Shown: positions 1 through 64,000 of the stretch, piece after piece
Numbering within the stretch: position 1 is the first letter of the stretch
Layout: each line of letters begins with the position of its first letter
The notes under the pieces: generated by a model
What the model was told of the DNA's origin: nothing
Seen by the model: the letters and a program-made list of their open reading frames with translations, nothing else
Databases searched by the model: none
Translations under genes and position numbers: made by a program
Assembly: GCF_036322625.1 (NCBI RefSeq)
Contig: NZ_AP027266.1
Span: forward strand, 3,475,001-3,539,000
Origin: Roseicyclus marinus
GTDB lineage: Bacteria; Pseudomonadota; Alphaproteobacteria; Rhodobacterales; Rhodobacteraceae
Length of the DNA: 64,000 nucleotides
Direction: 5' to 3'

Positions 1-1
1 G

Positions 2-901
2 ATGATCGGACCCGAGGCCGAGGCGCGGCTCGACTGGTTGGCGCTTTGCGATGCGATCGAAGCGGGGCATGCGCGCCCAAGGGCCGAGATCGCGGATATC
101 TTTCTCTATCGCGGCAAGGACACGCTCTTGAGCCGGGCGGCGTGGATCGACGGCTTGGGCCAGCTGGTCAAGACGGCGACGATCTTTCCGGGCAACGTCC
201 CCGTGGGAAAGCCCGCCGTGAACGGGTCGGCGGCGGTCTATTCCGATCTGGACGGGACATTGGCGGCCATCGTCGATTTCCATCTCCTGACCAAGTGGAA
301 GACGGCGGGTGACAGCCTGTGTGCCGCGCGCATTCTTGCCCGGCCTGACAGCCGCGTGATCCTGATCGTGGGGGCTGGCACGGTGGGCCGGTCCCTGCGG
401 CAGGCCTATGGCGCGGCTTTTCCGGGGGTGCGGTTCCAGATCTGGAACCGCACCCCCGTCAGCGCCGAGCGCATGGTGGCGGATTTTCCGGATACCGAAC
501 AGGTGCGCGACCTGGAAACGGCGGTGCGGGCCGCGGATATCATCACCTGTGCCACCATGGCGACAGCACCCGTGATTTCCGGTGACTGGTTGCAGCCCGG
601 TCAGCATCTCGACCTGATCGGCGCCTATCGCCCCGACATGCGCGAGGCCGATGACAAGGCGCTTGAGCGCGCGCGCATCTTCGTCGACAGCCGGGACACG
701 ACCATCGGCCATATCGGCGAGCTGAAGATCCCGCTGGCCAGTGGCGCGATCACCGAGGGCGATGTTCTGGCCGATTACTACGACCTGGCCTCCGGGGCGT
801 TTGCCCGGCGATCCGGGGACGAGATCACGCTGTTCAAGAACGGCGGCGGCGCGCATCTGGACCTGATGGTGGCGCGCTACATCCTCGATTGCATGGGCTG
901 A
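2..901 (+). CDS. Ornithine cyclodeaminase / mu-crystallin family protein (5' end at window edge)
   Basis: The 299-residue product reads through an ornithine cyclodeaminase/mu-crystallin fold. KTATIFPGN (Lys57) matches the family substrate-site lysine, and a Rossmann loop GAGTVGR lies at about residues 124-130. This family includes ornithine cyclodeaminase, alanine dehydrogenase and ketimine reductases, all NAD(P)-dependent, so the substrate cannot be named. The opening residues (RLDWLALCDAIEAGH) align with the usual N-terminal helix, so ATG at base 2 may be the true start, but a start just outside the window is possible. The gene converges on the MFS gene downstream; the space between holds a hairpin repeat. 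Confidence 0.8.
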   Translation: MIGPEAEARLDWLALCDAIEAGHARPRAEIADIFLYRGKDTLLSRAAWIDGLGQLVKTATIFPGNVPVGKPAVNGSAAVYSDLDGTLAAIVDFHLLTKWKTAGDSLCAARILARPDSRVILIVGAGTVGRSLRQAYGAAFPGVRFQIWNRTPVSAERMVADFPDTEQVRDLETAVRAADIITCATMATAPVISGDWLQPGQHLDLIGAYRPDMREADDKALERARIFVDSRDTTIGHIGELKIPLASGAITEGDVLADYYDLASGAFARRSGDEITLFKNGGGAHLDLMVARYILDCMG

Positions 902-915
902 GGGATCGGGATTTT

Positions 916-970
916 CGAGGGGGCTGTCTGCCCCCTCGCACCCCCGAGCATATTTGCGGAAAGATGAAGG
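916..970 (+). repeat. Intergenic hairpin element, copy 1 (terminator-like)
   Basis: A 9-bp perfect stem, CGAGGGGGC / GCCCCCTCG (916-924 and 930-938) with a 5-base loop, is followed by a tail (CCCCCGAGCATATTTGCGG, then AAGATGAAG). Close relatives of hairpin and tail recur at 8063-8126 and 14994-15143, and inverted at about 15318-15362 and 29786-29838. It lies between convergent genes and may end transcription, though there is no T-run. Confidence 0.75.
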
Positions 971-973
971 GGA

Positions 974-2224
974 TCACGCCGCGAGAGCGGGGGCGCGATC
1001 CTTGAGGGGCGTTTCCCGGATCGGCAGGTGGACGATGGCCGAGAGCGCGCCGACCGCCACCCCGATCCACCAGACCGCCGTGTAATCGCCGTAGACATCG
1101 TAGAGCGCCCCCCCCAGCCAGACGCCAAGGAAGCTGCCCAGCTGGTGCGAGAAAAAGACGAGGCCATAGAGCGTGCCCATGTATCTGAGCCCGTAGATAT
1201 AGCCGACCAACCCCGAGGTCAGCGGCACGGTGGCAAGCCAGAGCGACCCCATCACGAGCGAAAAGGCGATGACCGTCTCGGGCGTGATCGGGAAGAGGAT
1301 GAAGAGCCCCGCCGCCAGCGTCCGGCCCACGTAGATCGCAGCAAGCAGGTAGCGCTTGGGAAAGCGGTTGCCGAGCCATCCGGCCATGATCGTGCCCGCG
1401 ATATTGGCCAGCCCGATCAGCGCGATGGCAAAGGCCCCCAGCGCCGAGGTGGTGGTGATCCCGATGCCCGCCAGCATCGATCCGGGGTCGATGGGCCCGC
1501 ACAACTCTGTCACGAAGGCGGGGAAATGCGCCGTGATGAAGCCCAGTTGGTAGCCGCAGGAGAAGAAACCGATGAAGATGAGGGCAAAGGACGGGTCGCG
1601 CACGGCCTTGCCCACGATCTGGCCCATCGTCTCCTCGATCTCGGCCTTGGTGGCGCGGGCGGGTGCGCGCAGAAGCGGCAGGGCGAAAAGCGCGCAGAGG
1701 ATCATGCCCGCGAAGATCAGGAAGACCGTTTGCCACGGGAAGACGCTCAACAACCCCTCGGCCAGGGGCGCGCCGATGACCTGTCCCGCCGATCCGGCGG
1801 CGGTGGCGATGCCCAGCGCGACCGAGCGGTTCTTGTCGGATGCCGCCCGCCCCACGATGGCGAGGATCACGCCGAACCCCGTGCCCGCGATGCCGAAGCC
1901 CACGAGGATCTCGAGCAGTTGGTGCTGTCCGGGCGTGATCGCATAGGCCGAGAACACCAGCCCGGCCGCATACATCAAGACGCCCAGCACGATGGCGCGC
2001 CTGTCCCCGAACCGTTCCGCGATGGCACCGAAGATCGGCTGCCCGATGCCCCAGGCCAGGTTCTGGATCGCGATGGCGAGGCTGAATTCCGCGCGCAACC
2101 AGCCGAATTCCTCGGCGATGGGGATCTGGAACACGCCGAAACTGGCGCGGATGGCAAAGCCGATCATGATGATCAGGCATCCGCCGATCAGCACCGGCGT
2201 GAAAAGGCTGTCCTGGCGGGTCAT
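974..2224 (-). CDS. MFS transporter (OFA/monocarboxylate-type)
   Basis: A 416-residue protein with about 12 hydrophobic segments. The N-terminal run IRASFGVFQIPI, then EFGW, and FSLAIAIQNLAWGIGQP in TM2 are typical of the oxalate/formate-type and monocarboxylate-type branch of the major facilitator superfamily. ERFGDRRA between TM2 and TM3 is the usual motif A. The ATG at 2224 is chosen because GGGGAG lies 9 bases upstream; an ATG ten codons earlier has no such site. The substrate cannot be read from sequence, and the neighbours do not help. Confidence 0.85.
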   Translation of the reverse strand: MTRQDSLFTPVLIGGCLIIMIGFAIRASFGVFQIPIAEEFGWLRAEFSLAIAIQNLAWGIGQPIFGAIAERFGDRRAIVLGVLMYAAGLVFSAYAITPGQHQLLEILVGFGIAGTGFGVILAIVGRAASDKNRSVALGIATAAGSAGQVIGAPLAEGLLSVFPWQTVFLIFAGMILCALFALPLLRAPARATKAEIEETMGQIVGKAVRDPSFALIFIGFFSCGYQLGFITAHFPAFVTELCGPIDPGSMLAGIGITTTSALGAFAIALIGLANIAGTIMAGWLGNRFPKRYLLAAIYVGRTLAAGLFILFPITPETVIAFSLVMGSLWLATVPLTSGLVGYIYGLRYMGTLYGLVFFSHQLGSFLGVWLGGALYDVYGDYTAVWWIGVAVGALSAIVHLPIRETPLKDRAPALAA

Positions 2225-2349
2225 CTGGCACGGCTCCCCTGTCGCGTGCTGCAAGATGCACGGGGGGCGGGCGGCGTCAATTCAGGATGGGTGATGATCC
2301 TGACAACAGGTGCTTAACCCCGCGCGGAAATGGCTGTAGGCAACGCGCC

Positions 2350-3450
2350 ATGGGACAGCATCTGCAAGCGATCTACGACACCCGCGTGGCCGAGGGCCTG
2401 TTGCGCCCCGATCCCGCGCAGCGCGCCGCCCTGTTGCGGCTGGAGGATCTGCGCGCCCGGCTTGAAACCCTGCCAAAGCCGAAAACGGGTCTTTTCGCGC
2501 GCTTCCGCAAGGTCGAAATGCCCGAGGGCAAGCAGGGTCTGTATCTCTGGGGTGGGGTCGGGCGCGGCAAATCCATGCTGATGGACCTGTTCTTTCAGCA
2601 TGCCCCCACCGTGCAAAAGCGCCGCGTCCATTTCCACGCCTTCATGCAGGAGGTGCAGGCCGCCCTCCACGAGGCGCGCAAGACCGGGGTGGATGATGCG
2701 ATCAAACCCGTGGCCGAGGGGATCGCCAAGAACCTGAAGCTTCTCTGTTTCGACGAGATGCAGATCACCGATATCGCGGACGCGATGATCGTGGGCCGCT
2801 TGTTCGAGAAATTGTTCGCCGCCGGTGTCGTGATCGTCACCACGTCGAACCGTCACCCCAGGGATCTCTACAAGGATGGTCTGAACCGGCAGCTGTTCCT
2901 GCCCTTCATCGCACTTCTGGAGGATCGGCTTGAGGTCGACCAGCTCGAGGCGATGACCGATTACCGGCAGGATCGGCTGTCCGGCGCACCGGTCTATTTC
3001 TCGCCCCTTGGTGCGCCTGCGACCGAGCGGATCAACGAGATCTGGCGCGATCTGACCGGCGGCCGGGAGGAGGAGCTGTGCCTCGAGGTCAAGGGCCGCG
3101 AGGTGCGTCTGCCACGCTACTGGGCGGGGATGGCGCGGGCATCCTTCTGGGATCTGTGCGGCCAGCCGCTTGGCCCCGCCGATTACCTTGCCCTTGTCGG
3201 CGCGGTGAAACTGCTGGTGCTGGAAGGCATCCCGCGGCTCGACGCGACCAAGTTCAACGAGGCAAAACGCTTCGTCACGCTGATCGACGCGCTCTACGAG
3301 GGGCATGTGCGGCTCATCTGCACCGCCGAGGATGTGCCCGAACGCCTCTATCTCGAAGGCGCGGGCAGTTTCGAATTCGAACGCACCGCAAGCCGCCTGC
3401 GCGAGATGCAGGGGGCCGAATGGGGCACGGGGCGCGACGCGCTGGGCTGA
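2350..3450 (+). CDS. zapE: AFG1/ZapE-family ATPase
   Basis: A 366-residue AAA-like P-loop ATPase. Walker A is GGVGRGKS (residues 68-75), Walker B is LCFDEMQ (about 132-138), and sensor-like TTSNR is at 164-168. Length and motif order fit the AFG1/LACE1/ZapE family, whose E. coli member acts at the division site under stress and whose mitochondrial member helps degrade membrane proteins. The ATG at 2350 is preferred because MGQHLQAIYD matches the usual N-terminus; an upstream GTG would add 21 atypical residues. The gene appears monocistronic. Confidence 0.9.
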   Translation: MGQHLQAIYDTRVAEGLLRPDPAQRAALLRLEDLRARLETLPKPKTGLFARFRKVEMPEGKQGLYLWGGVGRGKSMLMDLFFQHAPTVQKRRVHFHAFMQEVQAALHEARKTGVDDAIKPVAEGIAKNLKLLCFDEMQITDIADAMIVGRLFEKLFAAGVVIVTTSNRHPRDLYKDGLNRQLFLPFIALLEDRLEVDQLEAMTDYRQDRLSGAPVYFSPLGAPATERINEIWRDLTGGREEELCLEVKGREVRLPRYWAGMARASFWDLCGQPLGPADYLALVGAVKLLVLEGIPRLDATKFNEAKRFVTLIDALYEGHVRLICTAEDVPERLYLEGAGSFEFERTASRLREMQGAEWGTGRDALG

Positions 3451-3486
3451 TGGGCCGATCCCATCGGGAACCGGCCCGTGCCGTCA

Positions 3487-4344
3487 TCACATCGCCGACA
3501 TGGATACGGCAAAGCCCGTGATGCCGCCCATGCCCAGATCGGCCAGCATCCTGGCCGCGCCGGTGGACAGGTCGATGGCATAAAGCCCGGCATTGGCCCC
3601 GCCTTCCATCTGCAGCACGGCATAGGCCATGTCGGTGCCTTCCTCGGGCGACACGATGTCGAACCCGCCCATGCCGGACAGATCGGCGGCCATGCCCTCC
3701 ACCGTGACGGGTGCGACCGTCATCAGCGTCCCGTCATTGTTGGCCAGCGTCACCAGCGCATCGGTTGCCGCATCCAGCGCATATTGCAGCGTGCCCGATG
3801 CCGTCATGCCGGCGATGGCATTGGTATAGGCATTGGCAAAGATCATGGGCGCAGCGCCCGCATTGGCATCGCCCATCCCATAGGCCAGATCGGTGAACCG
3901 CCGCAGCGATCCGGCGCGGGCGTCATTGTCGCCGAAACCTTCGGGGAAATAGACAAGGTTGTCGCCCGCCGAGGACACCACGCGCACCGCGTCGATGGCG
4001 TTGTTCAAATCGAAGCCTACCATCGCGCCCTCCGCGACCATGGCACCCTCCATCACGGTCGCCCCCAGATCGGTCATCGCGCCCGACATCGGGTCGATCC
4101 TGTAGACCGCGCCGTTGGTGTAACCCAACAGCTCGCCGGTCACGGGACGATAGGCGATGGCATCGACCGGCATGGCAAGGTCATGGGCCATCACCTCGCC
4201 CGGCATCGACAGGTCTTCCATCACCAAGAGCGTGGCCCCCTCATTGGCCAACGCATGGCCCATCAGGCTCATATGCCCATCGGCATGGGCGGGCAGGGCC
4301 AGCGCGGTCAGCAATCCGGCGGTGGTGAGTGTGCGTCGGGTCAT
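3487..4344 (-). CDS. Exported DUF4394 domain protein
   Basis: A 285-residue exported protein with an N-terminal signal peptide (TRR, then a hydrophobic stretch, likely cleavage after ALPAHA). The rest is a beta-propeller-like repeat pattern, with FDLNNAIDAVRVVSS and GDNLVYFPEGFGD matching the recurrent motif of DUF4394 proteins, whose function is unknown. The ATG at 4344 has AAAGGA seven bases upstream; an in-frame GTG directly before it is less well placed. It is rich in Ala, Gly, Met and Asp. It stands alone, and no role can be inferred beyond a periplasmic or secreted location. Confidence 0.75.
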   Translation of the reverse strand: MTRRTLTTAGLLTALALPAHADGHMSLMGHALANEGATLLVMEDLSMPGEVMAHDLAMPVDAIAYRPVTGELLGYTNGAVYRIDPMSGAMTDLGATVMEGAMVAEGAMVGFDLNNAIDAVRVVSSAGDNLVYFPEGFGDNDARAGSLRRFTDLAYGMGDANAGAAPMIFANAYTNAIAGMTASGTLQYALDAATDALVTLANNDGTLMTVAPVTVEGMAADLSGMGGFDIVSPEEGTDMAYAVLQMEGGANAGLYAIDLSTGAARMLADLGMGGITGFAVSMSAM

Positions 4345-4597
4345 CACGTCATCCTTTCAGGTCATCTGGATCGGAACGGGACGGCCTCTGCGCGCCCCGC
4401 GATACCCCAACCACGGCGCAAACCGGCCCGAGGTTTCAGCCCCGCGAAAGAATTCGGTTTCCAAGGTGCGGAAAAATGCGGCGCTGCGATGAATTTCCAT
4501 GCGCCTGTCCGATGCTGCACCAGCCCCCACGCCGCGCCTGTCTTGACCGGGTAGGCCCCCGGCGTAGCCTCGACCCACCTGAACGCTGGAGAGCCCG

Positions 4598-5197
4598 ATG
4601 CCGCGACCCGTTTCCCTCAAATCCGCCCTGATCCTCGCCCTTCCCCTTGCCACGCTTGCCGGGCAGGCGATGGCCCATACCGGCCATGCCGGTCATTCCG
4701 GCCTCATGGGTGGTTTCCTCCATCCGATGCTGGGGTGGGATCACCTTGTCGCGATGCTGGCCGTGGGTCTTTGGGCGGCCTCGCTCGGTGGTCGCGCGCT
4801 GTACGCGCTGCCTCTCGCCTTTCCGCTCGTGATGGCGCTGGGCGCGCTTGCCGGGATGGCGGGGATCGCCCTGCCGGGGGTCGAGGCCGGGATCGCCGCC
4901 TCGGGCGTGGTGCTTGGATTGCTCGTCGCCTTCGGCCTGCGTGCGCCGCTGTCTGTCTCCGTGGCGCTCGTCGGGGTGTTCGCCCTGTTCCACGGCCATG
5001 CCCACGGGACCGAGATGCCGGGGGGCTATGGCCCGCTTGCCTATGGCGCGGGCTTCGTCCTTGGCACGATGCTCCTGCATCTCGCGGGGCTGGGTCTGGG
5101 CCTTGCCGCGCGCTCGGGCGCGGGGCGGATGGCGATGCGCGCTGCGGGTGGGCTCATCGCCCTGACCGGCGCGGCTTTCCTTCTCGGGGCTGCCTGA
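4598..5197 (+). CDS. HupE/UreJ family membrane protein
   Basis: A 199-residue membrane protein with a signal-like N-terminus, then a His-rich stretch (HTGHAGHSG, about 27-35), the family signature HPMLGWDHL (about 42-50) and HGHAHGTEMP near residue 130, with about six membrane helices. HupE/UreJ proteins import nickel, or cobalt in some lineages, for hydrogenase or urease. Here there is no hydrogenase, urease or cobalamin gene nearby, so the metal is unknown. GGAGAG sits just upstream of the ATG. It converges with the next gene; the stop codons are four bases apart. Confidence 0.88.
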   Translation: MPRPVSLKSALILALPLATLAGQAMAHTGHAGHSGLMGGFLHPMLGWDHLVAMLAVGLWAASLGGRALYALPLAFPLVMALGALAGMAGIALPGVEAGIAASGVVLGLLVAFGLRAPLSVSVALVGVFALFHGHAHGTEMPGGYGPLAYGAGFVLGTMLLHLAGLGLGLAARSGAGRMAMRAAGGLIALTGAAFLLGAA

Positions 5198-5201
5198 GGC
5201 C

Positions 5202-5723
5202 TCAACTGACCGGGATGGACGGGTCGCAATTCAGCCGCACGTCCATCCCATAGGCTTGCAAGGGCGTGAAGGGATCGATCGAACTCGCCTCGATCCAGGT
5301 GTTGTCGATGCAGACATCCTGCGCCCAATTCCCGCCGTTGAAGCCGAAACCACCCTCCGCGCCGCAATCGTTGACCTCGCCATTGGCGTTCCATTCCTGG
5401 TAGGTCTGCTGGCTGCGGCTGCCCCCGGTCGGAAACATCAGGCTGCGCGTGTCGAAATGCAGCTCCCACGAGGTCTCGGGCGTCAGCATCTCGAGCGACC
5501 AGAAGCCGATGGGGAGACCGTCGCGAAACCCCTGGATGCGAAAGCCCGTCACCTGCGTCTCGTTGATGATCCCGGTGTTCAGAAGCGCCTCGGGAAATTC
5601 GATCTGGCCCTCCATCGTGTAACCATTCGCCCCGATCCAGCAGAACTGGAACCGGGCGCTCGCGGCAGCGGGCTGGGCGGCGACAAGGGCGATGGCGGAC
5701 AGGGCGACAAGCTTGTTCAACAT
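5202..5723 (-). CDS. Small exported protein of unknown function
   Basis: A 173-residue protein with a clear signal peptide (MLNKLVALSAIALVAAQPA, cleavage near AAASA). The mature part has few charges, many aromatic residues (FQFCWIGANGYTMEG) and four cysteines (near residues 28, 119, 137 and 166) that could form two periplasmic disulfides. I do not recognise the family. The composition resembles small conserved exported proteins of Rhodobacteraceae, but that is an impression only. It is tail-to-tail with the HupE-like gene, with folC upstream. Confidence 0.6.
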   Translation of the reverse strand: MLNKLVALSAIALVAAQPAAASARFQFCWIGANGYTMEGQIEFPEALLNTGIINETQVTGFRIQGFRDGLPIGFWSLEMLTPETSWELHFDTRSLMFPTGGSRSQQTYQEWNANGEVNDCGAEGGFGFNGGNWAQDVCIDNTWIEASSIDPFTPLQAYGMDVRLNCDPSIPVS

Positions 5724-5778
5724 GCCCCAAAGGTCGAGCCGGGCACCCCTTCCGTCAAGCCCCGATCCTTACGGATGT

Positions 5779-7053
5779 CTAGCCGTTGTCCTTCAGGATC
5801 TCGCCCGCCAGGTACAATGACCCACAGATCAGCACCCGCGCCTGCGGGTCCTCGGCCGTGATGGTGGCAAGGGCTGCGGCGACGCTCTCGGCCTCATGGG
5901 CCTCCAACCCGGCGCGGCGCGCGGCGGCGGCGGTCTCGGTCGCTTGCAGGGTCGCGGCCTGACCGGGGATCGACACGGCATGAAGGCTTTGCGCCACCTT
6001 GCCCAGCGGCCTCATGTAGCCCGTCACATCCTTGGTGTTCAGCATCCCGCAGATCAGATGGGTGGGCCGTTCGGGCAATCCCGCCAACAGGGCCGCGATC
6101 GCATCGGCCGCATGCGGATTGTGCCCGCCGTCAAGCCACAGCTCGACCCCCGGCGCCGCCGCGACCAGGGGGCCGTGGCGCAACCGTTGCATCCGCGCGG
6201 GCCATGTCACATCGGTCATGGCGGCCTCGCAGGCGGCTTCTCCCATGCCAAGCGCGCGCAGCGCGGCCAGCGCCATGCCTGCATTCTCGACCTGATGCGC
6301 GCCCAACAGCGCGGGCTTGGGCAGGTCCAGAAGCCCCGCTTCATCCTCGAACACCAGCCGCCCCGCTTCCTCGCGCACATGCCAATGCTGGCCATGCGCG
6401 ATGACGGGCGCGCCCAGCCGCGTCGCCTGCGCCTCGATCACCTCGAGCGCGGCATCCTGTTGCCGGCCGACGATCACGGGAACGCCGCGCTTGATGATCC
6501 CGGCCTTTTCCCCTGCGATCTGCGCCAGCGTCTCGCCCAGGTATTGCTGATGGTCCATGTCGACCGGCGTGATCACGCACAGCGCGGGCTGGTCGATGAC
6601 ATTGGTCGCATCCAGCCGTCCCCCCAGGCCCACCTCCAGCAGCGTGTAATCGGCGGGTGTTTCGGCAAAGGCGACAAAGCCCGCCGCCGTCGTGATCTCG
6701 AAAAACGTGATCGGATCCTGCCCATTGGCCGCCAGACACCGCTCCAGCGTCTCGACCAGCCGCGCCTCTTCGATCAGCGCGCCGGCCACCCGGATCCGCT
6801 CGTGGAACCGCGCCAGATGCGGCGAGGTATAGGCGTGACAGGTAAGCCCCGCCCCCTCCAGCCCCGCGCGGATCATGGCCTGGGTCGATCCCTTGCCGTT
6901 GGTGCCCGCCACATGGATCACGGGCGGCACCCGCCGCTCGGGATGATCCAGCGCCGCAAGGAGGCGATGCATCCGGTCCAGCGTCAGGTCGATGACCTTG
7001 GGGTGCAGCGACATCATCCGGTCAAGGAGGATGCCCGAATCCGTCGCGCTCAC
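5779..7053 (-). CDS. folC: Bifunctional folylpolyglutamate / dihydrofolate synthase
   Basis: A 424-residue Mur-ligase-family enzyme that joins glutamate to dihydropteroate and adds further glutamates to tetrahydrofolate. The ATP loop [11 protein letters not shown] lies near residue 50, with [13 protein letters not shown] just after it and [15 protein letters not shown] centrally, all diagnostic of FolC. Translation starts at a GTG whose GTGA overlaps the accD stop by four bases, so the two genes are translationally coupled. The accD-folC order is common across proteobacteria. Length is normal. Confidence 0.96.
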
Positions 7054-7967
7054 GGCTTGACCGCAACCTGTGCCGCGTCCGCGCTGTCGGGCGCGGGCAG
7101 GTCACCGGCCACGGCGGGCGGCAGCCCCATCAGCATCCGTGTGATCGTGATCAGCTCGTCGCGCAACTGCGCGCGCGGCGTCACACGGTCCAGCATCCCG
7201 TGGTCGAGCAGGTATTCCGCGCGCTGGAACCCTTCGGGCAGCTTTTCGCGGATCGTCTGTTCGATCACGCGCGGCCCCGCGAAACAGATCAGCGCATTGG
7301 GTTCGGCGATCTGGATATCGCCCAGCATCGCATAGGATGCCGTCACGCCCCCGGTCGTGGGATGCGTCAGGACCACGATATAGGGCAGGCCCGCTTCCTT
7401 CAGCATCTGCACCGCCACGGTGGTGCGCGGCATCTGCATCAGCGACAGGATGCCCTCCTGCATCCGCGCGCCGCCCGCGGCGGAAAACAGGACCAGCGGG
7501 CGTTTCAGCGCCACGGCCCGTTCGCAGGCCGCGATGATCGCATTGCCCACATACATGCCCATGGACCCGCCCATGAAGCTGAAATCCTGCGCCGCCGCCA
7601 CGATGGGGGTGCGCCCGATCTTGCCCTCGGCGACCAGCATCGCCTCGGCCTCGCCGGTGGATTTCTGCGCGCTGCGCAGCCGTTCGGGATATTTCTTCTG
7701 GTCGCGGAATTTCAGCGGGTCGTCGATGGGCTTGGGCACCGCGACCTCGGCAAAGATGCCGCCGTCGAACAGCGCCTGGAACCGGGCGCGCGGCGTGATC
7801 GCCATGTGATGGCCGCAGCCGGTGCAGACGTTCAGCGCCTCGGACAATTCGCGATGGAACAGCATGGTTCCGCATTCGTCGCATTTCGTCCACAGGTTCT
7901 CGGGCATCTCGCGGCGCGAGAAGATCGAGTTGATCCGGGGCCGGACGTAATTGGTGATCCAGTTCAT
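7050..7967 (-). CDS. accD: Acetyl-CoA carboxylase carboxyltransferase subunit beta
   Basis: A 305-residue beta subunit of the carboxyltransferase that makes malonyl-CoA, the first committed step of fatty acid synthesis; its partner AccA is not in the window. A four-cysteine zinc finger (Cys29, 32, 48, 51; CDEC and CTGC) precedes the crotonase-like domain with [12 protein letters not shown] and GGARMQEG. The ATG at 7967 has GGAG seven bases upstream. The gene is the first of the accD-folC pair. Confidence 0.97.
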
Positions 7968-8062
7968 GCGGGGCTCCGCGCCATTCCGTGACAGGGGGTC
8001 AGATAAGGGAGACGGGGCAGGGTTGCAATCGGATCGCGGGCTTTGCGCTGTCCTGCCGACAA

Positions 8063-8126
8063 GGGGGCTCTGCCCCCGTCACCCGTTCCGGGTGCCTCCC
8101 CCGGGATATTTACGAAACGGAGAAAC
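8063..8126 (+). repeat. Intergenic hairpin element, copy 2 (two stems)
   Basis: Stem 1 is GGGGGC-tct-GCCCCC (8063-8077) and stem 2 is CACCCG-ttc-CGGGTG (8080-8094), followed by the tail CCTCCCCCGGGATATTT and ACGAAACGGAGAAAC. The TAA stop of the CPBP protease gene (8110-8112, minus strand) falls inside the tail. Stem 2 differs in sequence from that of the 14994-15143 copies but keeps its pairing. Confidence 0.75.
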
Positions 8127-9006
8127 GGGGGCGGGTGGCAAAGCGGATGGCAAGCCAGATCGCCAGCGTCACCCCAATGCCCGTGACCAGCATCGGGCGC
8201 AGCTCGGCGGCGGGCACGCTGTCCATCGGCAGGGTGTAAAGCGCCAGTCCCGACAACGGACCCTCCAGCGCCAGGAACAGGATCGCCACGGCATTGTTGG
8301 CGAAATGAAAGCCCCAGGCCGCGCCGATCGTTCCCGTGCGCGCCGTCAGATCGGCGGCACAGAGCGCGAAAACGAACACTGCGCCAACCACGATCCACGC
8401 GTTCTCGCCCATGATCCCCGGTTGATAGTGCAAGAGCGCGAACAGCGCCGACGGCAGCACCATCCACATCACGGGCGAGGCGAAGCGCGCCGCCAGCTGC
8501 GTCTGAAGATAGCCCCGGAACAGGATTTCCTCGGCCCCGGTCTGCACGAGGATGCTCACCAGCGCCAAGGGCAGGAACGCCGCCCAAAGCCCCGGTTGCA
8601 GGTTTTCGACCGGCACCAGACCCGTGGGGATCAGCGCGGTCAGCCCGTTCAGCAGCGCGCAGATCAGGGCGGCGATGACGAAATGGCGCAACAGCCGCGC
8701 CCATGGCCCGAACAGCGAGGCCAGACTGCGCCGATGCAACAGCCGCGCGGCCAGCATCGGCCCAAGACCCATGCCGACAAAGGTCGACAGCACCAGAAGC
8801 GTCGCGGTCGGGGTTTCGGCGGCGGCCATCCGGCCCATCCACCGCGTCGCGCCCTCGAACCCGGCCACCGCGACCAAAAGACCGAAAATGACCGCGACAC
8901 CCAGGACATAGACGACCGTGACCAGCACCAGCCCGGCACCAAGCCGCCAGAGCGCGGGATGTCTGCGTGCGGGGGCCACGAAATCCGCATGGGCGGCGTA
9001 CTGCAT
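8110..9006 (-). CDS. CPBP family intramembrane glutamic endopeptidase
   Basis: A 298-residue membrane protein with about eight helices. The CPBP (CaaX protease and bacteriocin-processing, Abi) signature is present: [15 protein letters not shown] holds the EExxxR motif near residue 165, and later histidines occur in [10 protein letters not shown] and GFHFANNA. In eukaryotes these proteases cut CaaX proteins; bacterial members take part in bacteriocin self-immunity or unknown processing. No bacteriocin genes are nearby, so this is probably a chromosomal house member. It is upstream of accD on the same strand with a repeat element between. Confidence 0.9.
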
Positions 9007-9153
9007 CGATCCTGCCTTTTGCGGCTTTTGCTGCGGCGCACTTTAGATGGCCAAGGCAGCGGCGGCAATCGCGCTTGTCTGGCCCGCCCCCCGCGTCTAT
9101 TCCGGGGGCAACGTGCCAGCCTTCACGCAGATACCAAAGGGAGAGCCCAAGCC

Positions 9154-10887
9154 ATGTCGTCGGGCAAGCTAGACAAATCCAAACTTCCCAGCCGCCATGT
9201 GACCGAGGGGCCCGCGCGCGCCCCGCACCGGTCCTATTTCTATGCCATGGGGCTGAATGACGAGGAAATCCACCAGCCTTTCGTCGGCGTCGCCACCTGC
9301 TGGAACGAGGCCGCGCCCTGCAACATCGCGCTCAGCCGTCAGGCGCAATCGGTCAAGGTCGGCGTGAAAAAGGCCGGCGGCACGCCGCGCGAATTCACCA
9401 CGATCACCGTGACCGACGGCATCGCCATGGGGCACGAGGGGATGCGCTCCTCGCTCGCCTCGCGCGATGCGATCACGGATACCGTGGAACTGACCATGCG
9501 CGGCCATTGCTATGACGCGCTTGTCGGTCTGGCCGGCTGCGACAAGTCGCTGCCGGGCATGATGATGGCGATGGTGCGGCTCAACGTGCCCTCCGTCTTC
9601 ATCTATGGCGGCTCGATCCTGCCGGGTCGGCTCGATGGCAAGGACATCACCGTTCAGGACGTGTTCGAAGCCGTGGGCCAGCATCAGGCGGGCAATCTCT
9701 CGGACGAGGCGCTGGCGATCATCGAACGCGTCGCCTGCCCCAGCGCGGGCGCTTGCGGCGGCCAGTTCACCGCCAACACCATGGCCTGCGTCTCCGAGGC
9801 GATCGGCCTTGCGTTGCCCAATTCCTCGGGCGCGCCCGCACCCTACGAATCCCGCGACCAATACGGCATCGCCTCGGGCGAGGCGGTGATGAAACTGCTC
9901 GCCACGGGCCTCCGCCCGCGCGACATCGTCACCCGCAAATCGCTGGAAAACGCGGCCCGCGTCGTGGCCTGCACCGGCGGCTCGACCAATGCGGGCCTGC
10001 ACCTGCCCGCCATCGCCCATGAGGCCGGGATCGATTTCGACCTCTTCGATGTCTGCGAGATCTTCAAGGACACGCCCTATTTCGTCGACATGAAGCCCGG
10101 CGGCCAATACGTGGCCAAGGACCTCTACGAGGTGGGCGGCGTGCCCGTCGTGATGAAGGAGCTGCGCAAGATCGGCCTGATCCACGAGGATTGCATGACC
10201 GTCACGGGCCGCACCATGGGCGAGGAACTCGACCTGATCGAGCGCGAAGCCGATGGCAAGGTCATCCACCCCGCGGCCACGCCGATCACGCCCACGGGCG
10301 GTGTCGTGGGCCTCAAGGGCAATCTCGCGCCCGACGGGGCCATCGTGAAGGTCGCGGGCATGTCCGCCGAGCAGCAGGTCTTCACCGGCCCCGCCCGCGT
10401 CTTCGAATGCGAGGAAGACGCCTTCGAAGCCGTCAAGAGCCGCGCCTACAAGGAGGGTGAGGTCATCGTCATCCGCAACGAGGGTCCGCGCGGCGGCCCC
10501 GGCATGCGCGAGATGCTGGCCACCACCAGCGCGCTCTCGGGTCAGGGCATGGGCAAGAAGGTGGCGCTGATCACCGATGGCCGGTTCTCGGGCGCGACGC
10601 GCGGCTTCTGCGTCGGCCATGTCGGCCCCGAGGCGGCGGTGGGCGGTCCCATCGGCCTGCTGAAAGACGGCGACATGATCACCATCAACGCGATCACCGG
10701 CGAATTGTCCGTGGCGCTGTCCGATGACGAGCTGGACGCCCGCCGCAAGGCATGGGCCGGCCCGCGCGAAACGATCTACGCCACCGGCGCGCTGTGGAAA
10801 TACGCCCAGCTCGTCGGCCCTGCGGTCAAGGGCGCTGTCACCCATCCGGGTGGCACCCACGAGAAACATGTCTACGCCGATCTCTGA
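9154..10887 (+). CDS. ilvD: Dihydroxy-acid dehydratase
   Basis: A 577-residue enzyme that dehydrates 2,3-dihydroxy-3-methylvalerate or -isovalerate to the 2-keto acids for isoleucine and valine. Cys56, Cys129 (AGCDKSLPG) and Cys201 ([10 protein letters not shown]) fit the iron-sulfur ligands, and [12 protein letters not shown] is near the C-terminus. The ATG at 9154 is supported by GGGAGAG and by [10 protein letters not shown] aligning with homologues; the frame stays open far upstream but that part is not coding. Its last 20 bases overlap the start of the lipoprotein gene. Confidence 0.97.
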
Positions 10888-11677
10888 TCGCACCGAACCC
10901 AGGCCGGTCCCCGACCGGCCCCGACAGGCCGCCCGCGCGGCGGCCTGTCTTGTCGCAATGGCCCTCCTTGCGGGCTGCGGCGGCGGCTTTCTTCTCGATC
11001 CCGGGGCCAATGCCCCGACCCAGGTCGCGGTGACCCAGGACCTGGTCGTCGTCACCGGTCCCGAGGGCTATTGCGTCGACCCGACCGCCACCCGCAACAG
11101 CGAGGACACGGGCTTCGTCCTTCTGGGCAATTGCGCCGCCATCGCCAATTCCCGCCGGGTGGTGCAACCCGCCACCCCCGCCGTCCTGACCGCCGCTGTC
11201 GCCGCACCCTCTGGCGGGGGGCGGCTTGCCGACAGCATGGCCGATCTGGATGCCTTCTTCCGCTCCGAGGACGGTTTGCGCCTGATCAGCCGCGCAGGCG
11301 ATCCCGCAAGCGTCACCATCCTCGAAACCCAGATCGAGGGCGAGGTCTTCCTTCTGCATGCGACCGACACCAGCGCAGGCGCCATCGACGGCGTGCAGCC
11401 CGATTACTGGCGCGCCTATCTCGACATCGGCAACCGGCTGGCCACGCTTTCGGTCATCGCGCTCGAGGATCGCGCGCTCTCCCGCGAGGAAAGCCTCGAA
11501 ACCCTGCGCGGCTTCGTGGCGGCCGTCCGACAGGCGAATATCCCGCCCGCCCTTGGCAGCGATCCGCAGGCGATCCCCCCCGTTCCCGCCGCCCCGGCGT
11601 CTCTCCCCGGCACCGATGTTCCGCCCGAGGGCAGACGCCTCTTTAACGTCGGGCTGATTCGGCGCATTCTGGGATAA
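10868..11677 (+). CDS. Putative lipoprotein
   Basis: A 269-residue protein with a lipoprotein signal: a basic region ([10 protein letters not shown]), a hydrophobic core and lipobox LLAGC, giving a lipidated Cys near residue 37 followed by GGGF. The first ATG overlaps the end of ilvD by 20 bases in another frame; a second ATG at 10958 would leave almost no n-region, so the first is preferred. The mature part has no motif I recognise. It is followed by a DUF6478-like gene and a small coiled-coil gene in the same direction, possibly one unit. Confidence 0.75.
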
Positions 11678-11707
11678 GGTCTGGTTCAGTATCGAGTATG
11701 GTGTGTG

Positions 11708-12481
11708 ATGGGCAACGAAGGCTTCGGATTCCTGGATCGCTTCGGCATGTCGCGAACGCTGGCCCGCTGGGCGCGCGCCCTCCAGATGCCCGGTCTCTTG
11801 CCGGCGCGTGATCTCGCCACGCTTCATGCCGACATGGTCACGACACGCGACCGCATCGACACGCTGGCCTCCCGCGCGCAGATCGAATTGCAGCTGCGCG
11901 GCAATGCCGACGAAGGGATCGACCGCCCCGAACAATGTGACTGGGCCGCCCGCGCCGCCCCCTGGCGGCAGAAACTCGCGCCGCGCGGGCAATTGCGCCC
12001 CGCCTCGCCCCATCCCGTCGGCAGCGGGATGACCCTGTTCCACGATGCGGCCAACCCCGATCTCCTCTTGCGGCAGGACCCGGCGCCGCCGGACCTGCGC
12101 GGCCCGCTCTTCGCCCTCGTCTTCGAGGTCTACCGCTTCGACGGCTCCTTCATCTCGCTGGTGCAGGACCTGCCCGAAAGCGCCATCCAGGGCCTGACCC
12201 GGCACCATGTCCTGTCCGTCGACCTGCGCATGACCCGCGAACACCCGATCGAGGTCTATGCCCGGCTCAACGTCCAGCATGGCCCCAACCAGGAACAGAT
12301 CGTCCGCCAGCTCACCTTCCACGAGGACAGGGGCCGCGCCGAATTCGATCTCGCCTATACCAAGATCAATGAAAAGCGCATCGAAAAGGCCTGGCTCGAC
12401 CTGATCCTCGAAAGCCCGGAAATGAACCGCATCGCGATCCTCGACATGGTCGTGGTCCGCGCCCCGCGCGCCGATATCTGA
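11708..12481 (+). CDS. DUF6478-like conserved protein
   Basis: A 257-residue soluble protein. The opening (GFGFLDRFGMSRTLARWARAL) and the beta-rich C-terminal half (FALVFEVYRFDGSF, SVDLRM, VYARLNVQHGPNQEQI) resemble the Rhodobacteraceae family DUF6478, recognised from memory and not confirmed. There is no signal peptide and no catalytic motif. VYARLNVQHGPNQEQ and the C-terminal RIAILDMVVVRAPR suggest a beta-sandwich ligand-binding fold, which is inference. It sits 30 bases after the lipoprotein gene and 14 bases before the coiled-coil gene. The ATG at 11708 follows an in-frame GTG; neither has a strong ribosome binding site. Confidence 0.7.
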   Translation: MGNEGFGFLDRFGMSRTLARWARALQMPGLLPARDLATLHADMVTTRDRIDTLASRAQIELQLRGNADEGIDRPEQCDWAARAAPWRQKLAPRGQLRPASPHPVGSGMTLFHDAANPDLLLRQDPAPPDLRGPLFALVFEVYRFDGSFISLVQDLPESAIQGLTRHHVLSVDLRMTREHPIEVYARLNVQHGPNQEQIVRQLTFHEDRGRAEFDLAYTKINEKRIEKAWLDLILESPEMNRIAILDMVVVRAPRADI

Positions 12482-12495
12482 GACCGGGTAAAGCC

Positions 12496-14992
<2,497 letters not shown>

Positions 14993-14993
14993 A

Positions 14994-15143
14994 GAGGGGG
15001 CTCTGCCCCCGTCGCCAGAGGCGACGATTCCTTAGTGAGGGGGCTCTGCCCCAGTCGCCAGAGGCGACGATTCCTTAGTGAGGGGGCTCTGCCCCCGTCG
15101 CCCCTTGGGCGACTCCCCCGGAGTTTTTCTGCCAAGATGAAAA
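14994..15143 (+). repeat. Tandem array of the hairpin element (43-bp period, 3 units)
   Basis: Units begin at 14994, 15037 and 15080. Each starts GAGGGGGCTCTGCCCC and carries stem 1 GGGGGC-tct-GCCCCC (unit 2 has one mismatch). Units 1 and 2 have stem 2 GTCGCC-aga-GGCGAC and end GATTCCTTAGT; unit 3 has GTCGCCC-ctt-GGGCGAC and the full tail (CTCCCCCGGAGTTTTTCTG, CCAAGATGAAAA). It begins one base after the TAA of the upstream gene. Confidence 0.85.
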
Positions 15144-15317
15144 AGGACGCGAAGGGTGTCACCCCGCGCCCGGCCTTGGCGGATTGGCTACCGCTTTGTC
15201 CGGGTCACGGGGCTTCTTCACCTTGGACGCCGAATCGCTCTCCAGCTATCGGCGCAGGGCCAATCTCGCCCATTAACCTTAACGCGCGGTTTACAGGGGC
15301 AAGCGCGCCCGCCCCTT

Positions 15318-15362
15318 CATCTTGGCCGGAAAACTCCCGCCGGAGGCTCCCGCAGCCTGCCA
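15318..15362 (-). repeat. Intergenic hairpin element, inverted copy downstream of argG
   Basis: Read on the minus strand this gives AGGCT-gcggg-AGCCT, then CCGGCGGGAGTTTTCC and GGCCAAGATGAAG, the same tail as the 15080 unit. It starts about 20 bases after the argG stop, on the argG strand, and may act as its transcript end. Confidence 0.65.
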
Positions 15363-15381
15363 CGGGCGGCGGGTTCGGGGC

Positions 15382-16608
15382 TCAGCCCTTGAGCCGCCGG
15401 TTGCGCGCCGCGATCAGCTTCAGCCGCAGCGCGTTGAGCTGGATGAAGCCCTGCGCATCCTTCTGGTCATAGGCGCCTGCATCCTCCTCGAAGGTCACAT
15501 GCGCCTCGGAATAGAGCGACCGGTCCGACCAGCGCGCCACCGTCCGCGCCGATCCCTTGTAGAGCTTCACGCGCACCGTTCCCGACACGTGCTCCTGGCT
15601 CTTGTCGATCAGCGCCTGCAGCATCTCCCGCTCGGGCGAGAACCAGAAGCCGTTGTAGATCAGTTCCGCATAGCGCGGCATGATCGAGTCCTTCAGGTGG
15701 CCCGCCCCGCTGTCGAGCGTGATCTGCTCGATCCCGCGATGCGCTTCGAGCAGGATCGTGCCGCCGGGCGTCTCGTAGATGCCGCGCGATTTCATGCCCA
15801 CGAAGCGGTTTTCCACGAGGTCGAGCCGCCCCACCCCATGCTTGCCGCCCAGCTCGTTCAGCCGTGTCAGGATCGTGGCGGGCGACATGGCCACGCCGTC
15901 GATGGCCACCGCATCGCCGCGCTCGAAGGTGATCTCCACCATCTCCGCCTGATCGGGCGCATCCTCGGGATGGATTGTCCGCTGGTAGACGTAATCGGGC
16001 GCTTCCTCGCCGGGGTTTTCCAGCACCTTCCCCTCGGAGGAGGTGTGCAAAAGGTTCGCATCGACGCTGAAGGGCGCCTCGCCGCGCTTGTCCTTGGCGA
16101 TGGGGATCTGGTTGGCCTCGGCGAATTCCAACAGCCTGGTGCGCGAGGTCAGGTCCCACAGCCGCCAGGGCGCGATCACCTTGATCTCGGGGTTCAGCGC
16201 ATAGGCCGACAGCTCGAACCGCACCTGGTCATTGCCCTTGCCGGTCGCGCCATGGCTGACCGCATCGGCCCCCTTCATCGCCGCGATCTCGACCAGCCGC
16301 TTGGAAATCAGCGGCCGCGCGATCGAGGTGCCCAGCAGGTAGAGCCCCTCGTAGAGCGCATTGGCCCGGAACATCGGAAAGACGAAATCGCGCACGAATT
16401 CCTCGCGCAGATCCTCGATGAAGATGTTTTCCGGCTTGATGCCCAGCATCTCGGCCTTCTTGCGCGCGGGCTCCAGCTCCTCGCCCTGGCCCAGATCGGC
16501 GGTGAAGGTCACGACCTCGCAGCCATATTCCGTCTGCAACCATTTCAGGATGATCGAGGTGTCGAGACCGCCGGAATAGGCAAGAACGACCTTCTTCGGT
16601 GCAGACAT
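15382..16608 (-). CDS. argG: Argininosuccinate synthase
   Basis: A 408-residue ATP pyrophosphatase that joins citrulline and aspartate to argininosuccinate in arginine synthesis. The PP-loop AYSGGLDTS is at residues 10-18, with DLGQGEELE and [15 protein letters not shown] following, all diagnostic. Length is normal. TGGAG lies about ten bases upstream of the ATG. It is monocistronic; the gene to its right is divergent. An inverted copy of the hairpin repeat lies just after its stop. Confidence 0.97.
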
Positions 16609-16691
16609 GGGGCAGGCTCCATCGGCTTTCGGATTGACCGCGCGGGCGATACCGGGTTTTCACTCCATGGGCAAGGTGACCGGAGGGCGTG

Positions 16692-17480
16692 ATGGATTAC
16701 GGCTACCAATTGTTGCGCCATGTCGTGCAGCAGGTCTTTGGCAACCTGCGACAGGCGGCACGGCTCACGCTGACCCTGTTCATCCTGCCCATCGCGGGGT
16801 TCCTCGCGCTCACCGGCGGCACGGCGGCGGGCATGGGCCACGGGTTCGGCGGCGGCACGCTCATCGGTCTTCTGCTTCTCCTGGTCGGGACGGTCATCGC
16901 CTATGCCTGGGCGGCGGTCGGCTGGCACCGCTATGTCCTGCTCGAGGAAATGGGCAATGGCCTGATCCCGCCCTGGCGCGGCGACCGCATCTTGTCCTAT
17001 CTCGGGCGCGCCATCGCCGTGGGGGTCGTGGTGATCCTCGCCGTGATGGGCGGCTCGCTGGTCGTGGGCCTGATCGCGGCTGTCACCCAATCCTCTGCCG
17101 TGGCGCTTGTCCTTGGCATCGGTCTTGTCTTTCTCGCCACCTGGGTCGCCACGCGGATCGGCCTTGTCCTGCCGGCGGCAGCGCTCGGCGCGCCCATGAG
17201 CCTGCGGGAAAGCTGGGCGGTGACACGCCCCGTCGCCAGCCAGATCCTCTTGCCGCTGATCGTGATCGCGCTGGTCGCGGGGATCGCGCAACAGCTGGTC
17301 CTGCTGCTGTTCGGGCAAACCGTCACCGCCCATATGTTCGGGATGATGCAGGATCAGACAATCCTGTCGCTTCCCGGTCAGATCCTCAACGCCGCCCTCA
17401 CCTGGCTCCAGCTCCTTATCAATCTTGCGCTCATGACCACGCTCTACGGCAATCTGGTCGAGGGGCGTCAGCTCAACTGA
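16692..17480 (+). CDS. Polytopic membrane protein of unknown function
   Basis: A 262-residue protein with about six hydrophobic segments, and amphipathic stretches between TM2 and TM3 (WHRYVLLEEMGNGL) and before the C-terminal part (GAPMSLRESWAVTRP). The pattern WxxTRPxxxxxLLPLI resembles the membrane domain of glycerophosphodiester-phosphodiesterase-like or YciC-like proteins; this is weak. The ATG at 16692 has GGAGGG five bases upstream, better than an in-frame GTG just before. It lies divergent from argG and 39 bases before ilvA, so it could share a message with ilvA. Confidence 0.6.
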   Translation: MDYGYQLLRHVVQQVFGNLRQAARLTLTLFILPIAGFLALTGGTAAGMGHGFGGGTLIGLLLLLVGTVIAYAWAAVGWHRYVLLEEMGNGLIPPWRGDRILSYLGRAIAVGVVVILAVMGGSLVVGLIAAVTQSSAVALVLGIGLVFLATWVATRIGLVLPAAALGAPMSLRESWAVTRPVASQILLPLIVIALVAGIAQQLVLLLFGQTVTAHMFGMMQDQTILSLPGQILNAALTWLQLLINLALMTTLYGNLVEGRQLN

Positions 17481-17519
17481 CACTGGACAGGGACGGGGCT
17501 TTCCGGCAGGCCGGTGATC

Positions 17520-18767
17520 ATGAACGATTTCGCCGATCACGCCCGCGCCGCGACCCTTGCCCTGCGGGATCTCTTCCCGCCCACGCCCCTGCAGCGCAAC
17601 CTGCACCTGTCCGAACGCTTCGGGGCCGATATCTGGCTCAAGCGCGAGGATCTGTCCCCGGTCCGCTCCTACAAGCTGCGCGGCGCCTTCAACGCCATGC
17701 GCAAGCTTCTGGCCGTCGATCCTTCGGCCTCGCGCTTCGTCTGCGCCAGCGCGGGCAACCATGCGCAGGGGGTGGCCTTTGTCTGCGCCCATTTCGGGGT
17801 GACCGGGCGCATCTTCATGCCCGTCACCACGCCCGAACAGAAAATCCTGAAAACCCGGACCTTCGGCGCGGGCCGGGTCGAGATCGTGCTGACGGGCGAT
17901 TTCTTCGACGAAACGCTGGCCGCGGCCAAGGCGGAATGCGACGCCACCGGTGCGCATTTCCTCTCGCCCTTCGACGATCCCGATGTGATCGAGGGGCAAT
18001 CTTCCGTCGCGGTCGAGATGCTCGATGAACTGGGCACGGCCCCTGACCGCCTGATCCTGCCCGTGGGCGGCGGCGGGCTGTCGGCGGGGATGATCTCCTA
18101 TCTCGATGCCGTGGGGGCGGCGACGCAGGTCACCTTGGTGGAACCGGCGGGCGGCGCAAGCCTCACCGCCGCGCTCAAGACCGGCGCGCCCCAGACCATC
18201 CCGATCACCGACACCTTCGTCGACGGGGCCGCCGTCGCCCGCATCGGCGACCGCACCTTCGAGGTGTTGCGCAAACTGTCGCCCGCCGATGTGCTGATCG
18301 CGCCCGAAAACCGGATCTGCGTCACCATTCAGGAAATGCTGAACATCGAGGGCATCGTTCTGGAACCCGCCGGGGCGCTCTCCGTCGATGTGCTGGCCCA
18401 GATGCGCGAACAGATCGCGGGCCAGACGGTCGTTTGCGTCACCTCCGGCGGCAATTTCGATTTCGAACGCCTGCCCGAGGTCAAGGAACGCGCCCAGAAC
18501 TGGCAGGGCCTCAAGAAATACTTCATTCTGCGCCTGCCGCAGCGCCCCGGTGCGCTCCGCGATTTCCTCGATCTGCTGGGGCCGGACGACAATATCGCCC
18601 GCTTCGAATACCTGAAAAAGAACAGCCGCAATTTCGGCTCGGTGCTGATCGGGATCGAAACCAATGATGCCGCGAATTTCGAGCCGATGATCGCCCGCGT
18701 CACCTCGCGCGGGTTCGGCTTCCGCGACATCACGGCGGACGAGGTTCTGGCCGATTTCCTGATCTGA
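17520..18767 (+). CDS. ilvA: Threonine ammonia-lyase (biosynthetic type, short form)
   Basis: A 415-residue PLP enzyme that converts threonine to 2-oxobutanoate, the entry step to isoleucine. Lys52 in RSYKLRGA is the expected Schiff-base lysine, SAGNHAQGV binds the substrate and VGGGGLSAG is the phosphate loop. A C-terminal ACT-like domain (LKKYFILRLPQRPGALRDFL, about 320-415) is present singly, as in the shorter B. subtilis-type enzyme rather than the 514-residue E. coli form. Isoleucine feedback would act there. ilvD and ilvE are also in the window but not adjacent. Confidence 0.92.
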   Translation: MNDFADHARAATLALRDLFPPTPLQRNLHLSERFGADIWLKREDLSPVRSYKLRGAFNAMRKLLAVDPSASRFVCASAGNHAQGVAFVCAHFGVTGRIFMPVTTPEQKILKTRTFGAGRVEIVLTGDFFDETLAAAKAECDATGAHFLSPFDDPDVIEGQSSVAVEMLDELGTAPDRLILPVGGGGLSAGMISYLDAVGAATQVTLVEPAGGASLTAALKTGAPQTIPITDTFVDGAAVARIGDRTFEVLRKLSPADVLIAPENRICVTIQEMLNIEGIVLEPAGALSVDVLAQMREQIAGQTVVCVTSGGNFDFERLPEVKERAQNWQGLKKYFILRLPQRPGALRDFLDLLGPDDNIARFEYLKKNSRNFGSVLIGIETNDAANFEPMIARVTSRGFGFRDITADEVLADFLI

Positions 18768-18776
18768 TCCCCCGGC

Positions 18777-19103
18777 TCAGGCCGCGCTGGCCAGACCGGG
18801 GATATCGGGGGCGATTGCATCCAGCGACAGGGCGAAAATCTCCGCGATGGCGGCGATATCGGGGGCAGTCCCCGCCTTGCAGGCGGCCTCCGCCCGGGCA
18901 CAGGCATCGGCCATCGCCGCAAGCCCCAGATTGGCGGCGCTGCCGCGCAGGAAATGGAAATCCTCTGCCATGGCGCTGGCCGGATCGCCCCCCAGCCGGT
19001 CCAGGTGATCCGACATCTCGGCCACGAAGACACAGGCAAGATCGGCGAAATCCTCTTCCCCGATATCCTGCCGCAATCCGTCCAGACGGGCCCTGTCGAT
19101 CAT
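18777..19103 (-). CDS. Histidine phosphotransfer (Hpt) domain protein
   Basis: A 108-residue stand-alone Hpt protein. His50 in HFLRGSAANLG matches the phospho-accepting HxLKGxAxxxG motif in a four-helix bundle. Such proteins pass phosphate from a hybrid kinase to response regulators. It is divergent from a REC-PP2C regulator, an obvious candidate partner. AAGGAG lies seven bases before the ATG at 19103. Earlier in-frame starts would run into the palindromic control region and are rejected. Confidence 0.88.
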   Translation of the reverse strand: MIDRARLDGLRQDIGEEDFADLACVFVAEMSDHLDRLGGDPASAMAEDFHFLRGSAANLGLAAMADACARAEAACKAGTAPDIAAIAEIFALSLDAIAPDIPGLASAA

Positions 19104-19145
19104 GCGCGCGCTCCTTGGCCGACCGGCGCAGGATGCGATCCCTAT

Positions 19146-19211
19146 CCTTAACACAATCTTACCGCCGCGATCCGCGATGGATCGGATTGTGTCCTTCATC
19201 CCCCGTTAAGG
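19146..19211. promoter_or_regulatory. Triple nested palindrome with CtrA-like site in divergent promoter region
   Basis: Three inverted repeats share one centre region: CCTTAAC (19146-19152) with GTTAAGG (19205-19211); ACACAATC (19151-19158) with GATTGTGT (19185-19192); and CGATCC (19168-19173) with GGATCG (19179-19184). TTAA-N7-TTAC (19148-19162) is one base from the CtrA consensus TTAA-N7-TTAA. The location between two divergent signalling genes suggests a shared operator. Confidence 0.6.
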
Positions 19212-19256
19212 ACTTGCCGCGCATGGAACCCTGTCGCCTTTGCGCAGGATACCACG

Positions 19257-20528
19257 TTGCACCACGGCCCTTTCCAGAGCTGGCCCACCGCCACCCCCGC
19301 GCCGGGCTCCACCCTGCCCGGCCGCGTTCTGGTGATCGAGGATAGCCGCGCCCAGCGGATGATGCTTTCTGCGCTCCTGCGGCGCTGGGGGCATCAGGTG
19401 GTGGAATGCGACAGCGCGCTCGACGCGCTCGATGTGGCGATGGACCCCTCCATCACCCTCATCCTCAGCGACTGGATGATGCCGGGCCTGACCGGCCCCG
19501 ATTTCTGCCGCCGCCTGCGCGCCATGCGCCGCGAAGGCTATGCCTACGTGATCCTCCTCACCTCCCGCTCCGAACAGGACGCCCTGACCGAAGGTCTGGC
19601 CGCAGGCGCCGATGATTTCCTGACCAAGCCTGTCCGCGCCCCGGAACTCCGCGCCCGGATGAACGCGGGCGCGCGCATCGTTGCCATGCAGCGCGACATG
19701 GTCGACAAGAACCGCCGCCTGTCCGAGGCGCTGGGCGAAATCCGCGCGCTCTACACCACCCTCGACCGTGACCTGGACGAGGCGCGCAGGCTGCAACAGG
19801 CCCAGTTGCAGGACCGGTTCCGCCGCTTTTCCGGGGCCGATGTGTCGCTCTGGCTCAAACCTTCCGGCCCCATCGGCGGCGACATGGTGGGCTGGTTTCC
19901 CGTCCATGACCGCCTGATCGGGGTGTTCGGCCTTGATGTGGCCGGCCACGGCGTCGCCTCCGCCATGATCGCCGCCCGTGTCGCGGGCATGCTCAGCGCC
20001 GCCACCCCTGACCAGAACATCGCCCTGACGCGCGGCGCGGATGGCCGCTATCTGCCGCTGTCCCCCGATCTCGCCGCCGAACGGCTCAACCGCATGATCC
20101 TGCGCGAAATGGGCGGGGAACGGTATTTCACCCTCTGCCTCGGCTTTCTCGACCTTGCCACGGGCCGGATGCGGATGGTGCAGGCGGGCCATCCCCACCC
20201 GATGCTCCTGCGCGCCGGGGCCGATGTCGCGCTTCTGGGCGCGGGCGGCCTGCCCATCGGCCTGGTGGAGGATGCCCGTTACACCACCCTCGAGCTGACA
20301 CTGTCCCCCGGCGACCGGCTCGTGATCCATTCCGATGGCCTGACCGAATGCCCCGGCACCGATGGCACGACGCTCGATGAACCGGGCCTTGCCGCGCTCA
20401 TGACGCGCCACGCCGCGCTGACCGGCCCCGATTTCCTGACAGCGCTCGACCGCGACCTGTCCGCCTTCGCCGGGACCGAGGCTTTGGCCGATGACGCCTC
20501 CGCCGTGGTGATCGATTATCGCGGCTGA
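19257..20528 (+). CDS. Response regulator with PP2C/SpoIIE phosphatase output (RbaY-like)
   Basis: A 423-residue protein. An N-terminal receiver (acidic pair ED at 28-29, phospho-Asp72 in LILSDWMMPG, Lys near 123 in FLTKP) is followed by a coiled-coil linker (about 145-185) and a PP2C/SpoIIE-type phosphatase (GGDMVGWF, DVAGHGVAS, HSDGLTE, LADDAS). Such proteins dephosphorylate anti-sigma-antagonist partners; Rhodobacter capsulatus RbaY has this build and acts in the Rba partner switch. The start is a TTG with AGGA seven bases upstream; no ATG lies before the receiver core. It is divergent from the Hpt gene; no STAS or kinase partner is in the window. It overlaps the NUDIX gene by 13 bases tail-to-tail. 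Confidence 0.88.
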   Translation: MHHGPFQSWPTATPAPGSTLPGRVLVIEDSRAQRMMLSALLRRWGHQVVECDSALDALDVAMDPSITLILSDWMMPGLTGPDFCRRLRAMRREGYAYVILLTSRSEQDALTEGLAAGADDFLTKPVRAPELRARMNAGARIVAMQRDMVDKNRRLSEALGEIRALYTTLDRDLDEARRLQQAQLQDRFRRFSGADVSLWLKPSGPIGGDMVGWFPVHDRLIGVFGLDVAGHGVASAMIAARVAGMLSAATPDQNIALTRGADGRYLPLSPDLAAERLNRMILREMGGERYFTLCLGFLDLATGRMRMVQAGHPHPMLLRAGADVALLGAGGLPIGLVEDARYTTLELTLSPGDRLVIHSDGLTECPGTDGTTLDEPGLAALMTRHAALTGPDFLTALDRDLSAFAGTEALADDASAVVIDYRG

Positions 20529-20968
20529 ACCAGCGCCCGCGCCACCCGCAGGAAATGCCGGTCGCCCGACACCGCCAGCCGCTCCGCCGCCACGTCCCAG
20601 GGCAGGAACACCGCCGTATGCCCCGGCTCGCTCGGGGCCCCCCGTCGCGGACCCAACCGCGCCAGGTAGACATGGCACAGCTTCAGCGCGAACAGATCGT
20701 ATTCAGGCATGTAGGTGTAGCGGTGAAACATCCCCAGCTTGCGCGGCGCATGGATCGCGTAGCCGGTTTCCTCCAGCACCTCCCGATAGAGCGCCCTGAG
20801 CGGCTGCTCGCCAGGATCGATCCCGCCCCCCGGCAATTGCAGCTCGGGCCGGGGCTCTTCCTGGAATGTCGCCAATATCCCGTCGCCCGAGGCGATCACC
20901 GCATAGACGCCGGGCCGGGGCACATAGGGGCGGCCCGGCTCGGGCCAGTCTCCGAAACGTCGGTTCAT
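20516..20968 (-). CDS. NUDIX hydrolase
   Basis: A 150-residue protein with a full Nudix box (GGGIDPGEQPLRALYREV continuing LEETGY, about residues 47-70) that binds Mg and cleaves nucleoside diphosphate-linked compounds. The C-terminal part (FLPWDVAAERLAVSGDRHFL) is typical of short MutT-like members of alphaproteobacteria. The substrate is not predictable. CGGAGA precedes the ATG. It is convergent with the PP2C regulator, and the 13-base overlap of the 3' ends means the two messages are partly antisense. Confidence 0.9.
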   Translation of the reverse strand: MNRRFGDWPEPGRPYVPRPGVYAVIASGDGILATFQEEPRPELQLPGGGIDPGEQPLRALYREVLEETGYAIHAPRKLGMFHRYTYMPEYDLFALKLCHVYLARLGPRRGAPSEPGHTAVFLPWDVAAERLAVSGDRHFLRVARALVQPR

Positions 20969-21063
20969 CGCGCTCTCCGTTCTCTCGCCCCCTTCTGCCA
21001 GACCCCGCGCCCCCCGCCTATCCCCCTCTCGCCAAGCCTTGCGCCTTGGGCTAAGGGACCGCC

Positions 21064-22029
21064 ATGACCGAGGATCAGATCGCCGCCATCCGCGCCACCG
21101 CCGCCCGCGTCCTCAGGACCGAGGGCGAAGCCGTCACCGCCATGGCCGACGCGCTCCCCGATGATTTCGCCCCCGCGGTCGAGGCGATCCTCGCCACCCG
21201 TGGCCGCGTGATCCTGTCGGGCATCGGCAAATCCGGCCATATCGCGCGCAAGATCAGCTCCACCTTCGCCTCCACCGGCACGCCGTCGGCCTTCGTCCAC
21301 CCGGCCGAGGCCAGCCACGGCGACCTTGGCATGGTCACACCGGGCGATCTGACGATCCTCATCTCCAATTCCGGGGAAACCGCCGAATTGCGGGACATGG
21401 TCGCCCATGTCGCCCGTTTCGCCATTCCCATGATCGCCATCTCGGGCCGCGCCGACAGCACGCTCATGCGCGCCGCCGATTACCGCCTTGTCCTGCCGCA
21501 AGCGCCCGAGGCTTGCGTGATCGGCATGGCGCCCACCACCTCCACCACGCTCACGCTGGCCCTGGGCGATGCGCTCGCCGTGGCCACGATGGAACGGCGC
21601 GGTTTCCTGCCTGAGAATTTCCGCACCTTCCACCCCGGCGGCAAGCTGGGCGCGCAGCTTTCCAAGGTGGCGCAGCTGATGCACACCGGCGATGCCCTGC
21701 CGCTCGTGCCCGCCGATCTGCCCATGGCCGACACCCTGATCGTGATGAGCGAGAAAAGCTTCGGCATCGCCGGCGTGACCGAAGGGGGCAGGCTGGTCGG
21801 CGTCATCTCCGACGGCGACTTGCGCCGCAACATCGCGCATCTGATGGACCGCACGGCGGGTCAGGTCGCCACCCGCAAACCCCGCGTCATCGCCCCCGAC
21901 GATCTCGCGGCCGAGGCGATGGCGGTCATGTCCGGCAACCGCATCACGGCGCTATTTGTGGTCGATCCCGATGGCCAGCCCATCGGCCTCTTGCACCTGC
22001 ACGATTGCCTGCGCGCAGGGCTCGCCTAG
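21064..22029 (+). CDS. kdsD: KpsF/GutQ-type arabinose-5-phosphate isomerase
   Basis: A 321-residue enzyme that interconverts ribulose 5-phosphate and arabinose 5-phosphate, the first step to the LPS sugar KDO. The N-terminal SIS domain has GIGKSGHIARKISSTFASTG and the HPAEASHGDLGM loop; two CBS domains follow from about residue 205 (GVTEGGRLVGVISDGDLRR). AAGGGA precedes the ATG. The TAG stop lies in the first bases of a 105-bp repeat. Envelope sugar genes follow on the opposite strand. Confidence 0.93.
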   Translation: MTEDQIAAIRATAARVLRTEGEAVTAMADALPDDFAPAVEAILATRGRVILSGIGKSGHIARKISSTFASTGTPSAFVHPAEASHGDLGMVTPGDLTILISNSGETAELRDMVAHVARFAIPMIAISGRADSTLMRAADYRLVLPQAPEACVIGMAPTTSTTLTLALGDALAVATMERRGFLPENFRTFHPGGKLGAQLSKVAQLMHTGDALPLVPADLPMADTLIVMSEKSFGIAGVTEGGRLVGVISDGDLRRNIAHLMDRTAGQVATRKPRVIAPDDLAAEAMAVMSGNRITALFVVDPDGQPIGLLHLHDCLRAGLA

Positions 22030-22131
22030 AGCATGTCGCGCAAAAGTGGGAACCGGTTTTGCGCTCCTCGGACATGCGACATCAAAAGGTTAGAGGGCGG
22101 CGCGTGAATGCGAATGAACGCGACGCGCTCT
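22027..22131. repeat. RIME-like two-hairpin element, copy 1 (105 bp)
   Basis: About 93 percent identical to 44660-44764. Module 1 pairs GCATGTC with GACATGC and CGCAAAA with TTTTGCG; module 2 pairs AGAG-GCG-CGCGT with ACGCG-CGCTCT imperfectly. It lies between the 3' ends of kdsD and the epimerase gene. The architecture resembles RIME and Bru-RS mosaic elements of other alphaproteobacteria. The kdsD stop TAG is its first codon; the TGA of the opposing gene lies two bases past its end. Confidence 0.85.
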
Positions 22132-22133
22132 GA

Positions 22134-23150
22134 TCACACCCCGAAATACCCCCGGTACCATTCGACGAACCGCGCCACGCCGTCCTGGACACTGGTCTGC
22201 GGGCGATAGCCTGTCAGGCTCTGCAACAGGCTCGCATCGGCCCAGGTGGCGGGCACATCGCCCGGCTGCATGTCCATGTAATTTCGCGCCGCCCGCCGCC
22301 CCGTCGCGGTTTCGATCGCCTCGATGAACTCGGTCAGGCGCACGGAGTCGGAATTGCCGATATTCACCACCCGGAACGGCGCGACCGGGCTCAGGCTGTC
22401 GCCCTCGGGCACGGCATCGGGCGTGGCGGGCCGGACCGGCACCGCGTCGATCAACCCCACGATCCCGCTTACCAGGTCGGCGACATAGGTGAAATCCCGG
22501 CTCATGTCGCCGTGGTTGTAGACGTCGATGGGCCGGTCCTCCAAAATCGCCTTGGTGAATTTGAACAGCGCCATGTCGGGCCGCCCCCATGGCCCGTAGA
22601 CGGTGAAAAACCGGAACATCGTCACCGGCAGCCCGTACAGATGCGCATAGGAATGCGCCATCGCCTCGTTCGCCTTCTTGGTCGCGGCATAGAACGACAT
22701 CGGCGTATCCGCCTTCTGCGTCTCGGCGAACGGCATGTCCGTATTCGCCCCATAGACCGAAGAGGTAGAGGCCATCAGGCTATGTTCGGGCGGAAAGGCC
22801 CGGATCGCCTCGAGCAGGCGAAAGGTGCCGATCAGATTGGCTTCGACATAGCTTTCGGGATTGTCGATCGAGTAGCGCACGCCCGCCTGCGCGGCCAGGT
22901 GGATCACCGCATCGGGGCGGAATTCCTCCATCAACCCATGAAGCAGGCCCGGCGCTTCGATCCTGTCGTTGACGACGCGGAACCTTGCGTTCTGCATCAG
23001 CATCGCCTGCCGCCGTTCCTTGATCCGGACATCGTAGTAATCGGTCATCGCATCGACGCCGACCACCTCCCAGCCCTCGGCCAACAGCCTCGTGCAGAGG
23101 TGAAAACCGATAAACCCAGAAGAACCGGTTACAAGAGCCTTGCGCGTCAT
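22134..23150 (-). CDS. NAD-dependent epimerase, UDP-glucuronate 4-epimerase type
   Basis: A 338-residue extended short-chain dehydrogenase. The NAD loop GSSGFIGFHL is near residue 10, TSSVYGAN and the catalytic YAATKK follow. NHGDMSRDFTYVADLV and HLAAQAGVRYSI are typical of the UDP-glucuronate 4-epimerase (LpsL/CapI) branch, which makes UDP-galacturonate for LPS or capsule. The ATG overlaps the galE stop by four bases (ATGA at 23147-23150), so it is translated after galE. The C-terminus ends at a RIME-like repeat. Confidence 0.88.
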   Translation of the reverse strand: MTRKALVTGSSGFIGFHLCTRLLAEGWEVVGVDAMTDYYDVRIKERRQAMLMQNARFRVVNDRIEAPGLLHGLMEEFRPDAVIHLAAQAGVRYSIDNPESYVEANLIGTFRLLEAIRAFPPEHSLMASTSSVYGANTDMPFAETQKADTPMSFYAATKKANEAMAHSYAHLYGLPVTMFRFFTVYGPWGRPDMALFKFTKAILEDRPIDVYNHGDMSRDFTYVADLVSGIVGLIDAVPVRPATPDAVPEGDSLSPVAPFRVVNIGNSDSVRLTEFIEAIETATGRRAARNYMDMQPGDVPATWADASLLQSLTGYRPQTSVQDGVARFVEWYRGYFGV

Positions 23151-24160
23151 TCCCGTATCCCGTCGTTGCACACCCATTTCCACGAACTCGCGCACATCTC
23201 GTCCAATGTCTTCTCGGTGCGAAAGCCAAGAACCTCGGCCGCCTTGTCGGCACGCGCCACGTAAACCGGCACGTCGCCGGGGCGGCGCGCCGTGATCTCG
23301 TAGGGCAGGGCGCGGTTGCTCGCCCGCTGATAGGCCGCGATCACCTCCAGCACCGAATAACCCCGCCCGGTGCCAAGGTTCACACAATGCCCCCGCCCGG
23401 TCTCGAACAGCTTTTCAAGCGACAGCACATGCCCCCGCGCCAGATCCTCGACATGGATGTAATCGCGCACGCCCGTGCCGTCGGGCGTGTCGTAATCATC
23501 CCCGAACACCGCGATCTTGGGCAATTCGCCCGTCGCCACCTTGGCCACGAAGGGCATCAGGTTGTTGGGGATGTCATTGGGGTCTTCCCCGATCAACCCC
23601 GATGCATGCGCGCCCGCCGGGTTGAAATAGCGCAACACGCCGAATGCCCAGTCCGGGTTCGACCGCGCCAGCCAATCGAGCATCTGTTCGCCCAGGATCT
23701 TGGTCTGCCCATAGGGGTTCATCGCCCGGAACTCCGCCGTTTCCGGCGTCGGCGTCTCGTCGGGGATGCCATAGACCGTGGCCGAGGAGGAAAAGACCAG
23801 CTTGCGGCACCCCGCCTTGTCCATCGCCTGCAACAACGTGGTCAGCCCGCCGATGTTGCAATCGAAATACTCCAGCGGCCGCGCCACGCTGTCGCCCACC
23901 GCCTTCAGCGCCGCGAAATGCACCACCGCGTCGAAATCCTCCGCGCCAAAGACCTGCGCCAACTTGCCCGCGTCGCGCGTATCCCCCTCGATCACCCGCA
24001 CCGGACGGCCCGTGATGCGCTCCAGCCGTTCGGCCACGTTGCGCCGCGCGTTGCAGAAATTGTCGAGGATCACGACATCATGCCCCGCCTCGACCAGCGC
24101 GACATAGGTATGGGAGCCGATATACCCGGCCCCTCCGGTCAAAAGAATACGTTTCGTCAT
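23147..24160 (-). CDS. galE: UDP-glucose 4-epimerase
   Basis: A 337-residue enzyme that interconverts UDP-glucose and UDP-galactose. GGAGYIGSH (about 9-17), SSSATVYG and the catalytic YGQTK are present, and NPAGAHASGLIGEDP is diagnostic of GalE. It is first in a two-gene unit with the downstream uronate-type epimerase, so the operon provides galactose and galacturonate donors for surface polysaccharide. The ATG is divergent from the export lipoprotein gene across 203 bases. Confidence 0.94.
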   Translation of the reverse strand: MTKRILLTGGAGYIGSHTYVALVEAGHDVVILDNFCNARRNVAERLERITGRPVRVIEGDTRDAGKLAQVFGAEDFDAVVHFAALKAVGDSVARPLEYFDCNIGGLTTLLQAMDKAGCRKLVFSSSATVYGIPDETPTPETAEFRAMNPYGQTKILGEQMLDWLARSNPDWAFGVLRYFNPAGAHASGLIGEDPNDIPNNLMPFVAKVATGELPKIAVFGDDYDTPDGTGVRDYIHVEDLARGHVLSLEKLFETGRGHCVNLGTGRGYSVLEVIAAYQRASNRALPYEITARRPGDVPVYVARADKAAEVLGFRTEKTLDEMCASSWKWVCNDGIRE

Positions 24161-24363
24161 CGTCCGTCTTGGCACCTTCGCAGTCGCCAGTGACGCAATC
24201 ACGGTTTTCGCGCGCAACACAACCCCCGGCGGTCCCCTGTCTGGGGGCGGGGCAGAATTGCATCGCTCCCCCAATATGGTGTCATGTCCGGTTGACCCCC
24301 CCGACAAGTTGCGTAGGGTGCGGCCAGTTTCGTGTTCCGGTCCCCCAGGGCCAAGAGGTGGTA

Positions 24364-25488
24364 ATGAGTGTGTCGCATCTGCGTCGTCTGGCCCTTGGCC
24401 TTCTTGCGGTTGCAGCCCTTGCCGGATGCGAATCCCTCCCCCGCAGCGCCGCCGTCGAACGCGAGATCGTGGCCGTCTCGCAGGGCGAAACCGCCGATTT
24501 CCAGGTCCATACCGTCGACAGCACCTTTCTCGACCAGATCGCCCATTGGCCCGCGACCGGGCCGGCACCCCTTGGCTGGCTGCCCGCCAGCGGCGGCGCC
24601 CGGACACAGGTGATCGCGCCGGGCGATACGCTCGAACTGACGATCTGGGACAGCAACGAAAACTCGCTCCTCTCCGCGCCCGGCCAGCGGCAGGTGCAGA
24701 TCCAATCCCTCACCGTCGCGCCCGATGGCACGGTTTTCGTGCCCTATGTCGGCGATACGCGCGTCTCCGGCATGACGCTGCAAGTCGCCCGTGAACATCT
24801 GCAAGATGCCATCGACGCCATCGTCGCCTCCGCGCAGGTCCAGCTTTCCATGGCCGAGGGGCGCACCAATTCCGTCGATCTGGTGGGCGGTGTCGGCAAT
24901 CCCGGGGCCTATCCCCTGCCCGACCGCAACTATACCGTGCTGAACCTGATTGCCGCGGGCGGCGGCGTGCAACCCGCGCTCGTCAATCCCCAGATCCGCC
25001 TGCGCCGCTCGGGCCGCATCTACGGCACCTCCGTCGCGCGGCTCTATGCCGATCCGGGCCTCGACACGCTCCTGCATGGCGGCGATCAGGTCATCGTCGA
25101 ACAGGACCCCCGCCAGTTCCTGTCCCTCGGCGCGGCGGGCCAGCAAAGCCACCACCGCTTCCCGCAGGACCGCGTCACGGCACTTGATGCCATGGCCATC
25201 ATCGGCGGCGTCGACAGCCGCCGCGCCGATCCCGGCGGTATCCTGATCCTGCGCGAATATCCCGACAGCGCGCTGCGCACCGACGGCACCGGCCCCGCCC
25301 TGCCGCGCGTGGTGTTCACGCTCGATCTGACCTCGGCCGACGGCCTGTTCAGCGCCCGCAACTTCGACATCCACGCAGGCGATCTCGTCCTTGTCACCGA
25401 AAGCCCGATCACTTCCGCCCAGACCATCTTCGGCCTGATCGGCTCGGTCTTCGGCGTCGCCAACCAGACGGCGAACCTCGCGAACTGA
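24364..25488 (+). CDS. Wza-like polysaccharide export lipoprotein
   Basis: A 374-residue outer membrane auxiliary protein. It has a signal peptide with lipobox ALAGC (Cys near 21). The polysaccharide-export domain starts VIAPGDTLELTIWD (about 82), with VAPDGTVFVPYVGD, and SLBB-type segments follow (VDLVGGVGNPGAYPLPDRNYTVLNLI). In Wza, BexD and KpsD systems this protein forms the outer membrane channel for capsule. No Wzc kinase, Wzx or Wzy gene is nearby, so the partners must lie elsewhere. AGAGGTGG precedes the ATG at 24364. Confidence 0.9.
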   Translation: MSVSHLRRLALGLLAVAALAGCESLPRSAAVEREIVAVSQGETADFQVHTVDSTFLDQIAHWPATGPAPLGWLPASGGARTQVIAPGDTLELTIWDSNENSLLSAPGQRQVQIQSLTVAPDGTVFVPYVGDTRVSGMTLQVAREHLQDAIDAIVASAQVQLSMAEGRTNSVDLVGGVGNPGAYPLPDRNYTVLNLIAAGGGVQPALVNPQIRLRRSGRIYGTSVARLYADPGLDTLLHGGDQVIVEQDPRQFLSLGAAGQQSHHRFPQDRVTALDAMAIIGGVDSRRADPGGILILREYPDSALRTDGTGPALPRVVFTLDLTSADGLFSARNFDIHAGDLVLVTESPITSAQTIFGLIGSVFGVANQTANLAN

Positions 25489-25494
25489 CCCCGC

Positions 25495-26745
25495 TCAACG
25501 CGGCAGGGCAATCGCCTTGCCCCTCGGCACCAGCCCGTTGATCTTCTCCAGATGCACGGGCAGGCAGCGCGTGGTGAAATCGTAGCGCTCCACCATATGC
25601 GCCCGCGCGTTCCGCCCCAGATGCGCGAAATCGCCGGGCGCCTCCAGCACCTCGATCACCTGCCGTGCCAGCGCCTCGTGATCGTGGAAATCGACCAGCA
25701 TCGCGGTCTCGCCATGGGTCATCACCTCCCGCACCGGCGGCGTGTCCGAACCGACGATCACAGCCCCCATCGACATCGCCTCCATGCTCGACCACGACAG
25801 CACAAAGGGCACCGTCAGATAGACATGGCACCGCGACACCTGGATGATCTCCCGATAGGCCGCGTAGGGCACCTTGCCCAGGAAATGCACCCGGCTCCAA
25901 TCCAGGCCGTCGCCCAGCTCCCGCTCCATCTCGGCCCGGTAGCCGCCCTTTGCGCCGCTCGCCTTGCCATAGGACACTTCGTTGCCCCCGATGATCAGCG
26001 CCCGTGCATTTGGCCGCGCCTCCAGGATCCGGGGCAGGGCGCGCATGAATTTGTGAAAGCCCCGCGTCGGCTCCATGTTCCGCGCCATATAGGTAAAGAT
26101 CTCGTCGTCGCGCGTGACCGCCCGCCCCAGCCTTGTCAGCGGGACCGAGGCCTCCGCCCTGGGCCGCAGCTTGTCGGTGCGGATCCCGTCATGCTCGACA
26201 TAGATCTTAGACCTGAACGCCTCCGGATAGGTGTCGCGCTGGAACAGCGTCGGCGACTGGCCCAGATCGACACTATGCAGATTGGCGAAATTCACCGCGT
26301 TGCGCGCATGCATCATGAACCGTGCATGCTCGGATGCCGGGAATTCCGGGTCGAACCCCACCGATCCCCCCTGCGCCAGGAAATAATATTCGTAAAACCC
26401 GATGATCGGCACATCCGCCCAGACCTGCTTGAGAAAGGTCAGCTCCCCCCATCCCACATGTCCGATGATGACATCGGGCCGGAACCCTTCGGCCGCCAGC
26501 CGCTCGGCGGCAAAGGCCGCGCCCAGACCGTTGCCGACACATTCCTCCCAGTATTTCGTCGGCGCATAGGCATCTTCCGCCGGCTTGTGATGCGTCTTGT
26601 AGACGACGATCCGCGCCCCCTTGGCCTCCGGCAGACCCTTGCGCTGGGTCAGGAACACGATCTGATGCCCGCCCTGCGCCACCAGCCATTGAAACAGCTC
26701 CCGATACTGGCCGGGAAAATTCTGGTGCACGAAAAGGATGTTCAT
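25495..26745 (-). CDS. Glycosyltransferase family 4
   Basis: A 416-residue GT-B fold enzyme. The N-terminus (NILFVHQNFPGQYREL) matches a group of GT4 enzymes from polysaccharide loci; the C-terminal donor domain has RVHFLGKVPYAAYREII and SWSSMEAMSMGAVIVGSDTP, where the conserved acidic residue binds the sugar nucleotide. The product is probably cytoplasmic or peripheral at the inner membrane. It is tail-to-tail with the Wza-like gene (seven bases between). The sugar and acceptor are unknown. Confidence 0.88.
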   Translation of the reverse strand: MNILFVHQNFPGQYRELFQWLVAQGGHQIVFLTQRKGLPEAKGARIVVYKTHHKPAEDAYAPTKYWEECVGNGLGAAFAAERLAAEGFRPDVIIGHVGWGELTFLKQVWADVPIIGFYEYYFLAQGGSVGFDPEFPASEHARFMMHARNAVNFANLHSVDLGQSPTLFQRDTYPEAFRSKIYVEHDGIRTDKLRPRAEASVPLTRLGRAVTRDDEIFTYMARNMEPTRGFHKFMRALPRILEARPNARALIIGGNEVSYGKASGAKGGYRAEMERELGDGLDWSRVHFLGKVPYAAYREIIQVSRCHVYLTVPFVLSWSSMEAMSMGAVIVGSDTPPVREVMTHGETAMLVDFHDHEALARQVIEVLEAPGDFAHLGRNARAHMVERYDFTTRCLPVHLEKINGLVPRGKAIALPR

Positions 26746-26824
26746 CGCCTGCCTGCTCTTTGGTGACGCGACACACTTTCGACCAAGCCACCCGCGACAG
26801 CAAGCCTTCGCGCCGCCTGATCCC

Positions 26825-26872
26825 CGATTTGGCCCCCGATTTGGGCCCGAATTTGGGCCCTAATTTGGGATT
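26825..26872 (+). repeat. 12-bp tandem repeat (4 units) upstream of hslO
   Basis: Units CGATTTGGCCCC, CGATTTGGGCCC, GAATTTGGGCCC and TAATTTGGGATT follow each other without gaps. It lies 55 bases before the hslO start, in the 182-base space that also serves the divergent glycosyltransferase gene. Nothing in it looks coding. Confidence 0.8.
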
Positions 26873-26927
26873 GCAGGACAAGCCCCTATATGACAGCCAA
26901 ATCCCGCAATCGCAGGAAGCCAATCAC

Positions 26928-27947
26928 ATGACCCTGACCACCAGGATCGCATGGGACGACACGGTGTTGCCGTTCCAGCTCGACCGCTCCGATATCCGTG
27001 GCCGCGTGGCCCGGCTCGACCAGACGCTCGATCAGGTCCTGTCGCAACACGACTACCCGACCGAGGTCGAAGCGATGGTGGCCGAGGCCGCCCTTCTGAC
27101 CGCGCTCATCGGCCAGACCATGAAATTGCGCTGGAAATTCTCGCTCCAGGTCCGTGGCAGCGGGGCGATCCGCCTCATCGCCACCGATTTCTTCGCGCCC
27201 GGCGACGATGACACGCCCGCCCGCATCCGCGCCTATGCCAGCTACGATGCCGAGAAACTGGTCAAAGGCGCCGATCCCTTCAGTCAGATCGGCAAGGGCT
27301 ATTTCGCCATCCTCATCGACCAGGGCAGCGGCACCACCCCCTACCAGGGGATCACGCCGCTTGCGGGCGGATCGCTCGCCGCCTGCGCCGAGGCGTATTT
27401 CGCCCAATCCGAACAGCTCCCCACGCGCTTCGAACTCAGCTACGGCCTCAGTCGCGAACCGGGTCAGCCCGCCCATTGGCGCGCGGGCGGCGTCATGCTG
27501 CAACACATGCCCAAGGCCTCGCCGCTCATGGCCAATGATGGCGCCTCCGGCGAAGACGGGCTTCTCGCCGCCACCGATCTCCTGGACGAGGAAGAGGGCG
27601 AAAACTGGTCCCGCGCCAATATCCTGCTCGACACCGCCGAGGCGCTGGAACTGATCGGCCCCAGCGTCGGGCCGACCGACCTCCTCCTGCGCCTCTTCCA
27701 CGAGGAAGGGCCGCGCGTCTACGATGCCCTGCCCGTGCAATTCGGCTGCACCTGTTCCGCCGACCGCGTCCGCACCAGCCTGTCGATCTATTCCGCCCGC
27801 GACATCGGCCACATGACGACCGAGGATGGCCGCGTCACCGCCGATTGCCAGTTCTGCGGCGCGCATTACGAATTCGACCCCCGCACGCTGGGGTTCGAGG
27901 CCGAATTGCCGCCCGAGGCGGAGGGGGGCGATGACAGCGCCCGTTGA
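26928..27947 (+). CDS. hslO: Hsp33-type redox-regulated chaperone
   Basis: A 339-residue cytoplasmic chaperone activated by oxidation. The C-terminal zinc switch is present as CTCS and CQFC (about residues 274-277 and 309-312), the CxC and CxxC pairs that form disulfides on peroxide or heat stress. The N-terminal domain has EVEAMVAEAALLTALIGQTM. It is longer than E. coli Hsp33 (292) by insertions including a DEEEGENW acidic stretch. AGGAA lies nine bases before the ATG. It overlaps the next gene by 17 bases. Confidence 0.93.
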   Translation: MTLTTRIAWDDTVLPFQLDRSDIRGRVARLDQTLDQVLSQHDYPTEVEAMVAEAALLTALIGQTMKLRWKFSLQVRGSGAIRLIATDFFAPGDDDTPARIRAYASYDAEKLVKGADPFSQIGKGYFAILIDQGSGTTPYQGITPLAGGSLAACAEAYFAQSEQLPTRFELSYGLSREPGQPAHWRAGGVMLQHMPKASPLMANDGASGEDGLLAATDLLDEEEGENWSRANILLDTAEALELIGPSVGPTDLLLRLFHEEGPRVYDALPVQFGCTCSADRVRTSLSIYSARDIGHMTTEDGRVTADCQFCGAHYEFDPRTLGFEAELPPEAEGGDDSAR

Positions 27948-28524
27948 TCTCGACCGACTTCTGACAGCGCTCGAGCTTGCGCCGCAGCGCCCCTCGTCGG
28001 ATTACGACCTGAACGCCGCCGCAGCCCCGCCCGAGGGGCGCGTGCTGCGACCGGCCGCCGTGCTGATCGGGGTCCTGGGGCGCGAGCTCATCCTGACCAA
28101 ACGCGCCTCCCACCTGAAACATCACCCGGGCCAGATCGCCTTTCCCGGCGGCAAGGTCGATCCGACCGATGCCGATGCCACCGCCACCGCCCTTCGTGAA
28201 GCGCAGGAGGAAATCGGCCTCGACCCTGCCAGCGTCACCGTGCTGGCCGATCTGCCCACCCACGAGGCTGTAACCGGTTATCTCATAAATCCGGTTCTGG
28301 CCCGGATCGAGCGCGACTTCACCCCCACCGCCGACCCCGCCGAAGTGGCCGAGGTGTTTCGCGTCCCCCTCGCCCATGTCCTCGACCCGGCCCGCTACCG
28401 GATCGAGAAACGCCGCTGGCGCGGGGTCTGGCGGCAATATTACGTCGTGCCCTTCGGCCCCTATTACATCTGGGGCGCAACCGCGCGCATGCTCAAGGCG
28501 CTGGCCGACCGGGTGACGCCATGA
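27931..28524 (+). CDS. NUDIX hydrolase, CoA pyrophosphatase family
   Basis: A 197-residue protein. HLKHHPGQIAFPGGKVD at about 60-76 is the UPF0035 signature that marks CoA-specific NUDIX enzymes (NudL/PCD1), followed by a Nudix box (ALREAQEEIGL). It would cleave CoA or its oxidised forms to 4'-phosphopantetheine and 3',5'-ADP. The start at 27931 has GGAGGGGG just upstream and lies inside hslO; its own end overlaps cca by four bases. The three genes are therefore tightly coupled. Confidence 0.92.
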   Translation: MTAPVDLDRLLTALELAPQRPSSDYDLNAAAAPPEGRVLRPAAVLIGVLGRELILTKRASHLKHHPGQIAFPGGKVDPTDADATATALREAQEEIGLDPASVTVLADLPTHEAVTGYLINPVLARIERDFTPTADPAEVAEVFRVPLAHVLDPARYRIEKRRWRGVWRQYYVVPFGPYYIWGATARMLKALADRVTP

Positions 28525-29675
28525 AGCTCACCGCCGATTGGCTCACCACCCCCGGCACGATGGCCGTGATGGACATGCTCGCGGCGGGCGGCCATGGCGC
28601 ATGGTTCGTCGGCGGCTCCGTCCGCAACGCGCTGATCGGCGCGCCGGTTCTCGACATCGACATCACCACCGATGCCCGCCCCGACCGCGTGATGGACCTC
28701 GCCGCGCAACGGGGCATCAAGGCGGTTCCGACCGGCATCGACCATGGCACGGTCACGCTGGTCGCAGATCACCGCCCCTACGAGGTGACGACGCTCCGCC
28801 GCGACGTGGAAACCCACGGCCGCCACGCCACCATCGCCTATACCGACCGGCTGGAGGATGACGCCGCCCGCCGCGATTTCACCATGAACGCACTTTATGC
28901 GCGCGCCGATGGCACGATCCTCGACCCCAATGGCACGGGCCTTGCCGATCTGACCGCCCGCCGCCTGCGCTTCATCGGCGACCCCGCCGAACGCATCGCC
29001 GAAGATTACCTCCGCATCCTGCGCTTCTTCCGCTTCCACGCCTGGTATGCCGATCCTGCGGGCGGCTTCGACGCCGAGGGTCTGGCCGCCTGCGCCGCGC
29101 TTGCCGATCGCCTCGAACGCCTCTCCCGCGAACGGGTGGGGGCCGAGATGCTCAAACTCCTCGCCGCCCCCGATCCCGCCCCTGCGGTCGCCACCATGGC
29201 GCAATTGGGCGTGCTCGCCCGGCTCCTGCCCGGATCGGAGGCGCGCCTCCTCCCCCTCCTCGTCGCTTTCGAGGGGGACTTGCCCCCCGATCCGATCCGC
29301 CGCCTCGCCGCGCTGGGCGGGACGGATGTCGCGGCGACCCTCCGCCTGTCGCGCGCCGACCGCGACCGGCTCGCCACGCTCCGCGCCGGTCTGGCATCCG
29401 CCGATCCGCCCGGCGCGCTGGGCTTTGCCCATGGTGCCGCGACCGCGCGCGACATCCTCCTGCTCCGCGCCGCCCTCTTCGAAACCGTTCCCGATCTCGC
29501 CGCGCTGGCCGAGGTCGAAACCGGCGCCGCCGCCGTCTTTCCGGTCCGCCCCGCCGACCTGATGCCGGGCCTTCAGGGACCCGATCTCGGCGCCGCGCTC
29601 AAGACGCTTCAGGCGCGCTGGATCGCCTCCGATTTCACCCTGACCCGCGCCGAACTCCTCGCCAGCCTGCGTTAA
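28521..29675 (+). CDS. cca: CCA tRNA nucleotidyltransferase
   Basis: A 384-residue class II nucleotidyltransferase that builds or repairs the 3' CCA end of tRNA. The head domain shows GGSVRNAL (31-38) and DIDITT with the two metal-binding aspartates (about 45-50), YEVTTLRRD, and RRDFTMNAL. The neck helix begins RFIGDPAERIAEDYLRILRFF. The C-terminal part is Arg/Ala rich and typical of Rhodobacterales. The overlap ATGA with the NUDIX gene indicates coupled translation. A poly(A) polymerase cannot be excluded by eye, but the length favours CCA addition. Confidence 0.92.
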   Translation: MKLTADWLTTPGTMAVMDMLAAGGHGAWFVGGSVRNALIGAPVLDIDITTDARPDRVMDLAAQRGIKAVPTGIDHGTVTLVADHRPYEVTTLRRDVETHGRHATIAYTDRLEDDAARRDFTMNALYARADGTILDPNGTGLADLTARRLRFIGDPAERIAEDYLRILRFFRFHAWYADPAGGFDAEGLAACAALADRLERLSRERVGAEMLKLLAAPDPAPAVATMAQLGVLARLLPGSEARLLPLLVAFEGDLPPDPIRRLAALGGTDVAATLRLSRADRDRLATLRAGLASADPPGALGFAHGAATARDILLLRAALFETVPDLAALAEVETGAAAVFPVRPADLMPGLQGPDLGAALKTLQARWIASDFTLTRAELLASLR

Positions 29676-29785
29676 CCTTTCGCGTTAAGCTTCCCTCAAT
29701 ACTCCCGCCCCGATCTTCACCCTTCCTTTACATCTGCCCCGTCCCGTCAACCCCGCATCAAGGTTAACGCGCGCCCCGCTTCCGC

Positions 29786-29838
29786 TTCTCCGTTTCGAAA
29801 ATATCCCCGCCGGAGGCTCCCGAAGCGGGGGGTCCAAG
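29786..29838 (-). repeat. Intergenic hairpin element, inverted copy upstream of the LysE gene
   Basis: Read on the minus strand: CCCCCCGCTTCGGGAGC, then CCTCCGGCGGGGATATTTT and CGAAACGGAGAAGCGG. The tail agrees with the 8063-8126 copy at 21 of 24 compared bases. No minus-strand gene lies directly upstream of it, so here it cannot be the end of a known transcript. Confidence 0.7.
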
Positions 29839-29902
29839 CGCGCGGCTTGACATTCGCCGCCCCGCGCCCTCACCTCGCGCCACATCCCTTTCGGAGCCCG
29901 CC

Positions 29903-30481
29903 GTGGACCCGCTCTATCCCTTCGTTTTCCTTGGTCTTTTCAGCCCCGGCCCGAATGTGATCCTGCTCACGGCCTCCGGCGCGCGCTTCGGTTTCCGCGC
30001 CACGCTGCCCCATGTCTTCGGCGTCGCGCTGGGTGTGGGCATCACCGCGGGCCTCACCGGGCTCGGCATCGCCGCCCTTCTTCTCGCCCAACCCGCACTC
30101 GCGCTCGCGCTGAAAATCGCCGCCGCATTCTGGATCGGATGGATGGCCCTGAGCCTCTGGCGGTCTTCTGCCTCGGGCGGTTCGAGCGCCGGCGCGCGCC
30201 CCTTCACCATGGTTGAAGCCATTCTTTTTCAATGGGTTAACCCAAAGGTCTGGGCCGTCGCACTGGCCGCCGCCTCGGGCTATGCCGCCGGTCTCCCCCC
30301 AATCGAAGAAGCCCAGCGCCTCGCCCTCGCCTTCTCGGGTCTCAACCTCTTTGTCTGCCTGTTCTGGTCCTGGGCGGGCTCGCTCCTGGCGCTTCTTCTG
30401 ACCACGCCCCTGGCCTGGCGCATCTTTTCCCGCGTGATGGCAACGGGTCTCGCGGCCTCGGCCGTCATGGTCTTTTTGTGA
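29903..30481 (+). CDS. LysE/RhtB family amino acid exporter
   Basis: A 192-residue inner membrane protein with about six helices. The opening FSPGPNVILL matches the family motif SPGPNxxxV in TM1, and FQWVNPKVWAVALAAA is the conserved mid-protein NPK segment. Members export lysine, threonine, homoserine and similar compounds; the substrate is not readable. The start is a GTG with CGGAG nine bases upstream. It is separated from the ABC genes by 39 bases. Confidence 0.92.
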   Translation: MDPLYPFVFLGLFSPGPNVILLTASGARFGFRATLPHVFGVALGVGITAGLTGLGIAALLLAQPALALALKIAAAFWIGWMALSLWRSSASGGSSAGARPFTMVEAILFQWVNPKVWAVALAAASGYAAGLPPIEEAQRLALAFSGLNLFVCLFWSWAGSLLALLLTTPLAWRIFSRVMATGLAASAVMVFL

Positions 30482-30520
30482 TCTTCGACCTATATCAGGG
30501 GCTCAGGACCGAAAGCCCCC

Positions 30521-32368
30521 ATGTTCCGCTTCTTCGAAAATCTGGTCGATCCCTACACGGCCTATTCCGAAACCGATGCGCCGCCGCGTCGGCTGTGGCC
30601 CTTCCTTTGGGAATATTCCCAACCTTTCAAGGGCGTATTCGCCCTGACGGCCCTGATGTCGGTCATCGTCGCGGTCGTCGAGGTGGGGTTGATCTGGTAT
30701 ATGGGCCGCGTTGTCGACCTGATGTCCACGGGCGATCCGAGCAGCGTTCTGGCCAGCCATGGCTGGGAATTGATCGTCGCCGCGATCTTCATCCTGACGC
30801 TGCGCCCGCTGATCCAGGGCCTCGATGTCGCGCTTTTGAACAATTCGATCCTGCCGCAATTCGGCGCGCTGATCCGCTGGCGCGCGCATCGGCAGGTGCT
30901 GCGCCAATCGGTCGGCTGGTTCGAGAATGATTTCGCGGGCCGCATCGCCAACCGGATCATGCAGACCCCCGGCAGCGCGGGCGACGCGATCTTTCAAATC
31001 TTTGATGCAATTACCTTTTCCCTCGCCTATCTCGTCGGCGCCGCGATCCTATTGGCCGATGCCGACCCGCGTCTCGCGATCCCGCTTCTGGCATGGTTTG
31101 CGCTCTACGGCCTGCTTTTGCGCTGGACGATCATCCGCATCGGCCCCGCCTCCAAGGCCAGCGCCGATGCACGCTCCATGACGACGGGGCGGGTCGTCGA
31201 CAGCTATACCAACATCCATTCGGTCAAGCTTTTCGCCCATCACGACCGCGAAATCGCCTATGCCAAGGAAGCGATCGAAGAGACGCGGCAGACCTTCGCC
31301 CGCGAAATGCGGCTTTTTACCATCATGGACGTGGCCTTGACCGCGTTGAACGGCCTGCTGATCGTCTCGGTTGTCGGTTGGGCCTTCTGGCTTTGGTCCG
31401 CCGGTGCCGCCTCGGTCGGGGCGGTTGCCGCCGCGACGGCCCTGACCTTGCGCCTCAACGCGATGACGGGCTGGATCATGTGGGCCGTTTCCACGCTGTT
31501 CCGTTCGCTCGGCGTTGTCGCCGAAGGGATGGAGACGATCGCAGACCCGATCACGCTCACCGATGCCGCCGATGCCAAGCCGCTGCAGATGGCACAGGGC
31601 GAAATCACCTTCGACGCCGTCAGCCACCATTACGGGCGCGGGGCGGGTGGATTGGACCGGGTGACCCTGACGATCCGACCGGGCGAGAAACTGGGCCTTG
31701 TCGGGCGCTCAGGCGCTGGAAAATCCACCATCGTCAAGCTCTTGCTGCGGTTCTACGATGTCGAGGAGGGGCGCATCCTGATCGATGGGCAGGATATCCG
31801 ACGCGTGACGCAGGACAGTTTGCGCCGCGAGATCGGCATGGTGCAGCAAGACAGCTCGCTTCTGCATCGCTCGGTCCGCGACAACATTCTTTATGGCCGC
31901 CCCGACGCCACCGAGGAGCAGATGATCGCCGCCGCCAAGCGGGCGGAAGCGCATGAGTTCATCCTGACCCTCGAAGATCCGCAGGGCCGGCGCGGCTATG
32001 ACGCCCATGTCGGCGAACGCGGCGTGAAATTGTCCGGCGGTCAGCGCCAGCGCGTGACGCTTGCGCGCGTGATCCTCAAGGATGCGCCGATCCTCGTGCT
32101 GGACGAGGCGACATCGGCACTGGATTCGGAGGTCGAGGCCGCGATCCAGGACACGCTTTACGGCGTGATGCAGGGCAAGACGGTCATCGCCATCGCGCAT
32201 CGGCTTTCGACCATCGCGCAGATGGACCGGATCGTGGTGCTGGATGCGGGCCATGTCGCCGAGGAAGGCACGCATGCCGAATTGCTGGCCAAGGGCGGGC
32301 TTTATGCCGGATTCTGGGCGCGGCAATCGGGCGGCTTCATCGGAACCGAGACGGAGGCGGCGGAATGA
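30521..32368 (+). CDS. ABC exporter half-transporter, ATPase-permease fusion (first subunit)
   Basis: A 615-residue type IV ABC exporter half: about six membrane helices (1-330), then an ATPase domain with Walker A GRSGAGKST (about 394-402), signature LSGGQRQR (about 503), Walker B ILVLDEATSALDSE and the switch His in IAHRLST. A WGMGR-like VWYMGR segment is in TM1-2. The ATGA overlap with the next gene implies a heterodimer. Relatives in this group are annotated as multidrug or lipid flippases. No periplasmic or substrate gene is near. Confidence 0.92.
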   Translation: MFRFFENLVDPYTAYSETDAPPRRLWPFLWEYSQPFKGVFALTALMSVIVAVVEVGLIWYMGRVVDLMSTGDPSSVLASHGWELIVAAIFILTLRPLIQGLDVALLNNSILPQFGALIRWRAHRQVLRQSVGWFENDFAGRIANRIMQTPGSAGDAIFQIFDAITFSLAYLVGAAILLADADPRLAIPLLAWFALYGLLLRWTIIRIGPASKASADARSMTTGRVVDSYTNIHSVKLFAHHDREIAYAKEAIEETRQTFAREMRLFTIMDVALTALNGLLIVSVVGWAFWLWSAGAASVGAVAAATALTLRLNAMTGWIMWAVSTLFRSLGVVAEGMETIADPITLTDAADAKPLQMAQGEITFDAVSHHYGRGAGGLDRVTLTIRPGEKLGLVGRSGAGKSTIVKLLLRFYDVEEGRILIDGQDIRRVTQDSLRREIGMVQQDSSLLHRSVRDNILYGRPDATEEQMIAAAKRAEAHEFILTLEDPQGRRGYDAHVGERGVKLSGGQRQRVTLARVILKDAPILVLDEATSALDSEVEAAIQDTLYGVMQGKTVIAIAHRLSTIAQMDRIVVLDAGHVAEEGTHAELLAKGGLYAGFWARQSGGFIGTETEAAE

Positions 32369-34227
32369 CCCGCGTGTTCCGTCCGATCCTGTTGTGGCTT
32401 GCCGATCTGATCGACGGTTTCGCCCCCGCCGAAGGCGCGCCGCCCCGCACGCTCTGGCCATTCCTGCGGTGGTGTCTTGCCGGGGCCTGGCCCGTGATCT
32501 GGGTCGCGACACTGTTTTCCGCGCTGGCAGGCGGGATGGAGGTGGCCTCCGCCTGGCTCTTGGGCGTGGTGATCGACAGCGCGCTGTCCCATGGTCCCGA
32601 GGGATATTTCGCCGAAAACGCGCTGCTGATCGGGGTCTATGTCGGGTTCTACCTGTTGTTGCGCCCCTTGTTTTTCGGGGCCTCGGCGGCGTTCAACGGG
32701 ATCGTTTTGCCCCCCAACCTCGCCCCCCTGATCCAAAGCCGGCTGCACCGCTGGTCGCTTGGCCATGCCGTGAGCTTTTTCGACAATGATTTTGCAGGCC
32801 GCATCGCCCAAAAGCAGATGCAGACCGCAGCCGCGCTGGTGAACGTGGTGACCGAGGTCATCAACGCGGGTGCCTTTGCCATCGCCACGCTGATCGGTGC
32901 GGTGGTGATGCTGGCCGCCATAGATTGGCGCATCGGGTTGGTGCTGCTCGTCTGGACGGTCGGCTATCTCTACATGATCCGCTGGTTCATGCCGCGCATC
33001 CGCAAGCTGTCGAAAACACGGGCGGCGGCGCGCGCCAATGTGACGGGCCAGATCGTGGACACGATCACCAACATCAAGACGGTCAAGCTGTTCGGTCATG
33101 TCGATTACGAGGATGAAACCGCGATCGAGGCGATGAAGGGCTATCGCAGCGCCGCGCTTGATTTCGGGTTCCTGTCCACCGGGTTCCGTCTTGCGCTGAT
33201 GGCGACGGCGGGGGCGCTGCCGGTGGCCTTGGTCCTGGGGGCTGTCGTCCTGTGGCAGGCGGGCAGCGTCACGGCGGGCGAGATCGCGGCGACCGGTGCC
33301 GTTTCGATGCGCATCGCCCAGATGACCGGCTGGGTCAGTTTCACGCTGATGGCCATCTACGCCAATGTCGGCGAGGTCGAGGACGGGATGCGCACCCTCA
33401 CCCCGCCCCATGACCTGACCGATGCCGAGGGCGCGGTCGAGCTGACGGCGGCCAAGGGGCGTATCGCCTTTGAAAAGGTCAGTTTCGCCTATGGGCGCGA
33501 AACCGGCGGCGGGGTCGATGGTATCGATCTGGTGGTCGAACCGGGGCAGAAGATCGGCATCGTGGGCGCCTCGGGTGCCGGGAAATCGACCTTGGTGGCG
33601 TTGCTTTTGCGGCTCTACGATGCCGAAGGGGGGCGCGTGACGCTGGATGGCGTCGATGTGCGGACGATCAAGCAAGACAGCCTGCGCCGTCAGATCGCGA
33701 TGGTCACGCAAGACACGGCGATGTTCAATCGCTCTGCCTATGACAACATCCTGTATGGTCGCCCCGGCGCGACCGAGGCCGAGGTTCACGCCGCCGCGAA
33801 ACGGGCCGAGGCGCATGGCTTTATCGAGGGGCTGATCGACCATCGCGGGCGCACGGGCTACGGTGCCTTTCTGGGCGAGCGCGGCGTGAAACTGTCCGGC
33901 GGTCAGCGGCAACGGATCGCGCTGGCACGTGCCTTTCTCAAGGATGCGCCGGTTCTGGTTCTGGACGAGGCGACCAGCGCGCTCGACAGCGAGGTGGAGG
34001 CCGCCATCCAGGATACGCTGGGGCAGGTGATGGACGGAAAGACCGTGATCGCCATCGCGCACCGGTTGTCCACTCTGTCGGCGATGGACCGGATCGTCGT
34101 GCTGGATCGTGGCCGCATCGCCGAGGACGGGACCCACGACAGCCTCTTGGCGCAGGGCGGGCTTTACGCGCGCTACTGGAACCGCCAGTCGGGTGGCTTC
34201 ATCGGTTTGAACGACGCGGCGGAATAA
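32365..34227 (+). CDS. ABC exporter half-transporter, ATPase-permease fusion (second subunit)
   Basis: A 620-residue partner of the preceding gene with the same layout: GASGAGKST near 400, LSGGQRQR near 509, VLVLDEATSALDSE near 529, IAHRLST near 557. Unlike many heterodimeric exporters, neither subunit shows a degenerate Walker B or signature, so both ATP sites look able to hydrolyse. GC-rich, in line with the genome, up to its stop; the sequence turns AT-rich immediately after the TAA at 34225. Confidence 0.92.
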   Translation: MTRVFRPILLWLADLIDGFAPAEGAPPRTLWPFLRWCLAGAWPVIWVATLFSALAGGMEVASAWLLGVVIDSALSHGPEGYFAENALLIGVYVGFYLLLRPLFFGASAAFNGIVLPPNLAPLIQSRLHRWSLGHAVSFFDNDFAGRIAQKQMQTAAALVNVVTEVINAGAFAIATLIGAVVMLAAIDWRIGLVLLVWTVGYLYMIRWFMPRIRKLSKTRAAARANVTGQIVDTITNIKTVKLFGHVDYEDETAIEAMKGYRSAALDFGFLSTGFRLALMATAGALPVALVLGAVVLWQAGSVTAGEIAATGAVSMRIAQMTGWVSFTLMAIYANVGEVEDGMRTLTPPHDLTDAEGAVELTAAKGRIAFEKVSFAYGRETGGGVDGIDLVVEPGQKIGIVGASGAGKSTLVALLLRLYDAEGGRVTLDGVDVRTIKQDSLRRQIAMVTQDTAMFNRSAYDNILYGRPGATEAEVHAAAKRAEAHGFIEGLIDHRGRTGYGAFLGERGVKLSGGQRQRIALARAFLKDAPVLVLDEATSALDSEVEAAIQDTLGQVMDGKTVIAIAHRLSTLSAMDRIVVLDRGRIAEDGTHDSLLAQGGLYARYWNRQSGGFIGLNDAAE

Positions 34228-35090
34228 ATAAATTTTTGAATTTTTTGGATCTCACGGTGGGGCAAAAAATGTGATTTACAGATATATGAGCGTCGAGGAA
34301 TAGGCTTATAATCCTGCAAATATTTCAAGATCTAGCATTATTAAAAAGTTTTCTCTGATTTTTATCCCAATCCATCCGCAAAAAGCCACCATTAAAATCA
34401 CCTTTGCCGACAAGCCAATACACGCGCCGATAAAATTGTGAAAAAAGCTTTGCCTAGCGCGTCTGTATTTTTTCATCGATTCTACAAGGTGTATTTCCGC
34501 GGCCTTCCAGCACTCATCTGCGGACTTTTCAGGCGCGCGAATTAAGATCGAAATATAAAAAAGGGGGAAAATATCAACGGAACCTCGTCCCTCTAGATCA
34601 CAGTTATGGTTGTAAACCCAGGTTAATTCAAAACCTTGAACGATGATCAAAATGGCCAAGCTTGAAATCAAAGATATTTGCCAAGGAATGAGAGCAAAAG
34701 AAGCAATAATGAAAACAGAAAGCATTAAGTTAAGAGTCAGAATACTCAGCAAGAGTTCTCTGGAGCGATAGTCAACATAGTTATCGGCTAATGAGTGAAA
34801 AGGGGCGAAATTATATGGTGGAACCTTGTTGTCGTACATATTGTTTCTCACACACGCGAAACTGAAAGTTGGCACAAAAAGCGAAGATATCGTGTATCAT
34901 GCTTCGCAGCCTACAGAAATTCAACTATCTTCGACTTAAAGAGGAGCAAGGCTACTCGTAAATGATGGCTGGCTTCTAGCTCTGTTGTCTTATGGTGCTG
35001 GTAAAGTGGATTGTGGTGTCCCAAGCAGGAAGCCATTGAGCTTGAGCGCCGAGCGAGGCAAGTGATGGAAAATTGACGAAAAATAACAGC
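34228..35090. other. AT-rich patch, likely horizontally acquired
   Basis: Sample lines are 30 to 43 percent GC against about 65 percent on both sides; the change is abrupt at 34228 and just before the ATG at 35091. The patch holds one gene on the minus strand (34306-34839) and, at 34970-35085, a stretch with no gene. No inverted terminal repeats, integrase, transposase or target duplication could be seen. The stretch 34995-35085 might be debris of a mobile element, unconfirmed. Confidence 0.75.
34306..34839 (-). CDS. Orphan membrane protein in AT-rich patch
   Basis: A 177-residue protein I do not recognise. Two adjacent hydrophobic helices (about 30-50 and 53-70) are followed by a 60-residue polar, helical segment (EKSADECWKAAEIHLVES, KKYRRARQSFFHN) and a third hydrophobic helix near 130-155 (IGACIGLSAKVILMVAFC). 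The start MYDNKV (34839) has GAGAA upstream; an earlier GTG lacks a site. Codon use is AT-rich and unlike its neighbours. Two N-terminal helices plus a cytosolic helical part recall membrane effectors of defence systems, but no sensor or enzyme gene accompanies it, so this is only a suggestion. Confidence 0.65.
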   Translation of the reverse strand: MYDNKVPPYNFAPFHSLADNYVDYRSRELLLSILTLNLMLSVFIIASFALIPWQISLISSLAILIIVQGFELTWVYNHNCDLEGRGSVDIFPLFYISILIRAPEKSADECWKAAEIHLVESMKKYRRARQSFFHNFIGACIGLSAKVILMVAFCGWIGIKIRENFLIMLDLEIFAGL

Positions 35091-36323
35091 ATGACCGATA
35101 CCCAAGTCACCATCCACCGATTGGGCCACCAGGGCGACGGCATCGCGCCCGGTCCCGTCTTTGTCCCCCTGACGCTTCCCGGCGAAGTGGTGGCGGGCGC
35201 GGTCGACGGCGACCGGATGGAGGCGCCGCGCATCGTCACGCCCTCGCCCGACCGGGTGCGCGCGCCCTGCGCCCATTTCCGCAGCTGCGGGGGCTGTTCG
35301 CTGATGCATGCCTCGGACGGTTTCGTGGCCGGGTGGAAGGCGCAGGTGATAGAAACGGCGCTGGCCGCCCATGACCTGACGACCGAGATACGGGCCACCG
35401 CTACCTCTCCCGCGCGGTCGCGGCGGCGGGCCACGCTGGCCGGCCGGCGCACGAAAAAGGGGGCGCTTGTGGGCTTTCACGGGCGGCGGTCGGACGTGAT
35501 CGTGCCCCTGACCGAATGCCACGTGATCGCGCCTGACCTGTTCGCGCTGATCCCGGTGCTGGAAGAGATCGTCAAACTGGGCGGGTCACGTTCGGCCACG
35601 CTCTCCTTCGCGCTCACCCTGACCGAGACCGGCGTCGATTGCGCTGTGTCGGGGGGCAAGCCGCTGGATGGCCCGCTGCGCGCGGCGCTGCCCCGGTTCC
35701 GTGATCGGATCACGCGGCTGACATGGGGGGGTGAGCCCGTCTATGCCGATGCGGTGCCGCGCCTGTCCTTTGGGCCTGTTGCCGTCGCTCCGCCGCCGGG
35801 TGCCTTTCTTCAGGCCACGGCCGAGGGTGAGGCCGCCCTGCGCGCCGCCGTGGCCGAGGCCTTGACCGGTGCGGCGCGCATCGCGGACCTCTTTGCGGGC
35901 TGCGGGACCTTTGCCCTGCCGCTGGCAACCCATGCCCCCGTCCATGCGGTCGAGGGCGATGAGAGCCTGACCGCCGCGCTGTCGCAAGCGGCCCGTCATG
36001 CGCAGGGCCTGCGCCCGGTCACCACGGAAACCCGCGACCTGTTCCGTCGCCCGCTCCTGCCCGAGGAATTGGCCAAGTTCGATGGCGTGGTCATCGACCC
36101 GCCCCGCGCCGGGGCCGAGGCGCAGACCCGCGCGTTGGCCGAGGCGCGCGTGCCCCGCATCGCCATGGTGTCGTGCAACCCCGTGACCTTTGCCCGCGAC
36201 GCGGCCTTGCTCACGCAGGCGGGTTATCGCCTGAATTGGGTGCAACCCGTCGATCAATTTCGCTGGTCCCCTCATGTGGAGCTTGCGGCCAGCCTGTCGC
36301 TGCCCCATCTCAGCGCAAACTGA
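35091..36323 (+). CDS. RumA/TrmA-family RNA (uracil-C5) methyltransferase
   Basis: A 410-residue SAM-dependent enzyme. A short TRAM-like N-terminal domain (about 1-55) is followed by cysteines CAHFRSCGGC (60, 66, 69) and TEC (143), a 4Fe-4S site as in RlmD/RumA. The SAM motif is DLFAGCGTFALPL and the catalytic segment MVSCNP (Cys near 362). The likely target is 23S rRNA uridine (as in RlmD or RlmC); tRNA is possible. The upstream DNA is foreign up to a few bases before the ATG and no good ribosome site is visible; a TTG at 35073 is an alternative. Confidence 0.88.
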   Translation: MTDTQVTIHRLGHQGDGIAPGPVFVPLTLPGEVVAGAVDGDRMEAPRIVTPSPDRVRAPCAHFRSCGGCSLMHASDGFVAGWKAQVIETALAAHDLTTEIRATATSPARSRRRATLAGRRTKKGALVGFHGRRSDVIVPLTECHVIAPDLFALIPVLEEIVKLGGSRSATLSFALTLTETGVDCAVSGGKPLDGPLRAALPRFRDRITRLTWGGEPVYADAVPRLSFGPVAVAPPPGAFLQATAEGEAALRAAVAEALTGAARIADLFAGCGTFALPLATHAPVHAVEGDESLTAALSQAARHAQGLRPVTTETRDLFRRPLLPEELAKFDGVVIDPPRAGAEAQTRALAEARVPRIAMVSCNPVTFARDAALLTQAGYRLNWVQPVDQFRWSPHVELAASLSLPHLSAN

Positions 36324-36335
36324 GCGAGGGAAAGA

Positions 36336-37124
36336 ATGAGCGACGTGCGTATCGAGGATGCGGGGTTTCGCGGACAGCTTGAGGCATGGTTGGAACGGCC
36401 AACCATCCGCAATGCGATCATCGGGGTGATCCTGTTCAACGCGGTGATCCTGGGGCTAGAGACATCGTCAAGCGTGATGGCCGTGGCGGGGCCGGTGATC
36501 TTGCTGCTCGACCGCGCCTGTCTGGCGATTTTCGTCGTGGAACTGGTGCTGAAGCTGGTGGCGCTTGGGCCAAGGTTCTTCCGCTCGGGGTGGAACATCT
36601 TCGATTTCGTGATCGTTGGCATCGCGCTGGTGCCCTCGGCCCAGGGGCTGTCTGTGCTGCGCGCGCTGCGCATCTTGCGGGTGCTCAGGATCGTTTCGGC
36701 GGTGCCGTCGCTGCGCCGCGTGGTCGAGGGGCTTTTGACCGCGTTGCCGGGGATGGGATCGGTGTTCTTGTTGATGTCGATCATCTTCTACATCGGTGCC
36801 GTGATGGCGACGAAGCTCTTCTCGGCCAGTTTCCCGGAATGGTTCGGCTCCATCGGGGCGTCGCTTTACACGCTGTTCCAGGTGATGACGCTGGAAAGCT
36901 GGTCGATGGGCATCGTGCGCCCCGTGCTCGAGGTCTATCCCTATGCCTGGGCGTTCTTCGTGCCCTTCATCATGGTCACGACATTCGCCGTGGTGAACCT
37001 GATCGTGGGTCTTGTGGTCAATTCCATGCAGGACGCCCATGCCGAGGAAAGCAACGCCGCGACGGATGCCTATCGCGACGAGGTGCTGGAACGGCTGCGC
37101 AAGATCGAGGAACGGCTGAAGTAG
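36336..37124 (+). CDS. Voltage-gated sodium channel of the NaChBac type
   Basis: A 262-residue six-helix channel subunit. S4 carries arginines every third residue (LRALRILRVLRIV, near 107-125), followed by the S4-S5 linker VPSLRRVVEGLL. The pore helix and filter read TLESWSM (about 185-191), the sodium-selective sequence of NaChBac-type channels, not the TxGYG of K channels. S6 is FVPFIMVTTFAVVNLIVGLV and a C-terminal coiled coil (DEVLERLRKIEERL) would assemble the tetramer. These channels can aid motility or pH response. The TAG stop is the first part of a palindromic repeat. Confidence 0.93.
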   Translation: MSDVRIEDAGFRGQLEAWLERPTIRNAIIGVILFNAVILGLETSSSVMAVAGPVILLLDRACLAIFVVELVLKLVALGPRFFRSGWNIFDFVIVGIALVPSAQGLSVLRALRILRVLRIVSAVPSLRRVVEGLLTALPGMGSVFLLMSIIFYIGAVMATKLFSASFPEWFGSIGASLYTLFQVMTLESWSMGIVRPVLEVYPYAWAFFVPFIMVTTFAVVNLIVGLVVNSMQDAHAEESNAATDAYRDEVLERLRKIEERLK

Positions 37125-37175
37125 GCTGGGCAATCTGCCCACCGGTGGTAATGGTGGGCGGATCGCCCACCCTAC
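37121..37175. repeat. REP-like palindrome between convergent genes, copy 1
   Basis: GTAGGCTGGGCAATCTGCC (from 37121) ends in CACC; after GGTGGTAAT the inverse GGTGGGCGGATCGCCCACC is completed by CTAC (to 37175). Two hairpins lie back to back and the ends pair with each other. The TAG stop of the sodium channel (37122-37124) and the TAG stop of dxs (read from CTA at 37172-37174) are the terminal TAGs of the element. Confidence 0.85.
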
Positions 37176-39091
37176 GCCCGCCGCTCCATCCGCGCCACGC
37201 CCAGCACATCGAGAACCTTTGCCTCGATATCCGACGCGTTCATCCGCGCCACGGCGTACATGTCCTCGGGGCTGGCCTGATCGATGAAGATGTCGGGCAG
37301 GACCATGGAGCGGTATTTCAGCCCGGTGTCGAATACGCCTTCCTCGGCCAGCAGATGCGCCACATGGGAGCCGAAGCCGCCCACGGCCCCTTCCTCCAGC
37401 GTGATCAGCGCCTCGTGGTGGCGGGCAAGCTGCAAGATCAGGTCGCGGTCGAGCGGCTTGGCGAAACGGGCATCGGCGATGGTGGGCGTGATGCCCTTTT
37501 GCGCCAATGCCTCCGCGGCCTCGCGCACTTCTTTCAGCCGCGCGCCGAAATTCAGGATGGCGACCCTGTTGCCCTCTGCGATGAGGCGACCCCTGCCGAT
37601 CTCCAGCACCTCGCCCCGCTCGGGCAGATCGACGCCCACACCCTCGCCGCGCGGAAAGCGGAAGGCGGAGGGGCGGTCGCCGATCGAAAGCGCGGTCACG
37701 ACCATGTGGCGCAATTCGGCCTCGTCGGCGGCGGCCATGACGACGAAATCGGGCAGGTTGGCGAGGAATGCCACGTCATAGCTGCCCGCATGGGTCGCGC
37801 CGTCGGCCCCCACCAGCCCCGCGCGGTCGATGGCAAAGCGCACGGGCAGGCGCTGGATCGCCACGTCATGCACGATCTGGTCATAGCCGCGCTGAAGAAA
37901 GGTCGAATAGATGGCGCAGAACGGTTTCAGGCCCCCGGCCGCCATGCCAGCGCAAAAGGTGACGGCGTGCTGTTCGGCAATGCCCACGTCAAAGGTGCGC
38001 GCCGGAAAGCGTTCCCCGAACAGGTCTAGCCCCGTGCCATCGGGCATGGCGGCGGTGACGGCGACGATCTGGGGGTCATCCTCCGCCTCGCGGATCAGGG
38101 TCTGGGCAAAGACCTTGGTATAGCTTGGCGCATTGGCGGGGGCTTTTTTCTGCTCGCCCGTGCGGATGTCGAATTTCGCGGTGGCATGTCCCCGGTCGGG
38201 GCGGTGTTCGGCGTAGCCCTTGCCCTTTTTCGTGATCGCATGGATCAGGACCGGCCCATCGGCGCGCGCCTTGACCGTGCGCAGGATCGCCAGAAGCTGG
38301 TCCATGTCATGCCCGTCGATGGGCCCGATATAGGAAAAGCCAAGCTCTTCGAAGAGCGTGCCACCCACGGTCGCGGCCTTGAGCAATTCCTTGGCGCGCC
38401 GCGCGCCTTCCTGGAAGGGTTCGGGCAAAAGCGACACGGCGCCCTTGGCCGCAGCCTTCAGCTCCTGAAAGGGTGCGCCCGCGTAAAGCCGCGACAGGTA
38501 GGAGGACATGGCGCCCGTCGGTGGCGCGATCGACATCTCGTTGTCGTTCAGGATCACGATCAGCCGCTTGCCCAGATGGCCCGCGTTGTTCATCGCCTCG
38601 TAGGCCATGCCGCCCGACAGCGCGCCATCGCCGATCACGGCAATCGCATCGCCATGACCGGTGTCGCAATCGCCCCCCAGATCCCGCGCCACGGCAAAGC
38701 CAAGCGCCGCCGAGATGCTGGTCGAAGAATGCGCCGCGCCAAAGGGGTCATAGGGCGATTCGGATCGCTTGGTGAAACCCGACAGCCCGTCCTTTTGCCG
38801 GATCGTGCCCATCCGCCCGCGTCGGCCCGTCAGGATCTTGTGCGGGTAGCATTGGTGGCTCACGTCCCAGATCAGCTTGTCGCGGGGCGTGTCGAAGACG
38901 GCGTGGAGAGCGACCGTCATCTCGACCACGCCAAGGCCCGCGCCGAAATGGCCCCCGGTCTGGCTGACCGTCCAGATGGTTTCCGACCGCAATTCATCGG
39001 CCAGGCGGCGCAGGTCGCCATCGCTGAACCGCTTGAGATCGGCAGGCGCTGTCACGCGGTCAAGCAGCGGTGTGCTGGGGCGGTCGGTCAT
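37172..39091 (-). CDS. dxs: 1-deoxy-D-xylulose-5-phosphate synthase
   Basis: A 639-residue thiamine-diphosphate enzyme that condenses pyruvate and glyceraldehyde 3-phosphate, the first step of the MEP isoprenoid pathway. [18 protein letters not shown] is the ThDP motif, [18 protein letters not shown] lies in the pyrimidine domain, and the histidine in [14 protein letters not shown] is conserved. AAGGAGGT with seven bases spacing precedes the ATG. It is last in the operon HDAC-xseB-ispA-dxs, a common alphaproteobacterial order. It could supply carotenoids, quinones and, if present, bacteriochlorophyll tails. Confidence 0.97.
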
Positions 39092-39112
39092 GGGCGTGAC
39101 CTCCTTCCGGGC

Positions 39113-39979
39113 TTATCTGTCACGGTCGATGATGTAGCGCGCCAGCGCGGCAAGGTTATGCGCCTTTTCGCCATAGGGGGCGAGCGCGGCCTCGGCCTCG
39201 GCGACCAGGTCGGCGGCGCGTGCCTTGGCCCCGTCAAGACCCAGCAGGGAGACAAAGGTCGCCTTGCCCGCCGCCGCATCCTTTTGCAGGGCCTTTCCAG
39301 CCGTCGCCGCATCGCCCGTCACGTCGAGGATGTCATCGGCGATCTGGAAGGCCAGGCCGATGGCCCGCGCATAGCGGCGCAGCGGGGCAGGGTCCGCCCG
39401 GCCAAGGATCGCGCCCGCCTCGGCCGGCCATTCGATCAGGCGGCCCGTCTTGTTGCCCTGCAATTCGGTGATCTGTTCCAGCGTCAGCGGCAGGGCGGCG
39501 GTTTCGGCGGCGATATCCTGTGCCTGCCCCAGAACCATCCCCTGCGCCCCCGAGGCGCGGGCAAGGCTGCCGATCAGGGCAACACGCTGCTCCGCATCGC
39601 CTGCGCGCGCATCGGCCAGCAGTTCAAAGGCGAATGTCTGAAGCGCATCGCCCACCAGGACGGCGGTCGCCTCGTCCCATTTGACATGAACCGTGGGCTG
39701 GCCACGCCGCAGATCGTCGTCATCCATGCAGGGCAGGTCGTCATGGACAAGGCTATAGGCATGCAGGCATTCGACCGCCCCGGCCGCGAACAGCGCCTGC
39801 GCTGGCGGCACATCGAACAAGCCCGCGCTTTCCAGCACGAGAAACCCGCGCAGCCGCTTGCCGCCATTGGTGGCGTAGCGCATCCCCTCGGCCACCCGGT
39901 CCGGGCCAAGCCGCGCCAGTTCCTCGGCGAGAAAACCGGTGATGGCCCGCTGGGCCGCATCGAGCGCCTGCGCGAACAC
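39113..39979 (-). CDS. ispA: Farnesyl diphosphate synthase (polyprenyl synthetase)
   Basis: A 288-residue prenyltransferase. The first aspartate motif is DDLPCMDDDD (about 80-89), with the chain-length region LHAYSLVH before it, and the second is DDILDVTGD (about 222). GGKRLRG binds the isopentenyl diphosphate. The size and motif fit short-chain FPP or GPP synthases. The start is a GTG three bases after the xseB stop, so ribosomes likely continue from xseB. It feeds quinones and other isoprenoids from the dxs pathway next to it. Confidence 0.93.
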   Translation of the reverse strand: MFAQALDAAQRAITGFLAEELARLGPDRVAEGMRYATNGGKRLRGFLVLESAGLFDVPPAQALFAAGAVECLHAYSLVHDDLPCMDDDDLRRGQPTVHVKWDEATAVLVGDALQTFAFELLADARAGDAEQRVALIGSLARASGAQGMVLGQAQDIAAETAALPLTLEQITELQGNKTGRLIEWPAEAGAILGRADPAPLRRYARAIGLAFQIADDILDVTGDAATAGKALQKDAAAGKATFVSLLGLDGAKARAADLVAEAEAALAPYGEKAHNLAALARYIIDRDR

Positions 39980-39982
39980 CTG

Positions 39983-40228
39983 TCAGAGACCCTCGACCGG
40001 TGTCGTGCCTGTGGGCTGGCCGCCCGCGTCGAGCGTGATCTGCGCGACCTTTTCCTCGGCTTCCTTGAGCTTTGCCTCGCAGCGCGCCTTGAGCGCCGCG
40101 CCGCGTTCGTAGAGCTTGATCGACTCTTCCAGCGCGACATCGCCCCGGTCCAGCGCGGTCACGACCTGTTCCAGTTCGCGGATCGCCTCTTCGAAACTCA
40201 TTTCGCCGATCGGCTTGCCCTGGCTCAT
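39983..40228 (-). CDS. xseB: Exodeoxyribonuclease VII small subunit
   Basis: An 81-residue helical protein. SFEEAIRELEQVVTALDRGD and ALEESIKLYERGAALKARC are the XseB signature, forming the coiled coil that binds the large subunit XseA. Exo VII degrades single-stranded DNA in repair. Its ATG overlaps the HDAC-like stop by four bases. xseB next to ispA and dxs is conserved widely, with no known functional link. Confidence 0.94.
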   Translation of the reverse strand: MSQGKPIGEMSFEEAIRELEQVVTALDRGDVALEESIKLYERGAALKARCEAKLKEAEEKVAQITLDAGGQPTGTTPVEGL

Positions 40229-41157
40229 GCGCCCCGCTCCTTCAATTCCGTGACATGTACCGCGACAGATGCCGCGAGTGCGGGCAGATCATAGCCGCCT
40301 TCGAGAGTCGAGACCACGCGCCCGGCGCAGACCTCATCCGCGATGTCGCACAAGGACCGCGTGAGCCAGGCGAAATCTTCCTCGGTCCAGGCGAGGTTGG
40401 CGAGCGGATCATCGACATGGGCGTCAAAGCCCGCCGAAACCAAAATCAGTTCGGGCTGCCAGCTCCGCAACCGGTCAAAGGCCTGCGCCTGGTATACGCG
40501 CCGCATCTCGATGCCGCCGGAACCGGGGGGAAGCGGCAGGTTCAGGACATTGTTCGACCCGCCCCGTTCGCTGGCCGCACCCGTGCCGGGATAAAGCGGG
40601 ATCTGCTGGGACGAGATGAACAGCGCGCGGGGTTCATTCCACAGCACGTCCTGCGTGCCATTGCCGTGATGCACGTCGAAATCCACCACCGCGACGCGGG
40701 ACAGCCCGTGCACCTCGAGCGCATGGCGCGCGGCGATGGCGACGTTGGAAAACAGGCAAAACCCCATCGCGCGGTCCCGTTCGGCGTGGTGGCCGGGCGG
40801 GCGCGTCGCGACAAAGGCGTTGCGGTGGGTTCCCGCCAGAACGGCATCGACCGCGGCAAGGCATCCGCCAACGCCGCGCAGCGCCGCTTCCCACGAACCG
40901 GGGCTGGCCCATGTGTCGGGGTCGAGCCCTGCCATCCCGCTTTCGGGGATACGGGCGCGCACATGGTCGATGTAGTCTTGCGGATGACCCAAAAGCAGCG
41001 CGGCTTCACTGGCCATGGGTGCGATCATCCGCGTCAGGCTGTCGAATTCCGGGGCGGACAGTGCTTCGTTGATCTCTTCCAGCCGCTCGACCCGCTCGGG
41101 GTGGCCGGGCGGCGTGAGATGGTCGAGCCCTGCGGGGTTTTCGACGAGAAGCGTCAT
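40225..41157 (-). CDS. Histone deacetylase-family amidohydrolase
   Basis: A 310-residue zinc-dependent deacetylase fold. Active-site histidines are in RPPGHHAERD (about 118-127), metal ligands in VDFDVHHGNGTQD and SAGFDAHVDDP, and a tyrosine in LEGGYD. Bacterial members act on acetylpolyamines, acetoin-pathway enzymes or other acetylated small molecules and proteins; the substrate is unknown here. It is first in the operon with xseB, ispA and dxs. The ATG at 41157 is chosen because MTLLVENPAGLDHLTPPGHPE fits homologues. Confidence 0.9.
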   Translation of the reverse strand: MTLLVENPAGLDHLTPPGHPERVERLEEINEALSAPEFDSLTRMIAPMASEAALLLGHPQDYIDHVRARIPESGMAGLDPDTWASPGSWEAALRGVGGCLAAVDAVLAGTHRNAFVATRPPGHHAERDRAMGFCLFSNVAIAARHALEVHGLSRVAVVDFDVHHGNGTQDVLWNEPRALFISSQQIPLYPGTGAASERGGSNNVLNLPLPPGSGGIEMRRVYQAQAFDRLRSWQPELILVSAGFDAHVDDPLANLAWTEEDFAWLTRSLCDIADEVCAGRVVSTLEGGYDLPALAASVAVHVTELKERGA

Positions 41158-41176
41158 GGTCTTGCGCCTTTTGGGG

Positions 41177-41890
41177 TCAATCGGGTGACAGCATGTAACC
41201 CGCGCCGCGCACCGTCTGCAAATAGCGCGGCTGTTTCGGGTCCGGCTCGATCTTGCGGCGCAGGCGCGTGATCTGCACATCCACCGCGCGTTCCTGAACC
41301 TGCTCGCCCCCGATCTTGTCCCGGTTCAATAGCGTCACCAGTTCCGCGCGGCTGAACGCCTTGTTCGGCCCGCCGGTGAAGATGCGCATCAGCGCCGCCT
41401 CGGTCGCGGTCAGGCGCACGGGCTGCGCGCCTTGCCACAATTCACCCCGGTCCAGATCGTAGCGAATGGGGCCCAGATGCAGGATCTGGGGCACCTCGGT
41501 CTCGCGCTCTGGCTTGGGCATCCGGCGCAGGACCGCGTTGATCCTGAGCAGCAATTCCTTGGGCTCGAACGGCTTGGCAAGGTAATCGTCGGCCCCGGCC
41601 TCCAGCCCGCTGATCCTGTCGCTCGTTTCGCCGCGTGCGGTCAGAAGCAAGATGGGCGTGCCATGGGCCGCGCGGATGTCGCGGCACAGGCTCAGGCCAT
41701 CCTCGCCCGGCATCATCACGTCGAGCACGATCAGGTCAAAGGCCAGACCCGCCAGCAAGCGCCGCGCCTGTGCCGCATCGCGCGCCACCGTCGCCATGAA
41801 GCCGTGCCGGATCAGGAATTTCTGCAAAAGACCCCGGATGCGTTCGTCATCATCCACGATCAGCAGATGTGCGCCGATATCCGTCGTCAT
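41177..41890 (-). CDS. petR: OmpR-family response regulator PetR
   Basis: A 237-residue regulator: receiver with Asp13-15, phospho-Asp57 (LIVLDVMMPGEDG) and Lys near 107 (LAKPFEP), then a winged helix (RAVDVQITRLRRKIEPD). It directly follows a MarR-family gene with an ATGA overlap (41887-41890). Rhodobacter capsulatus has this pair, petP-petR, next to petABC (cytochrome bc1), where it is needed for growth. No sensor kinase gene is near and petABC is not in the window. Confidence 0.86.
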   Translation of the reverse strand: MTTDIGAHLLIVDDDERIRGLLQKFLIRHGFMATVARDAAQARRLLAGLAFDLIVLDVMMPGEDGLSLCRDIRAAHGTPILLLTARGETSDRISGLEAGADDYLAKPFEPKELLLRINAVLRRMPKPERETEVPQILHLGPIRYDLDRGELWQGAQPVRLTATEAALMRIFTGGPNKAFSRAELVTLLNRDKIGGEQVQERAVDVQITRLRRKIEPDPKQPRYLQTVRGAGYMLSPD

Positions 41891-42402
41891 CGGGTGCCGT
41901 CCCCGCCTTCCTGGTAGTGGCGGCGCATGTCGGGGTCCATCATCTGTTCCAGCACCGCGCGAAAGCCCGCGACCGCATCGGGCCCTGCATTGCGAAAGGC
42001 ATCGCGCATCCGGTTGCGCTGCGCCTCGGACAGGGCGCGCTCCAGATCGGCGCCCTTTTGCGTCAGGAACAGGTGGCGTTCACGCTTGTCGCGGGTGCCG
42101 ACGCGGCTGTCCACCAGGCCATCCTCGACCAGCGTGCGCAGAACGCGGTTCAGGGATTGCTTCGTCACCCCGAGGATCGAGAGCAGGTTGTTCACCGTCG
42201 TGCCGGGTGAGCGGTTGATGAAATGGATCGCCCGGTGATGCGCGCGACCATATCCGTAATCCTGCAAGATGCGGTCAGGGTCGGCGGTGAAGCCCCGATA
42301 GGCAAAGAACATGGCCTCGATCCCCCGGCGCAACTGGTCGTCGGTGAGAAACAGAAGGCTTTCCCCGCGCCCCATCAGGTTCGCCGCGTTGCGATCTGCC
42401 AT
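41887..42402 (-). CDS. petP: MarR-family regulator PetP
   Basis: A 171-residue winged-helix protein. The helix-turn-helix reads NNLLSILGVTKQSLNRVLRT (about 71-90) and the wing DSRVGTRDKRERHLFLTQKG. MarR proteins are often autoregulated by a palindrome near their own start; one lies 46 bases upstream (42448-42466). AAGGGA with seven bases spacing precedes the ATG. Same order and overlap as the R. capsulatus petP-petR pair. Confidence 0.86.
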   Translation of the reverse strand: MADRNAANLMGRGESLLFLTDDQLRRGIEAMFFAYRGFTADPDRILQDYGYGRAHHRAIHFINRSPGTTVNNLLSILGVTKQSLNRVLRTLVEDGLVDSRVGTRDKRERHLFLTQKGADLERALSEAQRNRMRDAFRNAGPDAVAGFRAVLEQMMDPDMRRHYQEGGDGTR

Positions 42403-42447
42403 CTGGCTGTCCCTTCCGTTTTCCCCTTCGGGATTTTGGGGCAGTTT

Positions 42448-42466
42448 AAGTCAGCCTTGTTGACTT
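42448..42466. promoter_or_regulatory. 19-bp palindrome, candidate PetP (MarR) operator
   Basis: AAGTCA-gccttgt-TGACTT, perfect 6-bp arms with a 7-base spacer, in the AT-rich 191 bases between divergent petP and ilvE. TTGACT within its right arm (42460-42465) could be the -35 of an ilvE promoter. Size and place fit a MarR-type operator; binding is inferred. Confidence 0.5.
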
Positions 42467-42593
42467 TCCAAGAATCAATTGTTAGCGAATAGGGCGTTTT
42501 GCGCAATAATATGTCCGCTTCGGGCATTTTTCGCGCAACATTCGAAAAACCATCCGGTGGGAAGAGCCGGTGACAGAGACGAGGATCAGGACG

Positions 42594-43463
42594 ATGGCCG
42601 GGGCCTATGACGATCGTGACGGCAAGATCTGGTTGGATGGGGCGCTGGTGGATTGGCGGTCGGCCAATGTGCACATCCTGACCCATGCGATGCACTATGC
42701 CTCCTCCGTATTCGAGGGAGAGCGGGCCTATAACGGCAAGATCTTTGAATCCCGCTGGCATTCCGAGCGCCTGCTGAAATCGGGCGAGATGATCGACATG
42801 CCGATCCCCTATACCGTCGACGAGATCGAGGCCGCGAAATACGAGGTCATGCAGGCCAATGGCCTGACCGACGCCTATGTCCGCGCCATCGCGTGGCGGG
42901 GTGCGGGCGACGACATGGGTGTCTCGTCCAAGCGCAACCCGGTGCGGATGGCCGTCGCGGCCTGGAGCTGGGGCAATTACTACGGCGATGCAAAGACCAA
43001 GGGCGCCAAGCTCGACATCGCGAAATGGCGCCGCCCGGCCCCCGAAACCGCACCCTATCAGGCCAAGGCTGCGGGCCTCTACATGATCGCGACCATGTCC
43101 AAGCATGCCGCCGAGGCCAAGGGCTGCTCGGATGCGATGATGTTCGACTACCGCGGCTATATCGCCGAGGCGACGGGTGCGAACATCTTCTTCGTCAAGG
43201 ATGGCGAGGTGCACACGCCCAAGCCCGATTGCTTCCTCAACGGGATCACCCGGCAGACCGTGATCGGCATGCTGAACGAGCGCCAGATCAAGGTCCATGA
43301 ACGCCACATCATGCCCGAGGAGCTGGAAGGTTTCGAACAATGCTGGCTGACCGGCACCGCCGCCGAAGTCACGCCGGTAGGCCAGATCGGCGACTACAAT
43401 TTCGAGGTGGGATCGCTCACGCGCCACATGTCGGACGCTTACGAGGCGCTGGTTCGGGCCTGA
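42594..43463 (+). CDS. ilvE: Branched-chain amino acid aminotransferase
   Basis: A 289-residue fold-type IV PLP enzyme for the last step of leucine, isoleucine and valine synthesis. THAMHYASSVFEGERAY (30-46), WSWGNYYG, the PLP-lysine in YQAKAAGLY (Lys158) and YRGYIAEATGANIFF are characteristic. The ATG at 42594 follows GAGGATCAGGACG; an in-frame GTG at 42570 would add eight residues (MTETRIRT) and also has a purine-rich site, so the start is not certain. Divergent from petP. Confidence 0.92.
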   Translation: MAGAYDDRDGKIWLDGALVDWRSANVHILTHAMHYASSVFEGERAYNGKIFESRWHSERLLKSGEMIDMPIPYTVDEIEAAKYEVMQANGLTDAYVRAIAWRGAGDDMGVSSKRNPVRMAVAAWSWGNYYGDAKTKGAKLDIAKWRRPAPETAPYQAKAAGLYMIATMSKHAAEAKGCSDAMMFDYRGYIAEATGANIFFVKDGEVHTPKPDCFLNGITRQTVIGMLNERQIKVHERHIMPEELEGFEQCWLTGTAAEVTPVGQIGDYNFEVGSLTRHMSDAYEALVRA

Positions 43464-43466
43464 GGG

Positions 43467-43940
43467 TCAGTGACGGGCCTTCATGGTCGCCCAGACCGCG
43501 AAGGCCCGTCTATCCTTGTTGTCCGTCCGTCGATAAAGCCTGATTGCTTCTTCCACGGCATCGATGATCTGCACGACATCGCTGAGTTGGAAGCGTGACA
43601 TGGGGTCGTAATCAGCATTGTGCCGATCCTCCTGCAACTTCACGAACAAGTTGCCGAAGTCTTGGATTTCTTGCGGAAATCTCGTCATCACCTTGCCATT
43701 GCTGCATTGGGCCTTGGCGAACCCGTGCTCGACCGAACGGTAGGCTTGGCGCCATGCGGGCGCGCTTCGCATCGACCCGGCAGTCCCGATCATTCCGTCG
43801 GCTACTGTTCTGCAGACCTCATGAAACAGGGCGTAATATGCGCTGCTGACCGCGCGTTTCAGGTCGGATTGTCGAGGCCTGCGCGATGAACGCCTCGTCA
43901 CTAAGAGTTTTGCCGTTTGGATAAGGTCAAGCGGCTGCAG
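43467..43940 (-). CDS. HEPN-like protein, apparent CTG start
   Basis: A 157-residue helical protein. DLKRAVSSAYYALFHEVC (near 24-41) is the signature of the AYYALFH branch of HEPN-fold proteins, and RHNADYDP near 116 is a second conserved block. The canonical RNase motif RxxxxH is not seen, so nuclease activity is doubtful. No ATG, GTG or TTG gives the complete fold; CTG at 43940 begins QPLDLIQTAKLL, the usual N-terminal helix, and has AGGAAG six bases before it. It overlaps the upstream small gene by 14 bases. A GTG at 43901 would cut off helix one. Confidence 0.7.
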   Translation of the reverse strand: MQPLDLIQTAKLLVTRRSSRRPRQSDLKRAVSSAYYALFHEVCRTVADGMIGTAGSMRSAPAWRQAYRSVEHGFAKAQCSNGKVMTRFPQEIQDFGNLFVKLQEDRHNADYDPMSRFQLSDVVQIIDAVEEAIRLYRRTDNKDRRAFAVWATMKARH

Positions 43941-44217
43941 CTGCGTCTTCCTTGACGGTCGCGAAGTTGAACATCGGGAATTCGTTAACGTCGAGGGGAA
44001 TGAGCGCCTCACGCAGATTGCGTATCAAGCCCCTTACGGCTGTCGGATTGAGCCTGTCATTTTCGGCTTCGAACACGATCTTGATCCGCAAGATCGGGTC
44101 GCCGTCGTGGTCCAGATCGCGTGCCACGTCCACCCGCACGATCCGTGCAGGGCGAAGCTCACGCACAATTACATCGTGTATCGCCGTAAAAAGGGTTTGA
44201 TCGATCACCTTGGTCAT
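43927..44217 (-). CDS. Small protein upstream of the HEPN-like gene
   Basis: A 96-residue acidic-to-neutral protein (MTKVIDQTLFTAIHDVIV, RIVRVDVARDLDHDGDPI, FEAENDRLNPTAVRGLIRNL). I do not recognise it. The DHDGDPILRIKIVFEA segment suggests a beta-hairpin fold, and the C-terminus is alanine-rich. Its size, position before a HEPN gene and overlap with it suggest an antitoxin-like partner, which is inference. The promoter lies nine bases from the ATG, so the message may be leaderless. Base composition is lower in GC than its neighbours. Confidence 0.6.
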   Translation of the reverse strand: MTKVIDQTLFTAIHDVIVRELRPARIVRVDVARDLDHDGDPILRIKIVFEAENDRLNPTAVRGLIRNLREALIPLDVNEFPMFNFATVKEDAAAAA

Positions 44218-44226
44218 GATCCCATC

Positions 44227-44255
44227 AATATAGACATTCCTTTACAATTCGTGAA
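44227..44255 (-). promoter_or_regulatory. Promoter for the small-protein/HEPN pair
   Basis: On the minus strand TTCACG (-35, 44250-44255) and TATATT (-10, 44227-44232) are 17 bases apart, 4 of 6 and 5 of 6 matches to the sigma-70 consensus. The -10 ends nine bases before the ATG at 44217, so transcription should start at or next to it, giving a leaderless message. Confidence 0.4.
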
Positions 44256-44317
44256 TCCGAAAAGGCCCGGGTTCCCTTTCTCTTGATTTCCGCCCCCATC
44301 GCCCCCACCATTCCCCC

Positions 44318-44662
44318 ATGGTCATGCAGTTCCAGCCCATCGGGCCCGCCGCGCGCACGGATCAGGTTGCCTTCGACCGCAAGGAGCTGGGCGTGATCCT
44401 GACGCTCTATGGTCGCATGGTGGCCGCGGGCGAATGGCGGGATTACGGGATCTCGCATCTGAGCGATGTCGCGGTCTTTTCCGTTTTCCGGCGCACGGCC
44501 GAACACCCGATCTACCGGATCGAGAAACGCCCGCGCCTGCGCGAGCGGCAGGGCATGTATGCCGTCATCGGCATGGACGGGCAGATCCTCAAGCGCGGGC
44601 ATGACCTCAGGACCGTTCTGCGCGTGCTGGAACGCAAGCTGATCCGCGCGGTCGATCCCTAA
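44318..44662 (+). CDS. DUF2794 family protein
   Basis: A 114-residue alphaproteobacterial protein of unknown role. FDRKELGVILTLYGRMVAAG followed by EWRDY, and AVFSVFRRTAEHPIYRIEK, RQGMYAVIGMDGQILKRGHD are the DUF2794 hallmarks. It is soluble, probably alpha-beta and conserved from Rhodobacter to Rhizobium. The ATG at 44318 is followed by another at 44324; the first is kept. Its TAA stop forms the first bases of a RIME-like repeat. Confidence 0.88.
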   Translation: MVMQFQPIGPAARTDQVAFDRKELGVILTLYGRMVAAGEWRDYGISHLSDVAVFSVFRRTAEHPIYRIEKRPRLRERQGMYAVIGMDGQILKRGHDLRTVLRVLERKLIRAVDP

Positions 44663-44764
44663 AGCATGTCGCGCAAAAGTGGGAACCGGTTTTGCGCTCC
44701 CCGGACATGCAAAATCATAGGTTAGAGAGCGGCGCGTGAATGCGAATGAACGCGATGCGCTCTA
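44660..44764. repeat. RIME-like two-hairpin element, copy 2 (105 bp)
   Basis: The second copy of the element at 22027-22131. Hairpins pair GCATGTC/GACATGC, CGCAAAA/TTTTGCG and AGAGCG-CGCGT/ACGCG-GCGCTCT. It fills the space between convergent genes: TAA of the DUF2794 gene at its left end and CTA (44762-44764), the TAG stop of the NlpC/P60 gene, at its right end. Confidence 0.85.
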
Positions 44765-45604
44765 GCCAAGACCCGGCAAGCGGCGAATGGCCGTGATGTC
44801 TCCGAATTCGCGCGCCGCGATCCGCTCGGCGGCCTCGGCCAGCGGTTCATAGGCGACCGCCATGTGGTGGGCATTGGCATGAAGCAGCATCGTGTCGCTC
44901 GACATCATGCCCACATGCCCGCGCCAGAACACCAGGTCGCCCCGTTCCAGCGGCGCATCTTGGGGCACATCCTGCCCGAGGGCGGCGAATTGCTGATCGC
45001 TGTCGCGCGGGCAATCGATGCCGCAGGCCACCAGCGCGGTCTGAACCAGCCCCGAACAATCGATGCCCCATCGGCTGCATCCGCCCCACAGGTAGGGGGT
45101 GCCGAGGAAAAGATCGGCAATGCCGACGGGATCGGAAAATCGCGCCTTGATCGGCATCAGGTGCTGGCCGGGGATGTAATGCCCGGTGTGGATTCGCTGG
45201 AACCCGTCGCGCTCGCCCGTCACCTGCACCTGGCTGCCGAAAAACAGGGCGACATCCGGCGCGGCCTTCATGTCGGGCTTGGGGTAGAGATGCGTTGCGG
45301 GCGAGATGACCCAATGCGTCGCCTCCACCGCGCCGGTCAGCGCGCCGGACAGGATATAGCCGCAATACCCGTCCCGCTCGGCCATGCCGAAGGTGAAGCC
45401 TTCGTCGGTCTCCAGCGCAAGAAACCGTTCCCCGAACAAAAGCTGGCTTGCCCGCGCCCCGCGCGGCGTTTCGGTGATGTTGACCATGGGTTGCTGGACA
45501 CTCATCCAGCGCCCTTTGACGAAGCGTTCGGCCTCCACCTCGCCCTCGAGCGAGACATGGGCGACACGACCGTTCGAGGGCGTCAGGCGCATGTCACGGG
45601 TCAT
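44762..45604 (-). CDS. NlpC/P60 family peptidoglycan endopeptidase
   Basis: A 280-residue protein: two SH3-like parts (about 12-150) then NlpC/P60 with catalytic Cys183 (GIDCSGLVQ), His230 (WRGHVGMM) and a third polar residue, His242. It would cut peptide stems between D-Glu and the diamino acid. No signal peptide is visible, so it may act on recycled or released muropeptides or be exported differently. The ATGA overlap with the M17 aminopeptidase stop suggests the pair degrades murein peptides together. Confidence 0.9.
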   Translation of the reverse strand: MTRDMRLTPSNGRVAHVSLEGEVEAERFVKGRWMSVQQPMVNITETPRGARASQLLFGERFLALETDEGFTFGMAERDGYCGYILSGALTGAVEATHWVISPATHLYPKPDMKAAPDVALFFGSQVQVTGERDGFQRIHTGHYIPGQHLMPIKARFSDPVGIADLFLGTPYLWGGCSRWGIDCSGLVQTALVACGIDCPRDSDQQFAALGQDVPQDAPLERGDLVFWRGHVGMMSSDTMLLHANAHHMAVAYEPLAEAAERIAAREFGDITAIRRLPGLG

Positions 45605-46992
45605 GGTGCGGTTCCGTCGATCAAGGCCTGGAAGATGGCGCGCGCGCCCATGCCGACGCCGCCCTTGGGCCGCGCGGGCGCATTTGACGGCGACCAGCCG
45701 TAAATGTCGAAATGGGCATATTTCGGAACATCCGGCACGAAACGGCGCAGGAAAAGCGCCGCGGTGATCGCGCCCGCCATCCCGCCCGAGGGCGCATTGT
45801 CCAGATCCGCGATGCCCGGTTCGATCATGCCCTCGTAGGGCGCGTGGAACGGCAGCCGCCAGACCGGATCGGCCACACGGGTCGCGGACTGGGTCAGGGC
45901 GCTGGCGAACCCCTCGTCATCGGTGAAAAACGGCGCAAGATCGGCGCCAAGCGCGACACGGGCGGCCCCGGTCAGCGTCGCCATGGAAATCGTCAGATCG
46001 GCAGGGTCTTCGTTGGCCAGGGCCAGCGCATCGGCCAGGACCAGCCGCCCCTCGGCATCGGTATTGTTGATCTCGACCGTCTTGCCATTGCGCGCGGTAA
46101 AGATGTCGCCGGGCCGAAAGGAATTGCCCGCAACCGCGTTTTCCACCGCCGGGATCAGCACCCGCAGCGACAGGTCCAGCCCTTCGGCCATGATCATCTG
46201 CGCAAGGCCCAGAACCGTTGCAGCCCCGCCCATGTCCTTTTTCATCAGGCCCATGGACGCGCCGGGTTTGAGGTTCAAACCCCCGGTGTCGAAACAGACG
46301 CCCTTGCCCACCAGGGTCAGCTTGCGCCCACCCTTGCCCCAGCGCAGGTCGATCAGGCGCGGCGCACGTGCCGCGGCGCGGCCCACGGTATGGATCAGGG
46401 GGAAATTGGACGCCAAAAGCGCCTCGCCCTCGGTGACGGTGATCTCTGCCCCGAATTGTGCGGCCAGATCACGGGCTGCCGCCTCCAGCGCGTCGGGGCC
46501 CATATCCTCGGCCGGCGTGTTGATCAGATCGCGGGTCAGCGCCTCGGCTGCGGCGATCCGTTCCAGCCGCGCGCAGTCAACGCCCCTTGGCGCGACAAGC
46601 CGGGCCTTGGGTCGGGATTGCGGGCGGTAGCGGTCGAACCGATAGAGCGACAAGAGGTAGCCCAGCGCGATTTCCTCACCCTCGGCCCCGTCAAGCGGCG
46701 CGGCCAAGGCATAGGTCGCATCGGGCAGGGCCGCAATGGCGGCCCCGATGGCGAACCGCTTGCGCAGCCGGTCTTGCGCCGTGCCGGTGCCGATCAGGAT
46801 GGCGGAGGGCCGACCGTCCTCGCCGGGAAGGGCGCAGACCTCGGCCAGCGCGCCGGCAAAGCCATGATGGCGCGCCCAGGCCTGTTGCGGCGCGCCAAGC
46901 TTTGCCAGCACCGCATCCACCCCAGCGGGGGCGATCAGGTGCAGCGGAATGGCATCGTCGGTGGCGGGGGCGAAATGCAGGGTCTGTGACAT
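45601..46992 (-). CDS. Leucyl aminopeptidase family protein (M17)
   Basis: A 463-residue M17 peptidase with two-metal active site. GKGVCFDTGGLNLKPGASM, MKKDMGGAA and the family signature NNTDAEGRLVLADAL are present. It removes N-terminal amino acids from peptides in the cytoplasm; the short N-terminal domain places it with the PepB-like alphaproteobacterial group. Start at 46992 (MSQTLHFAPATDD). Translationally coupled to the NlpC/P60 gene downstream. Confidence 0.92.
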   Translation of the reverse strand: MSQTLHFAPATDDAIPLHLIAPAGVDAVLAKLGAPQQAWARHHGFAGALAEVCALPGEDGRPSAILIGTGTAQDRLRKRFAIGAAIAALPDATYALAAPLDGAEGEEIALGYLLSLYRFDRYRPQSRPKARLVAPRGVDCARLERIAAAEALTRDLINTPAEDMGPDALEAAARDLAAQFGAEITVTEGEALLASNFPLIHTVGRAAARAPRLIDLRWGKGGRKLTLVGKGVCFDTGGLNLKPGASMGLMKKDMGGAATVLGLAQMIMAEGLDLSLRVLIPAVENAVAGNSFRPGDIFTARNGKTVEINNTDAEGRLVLADALALANEDPADLTISMATLTGAARVALGADLAPFFTDDEGFASALTQSATRVADPVWRLPFHAPYEGMIEPGIADLDNAPSGGMAGAITAALFLRRFVPDVPKYAHFDIYGWSPSNAPARPKGGVGMGARAIFQALIDGTAP

Positions 46993-47055
46993 GTGATTAC
47001 GGCCTTGATCGCTCGGGGCGCACACTAGCGCCCGCCCCCGCCGCCGCAAGTGGCC

Positions 47056-47439
47056 TCAGCCCGAAACATCCTCGAGGTCCCAGATCGCATGGATCGACCT
47101 GTCGCCGACGCGCAGCAAACGAGCCAGCGTGGCGGCCAAGGCCGTGGGGTCGCCGCTGTGCAGGCAATCGTGCACATCCTGCCCGACGCGCGCCAAGGTG
47201 GCCATGCCGATCAGCTGCGCATCATGCACCAAGGCCGCAAGCAGCGCGCCCATATCGGCGTGATCCCCGCTTCGGCGACAGCGCGCCAGATCGTCCAGCA
47301 GCACCGACAGGCGGTCAAGCGCATGGGCCACTTCGGTTTCGGCACGCAGATCGCCCAGTTTCTCGCATAATTTCTCAAGCTGGCCGGGGTTGAACCGCGC
47401 AGGTTCCCCCAGCGGAAGCATCGTCACCACCGCCGTCAT
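47056..47439 (-). CDS. Small helical protein of unknown function
   Basis: A 127-residue protein, probably all-helical (QLEKLCEKLGDLRAE, ALLAALVHDAQLIGM, ALAATLARLLRVGDRS). No known domain. The loose similarity of its four-helix pattern to Hpt proteins is not backed by a phospho-histidine motif. The ATG at 47439 has TGGAG seven bases upstream. It lies head-to-head with the carbonic anhydrase gene. Confidence 0.6.
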   Translation of the reverse strand: MTAVVTMLPLGEPARFNPGQLEKLCEKLGDLRAETEVAHALDRLSVLLDDLARCRRSGDHADMGALLAALVHDAQLIGMATLARVGQDVHDCLHSGDPTALAATLARLLRVGDRSIHAIWDLEDVSG

Positions 47440-47586
47440 CAACACGCTCCAAAGATCACCCCCACCACGGGATGGCGGCAAGATGCCCAAGTGCCCTGAA
47501 GAAACCCTTGAGGGCGCGGCAAGAAGAACCTCCAATTTGTCGGCAATCCGGTCTATTCAACCGCAACGAGATCAAGGCCAAGACCC

Positions 47587-48237
47587 ATGCACCGCGTCAA
47601 ATCCCTGCCCGACTACCTGTTGCACCGCTATCGCGACTGGAAGACCCACGAATTTCCGGGCAACCGCGACCTGTTCCGCAAACTCGCCATCGAAGGCCAG
47701 ACACCGCGCGCCATGGTCATCGCCTGTTGCGACAGCCGTGTCGCCATCGAGGCCGTCTTTGCCCAGCAGGTGGGCGAGGTTTTCGTGCATCGCAACATCG
47801 CCAACCTCGTCTCTCCCTACACGCCCGACGGACGCCACCACGGCACGGCGGCGGCGGTCGAATTCGCGGTGAAATACCTGCATGTCGGCCATATCATCGT
47901 GATGGGTCATTCCAATTGCGGCGGTGTGCGTGGATGTCTCCAGATGTGCGCGGGCGAAGCCCCCGATCTCGAGCGGCAGGAAAGCTTTATCGGACGTTGG
48001 CTTGATACCCTGCGGCCCGCGGTTGCGCGCATCGCCGACATCACCTCGCCCGAGGATCGCCAGACCGCGCTCGAAAAGGAAGGCATCCACATCAGCCTCG
48101 AGAATCTCCTGAGCTACCCCTTCGTCGCCGAAGCCGTCGATGCCGGGGATCTTACCTTGCACGGGCTATGGACCGATCTGGCCGAGATGAACCTCGAAAC
48201 CTTCGACGGCACGGTCCGCCATTTCGTAAAGGGTTGA
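47587..48237 (+). CDS. Beta-class carbonic anhydrase
   Basis: A 216-residue zinc enzyme that interconverts CO2 and bicarbonate. The ligands are Cys48 (ACCDSR), His108 and Cys111 (GHSNCGG); Asp49 and Arg51 form the usual dyad. No signal peptide, so it is cytoplasmic. It lies 70 bases before sbtA and has the same orientation, so imported bicarbonate could be used directly. The start has only a weak ribosome site. Confidence 0.95.
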   Translation: MHRVKSLPDYLLHRYRDWKTHEFPGNRDLFRKLAIEGQTPRAMVIACCDSRVAIEAVFAQQVGEVFVHRNIANLVSPYTPDGRHHGTAAAVEFAVKYLHVGHIIVMGHSNCGGVRGCLQMCAGEAPDLERQESFIGRWLDTLRPAVARIADITSPEDRQTALEKEGIHISLENLLSYPFVAEAVDAGDLTLHGLWTDLAEMNLETFDGTVRHFVKG

Positions 48238-48307
48238 GCTTTACCCCCAAGGGCCCACCGCCTAAACGGGCCCGAACCTGACCTGACCTGACGCAAGGGA
48301 ACTGACG

Positions 48308-49288
48308 ATGGACGGAATACTGGCGCTTGCGGCTGGAAACCTCTTGTCGCCGATCATCCTGTTCTTCGCGCTCGGGCTTCTGGCCAGCTTCGCAAGATCC
48401 GACCTGTCCATCCCCGAGGCGATCGCCAAGGGCATGTCGATCTATCTGCTCGTCTCCATCGGCTTCAAGGGTGGCGTCAGCGTCTCGGATCACGGCATCG
48501 ACAGCACGCTTTTGCTGTCGCTGCTCGCGGGTCTGATCCTGTCCTTCACCATTCCGCTGATCGCCTTTGCCCTGTTGCGGACCATGACGCGGCTCGACGT
48601 GACAGATGCCGCTGCCGTCGCCGCCCATTACGGCTCGATCTCCATCGTGACCTTCGTCGCCGCGACCTCCGTCATCGGGTCGGCGGGGTTGAGTTCCGAA
48701 GGCTACATGGTCGCCGTCGCCGCCGTGATGGAGGCGCCCGCGATCCTGTCGGCGCTCTGGCTCATCGCGCGCTACGGCAAGACCGGCCCCGAGATGGAAG
48801 AAGGCTTGATGCGGGAAATCCTGCTCAACGGGTCCATCGTGCTGCTGGTCGGGTCCTTTCTCATCGGCTGGATCACCGGGGCCGAGGGGATGGACAAGAT
48901 CGCGCCCTTCATCGTCGCGCCCTTTCAGGGGGTCTTGTGCCTGTTCCTGCTCGACATGGGCCTTGTCGCGGGGCGCGGCCTGCGCGAGGCGCGCTCGGTG
49001 CTGACACCGGGCGTGTTCCTGTTCGGGGTGATCATGCCGCCCATCGGGGCGAGCCTTGGTCTTGTGGCGGGGCTTTTGCTGGGCCTGTCGACGGGCGGCG
49101 TGGTGCTGTTCATGACGCTCTGCGCCTCCGCCTCCTATATCGCGGTGCCCGCCGCGATGCGCGTCGCCCTTCCCGAGGCCAACCCATCGGTCTATCTCAC
49201 GCTGTCCCTGGGGGTGACATTCCCCTTCAACCTGACGCTGGGCATCCCGCTTTACCTCGCGGTCGCCAGCCTCGTGACCGGAGCCTGA
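48308..49288 (+). CDS. sbtA: Sodium-dependent bicarbonate transporter SbtA
   Basis: A 326-residue membrane protein with about ten helices in two inverted halves. GNLLSPIILFFALGLLA, SIGFKGGVSV and AAHYGSISIVTFVAATS are characteristic of SbtA (formerly DUF897), which imports bicarbonate with sodium. AAGGGA precedes the ATG. A short CTGAC-repeat (CCTGACCTGACCTGACG) lies just upstream. Followed by sbtB six bases after the stop; a carbonic anhydrase gene lies before it. Confidence 0.9.
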   Translation: MDGILALAAGNLLSPIILFFALGLLASFARSDLSIPEAIAKGMSIYLLVSIGFKGGVSVSDHGIDSTLLLSLLAGLILSFTIPLIAFALLRTMTRLDVTDAAAVAAHYGSISIVTFVAATSVIGSAGLSSEGYMVAVAAVMEAPAILSALWLIARYGKTGPEMEEGLMREILLNGSIVLLVGSFLIGWITGAEGMDKIAPFIVAPFQGVLCLFLLDMGLVAGRGLREARSVLTPGVFLFGVIMPPIGASLGLVAGLLLGLSTGGVVLFMTLCASASYIAVPAAMRVALPEANPSVYLTLSLGVTFPFNLTLGIPLYLAVASLVTGA

Positions 49289-49293
49289 CAGAC

Positions 49294-49605
49294 ATGCAGA
49301 CCCACAAGGCGAAACGGGTCGAGATCACCATCGAAGCGGTGATGGAGACGCGGCTGACCAACGCCCTGATCAAGGCGGGGGTGACGGGTTTCACCATCCT
49401 TCCGGTTCTGGGGGGCTCGGGGCGGTCCGGCCAATGGAGCCGCGAGGGACAGGTCAGTCGCGCGGGCGGCATGGTCAGCGTCGTCTGCATCATCCGGCCT
49501 GACCGGCTGGACGGTTTGCTGGATGCGGCCTTTGCCGTGGTCGAACGGCATATCGGCGTCGTCACCGTCACCGATTGCGAGGTTCTGCGGGCCGAAAGGT
49601 TCTGA
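49294..49605 (+). CDS. sbtB: PII-like regulator SbtB
   Basis: A 103-residue ferredoxin-like protein that binds adenyl nucleotides and gates SbtA in cyanobacteria. AKRVEITIEAVMETRLTNAL is its beta1-alpha1 part and GFTILPVLGGSGRSGQW the T-loop region. The C-terminal redox loop of cyanobacterial SbtB (a CGPxGC motif) is missing; the protein ends at VLRAERF. GGAG lies ten bases before the ATG. Position directly after sbtA makes the assignment firm. Confidence 0.88.
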   Translation: MQTHKAKRVEITIEAVMETRLTNALIKAGVTGFTILPVLGGSGRSGQWSREGQVSRAGGMVSVVCIIRPDRLDGLLDAAFAVVERHIGVVTVTDCEVLRAERF

Positions 49606-49650
49606 GGCGCGGTTTACCCCGCCTTAACCAATCTGGCCGAGGCTGCGGGC

Positions 49651-50166
49651 ATGAGTGCAACCCGCCGCCTGATCCTTGACCTGCCCGAGCCCCTGTTCGC
49701 CGCCCTGTCCGAAGCGGCGGCAGCACAGGGCCGCAGCCTGCACGCGGAATTGCGCCACCGATTGCGGAAATCGCTGCCCCCCGATCCCTGCGCCGTGACG
49801 CGGTCCGGACGGACCGAGGAACGGCTTCTTGCGCCCGTCCGGGCGCGCGTCGCCGCCGATATCGGGCAGGCCACCGGGTGGGACGATCTTCAATCCCGCA
49901 TGCGGGCCAAGGGCTACATCTTTCGCGAACGCGGCGGCGGGCTTGCGCTCCATCGCCTGTCCGACGGCGAAAGGCTCTGCAAAGGGTCCGAGATCGGGGC
50001 GGCTTATGCCGATCTGATGCGCCGGTTTCGGGCCCCCTTTCCGGGCCATTCCCACCGGCATCTCGTTCCCCGCATCCTGGGCGGCGATCCGGCCTCAGCC
50101 CCGATGATGCATCCCGCCTCACCGGTCTGGGATGATGACGACCCTGTCCTCATCGAACCCGATTGA
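49651..50166 (+). CDS. RHH protein with C-terminal domain of unknown function
   Basis: A 171-residue protein. The first 45 residues (RRLILDLPEPLFAALSEAAA and SLHAELRHRLRKSL) fit an Arc-type ribbon-helix-helix DNA-binding domain. A 60-residue segment from about 75 (GWDDLQSRMRAKGYIFRERG, LHRLSDGERLC, EIGAAYADLMRRF) resembles a tail domain seen in some mobilisation proteins, a weak memory match. No toxin gene follows. Convergent with the DUF4139 gene; stops are four bases apart. Confidence 0.65.
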   Translation: MSATRRLILDLPEPLFAALSEAAAAQGRSLHAELRHRLRKSLPPDPCAVTRSGRTEERLLAPVRARVAADIGQATGWDDLQSRMRAKGYIFRERGGGLALHRLSDGERLCKGSEIGAAYADLMRRFRAPFPGHSHRHLVPRILGGDPASAPMMHPASPVWDDDDPVLIEPD

Positions 50167-50169
50167 TCC

Positions 50170-51813
50170 TCACGGCCACCAGGTCAGCACCTGCCCCTCG
50201 GGCCATTCCAGCGCGACACCCATCTCGATCAGCCGCGTCGCGCCCGCCGGAACCGACAGGTCCCAGGCATGGACGCCGCGCCGGTCGTCGATATCGCGCG
50301 CATCGGGGGCAGGGGCCAGCGTCACCTCGATCTCCAGATCCTCCTGTTCGGCAAAGGGGGTGGCATAGACCAGCCGCACCTCTTCCGCGCGATCCGACAG
50401 GTTCTCGACCCCGAAGGCGATTTGCCGATCTTGGGTGTTCGAGCTTGTGAAGACACCCCGATCCCCTTCGGCCAGCGTCCGGTCGATCCAGATCAGCCGC
50501 AGGTGGTCCAGCGGGCCAAAGGCCAGCTCCATCTCGGCCCCGGCGGGGATCAGGTCAGTCACATCCTCGCCCACCAGCGCCCCGTCGCGGAAAAAGCGGG
50601 CATGCCCGGGCAGGATCGGCTCGCCCGTGTCGTTCCGACCGGCAGCGATGAGAAAGGCCGTGTCATCCACCCGTGGCACCGCGCGCGCCGTGGTCTCGGT
50701 CGCAAGCGTCATTGTGTCGAGCGGCAGAACCGCCTCACCCCCCGGCCCGATGCTGACCGGACCGGCCAGAACATAGCTGAGCGACAGCCCCTCGATCGCC
50801 ACAGCCGCCATCGGTTCGGCGACAAGGGCAGGCATGGGAATGACATCGGCCATCTCGAGGCCCGGACCGCCCAGACGGCTTGTTTCCATGGCGATGGGCG
50901 GGGCGGGTTCCATGATCCGCGCGGGCGTCGGATAGACCTCTGACGGCAGGCGCTGGCGGTTCGGTTCGGCGGTCGAAACGGTGACGGCGACATCGTGCCA
51001 GCGCGTGCGGCCATCGGTGTAAAGCGTGACGTGCCGCGCGATATCCAGAACGCCCGTTTCGCTGTTCAGCCGGAATTCGTAGGAGGGCTCCCACCCGGCG
51101 TCGAAACTCAGGTAATCGAGCACAAGCTCGGCGCTTAGCTCCGTTTCGGTCGTCACCGTCACCTCGACACCGTCGATGCTGGTGCCGAACGGGCGCAACC
51201 GATCCAGCGCTGCCATGGCGCTGGCAAGATCGGCCTGCCTGTCCTGCAGGATTTGGGTGAGATCGCGGCGCGTGATCTGCGCGGCAAGGATGGCGGCCTG
51301 AACCCGCTCCGTCTCGGCCCCCAATGTGGCCAGAAGCTGCGGCAGGGTCGCGGGGTCTACGGGCATCGCCGCACCCTCCGGCCCGCCACGCGACAGGGCC
51401 GTCAGGTAGGCAAGTTGCGCCTCCAATGCGCGAAGCCCGGCATCGGCCGCGCCCAGGTCATCTTGTGCCGCTTGCAACGCCGCTTGGGCGGCGGCCACGT
51501 CGGCGCGGGCAGTCGCCTGTTCGGCATCGTCGAGCGCGCCCTCGGCGATCACCTGCCCGGAAAAGGGCTGCGGCAGACCCAGCGACAGGCCATCAGGTCC
51601 GGTGATGCCGATCCGGTCGACGCGGGCTGCATCGGGCATGGCGATCAGCAATCGATGGGTGCCTGCGGGGATCGTGGCGCTGGCGCGTTGGGTGATTTCG
51701 GCCCCGGACAGGAAAACGGTCGCGGCGTCGATATCGGCGCGGATCACGATGTCATCGGCAAGCGCGGCAGTGCCGGTCAGAAGGGCCGCGGTCAGGCTCA
51801 GGGCAAAACGCAT
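50170..51813 (-). CDS. Exported DUF4139 family protein
   Basis: A 547-residue protein with a signal peptide (RFALSLTAALLTGTAALA). A coiled-coil segment of Ala/Gln/Asp heptads (about 95-200) follows a beta domain, then the DUF4139 beta-rich domain (LDYLSFDAGWEPSYEFRLNS, VSTAEPNRQRLPSEVYPTPA). The family is also called mucoidy-inhibitor MuiA-like, without a defined biochemical role. AAGGAA lies nine bases before the ATG. The gene is monocistronic. Confidence 0.82.
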   Translation of the reverse strand: MRFALSLTAALLTGTAALADDIVIRADIDAATVFLSGAEITQRASATIPAGTHRLLIAMPDAARVDRIGITGPDGLSLGLPQPFSGQVIAEGALDDAEQATARADVAAAQAALQAAQDDLGAADAGLRALEAQLAYLTALSRGGPEGAAMPVDPATLPQLLATLGAETERVQAAILAAQITRRDLTQILQDRQADLASAMAALDRLRPFGTSIDGVEVTVTTETELSAELVLDYLSFDAGWEPSYEFRLNSETGVLDIARHVTLYTDGRTRWHDVAVTVSTAEPNRQRLPSEVYPTPARIMEPAPPIAMETSRLGGPGLEMADVIPMPALVAEPMAAVAIEGLSLSYVLAGPVSIGPGGEAVLPLDTMTLATETTARAVPRVDDTAFLIAAGRNDTGEPILPGHARFFRDGALVGEDVTDLIPAGAEMELAFGPLDHLRLIWIDRTLAEGDRGVFTSSNTQDRQIAFGVENLSDRAEEVRLVYATPFAEQEDLEIEVTLAPAPDARDIDDRRGVHAWDLSVPAGATRLIEMGVALEWPEGQVLTWWP

Positions 51814-51924
51814 TTTCGGATGTTCCTTGGTGGCGATGGTCCCGCAAAAGGGGTGCGCCTTTGGCGGCTGTCGCACAATAACATGCCACGGGATCGGCCC
51901 GATCCGGCAAGGCTTTGCTCAAGG

Positions 51925-51968
51925 AGAAAACGAAAAGCGGCTGGCCAGACAGGGTCCGACCAGCCGCT
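51925..51968 (-). terminator. Rho-independent terminator of asd
   Basis: On the minus strand GCGGCTGG and CCAGCCGC (51937-51944 and 51960-51967) form an 8-bp stem with a 15-base loop, followed by TTTTCGTTTTC. It begins 24 bases after the asd stop codon. This is the only classical hairpin-plus-T-run terminator I saw in the window. Confidence 0.8.
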
Positions 51969-51991
51969 CGAGCCATTGGGAAAAGGACCGA

Positions 51992-53014
51992 TCAGCCCTT
52001 TTTCAGAACGCGGTTGCCCAGCGTTTCCGCGATCTGCACCGCGTTCAGCGCCGCGCCCTTGCGCAGGTTGTCGGAGACGCACCACAGGTTCAGGCCGTTG
52101 TCGAGCGTGCTGTCCTGACGGATGCGGCTGATGAAGGTGGCGTAATCGCCCACGCATTCGATGGGCGTGACGTAGCCGCCGTCCTCGCGCTTGTCGATGA
52201 CCATGATGCCGGGCGCTTCGCGCAGGATATCGCGGGCTTCTTCCTCGTCGAGGAATTCCTCGAACTCGATGTTGATCGCTTCGGAATGGCCGACGAAGAC
52301 GGGAACGCGGACGCAGGTCGCGGTGACCTTGATCTTGGGATCGAGGATTTTCTTGGTCTCGACCACCATTTTCCATTCTTCCTTGGTCGACCCGTCCTCC
52401 ATGAACTTGTCGATGTGCGGGATCACGTTGAAGGCGATCTGCTTGGTGAATTTCGCGGGCGCGCGTTCCTGGCCGGGCACGTACATACCCTTGGTCTGAT
52501 CCCACAATTCATCCATCCCGGCCTTGCCCGCACCAGAGACGGATTGATAGGTCGAGACGACGACGCGCTTGATTTTTGCGCGGTCGTGCAAGGGCTTAAG
52601 CGCCACCACCATCTGCGCGGTGGAGCAGTTGGGGTTCGCGATGATGTTCTTTTTCGCGTAGCCTTCGACCGCTTCGGGGTTCACTTCGGGAACCACCAGC
52701 GGGACCTCGGGGTCGTAGCGGTAGAGCGAGGAATTGTCGATCACGACGCAGCCCGCCTTGGCCGCTTTCGGCGCGTAGATCGCCGTCGCCTCGGAGCCGA
52801 TGGCAAACAGCGCGATGTCCCAACCGGTGAAATCGAAGGTATCAAGATCCTTAGTTTTCAGGGTCTTGTCGCCAAAGCTGCATTCGGTGCCCAGCGATTT
52901 TCGGCTGGCCAGCGCGACGATCTCGTCGACGGGGAATTCCCGCTCGGCGAGGATGTTCAGCATTTCGCGGCCCACGTTGCCCGTGGCACCCGCGACGACG
53001 ACTCGGTATCCCAT
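51992..53014 (-). CDS. asd: Aspartate-semialdehyde dehydrogenase
   Basis: A 340-residue NADP-dependent enzyme that reduces aspartyl phosphate to the semialdehyde, feeding lysine, diaminopimelate, methionine and threonine. GATGNVG (9-15) binds NADP and the catalytic Cys130 is in ANPNCSTAQM. Length and motifs are normal. The start MGYRVVVAG at 53014 follows a purine-rich stretch. It is closed by a clear terminator and appears to be a single-gene unit. Confidence 0.96.
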   Translation of the reverse strand: MGYRVVVAGATGNVGREMLNILAEREFPVDEIVALASRKSLGTECSFGDKTLKTKDLDTFDFTGWDIALFAIGSEATAIYAPKAAKAGCVVIDNSSLYRYDPEVPLVVPEVNPEAVEGYAKKNIIANPNCSTAQMVVALKPLHDRAKIKRVVVSTYQSVSGAGKAGMDELWDQTKGMYVPGQERAPAKFTKQIAFNVIPHIDKFMEDGSTKEEWKMVVETKKILDPKIKVTATCVRVPVFVGHSEAINIEFEEFLDEEEARDILREAPGIMVIDKREDGGYVTPIECVGDYATFISRIRQDSTLDNGLNLWCVSDNLRKGAALNAVQIAETLGNRVLKKG

Positions 53015-53459
53015 GATCCTTGGTCCTTCGGGGTAATGAATGGCTGCGCGCTTACAGGAGGTGCCCTGCGAGGGGAAGGGGCAGCGCGTCGCGGCGGGGG
53101 CGGGATGTGGCCGAAAAGCCGGGATCGGGGCCGTAGGGTTCGTGTCGTGATCCTGTCGGGAAGCTGTCGTGCATCTGTAACGACAGCGGGAGAGGTGACC
53201 GGACCCGGCTTGACTTGTGGCCCCCGAGAGCGCATGTGCCCCTCATGTCGCCGCGCTGCCGCGTGAGCAGTCGGAGCGTGGACGCAAGAAAGACGCGTCG
53301 CGCAGACCTGACGGCGACAGGCAAACCCCAGTTCCCCTTCACGCAGGGTTCTGACGATCGCGGCCAGAGAGGCCCGGTCGCACCCTCGTCCGTTCCGGCA
53401 CCCATGCCGGGGCATCACCTGTGGCGCGCGCATCGGCGCGGCGCCCGAAAGGATACGAT
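53015..53459. other. Intergenic region without a recognisable gene (445 bases)
   Basis: This stretch lies between divergent asd and the DEAD-box gene. Short open frames on both strands look like random GC-rich frames: none has a ribosome site, a conserved motif or a sensible composition. If the promoter of the DEAD-box gene is near the middle, the message would have a long untranslated leader, a common feature of cold-responsive helicase genes. Confidence 0.5.
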
Positions 53460-54761
53460 TTGTTCGACTTCGACATGCTTGGCCTGAACAAGGTTCTGCG
53501 CAACGCGCTCAAGGCCGGCGGCTTTGACAAACCCACCCCGATCCAGAACCAGGCGATCCCGCTTGCGCTGGAAGGGCACGACATCCTGGGCCTGGCCCAG
53601 ACCGGCACCGGCAAGACGCTGGCCTTTGGCCTGCCGCTCATCGCGCATCTGATGGAAGACGAGACGCGCCCCCAGACGCGGACGGCGCGCGCGCTGATCC
53701 TGGCCCCGACGCGCGAACTGGTGAACCAGATCGCCGACAGCCTGCGCCATTTCACGATGAACACGCCCATCAAGATCGCGACCGTCGTGGGCGGCCAGTC
53801 GATCAACCGCCAGATCGGCACGCTGGCCCGTGGCGTCGACATTCTTGTGGCCACGCCCGGTCGCCTGATCGACCTGATGGACCGCCGCGCGGTCGATCTG
53901 CGGCAGGCGCGTCACCTTGTGCTGGATGAGGCGGACCAGATGCTCGACCTGGGCTTCATCCATGCGCTGCGCAAGATCGCGCCCGCGCTGGGCACGCCGC
54001 GCCAGACCATGCTGTTTTCGGCCACGATGCCCAAGCAGATGGAAGAGCTGAGCCGCGCCTATCTGACCAATCCGCGCCGGGTGCAGGTGTCGCCCCCCGG
54101 CAAGGCCGCCGACAAGATCACCCAATCGATCCGCTACATGGAAAAGGGCGAAAAGCCCAAGGTCCTGCGCGAGATCCTGAGCCGCGATCCCGAGGCGCTG
54201 ACGCTGGTTTTCGCCCGCACCAAGCATGGCGCGGAAAAGCTGATGAAGGGGCTGGTCGATGACGGGTTCAACGCCGCCTCGATCCACGGCAACAAGAGCC
54301 AGGGCCAGCGTGACCGGGCGATCAACGGGTTTCGGGATGGCAAGATCAACATCCTGGTCGCCACCGATGTCGCGGCACGCGGCATCGACATTCCGGGCGT
54401 GGCCTATGTGATCAACTACGAATTGCCCGATACGCCGGACAATTACGTCCACCGGATCGGCCGGACCGCACGGGCGGGCCGCGAGGGCGAGGCGATCGCG
54501 TTTTGCTGCGCCGAGGAGGTCGATCTGTTGGTGCAGATCGAGAAGCTGATGAAGGTGGAGATCCCGGTTGCCTCGGGGACGCGCCCCAAGGCGGTCAAGA
54601 TGGAGAAGCCCCAGCGTGGCGGCGGGCGCGGTCGTGGGCCGGGTCAGGGCCAGGGACAGGGCAAGGGATCGGGCAAAGGTCCGGGCAAGCCCGCCCATGG
54701 TCGGCCCTTTGCCGATGCCAAGCCGCAGGGCCGCGGGCCGCGCCGTCGTCGGGCCGCGTGA
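53460..54761 (+). CDS. DEAD-box RNA helicase
   Basis: A 433-residue (TTG start) helicase. The motif order is complete: Q motif PTPIQNQAIP, I AQTGTGKT, Ia APTRELV, II VLDEADQM, III SATMP, V DVAARGIDI, VI HRIGRTARAG. The C-terminal 50 residues are Gly/Arg/Lys/Gln-rich (GGGRGRGPGQGQGQGKGSGK), typical for RNA contact. The TTG at 53460 has AAAGGA six bases before it; a GTG at 53421 in frame would add 13 residues and lacks a site. Function is rRNA or mRNA remodelling, often at low temperature. Confidence 0.93.
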   Translation: MFDFDMLGLNKVLRNALKAGGFDKPTPIQNQAIPLALEGHDILGLAQTGTGKTLAFGLPLIAHLMEDETRPQTRTARALILAPTRELVNQIADSLRHFTMNTPIKIATVVGGQSINRQIGTLARGVDILVATPGRLIDLMDRRAVDLRQARHLVLDEADQMLDLGFIHALRKIAPALGTPRQTMLFSATMPKQMEELSRAYLTNPRRVQVSPPGKAADKITQSIRYMEKGEKPKVLREILSRDPEALTLVFARTKHGAEKLMKGLVDDGFNAASIHGNKSQGQRDRAINGFRDGKINILVATDVAARGIDIPGVAYVINYELPDTPDNYVHRIGRTARAGREGEAIAFCCAEEVDLLVQIEKLMKVEIPVASGTRPKAVKMEKPQRGGGRGRGPGQGQGQGKGSGKGPGKPAHGRPFADAKPQGRGPRRRRAA

Positions 54762-54774
54762 GGCGGGGGGTTGG

Positions 54775-54796
54775 GGTGCGCCGTGACAGGCGCACC
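54775..54796 (+). terminator. Hairpin after the DEAD-box gene, possible terminator
   Basis: GGTGCGCC and GGCGCACC form a perfect 8-bp stem with loop GTGACA, 13 bases after the stop codon. There is no T-run, so it may be an RNA end stabiliser or a factor-dependent stop. Confidence 0.4.
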
Positions 54797-54820
54797 ACCC
54801 ACAATCTGCGCCCGACTCGC

Positions 54821-54975
54821 GTAGGGTGTGCGTTCACGCGCAGCATTATCCAACGCACAAGGTAACGCACCGCAGGGTGGGGGCGCGTTCTCGTGGTGCG
54901 CCTGAAGGCAGCACCCTACCCAGCCACCGCGCGTCGGATGTAGGGTGTGCGTTCACGCGCAGCATGATCCACCGG
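54821..54975. repeat. Composite REP-like repeats with a 26-bp direct repeat
   Basis: The 26-bp GTAGGGTGTGCGTTCACGCG + CAGCAT occurs at 54821-54846 and again, identical, at 54940-54965. CACCCTAC at 54912-54919 gives inverse arms, and AACGCAC (54852) pairs with GTGCGTT. The same GTAGGGTG head is seen at 37121 and 59003. The block lies between convergent DEAD-box and MFS genes. Confidence 0.75.
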
Positions 54976-55009
54976 TGGAGGGATTTGGTGGGTTTCCCCC
55001 ACCCCAAGA

Positions 55010-56185
55010 TCACCCTGTCCGGTCCTCGGCGCGGCAGTAGATCGCCAGTCCGATCAGGATCATCACCGCGATGATCGCGAACAGCGTGCCATAGGCCTCC
55101 ACCGGCGGACGGGTTTGGGACAGGGCGGCGAAGGTGGGGCCGGAGGCGAATTGCATCACCCCCGCCCCGCCCATTCCGAACAGGTTCAGAAGCGTCACCC
55201 CCCGTCCCGTCAGATGCGGGGGGCAAAAGCTGCGCCCGTGGCTGATGACGATGGGATAGGAGGCCCCCAGAAGGCCGATGGCCGCGAAAAGCGCGACGGA
55301 GGTCCAAAGCCCGGAGGGGGGCGCGATCCAGAAGGACAGGAGCAGGAGCGCCACCAGCCCGTTGCCGATGAGGATGGGCCGTTTGCGGCCTCCGAAGAGG
55401 CGGTCGGCGGGGCCATAGAGGAAATTGCCCGCCACCATAGCCAAGCCCATCACGAGCGTCGCCATGCCGATCCGTGACAGGTCGGCCCCGAAGATCTCGG
55501 TCACATAGGGGCTGATCCAGAGCCCGCGCAGGCCGGCGGCAGGCGCGTAGCAGACGAACATCATCGCCATAAGCGGCCAGAGCGCGGGCATTTTCACGAG
55601 GTCGAGGAGCGATCCCTTGGCCTCGCCCAAAGGCTTGGGCGGGTCGCGCACGAGCACCGCGATGGCCAGCGCCATGAGCGCGGTGAACCCCGCGAAGGCG
55701 CCCACCGTCTGCCGCCAGCCAAAGAGCTCGATCAGCGCGGCAAGGGGGGCTGCCGACAAGATGTTGCCCAGCGAGGACAGGCCCACCGTCACCCCCGCGA
55801 GCGTGCCGAAGACGGCGGGGGAAAACTGGCGGGCGTAGATGTAATAGGTCGACATCAGGATCGGGGCGCAGCCGATGCCGATGAGGATCATCGCCAGCGT
55901 GATGGCGCCCGGCCCCTCGGCCATGGCAAAGACCGCCGCCCCGCCCGCGCCCCCGACAAGGAACAGGACCGAGGCGGTGCGGCGCGGCCCGATCGTGTCG
56001 AGCGCCCAGCCCACGGGCAATTGCATCAGCGCGAAGGCCGCGAACCACAGCCCCGAGGCCCGCGCCAGATCGCCGGTCGTGGCCCCGATATCGGCCTGAA
56101 GCGCCGGGGCCAGCACCGCGAGAAAGGCGCGGTAGAACTGGCTGAGCGTATAGGCCACGACAAGAAACGCGATCCCGGCGCGCAT
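55010..56185 (-). CDS. MFS transporter
   Basis: A 391-residue, 12-helix permease. ALQADIGATTGDLARASGLW and GWALDTIGPRRT (a motif-A-like loop) are near the N-terminus. The ATG at 56185 is preferred because the upstream frame extends into the regulatory region. Its promoter region is shared with fbpA and contains the CCGATA palindrome (56256-56272). Iron-siderophore or sugar transport is possible, but the substrate is unknown. Confidence 0.85.
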   Translation of the reverse strand: MRAGIAFLVVAYTLSQFYRAFLAVLAPALQADIGATTGDLARASGLWFAAFALMQLPVGWALDTIGPRRTASVLFLVGGAGGAAVFAMAEGPGAITLAMILIGIGCAPILMSTYYIYARQFSPAVFGTLAGVTVGLSSLGNILSAAPLAALIELFGWRQTVGAFAGFTALMALAIAVLVRDPPKPLGEAKGSLLDLVKMPALWPLMAMMFVCYAPAAGLRGLWISPYVTEIFGADLSRIGMATLVMGLAMVAGNFLYGPADRLFGGRKRPILIGNGLVALLLLSFWIAPPSGLWTSVALFAAIGLLGASYPIVISHGRSFCPPHLTGRGVTLLNLFGMGGAGVMQFASGPTFAALSQTRPPVEAYGTLFAIIAVMILIGLAIYCRAEDRTG

Positions 56186-56255
56186 GGTGCCCCCTCTCTC
56201 CCGTGTTGGGAGGGTTCTGCACCGGGGGCGGGGCCGCGACAAGCGGGCGCGGTTT

Positions 56256-56272
56256 CCGATACTTTTTGTCGG
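56256..56272. promoter_or_regulatory. 17-bp palindrome between the MFS gene and fbpA
   Basis: CCGATA-ctttt-TGTCGG, one mismatch from the perfect palindrome CCGACA-ccttt-TGTCGG found upstream of fbpB (60791-60807). It lies 71 bases before the MFS start and 98 bases before fbpA. Shared by two iron-transport promoters. Confidence 0.6.
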
Positions 56273-56320
56273 GAATATTGACATGGGGTCGGAGATGCTG
56301 TTCAAGGGCGGCAACCCAGC

Positions 56321-56335
56321 TGAGTATTTCAGTCA
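56321..56335. promoter_or_regulatory. RirA-type iron box TGA-N9-TCA upstream of fbpA
   Basis: TGAGTATTTCAGTCA has the TGA-N9-TCA spacing of the iron-responsive operator of RirA in alphaproteobacteria. It is 34 bases before the fbpA ATG and directly before a -10-like TATGAT (56340-56345), where a bound repressor would block transcription. Assignment by motif only. Confidence 0.5.
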
Positions 56336-56369
56336 GGTATATGATTTGGACAACAACGGAGCCTCCTCC

Positions 56370-57389
56370 ATGACCCGGACTTTTGCCGCCCTGATGGGCA
56401 CCGCCATCGCGGTCTCGACGCTGACCGCCGCGCAGGCGCAGGAACTGAACCTCTATTCCTCGCGCCATTACGACACGGACGAGCGGCTTTATTCCGATTT
56501 CACCGAATTGACCGGCATCACGATCAACCGGATCGAAGGCAATGCCGACGAGCTGATCGCGCGGATGCAGGCCGAGGGCGAAAACAGCCCCGCCGATGTG
56601 TTTCTGACCGTCGACACCGTGCGGCTGGCCCGCGCGACCGAGATGGGGCTTTTGCAGCCGGTCGAGAGCGAGGTGCTGGAGGCGCGCATCCCCGCCTATC
56701 TGCAAGATGACGCCAACAACTGGTTCGCTTTCTCGCAGCGCGCGCGGATCATCTTTTACGACAAGACCGATGTGGCGAACCCGCCGCAGACCTACCAGGA
56801 CCTGGCGAATCCGGAATACGCGGGGATGGTCTGCATCCGGTCGTCGTCGAACGTCTATACCCAGAACATCACCGCGGCGCTGATCGCGCATCTGGGCGCC
56901 GAGGCGGTCGAGGATTGGGCGACGGCGGTCGTGGGCAATTTCGCCCGCGCGCCCCAGGGCGGCGACACCGACCAGCTGCGCGGCATCGCGTCGGGGGAAT
57001 GCGACATCTCGATGTCCAACACCTATTATTTCTCGCGCATCATCCGGGAAGGCGATGACCAGATCACGCCCGAGCAGCTGGCCAATATCGGCTGGGTGTT
57101 CCCCAACCAGAACGATCTGGGCGCGCATATGAACGTGTCGGGGGGCGGTGTGGCGGCCCATGCGCCGAACCGCGAGAATGCGATCGCTTTCCTTGAATAC
57201 CTCGCCTCCGACCAGGCGCAGCAGTATTTCTCGGCGGGCAACGACGAATACCCCGCCGTGCCGGGTGTGGGCCTGTCGCCGTCGGTTGCGGCGCTGGGGA
57301 TTTTCCGGCCCGACACGATCGATCTGAGCGATATCGCGGCCAATGTCGGGATGGCGGTCGAGGTGCTGAACAGCGCCGGTTGGGAATGA
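56370..57389 (+). CDS. fbpA: Periplasmic ferric-iron-binding protein
   Basis: A 339-residue solute-binding protein with signal peptide (cleavage near AQAQ). ELNLYSSRHYDTDERLYSDF is characteristic of FbpA/FutA-type iron-binding proteins, and SNTYYFSRI carries the paired tyrosines that bind ferric iron. It delivers iron to the permease FbpB. The ATG at 56370 has ACGGAG about nine bases upstream. A RirA-type box and -10-like TATGAT lie just upstream. Confidence 0.93.
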   Translation: MTRTFAALMGTAIAVSTLTAAQAQELNLYSSRHYDTDERLYSDFTELTGITINRIEGNADELIARMQAEGENSPADVFLTVDTVRLARATEMGLLQPVESEVLEARIPAYLQDDANNWFAFSQRARIIFYDKTDVANPPQTYQDLANPEYAGMVCIRSSSNVYTQNITAALIAHLGAEAVEDWATAVVGNFARAPQGGDTDQLRGIASGECDISMSNTYYFSRIIREGDDQITPEQLANIGWVFPNQNDLGAHMNVSGGGVAAHAPNRENAIAFLEYLASDQAQQYFSAGNDEYPAVPGVGLSPSVAALGIFRPDTIDLSDIAANVGMAVEVLNSAGWE

Positions 57390-57536
57390 TCCCGGCCATA
57401 TGGTGAGCCGGGAACGGGCGCCTTCGGGCGTCCGTTTCGTTTTGGGGGCTCGCCCCTGCAGGTGCTGCGGCTATGTTGCGGGGTCCGGTCCTTTGGCCCA
57501 TGAGGGCGCGGCAGAAGCGAGAGCGAGAGATCCCCG

Positions 57537-59006
57537 ATGAAATTCTGGACGGCGATTGCCCTGATACTTGTGCTGTCGGCTTTGGGCCTGACCTACGAGA
57601 TCGCGGCGGGCCGCGTGCTGGCCCCGTTTTTCGGCACCTCGCTGGTGACATGGACGGCCGTGATCGCCACGGTTCTGGCGGGCTTTTCGCTGGGCAATGC
57701 GCTGGGGGGCTTCATGGCCGAACGCGAGCGCGCGGTGGCGCTGAGGCAGGTGCGGGCGGTGCTGGTGGGCACGGCGGTGCTGGCCGCGCTGTCGCCCCTG
57801 ATCCTTGGGTTGATCTACAGTCTTGGGGCAAGGGGCACGGGGGGCATGCTGGTGAGCGTGATCGTCGCGTTTTTCCCGGCCTCTGTTCTGATCTCTGCGC
57901 CCTCGCCTTTGTTGGCGCGGCTGGCGGTGGAGGCGCGGCCGGGGCGCGAGGGGTCGTCGCTGGGCATGGTTCTGGCGGCGGGGTCGCTGGGGGCGATCCT
58001 GGGTGCGGTTCTGGCGGGCTTCGTGGCGCTGCCCTTTGCCGGGTCGGTGGCGACCTTCGCGGGGTGTGGGGCTGCGGCGCTCTTGTGCGTGCCGTTCCTG
58101 CGCGACCGGGGACAGGGCGGCGGCGAGGAGGGGGAAAAACCGTCGCTTGCGCCGCTCATCCCCATCGCGGCGCTGGTTCTGGGGAGTGCGGCGCTGGGCC
58201 CTGTCTGTCGCTACGAATCGGGTCTGTCCTGCATCGACATCACGCGGACGGGCGGTGTGATCAGCCTTTATTCCGACCGAACGCATCAGGCGGCGGAACC
58301 CGTCCCGCGGGCCGATGCCCCGGAGGATCTGGTCATTCCCTATACCCGCTGGATCTGGGCGCGGATGGATGCCGATCTGGGGGCTGCGCCATCGGTCCTG
58401 TTCGTAGGGGGCGGGGGCTATACCCTGCCGACACGATTGCTGGAAAGCCGACCCGAGGCGCAGGCCATCGCGGTGGAGATCGACCCGTTGATCACGGAGG
58501 TGGTGCGCCGGCATCTGCCGCGCGCCGCCGCGATGATCGCGGAAACGGGCTATGAGGCCGGGGTCGAGGGGCCGGGCGAGGGGGCCGCCCCCGGACGGTT
58601 GGGGATCGTCCATGCCGATGGGCGGGTCTATCTGAATGAAACGGTCCGCCGTTATGATGCGGCGGTGATGGATGCGTTTTCATCCGCTTCGGTGCCTGCG
58701 CATCTGGTCACGCGCGAGACCTTTGCCCGGTTGCGCGAGATCGTGACGGGACCTGTCTATGTGAACCTGATCGATGCGCCCGATGGGCCACTGGCGCGCG
58801 GCACCCATGCGATCCTGAGCGAGTTATACCCCCATGTCATCGCCGTGCGCGGGCCGGTCGGGCCGACGGGTCTGGGCAATGTGATGCTGGCCGCCTCGCC
58901 CGTGCCGCTGGACGCGTTGGAGGCATTGCCCGAGGGGTACGAGATGGCTGCGATTTCGCCCGCGCGGGCGTTCACGGATGATCGGGGCTGGGTGGGGTAT
59001 CGGTAG
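57537..59006 (+). CDS. Fused membrane / spermidine-synthase-like protein
   Basis: A 489-residue protein: about seven N-terminal membrane helices (TYEIAAGRVLAPFFGTSLVTW motif in helix one; residues 1-220) and a C-terminal spermidine-synthase-like Rossmann domain (PSVLFVGGGGYTLPTRLLES, AVEIDPLITEV, DAFSSASVPAHLVT). Such fusions are membrane-anchored aminopropyltransferase-like enzymes; many lack the residues for spermidine synthesis and the substrate is unknown. It lies between fbpA and fbpB. The TAG stop is inside a palindromic repeat. Confidence 0.86.
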   Translation: MKFWTAIALILVLSALGLTYEIAAGRVLAPFFGTSLVTWTAVIATVLAGFSLGNALGGFMAERERAVALRQVRAVLVGTAVLAALSPLILGLIYSLGARGTGGMLVSVIVAFFPASVLISAPSPLLARLAVEARPGREGSSLGMVLAAGSLGAILGAVLAGFVALPFAGSVATFAGCGAAALLCVPFLRDRGQGGGEEGEKPSLAPLIPIAALVLGSAALGPVCRYESGLSCIDITRTGGVISLYSDRTHQAAEPVPRADAPEDLVIPYTRWIWARMDADLGAAPSVLFVGGGGYTLPTRLLESRPEAQAIAVEIDPLITEVVRRHLPRAAAMIAETGYEAGVEGPGEGAAPGRLGIVHADGRVYLNETVRRYDAAVMDAFSSASVPAHLVTRETFARLREIVTGPVYVNLIDAPDGPLARGTHAILSELYPHVIAVRGPVGPTGLGNVMLAASPVPLDALEALPEGYEMAAISPARAFTDDRGWVGYR

Positions 59007-59077
59007 GGTGGGTGGAACCCACCGGTGCGCGTGAGCTTTGGTGGTTTGGGGTTTGGTGGGCAGATTGCCCACCCTAC
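59003..59077. repeat. REP-like palindrome between convergent genes, copy 2
   Basis: GTAGGGTGGGTGGAACCCACC (from 59003) begins and GGTGGGCAGATTGCCCACC ends the element, closed by CTAC (to 59077). It matches the copy at 37121-37175 in the terminal 23 bases with few changes. It contains the TAG stops of the spermidine-synthase-like gene (59004-59006) and of fbpB (CTA at 59074-59076). Confidence 0.85.
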
Positions 59078-60759
59078 GTCGTGCGTTGAGCCTGAGCCTG
59101 CGCGGCGTCGATGGCGTTGCGCATCGGGCGGCCCTCGCGGCCGATGGACCAGCACAGGATGGCGACGGGGATCAGCCCTACCGCGCCGATGACGAGGCTG
59201 GGCACCGCCGCCTCGGCCAGCCGTTCATCGGAGGCGAGGCGGTGGGCCTGCACCGCCAGCGTGTCGTAGTTGAAGGGCCGCAGGATCAGGGTGGCGGGCA
59301 ATTCCTTCATCACGTCGACGAAGACGATCAGGAGCGCGGTCAGGATCGAGGGTTGCAGGATCGGCACGTGGATGCGGCGCAGCATGGGGGCAGGCCCGTG
59401 GCCCAGCGTGCGGGCCACGGCATCCATGTTGGGGTTCACGGTCGCCAGCCCCGATTCGTAGGTGTTCAGCGCCACGGCCATGAAGCGGACCATGTAGGCC
59501 ATGATCATCAGCCAGATGGAGCCGGTGATCAAAAGCCCGGTGTCGATGCCGAAATTCGCCTCCATGAACCGGTCGAGCGCATTGTCGAAGGCGGCGAAGG
59601 GAAACAGAAGCCCCACCGCGATCACGCCGCCCGGCACGGCATAGCCAATGCCCGCGATGCGGAGCGCGGATTGGGAGGTCTTGGTCGGATGGAGCCGCGC
59701 GTTGAACCCCAGCGTGATGGCGGCGGCCACCGTCAATAGGGCGGCCATGGAAGCCAGCGTCAGCGAATGCTGCAAGAAGCCGAGGTAGCGGGGGGTGAAC
59801 AAGAGCTGGCTCGCCCCGGAGGCGAGGGTGAGCAAGATGCCGGTGGGCAGGAGAAAGCCGAAAAACACGGGCAGGCCGCAGATGGCGATGGCCCCCAAGG
59901 CGGCACGGCCGCGCAGCTGCACAGGCTCCATCCGTTCGAAGCGGCGGCCGGCGTCGTGGTGGCGCAGGTGGCGGCGCTGGCGGCGTTCGAGCGTGGCGAA
60001 GGTGAGCGCCACGACGAGAAGGCAGAGCGCCAGTTGCGCCGCCGCCCCCCGGTCGAAGAGGCCGAACCAGCTGACATAGATGCCGGTGGCAAAGGTCTGA
60101 ACGCCGAAATAGGCGACGGTCCCGTAATCGGCGAGCGTTTCCATCAGCGCGAGCAGCACGCCGCCCGCGATGGCGGGGCGTGCCACGGGGACAGAGACGC
60201 GGAAAAACGCGCCCCATGGCCCCTGACCCAGCGTGCGCGCGGCGATATAGGCCGTTGCCGATTGCCGCAGGAAAGCCGCCCGCGCGAGCAGGTAGACGTA
60301 AGGATAGAGGACGAGGATCAGCATCGCCGCCGCGCCGCCCAGGCTTCGGATTTCGGGGAACCAATAGTCGCGCGGCCCCCAGCCGGTCAGATCGCGCAGC
60401 GTCGATTGCACCCAGCCGGGATGGTCGAGCAGATCGGTATAGGCATAGGCCAGCACATAGGCCGGAAAGGTCAGCGGCAGGGCCAGCGCGATTTCAAAGA
60501 GCCGCCGCCCCGGAAAGCGGGTGGCGGTGACAAGCCATGCGGTCGAGGTGCCGATGAGTGCCGTGCCGATGCCCACGATCACCACCAGCAGCGCCGTGGT
60601 GCCCGCGTAGCGCGGCAGGACCGATCCGGCGAGGCCCGACAGCGTGCCGATGCCGCCGGTCAGGGCGGCGATGGCCACGGCGGCCATCGGCAGGATGCAG
60701 ATCGCGGCGGCCCCCCATGCAAGGGCGGACAGGCGGTGGATGCGGGCGCTTTGGGCCAT
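59074..60759 (-). CDS. fbpB: Ferric-iron ABC transporter permease (fused two-domain)
   Basis: A 561-residue inner membrane permease with two tandem BPD-type domains and about twelve helices, typical of FbpB/FutB/SfuB. The EAA-like loops are AYIAARTLGQGPWGAFFRVS (first half) and AVARTLGHGPAPMLRRIHVP (second half). The ATG at 60759 has no strong ribosome site. A 17-bp palindrome lies 32 bases upstream. The ATPase FbpC is not encoded nearby, so the transporter must borrow or encode it elsewhere. Confidence 0.9.
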   Translation of the reverse strand: MAQSARIHRLSALAWGAAAICILPMAAVAIAALTGGIGTLSGLAGSVLPRYAGTTALLVVIVGIGTALIGTSTAWLVTATRFPGRRLFEIALALPLTFPAYVLAYAYTDLLDHPGWVQSTLRDLTGWGPRDYWFPEIRSLGGAAAMLILVLYPYVYLLARAAFLRQSATAYIAARTLGQGPWGAFFRVSVPVARPAIAGGVLLALMETLADYGTVAYFGVQTFATGIYVSWFGLFDRGAAAQLALCLLVVALTFATLERRQRRHLRHHDAGRRFERMEPVQLRGRAALGAIAICGLPVFFGFLLPTGILLTLASGASQLLFTPRYLGFLQHSLTLASMAALLTVAAAITLGFNARLHPTKTSQSALRIAGIGYAVPGGVIAVGLLFPFAAFDNALDRFMEANFGIDTGLLITGSIWLMIMAYMVRFMAVALNTYESGLATVNPNMDAVARTLGHGPAPMLRRIHVPILQPSILTALLIVFVDVMKELPATLILRPFNYDTLAVQAHRLASDERLAEAAVPSLVIGAVGLIPVAILCWSIGREGRPMRNAIDAAQAQAQRTT

Positions 60760-60790
60760 GGGCGGGAATGCTTTCGGGCGGTCCTTCAAT

Positions 60791-60807
60791 CCGACACCTT
60801 TTGTCGG
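60791..60807. promoter_or_regulatory. 17-bp perfect palindrome upstream of fbpB
   Basis: CCGACA-ccttt-TGTCGG with perfect 6-bp arms, 32 bases before the fbpB ATG and 97 bases before the divergent arsR-arsC fusion. The sister site is at 56256-56272, between the MFS gene and fbpA. Confidence 0.6.
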
Positions 60808-60903
60808 GATTTGCCGTGAATGCAAGCGACCGGGGCGAAAGCGGGCGGCTCTGTCGCAAAAGCTTCACTTGAGCGCGGTGCATTATTCGGTACTTCGAGA
60901 AAT

Positions 60904-61743
60904 ATGGAAATAACACTCACAGATCGATTCGCCGCCCTCAGCCATCCGGCCCGTCTGGATGTCGTGCAATTGCTCATCCGCCGCTACCCCGACCGGGTTC
61001 CGGCGGGCGAGATCGCCGAGGTTCTGGGGCTGAAGCCCAATACGCTGAGCGCCTACCTGGCCGATCTGATGCAGGCCGGGCTGATCACGCGCGACCGGCT
61101 TGGCACATCGCTGCGTTACGGGGCCGACATGGCTGGCCTCAGCGCGATGACCGACGGCCTGTTGCGCGAGTGTTGCAGAGGGCGTGCAGACCTGTGCGCG
61201 GCCCTACCCCTCGATGCCCCTGACGGAGACCGCATCATGCCCCATGACCGCTACAAGGTCCTGTTCATCTGCACCGGCAATTCGGCCCGGTCGATCTTTG
61301 CCGAGACGCTGTTGCGCGAGATGGCGGGCGACCGGTTCGAGGTGTTTTCCGCCGGAACCCAGCCGCAATCGGCGCTGAACCCGATGGCGGTGGAGATGCT
61401 GCGGCTGAAGGGGCACGAGACCTCGGGCCTGCGGTCCAAGAACCTGTCCGAGTTCCAGGGCGTGGGCGCGCCGGTGTTCGATTTCGTCTTTACCGTCTGC
61501 GACCGCGCCGCGAACGAGGCCTGCCCGCCCTGGCCCGGTCAGCCGATGTCGGCGCATTGGTCGACGCCCGACCCGGTGAAGGCGCAAGGCACCGAGGCGG
61601 AGCGGATGCTGGCCTTTCAAAGCGCCTACGGGATGCTGCGCAACCGCATCCTCGCCTTTACCGCGCTGCCGCTGGGCACGCTGGACCGGATCTCGCTGCA
61701 ACGCGCGCTGGACGGGATCGCGGGCGCGGAGGGCGCGGCATGA
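60904..61743 (+). CDS. ArsR-ArsC fusion: arsenic repressor plus arsenate reductase
   Basis: A 279-residue fusion. Residues 1-100 are a winged-helix ArsR domain ([36 protein letters not shown]) with Cys90, Cys91 and Cys98 that may bind arsenite, an arrangement like the atypical C-terminal site of Acidithiobacillus ArsR. Residues 115-279 are a low-molecular-weight-phosphatase-type ArsC: CTGNSAR (Cys123-Arg129, CX5R). It would reduce arsenate and control the operon. The ATG at 60904 lies next to AT-rich DNA; the stop overlaps the next start (ATGA). Confidence 0.9.
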
Positions 61744-62738
61744 CCACCTATGCGCTGAACGGGTTGGGCCGGATCGGAAAGCTGGCCCTGCGGCCGCTGC
61801 TGGAGCGGGGGGCGAAGATCGCCTGGATCAACGACGCGGTGGGCGATCCGGCGATGCATGCGCATCTGTTGGAATTCGACACGGTGCATGGGCGGTGGCG
61901 GGCGGATATTTCGGCCGATGACGACGCCATCACCATCGACGGTGTGCGCCTGCCGGTGTTGTGCGAACGCGACCCGGCCAAGCTGCCGCTGGACGGCGTG
62001 GACGTCGTGATCGACTGCACGGGCGTGTTCAAGACGGCGGCGAAGATCCAGCCCTATTTCGACGCGGGCGTGAAGCGCGTGGTCGTCAGCGCCCCGGTCA
62101 AGGACGGGGGGGCGGCCAATATCGTCTATGGCGTGAACCACGACATCTATGACCCGAGCCAGCATCGGATCGTGACGGCGGCAAGCTGCACGACCAATTG
62201 CCTGGCCCCGGTGGTCAAGGTCATCCACGAGGCGCTGGGGATCAAGCATGGCTCGATCACCACGATCCATGACGTGACGAATACGCAGACCATCGTGGAC
62301 CGCCCGGCCAAGGATCTGCGCCGCGCAAGGTCGGCGTTGAACAGCCTGATCCCCACCACCACGGGCAGCGCCACGGCGATCACGCTGATCTACCCCGAGC
62401 TCAAAGGAAAGCTGAACGGTCATGCCGTGCGGGTGCCGCTGCTCAATGCCTCGATCACCGATTGCGTCTTCGAGGTGGAGCGCGCGACGACGGCGGAGGA
62501 GGTCAACGCGCTGTTCAAGGCGGCGGCGGAGGGTCCGCTGGCCGGTATCCTCGGCTACGAGGAGCGGCCGCTGGTCAGTGCCGATTACACCAATGACACG
62601 CGGTCGGGCATCGTGGATGCGCCGAGCACGATGGTGGTGAACGGGACGCAGGTGAAGATCTACGCCTGGTATGACAACGAGATGGGCTATGCCCATCGGC
62701 TGGTCGATGTCGCCCTGATGGTGGGTGCGGCCCCGTGA
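61740..62738 (+). CDS. Glyceraldehyde-3-phosphate dehydrogenase of the arsenate operon
   Basis: A 332-residue type [18 protein letters not shown] (NAD loop), the catalytic Cys150 in SCTTNC, and [13 protein letters not shown] are present. In ars operons GAPDH uses arsenate in place of phosphate to form 1-arseno-3-phosphoglycerate, which ArsJ exports. It overlaps the ArsR-ArsC gene by four bases and arsJ by four bases (GTGA), giving coupled translation. A role in central glycolysis is less likely because of this setting. Confidence 0.93.
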
Positions 62739-63994
62739 CCGACACCGCGCGCCCGCAAGGTTTCGCCGCCTATGTGGCGGTGACGGCGGCCTATTGGGCC
62801 TTCATGCTGACCGATGGCGCGCTCAGGATGCTGGTCTTGCTGCATTTCCATACGCTGGGCTTTTCCCCGGTGCAGCTGGCCTACCTGTTTCTTCTATATG
62901 AATTGGCGGGGATCGTGACGAACCTGTCGGCGGGCTGGATCGCGGCGCGGTTCGGGCTGACCACGACGCTTTATGCGGGGCTGGGGGTGCAGATCGTGGC
63001 GCTGATCGCGCTGGCGCAGCTGGACCCCGGCTGGGGCATCGCCGCCTCGGTCGCCTTTGTCATGGTCGTGCAGGGGTTGTCGGGCGTGGCCAAGGACCTG
63101 GCCAAGATGTCGTCGAAATCGGCGGTCAAGCTCTTGGCGCCTGCGCAGGGCGGGGCGCTGTTTCGCTGGGTTGCGGTGCTGACCGGGTCCAAGAACGCGG
63201 TGAAGGGGTTGGGCTTCCTCCTCGGGGCGGCGATGCTCGCCCTCGTCGGCTTTGTCGGATCGGTTCTGGCGATGGCGGCGGTTCTGGCGTTGATCCTGAT
63301 CGTGATCGCATGGCGGATGCCGCCGGGCCTGCCCATGGGGCGCAAGGGCGCGAAATTCACCGAGGTCTTTTCCAAATCCGCCAATGTGAACTGGCTGTCG
63401 GCGGCGCGCGTGTTCCTGTTCGGGGCGCGGGATGTCTGGTTCGTCGTCGGCATCCCGATCTATTTCTACGCGGTCCTGTCGGATGGCACGGTGGCGGGCA
63501 ACCGCGCGGCCTTTTTCATGATCGGGAGTTTCATGGCCTTCTGGATCATCCTGTATGGCGCGGTCCAGGCCTCGGCCCCGCGCATCCTGCGCGCCGAGAC
63601 GCGGGGCGATGCGGCACTGATCGGGCAGGCCTGGATCTGGGCCGGGGGGTTGGCCTTTCTGCCCGCGGCGCTGGCGCTGTTGGTCTGGGGGGCGGGGGCG
63701 CCCGCGCCATGGCTGACGGCGGTTGTGGTCGGGGGTCTATTGGTCTTTGGCGCGGTTTTCGCGGTGAATTCGGCGCTGCATTCCTACCTGATCCTGGCCT
63801 TCACCAAGGCGGAACGGGTCACGATGGATGTGGGGTTCTACTACATGGCCAATGCGGCGGGGCGGCTGATCGGGACGCTGTTGTCGGGCCTGTCCTACCA
63901 GCTGGGGGGCCTGCCCGCCTGTCTTGGCACGGCGGCCGTGATGCTGGGTTTGAGCGCGCTGGCCGCCCGCAATCTTGATGCGCGCGCGCGTTAA
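62735..63994 (+). CDS. arsJ: Organoarsenical efflux permease ArsJ
   Basis: A 419-residue MFS permease that exports 1-arseno-3-phosphoglycerate. [20 protein letters not shown] near the N-terminus and [20 protein letters not shown] in the middle are the ArsJ hallmarks; about twelve helices. GTG start overlapping the GAPDH stop. With the upstream GAPDH and ArsR-ArsC fusion it gives a complete arsenate resistance system without ArsB or ACR3. Confidence 0.93.
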
Positions 63995-64000
63995 CGGGGT

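Follow-up and report, generated by a model that had tools for sequence, protein, structure and literature searches.

Background

The Rx4-6H RNase motif is typical of most, but not all, HEPN families. The class II HEPN/MNT toxin-antitoxin systems (PF05168/PF01909; PMC7641770) are two-gene, accessory and mobile units in which the small partner is encoded upstream of a HEPN protein that has conserved Arg and Tyr residues and no RX4H. In HEPN/MNT systems, antitoxin first and HEPN as toxin is the rule, and a HEPN may be toxic even when it has no RX4H (PMC3710099; PMC7641770). HEPNs of the AF0298 type (PDB 2hsb, UPF0332) also do without the canonical His, and another conserved His, within YYAxFH, may form an alternative site (PMC3710099). 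Two further solved HEPN structures, 9xbd and 9xbc, carry an R-x3-DY(F)D motif; no paper on entry 9XBD was found among open-licence papers. Finally, the MAE_18760 HEPN is associated with an upstream ParA/Soj-like ATPase, a non-MNT partner that has been proposed as antitoxin (PMC3710099).

The Roseicyclus marinus module described here resembles each of these systems in part. It shares the layout, mobility and RX4H-less HEPN of the class II HEPN/MNT systems, but its partner has no MNT domain and its HEPN protein has extra helices, an R68/H72 pair, a CTG start and a 14-nt gene overlap; we infer that it works like a HEPN/MNT system and do not class it as a member, the MNT motif GSx10DxD being absent from every member of the small-protein family. 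The family profile of the HEPN protein matches 9xbd (1.3e-7), 9xbc (9e-7) and AF0298 (1.3e-5), which is also the top fold match. However, 9xbd and 9xbc both lack the His of the YYALFH motif found here, and AF0298 shows weak overall similarity (fold E 0.11) and has a different partner. The likeness to MAE_18760 is one of arrangement, the partner here being a 96-aa alpha/beta protein and not an ATPase. We propose, with a probability of roughly 60%, that the module is a type II toxin-antitoxin-like operon, compact and accessory, in which a predicted HEPN toxin is throttled by a CUG start and the small protein acts as a non-MNT antitoxin.

Organisation of the locus

The window, i.e. the whole stretch of 64,000 nucleotides that was analysed (contig NZ_AP027266.1, positions 3,475,001 to 3,539,000), belongs to a genome made of a single contig of 3.55 Mb, in which the module lies on the minus strand and no second copy was found. 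The nearest homologous locus, L002, comes from a Roseicyclus MAG (HEPN homologue 92% identical, aligned DNA 83% identical). The features, in window coordinates, are as follows.

43927..44217, minus strand: small-protein gene, predicted antitoxin; 96 aa, conserved DxxG(D/E) turn, purifying selection
43467..43940, minus strand: HEPN-like gene, predicted toxin; 157 aa from the CTG, conserved YYALFH, R68/H72 and RxxADYDP motifs
43938..43940, minus strand: CTG start codon of the HEPN gene, assigned from start-column comparison, codon-phase switch and tree
43947..43952, minus strand: AGGAAG, Shine-Dalgarno-like, 6 nt 5' of the CTG and within the small gene; unchanged in L002
44227..44232, minus strand: -10-like hexamer TATATT, 9 nt 5' of the small-gene ATG; predicted near-leaderless promoter
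44250..44255, minus strand: -35-like hexamer TTCACG, 17-nt spacer; TTCAC(G/T/A) common to the window, L002 and L003
43464..44281, no strand assigned: segment holding the module; 59 bp stand there instead in congener G372 (locus L089)

A preliminary description, made from the letters of this DNA, had reported the two open reading frames of 96 and 157 residues with their 14-base overlap (leaving the minus strand unmentioned), the AGGAAG six bases before the CTG at 43940, the TATATT ending nine bases before the first ATG and a GC content below that of the neighbours. All of these are present in the sequence, with the hexamers at 43952-43947 and 44232-44227, both genes on the minus strand, and a GC content of 53-58% in the module versus about 61-67% in the flanks. 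Between the window and L002 the HEPN gene has a dN/dS of 0.03 and the small gene one of 0.065, so that both are taken as real genes under purifying selection; the value of 0.03 rules out a pseudogene for the HEPN frame. Both frames are also open in L003, at 66% protein identity.

Pairing, distribution and genomic context

HEPN homologues were gathered from GTDB contigs, plasmids, viral contigs and genomes sampled from the family, class, order and phylum, and 85 non-redundant loci made up the comparison set of start regions. A member of the small-protein family adjoins the HEPN gene in 77 of these 85 loci (HMM); five of the other eight have a similar-looking upstream ORF (by eye) and three are near contig ends. 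The small gene always lies 5' of the HEPN gene, and the pair was seen in Alphaproteobacteria, Actinobacteria and Phycisphaerae, so that the conserved neighbour set anticipated by the preliminary description does exist, across phyla. Inspection of the listed loci by eye showed no clear defence genes nearby, a point against the toxin-antitoxin reading.

The module is carried by 31 of 397 genomes in the family sample and by 28 of 385 in the class sample. It is absent from three congeners, and in one of them, G372, the 59 bp stand between the same flanking genes; within these 59 bp lies an inverted repeat rich in GC, CCCCGGACATGCCGGGG, which may be the terminator of the aminotransferase gene. In L002 and L003 the module occupies the same chromosomal site as in the window, which suggests that it was present in a shared ancestor and lost in the congeners, gain being the alternative. 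It also occurs on Rhizobium plasmids, in one copy between repC and a ParB-family gene, on another plasmid and on viral contigs. A two-gene operon with conserved pairing and the small partner first, patchily distributed and mobile, is characteristic of type II toxin-antitoxin systems, which are further defined by a toxic product that the other product relieves by binding it directly.

Nine HEPN-family matches, several of them partial, were found in genome G103 (contigs C249 to C852), and L013, L019, L024, L039 and L063 carry in-frame stops or frameshifts or have lost the start, which suggests that the module decays frequently. In distant HEPN relatives of other Pseudomonadota (L154-L158, L160-L162, L165), the upstream protein is about 240-300 residues long, with a C-terminal part like the small protein and a TPR-like N-terminal part (both by eye); it is possibly a sensor-fused antitoxin.

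The HEPN protein

The preliminary description had taken the pair for an undescribed module and its longer product for HEPN-like. Neither protein has a convincing match in Pfam, NCBIfam or PADLOC, for the HEPN protein in a single-sequence search, and its HEPN kinship is supported by the profile matches cited above (1.3e-7 to 1.3e-5) and less strongly by fold: its AlphaFold2 model (pLDDT 91.2, pTM 0.86) placed AF0298 first and HEPN-MNT structures next in a search of the PDB, with no E-value below 0.1.

Among the 85 proteins, S32, F39 and H72 are invariant, R68 and Y35 are conserved in 99%, H40, R106 and D110 in 96% and Y111 in 95%. The canonical His of RxxxxH would be residue 111, where a Tyr stands, and the Rx4-6H motif is thus absent, as had been noticed beforehand; the loss of activity that had been suggested from it, as one option beside a different mechanism, is not supported in that form, since H40, R68, H72 and R106 are near-invariant and the AF0298-type HEPNs offer a precedent (PMC3710099). 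H40, in YYALFH, corresponds by motif to the alternative His of the AF0298 type, and R68 with H72 forms a further conserved pair. H40, R68, H72 and R106 are therefore candidates for a non-canonical HEPN active site, as judged from conservation.

All 19 aligned members of the HEPN family match phrog_5176, a phage protein family without described function (best 2.3e-15; 1.7e-5 for the window protein), and phrog_5176 is therefore probably this HEPN family.

Several observations speak for a toxin-antitoxin: the pairing, sporadic spread, plasmid and viral carriage, purifying selection, HEPN profile and model, and the CTG start. Against it stand the Tyr in place of the canonical catalytic His, a partner without known antitoxin relative, and the same chromosomal site kept in L002 and L003, which a housekeeping or regulatory role would also fit. 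The pair might then serve in phage defence, or form an RNA-binding regulator and its partner, with a HEPN that has no nuclease activity, as has been suggested for some of the MtlR family. The missing His, the vertical persistence at one site, the match of all family members to a phage family and the existence of proposed non-catalytic HEPNs (PMC3710099) are in its favour, but the patchy presence, the carriage on plasmids and viral contigs, the multiple and broken copies and the near-invariance of other His and Arg residues are less easily accommodated, and we regard this reading as unlikely.

The small protein

The model of the small protein (pLDDT 92.2) has the order helix-strand-strand-helix-strand-helix, and its fold matches are unspecific alpha/beta proteins, mostly alpha/beta plaits. 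Two matches were judged to be due to chance, one to DruH (PADLOC, E 0.038) and one of a single family member to RimP (E 0.0029). The family profile was compared with 20 sequences from an MNT search, one of which is evidently not an MNT, and gave a probability of 0.2%; the comparison with a RimP set of only 5 sequences gave 0.6%, and a split-half positive control 99.8%. At the level of sequence profiles, the small protein thus has no relatives outside its own family in the libraries searched.

These values bear on a rival reading as a divergent HEPN/MNT system, with the small protein as a degenerate and catalytically dead MNT that would neutralise by binding only. In favour of it, the HEPN protein belongs to the AF0298/PF05168 kind, known to pair with MNTs, the helix and strand order of the model could suit a reduced MNT core, and the fold search gave a weak match to an aminoglycoside nucleotidyltransferase at rank 7. 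However, no member retains GSx10DxD, the 0.2% contrasts with the 99.8% of the control and the fold matches are mostly other alpha/beta plaits, which makes a degenerate MNT quite improbable.

Promoter of the small gene

A consensus scan found TTCACG-17-TATATT as the only promoter-like site in the region, where 0.3 were expected. TATANT lies exactly 6 nt 5' of the small-gene start in seven homologous loci and 9 nt in the window; at 4-10 nt before the start it was found eight times versus 0.5 in shuffles. The codon preceding the ATG of the window is ATC, where L002 has ATG, and therefore the start in the window appears to be shifted by one codon, with a predicted leader of about 3 nt. In other homologues a Shine-Dalgarno-like sequence precedes the small gene instead. 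The leaderless promoter of the preliminary description is accordingly plausible in its near-leaderless form for the window and some homologues, as the -10 box is suitably placed and recurs in near relatives, and does not hold as a trait of the whole family. Leaderless mRNAs, whose 5' end lies at the start codon or within a few nt of it, occur in Alphaproteobacteria, with 171 mapped in S. meliloti (PMC3616915).

In L022 (3626-3991 and 3992-4453, Rhizobium plasmid NZ_CP053444.1), the annotation begins the small gene at an ATG that lies about 73 nt 5' of the one after the TATATT box; this annotated start is probably misplaced.

Start codon of the HEPN gene

The CTG is the sole well-placed start of the HEPN frame in the window. 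ORF callers would choose an in-frame GTG at 44012, 24 codons further 5' (181 aa) and the sole canonical start of the frame on that side; this candidate was discarded because the frame of L002 is closed beyond that point and the codon phase switches at the CTG. Over the 72 nt 5' of the CTG, the window and L002 differ 1, 9 and 0 times at the first, second and third HEPN codon positions, the second being there the third position of the small gene, and 3' of the CTG they differ 10, 8 and 69 times, mostly at the HEPN third position. HEPN coding therefore begins at or beside the CTG.

The 14-nt overlap recurs exactly in 28 of the 85 loci, and the start column of these holds CTG in 14, GTG in 4, ATG in 4 and TTG in 2, hence NTG in 24 of 28; in the remaining four a canonical start lies one or two codons further 5'. 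Start calls are rule-based where several candidates exist (e.g. L030, L042, L054). The preliminary description, which had proposed the CTG, had named homologues with a standard codon elsewhere as evidence that would refute it; standard codons were found at the same place, e.g. in viral contig L087 (ATGCAGCCGCTTGA, versus CTGCAGCCGCTTGA in the window). Thirteen loci have an open frame without ATG, GTG or TTG up to the fourth codon, L146 has a stop codon immediately 5' of the CTG, and in L004 and L070 stop and CTG are one codon apart. A classical 4-nt stop/start overlap of the form CTGA is found in L036, L039 and L043, and in other homologues the two genes are separate and the HEPN gene starts with GTG or ATG. 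A mere conserved leucine was rejected as an explanation of the column, given the ATG and GTG found there and the 13 frames without other start.

All 20 CTG rows fall within a subclade of 42 rows of a protein tree (quick method, modest support) from which the start residue was left out, and along which CTG and other starts have replaced one another at least 12 times; the CTG persists between proteins that share only 45-50% identity. In the AlphaFold2 model helix 1 begins at residue 3 and would be truncated by a start far 3' of the CTG. A genuine CTG start should show homologous starts in the same column, a frame free of other starts and a coding signal that begins at the codon, and the start of the HEPN gene at the CTG is strongly supported by this comparison of sequences. 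No signal of RNA structure was found at the HEPN start (z-scores -1.1 to 0.9).

Alternatively, ribosomes might shift by +1 within the 14-nt overlap (GCU UGA C) and make the HEPN protein fused to the small protein, with no initiation at the CTG. This would fit the sense of the overlap, the UGA then C at the end of the small gene of the window and the many HEPN frames missing a canonical start, but is hardly credible given the NTG, ATG and GTG included, in 24 of 28 loci, the overlaps reduced to CTGA, the separate genes with GTG or ATG starts and a slip site that is not conserved.

CUG is reported to account for about 0.024% of bacterial start codons and, in E. coli, to give about 0.86% of the output of AUG (PMC11497404); AUG-to-CUG switches were reconstructed at about 3 in 100,000 (PMC5622118). 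Nothing relevant on a HEPN with a CTG start codon was found among open-licence papers.

Proposed mechanism

Comparison of the homologous loci itself provides the operon, the CTG start, the conservation and the accessory spread, and on these the toxin-antitoxin reading builds. A promoter with almost no leader would yield early and abundant small protein, the predicted antitoxin, and CUG initiation, aided by the internal Shine-Dalgarno sequence and by the ribosomes translating the small gene, would yield little HEPN protein, the predicted toxin. The small protein would neutralise the HEPN protein by binding; AMPylation of a HEPN tyrosine is not expected from it because GSx10DxD is absent. If plasmid loss, phage or stress left too little small protein, the HEPN protein would arrest growth, cutting or blocking RNA via H40, R68, H72 and R106 and not via the canonical RxxxxH.

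More tentatively, and as a possibility that we consider doubtful when taken as a whole, CUG might be in the alphaproteobacterial clade a selected and repeatedly re-evolved throttle on the HEPN toxin, possibly sensing the state of initiation factors or initiator tRNA, combined with a relocated active site (H40/R68/H72/R106) and a novel antitoxin family.

Conclusions

What is of interest here is chiefly the conserved CTG start, together with the new partner family. The module adds a non-MNT partner family to the HEPN proteins, offers a candidate non-canonical HEPN active site and draws attention to genes that standard gene callers overlook or start at the wrong place. It would also permit a direct test of whether start-codon strength sets the dose of a toxin. 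CTG is the commonest start codon in one clade of this HEPN family, which would make it a natural example of selection for an extremely poor start.

Follow-up and report, generated by a model that had tools for sequence, protein, structure and literature searches.

The question raised by this Roseicyclus marinus locus is which protein, if any, acts on the palindromes that precede its iron importer genes. Within the window, that is, the whole stretch of 64,000 nucleotides that was analyzed, the product of fbpA (56370..57389, plus strand) is the ferric-iron-binding component, of FutA type, of an ABC importer, recognized by its SBP families and by a match to the solved structure 2pt1, 'Iron transport protein' (E 5.5e-99). 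The importer's permease, a fused ABC protein, is the product of fbpB (59074..60759, minus strand; BPD_transp_1), and a gene for an MFS permease (55010..56185, minus strand; PF07690) diverges from fbpA. Between fbpA and fbpB lies a gene for a fused MFS/spermidine-synthase-like protein (57537-59006, plus strand), for which no homologue was found at E 1e-20 in the 80 loci described below. An arsenic cassette, at window positions 60904-63994, diverges from fbpB; it encodes an ArsR-ArsC fusion, an ArsJ-associated GAPDH and an ArsJ exporter.

Three palindromes upstream of the importer genes

A first-pass annotation had reported two palindromes of the form CCGACA-N5-TGTCGG in this region. Both are present, at 60791-60807 (CCGACACCTTTTGTCGG, no mismatch) and at 56256-56272 (CCGATACTTTTTGTCGG, one mismatch), and their placement upstream of fbpA, of the divergent MFS gene and of fbpB was confirmed by the distances to the start codons. 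The perfect copy is found 32 bp upstream of the fbpB ATG (60759, minus strand). The near copy, designated box 1, occupies the divergent gap between the MFS gene and fbpA, 71 bp from the MFS ATG (56185, minus strand) and 98 bp from the fbpA ATG (56370, plus strand), and may serve both genes. Although both sites are real, a third had been overlooked: box 2 of fbpA, with its core CTGAGTATTTCAGTCAG at 56320-56336, is located 64 bp from box 1 and is also matched by our covariance model.

A TTGACA hexamer (56278..56283, plus strand), which begins five bases past the end of box 1, lies between the two boxes and is the probable -35 element of fbpA; a full sigma-70 consensus promoter was searched for at fbpA and none was found. 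If TTGACA is indeed the -35 element, box 2 would be placed just after the start of the fbpA transcript.

Derivation of the motif

For eighty loci that encode an FbpA ortholog, the 250 bp upstream of fbpA were subjected to an iterative motif search. The motif learned is symmetric and 21 bp long, with TTCYGAY, an A/T-rich middle and the mirror RTCRGAA. The alignment on which it is built (A1) holds 56 of 81 sites, picked by hand, with duplicates and most weak sites left out. A held-out version was trained on half of the Rhodobacterales loci, the window being left out. Ten of the 80 loci were non-Rhodobacterales (Roseibium/Labrenzia, Oceaniradius, Phyllobacteriaceae and Granulosicoccaceae, of which Roseibium and Oceaniradius were checked); locus L048 was classed with them because its site is identical to a Labrenzia site, and L016 and L075 were classed as Rhodobacterales.

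The full motif places the three putative IscR boxes, none of which is assigned to a strand, as the top three sites of the window: box 1 (56254..56274, TTCCGATACTTTTTGTCGGGA) scores 26.3, the fbpB box (60789..60809) 17.4 and box 2 (56318..56338, AGCTGAGTATTTCAGTCAGGT) 17.1, the next site having a score of 7.3. With the half-trained motif the values were 25.7, 18.0 and 17.8, respectively, and nothing else in the window exceeded 7.9. The copy with the mismatch outranks the other two boxes, and the 'perfect' palindrome of fbpB is a weaker site.

The proposal that CCGACA-N5-TGTCGG is itself the recognition motif was wrong, since neither its fixed A/T at the sixth position nor its free N5 agrees with the conserved pattern. 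A genome scan with this pattern, at most one mismatch being allowed, returned 9 places, compared to 16 for a reversed-pattern control; the seven one-mismatch copies outside the window look random, with real-motif scores of -17.6 to 2.5, and the iron genes described below were reached only by the corrected motif. Inside the window the pattern matches twice at up to one mismatch (0.33 expected), a number attained in 7 of 100 shuffles of the window. By itself, the pattern is only suggestive evidence for the sites. The palindromes are considered real because they are conserved across loci, and the weight of the evidence does not come from the pattern.

Conservation across Rhodobacterales

In the held-out test at fbpA, with a score of 14, a site was found in all 35 Rhodobacterales loci, in none of the 35 coding controls or of the 10 non-Rhodobacterales loci, and in 6 of 700 shuffled sequences, the division between Rhodobacterales and non-Rhodobacterales having been made after the first motif scores were known. 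In-sample and at a score of at least 12, 70 of 71 Rhodobacterales sequences carry the motif upstream of fbpA, as do 2 of 10 non-Rhodobacterales, and two boxes are present in 58 of 71 and 0 of 10, respectively. A homologue of fbpB was encountered near fbpA in 52 of the 80 loci. At the fbpB promoters, which were outside the training, a score of at least 10 was obtained for 32 of 44 Rhodobacterales (the other 12 scoring below 10) and for none of the 44 coding controls or the 8 non-Rhodobacterales. The survey of MFS and fbpB neighbours used a slightly different score background; the counts reported are from the common background. The motif was absent from the Hyphomicrobiales fbpA and fbpB promoters examined.

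The MFS gene has a homologue in 20 of the 80 loci; in 19 of them, all close relatives, it adjoins fbpA, and in the twentieth (L058) it is situated elsewhere in the locus. When the 19 related MFS-fbpA gaps were aligned with that of the window, box 1 was kept throughout and box 2 in most, TTGAC followed just after box 1 in all 20 gaps, and the 64-bp spacing between the boxes was kept in 15 other loci.

A chance origin of the two palindromes, or a functionless repeat, is a reading to which the shuffled windows lend something. It is refuted by the conservation of position and sequence across Rhodobacterales, together with the absence of the boxes from coding controls and non-Rhodobacterales, and we give it practically no weight.

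Other iron genes with the box

As a genome scan, covariance model R1 returned scores for only 150 of 328 first-look candidates and overlooked the bfd-bfr and fbpB sites; because of these misses two degenerate patterns were used, which matched at 40 distinct places across the 3.55-Mb genome, a list that is not exhaustive. Ranked by the 17-bp core, these 40 places are headed by bfd-bfr (22.5), fbpA box 1 (20.7), hemP (20.6) and fbpA box 2 (20.3), and the next has 15.4. The fbpB box comes eighth (13.4) and, taken alone, does not rise above the genome background. In a simulated sequence of genome size, 4 sites reached a score of at least 17 and 2 a score of at least 22, so that the score alone is no proof of a site; the company of iron genes is.

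Such company is provided by hemP, which matches PF10636 and lies 132 bp downstream of its site, and by the Bfd, Bfr and CDGSH proteins (Pfam matches) that adjoin the bfd-bfr site. Among hemP promoters the motif was found in 15 of 28 loci, compared to 0 of 28 downstream controls; at the 13 loci that scored below 14, another gene of the operon may precede hemP. Within the genus of the window, 11 of 11 hemP-bearing genomes have the motif at hemP. The earlier idea of one common regulator of iron genes is upheld by the conservation at fbpA and fbpB and by the company of hemP and bfd-bfr.

Several other candidates were discarded. The next-ranking genomic sites, 252469, 2313709, 514983, 3427746 and 3058351, fall inside long open frames and were set aside as chance matches, as was the site at 230, which seems to be inside the gene at the start of the genome, putatively dnaA. 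A search of 149 family genomes with the exact pattern CCGACANNNNTTGTCGG gave matches in only 16 of them, and the pattern was judged too narrow.

The distribution of the boxes also bears on the possibility that a local, uncharacterized regulator binds the palindrome, for instance the ArsR-type domain encoded at 60904. The gene for the ArsR-ArsC fusion is divergent from fbpB and begins 97 bp past the fbpB box, which would suit such a role. A homologue of it was detected in just 8 of the 80 loci, however, while boxes occur in Rhodobacterales loci that do not have the gene and also at hemP and bfd-bfr, far from it, and we regard a local regulator as most improbable.

IscR as the probable regulator

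The genome encodes one full-length Rrf2 protein, of 153 aa, with a single cysteine at position 140 within PCPAV. It scores 144 bits against the NCBIfam IscR model (curated cut-off 207) and 38.5 against RirA. A cysteine desulfurase gene comes next after iscR, and the isc operon headed by iscR was judged from these two genes. No RirA was found in the genome, whose sole full Rrf2 protein matches IscR far better.

The motif is not a new one. The Iron-Rhodo-box was reportedly predicted by Rodionov et al. 2006. Our motif fits this known box of Rhodobacteraceae, which is bound by IscR (PMC4618611, PMC6956336). In PMC4618611 (Remes et al. 2015), the single-Cys IscR of R. sphaeroides represses genes preceded by a 19-bp Iron-Rhodo-box; gel shifts with IscR are given for iscR and hemP, and expression of afuA, bfd, bfr and hemP is higher in an iscR mutant. 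The 2019 paper (PMC6956336) prints one IscR box, GACTATTTCTGTCGG; in a gel shift, IscR bound the fragment that contains it. Compared by eye with this single printed site, box 1 agrees at 11 of 15 letters, the fbpB box at 11 of 15, and a site internal to the iscS of this genome at 14 of 15. The likeness to the R. sphaeroides system includes a palindrome of about 19 to 21 bp, the ferric binding protein, hemP and bfd-bfr as targets, a single-Cys PCPAV IscR, and sequence agreement with one site printed in the text (PMC4618611, PMC6956336). The fbpA, fbpB, hemP and bfd-bfr promoters carry the box.

Two other families of sites were considered. The Iron-Rhodo-box is called similar to the RirA box of Rhizobiales in a passage of PMC4618611, but the present genome, unlike the RirA system, is without RirA. 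The Type 1 and Type 2 boxes of Escherichia coli and Caulobacter are likewise bound by IscR family proteins; the Type 2 sequences printed in PMC11475020 look to be of another make.

Another iron regulator that shares targets with IscR, a Fur/Mur or Irr protein, might bind the boxes in its place. Two Fur-family proteins are encoded in the genome, and some of the genes concerned are reported to be influenced by Irr and Fur/Mur in R. sphaeroides (PMC6956336). Against this, the box matches the published IscR site and not the Irr site printed in the same paper, TTAGAAATATTCTAGA (the only Irr site compared), and the content of the regulon is that of the IscR/Iron-Rhodo-box list of PMC4618611, as far as the list is given there. 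We consider such a substitution unlikely; the Fur-family proteins may be co-regulators.

We conclude that the palindromes are very probably Iron-Rhodo-box operators, bound by IscR, that control the iron importer, binding and repression being taken by analogy from the R. sphaeroides papers; what we infer for this locus is that IscR binds the three boxes, where the promoters lie and that the MFS gene is under the same control. With iron and clusters in good supply, IscR would carry an Fe-S cluster and bind the 21-bp boxes. In this form it would repress fbpA and fbpB, and the MFS gene that diverges from fbpA is probably repressed as well. At fbpA, box 1 would act from just upstream of TTGACA and box 2 from 64 bp further on, about at the transcript start. 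Loss of the cluster under shortage of iron or Fe-S would relieve repression, and apo-IscR could possibly activate.

The iscR promoter and the site within iscS

A genome of the family, G051, carries the exact GACTATTTCTGTCGG inside its cysteine desulfurase gene, together with the Irr site of the same paper and an IscR with Cys142. The two exact published sites and Cys142 suggest that it is R. sphaeroides or a near twin. At the promoters that were gel-shifted with R. sphaeroides IscR, this genome has the exact P3 site and motif scores of 16.7 (iscR) and a weak 10.8 (hemP). The iscR promoters of other family members do have a box as well, for example L188 (17.4) and L196 (15.4). In the genus of the window (L169-L181), no box was found at the iscR promoter, the best score being at most 0.8 in 13 of 13 loci and -1.3 in the genome itself; the scan covered 30 loci, with no start for L194 and L195. 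A box at the iscR promoter is a trait of the R. sphaeroides regulon, not of the box as such. In its cysteine desulfurase gene the genome contains GACTATTTTTGTCGG (C1:1616359-1616375; L110 2761-2777), which is half-conserved and stands in the same place as P3, the published internal promoter of R. sphaeroides. A crude search found the iscS-internal site in 5 of 30 loci and failed on the rest.

Paired boxes around a probable -35 element

The arrangement seen at fbpA recurs at other promoters. At hemP, 11 of 11 hemP-bearing genomes of the genus have two boxes 28 to 29 bp apart with TTGAC between them, 19 to 20 bases from the start of the first box; in the genome itself (L148; C1:2351178-2351223) the boxes are 29 bp apart and bracket TTGACA. 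Of five additional loci shown, L161 and L166 share the layout of the genus and L143 and G051 have TTTACA instead, whereas L160 departs from the layout. The bfd site (21.9) is preceded, at a distance of 28 bp, by a second site (13.1), and TTGAC again lies between the two. The spacing of the fbpA pair is 64 bp in this clade; in other Rhodobacterales it is mostly 44 to 50 bp, commonly about 48 bp. In the 61-64-bp group, all 17 loci have a TTGAC or TTGAT that starts 22 to 24 bases after the first fbpA box, compared to about 13 of 32 in the 44-50-bp group.

Relative to the R. sphaeroides system, fbpB here has its own box, and two boxes bracket the predicted -35 at fbpA, hemP and bfd. No description of paired boxes was found in the literature searched, which did not include Rodionov et al. 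2006. It is conceivable, though we hold it only tentatively, that this lineage uses paired IscR boxes bracketing the -35, where two dimers would clamp the promoter and the inner box would tune repression, and that iscR autoregulation was lost in this genus while the iscS-internal box was kept, the Fe-S and iron-import operons being uncoupled.

Implications for iron control in the genus

The general picture of iron control is unchanged by these results: the regulator and the motif are already known, and the boxes of the iron importer are ordinary in kind. Less expected are the box pairs at fbpA, hemP and bfd, and the boxless iscR promoter in the genus. The motif has been corrected, and the regular layout of paired boxes could account for repression and activation by a single protein. 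For a genus so far unstudied, the analysis yields a testable IscR regulon that would consist of fbpA, fbpB, the MFS gene, hemP, bfd-bfr and possibly iscS.
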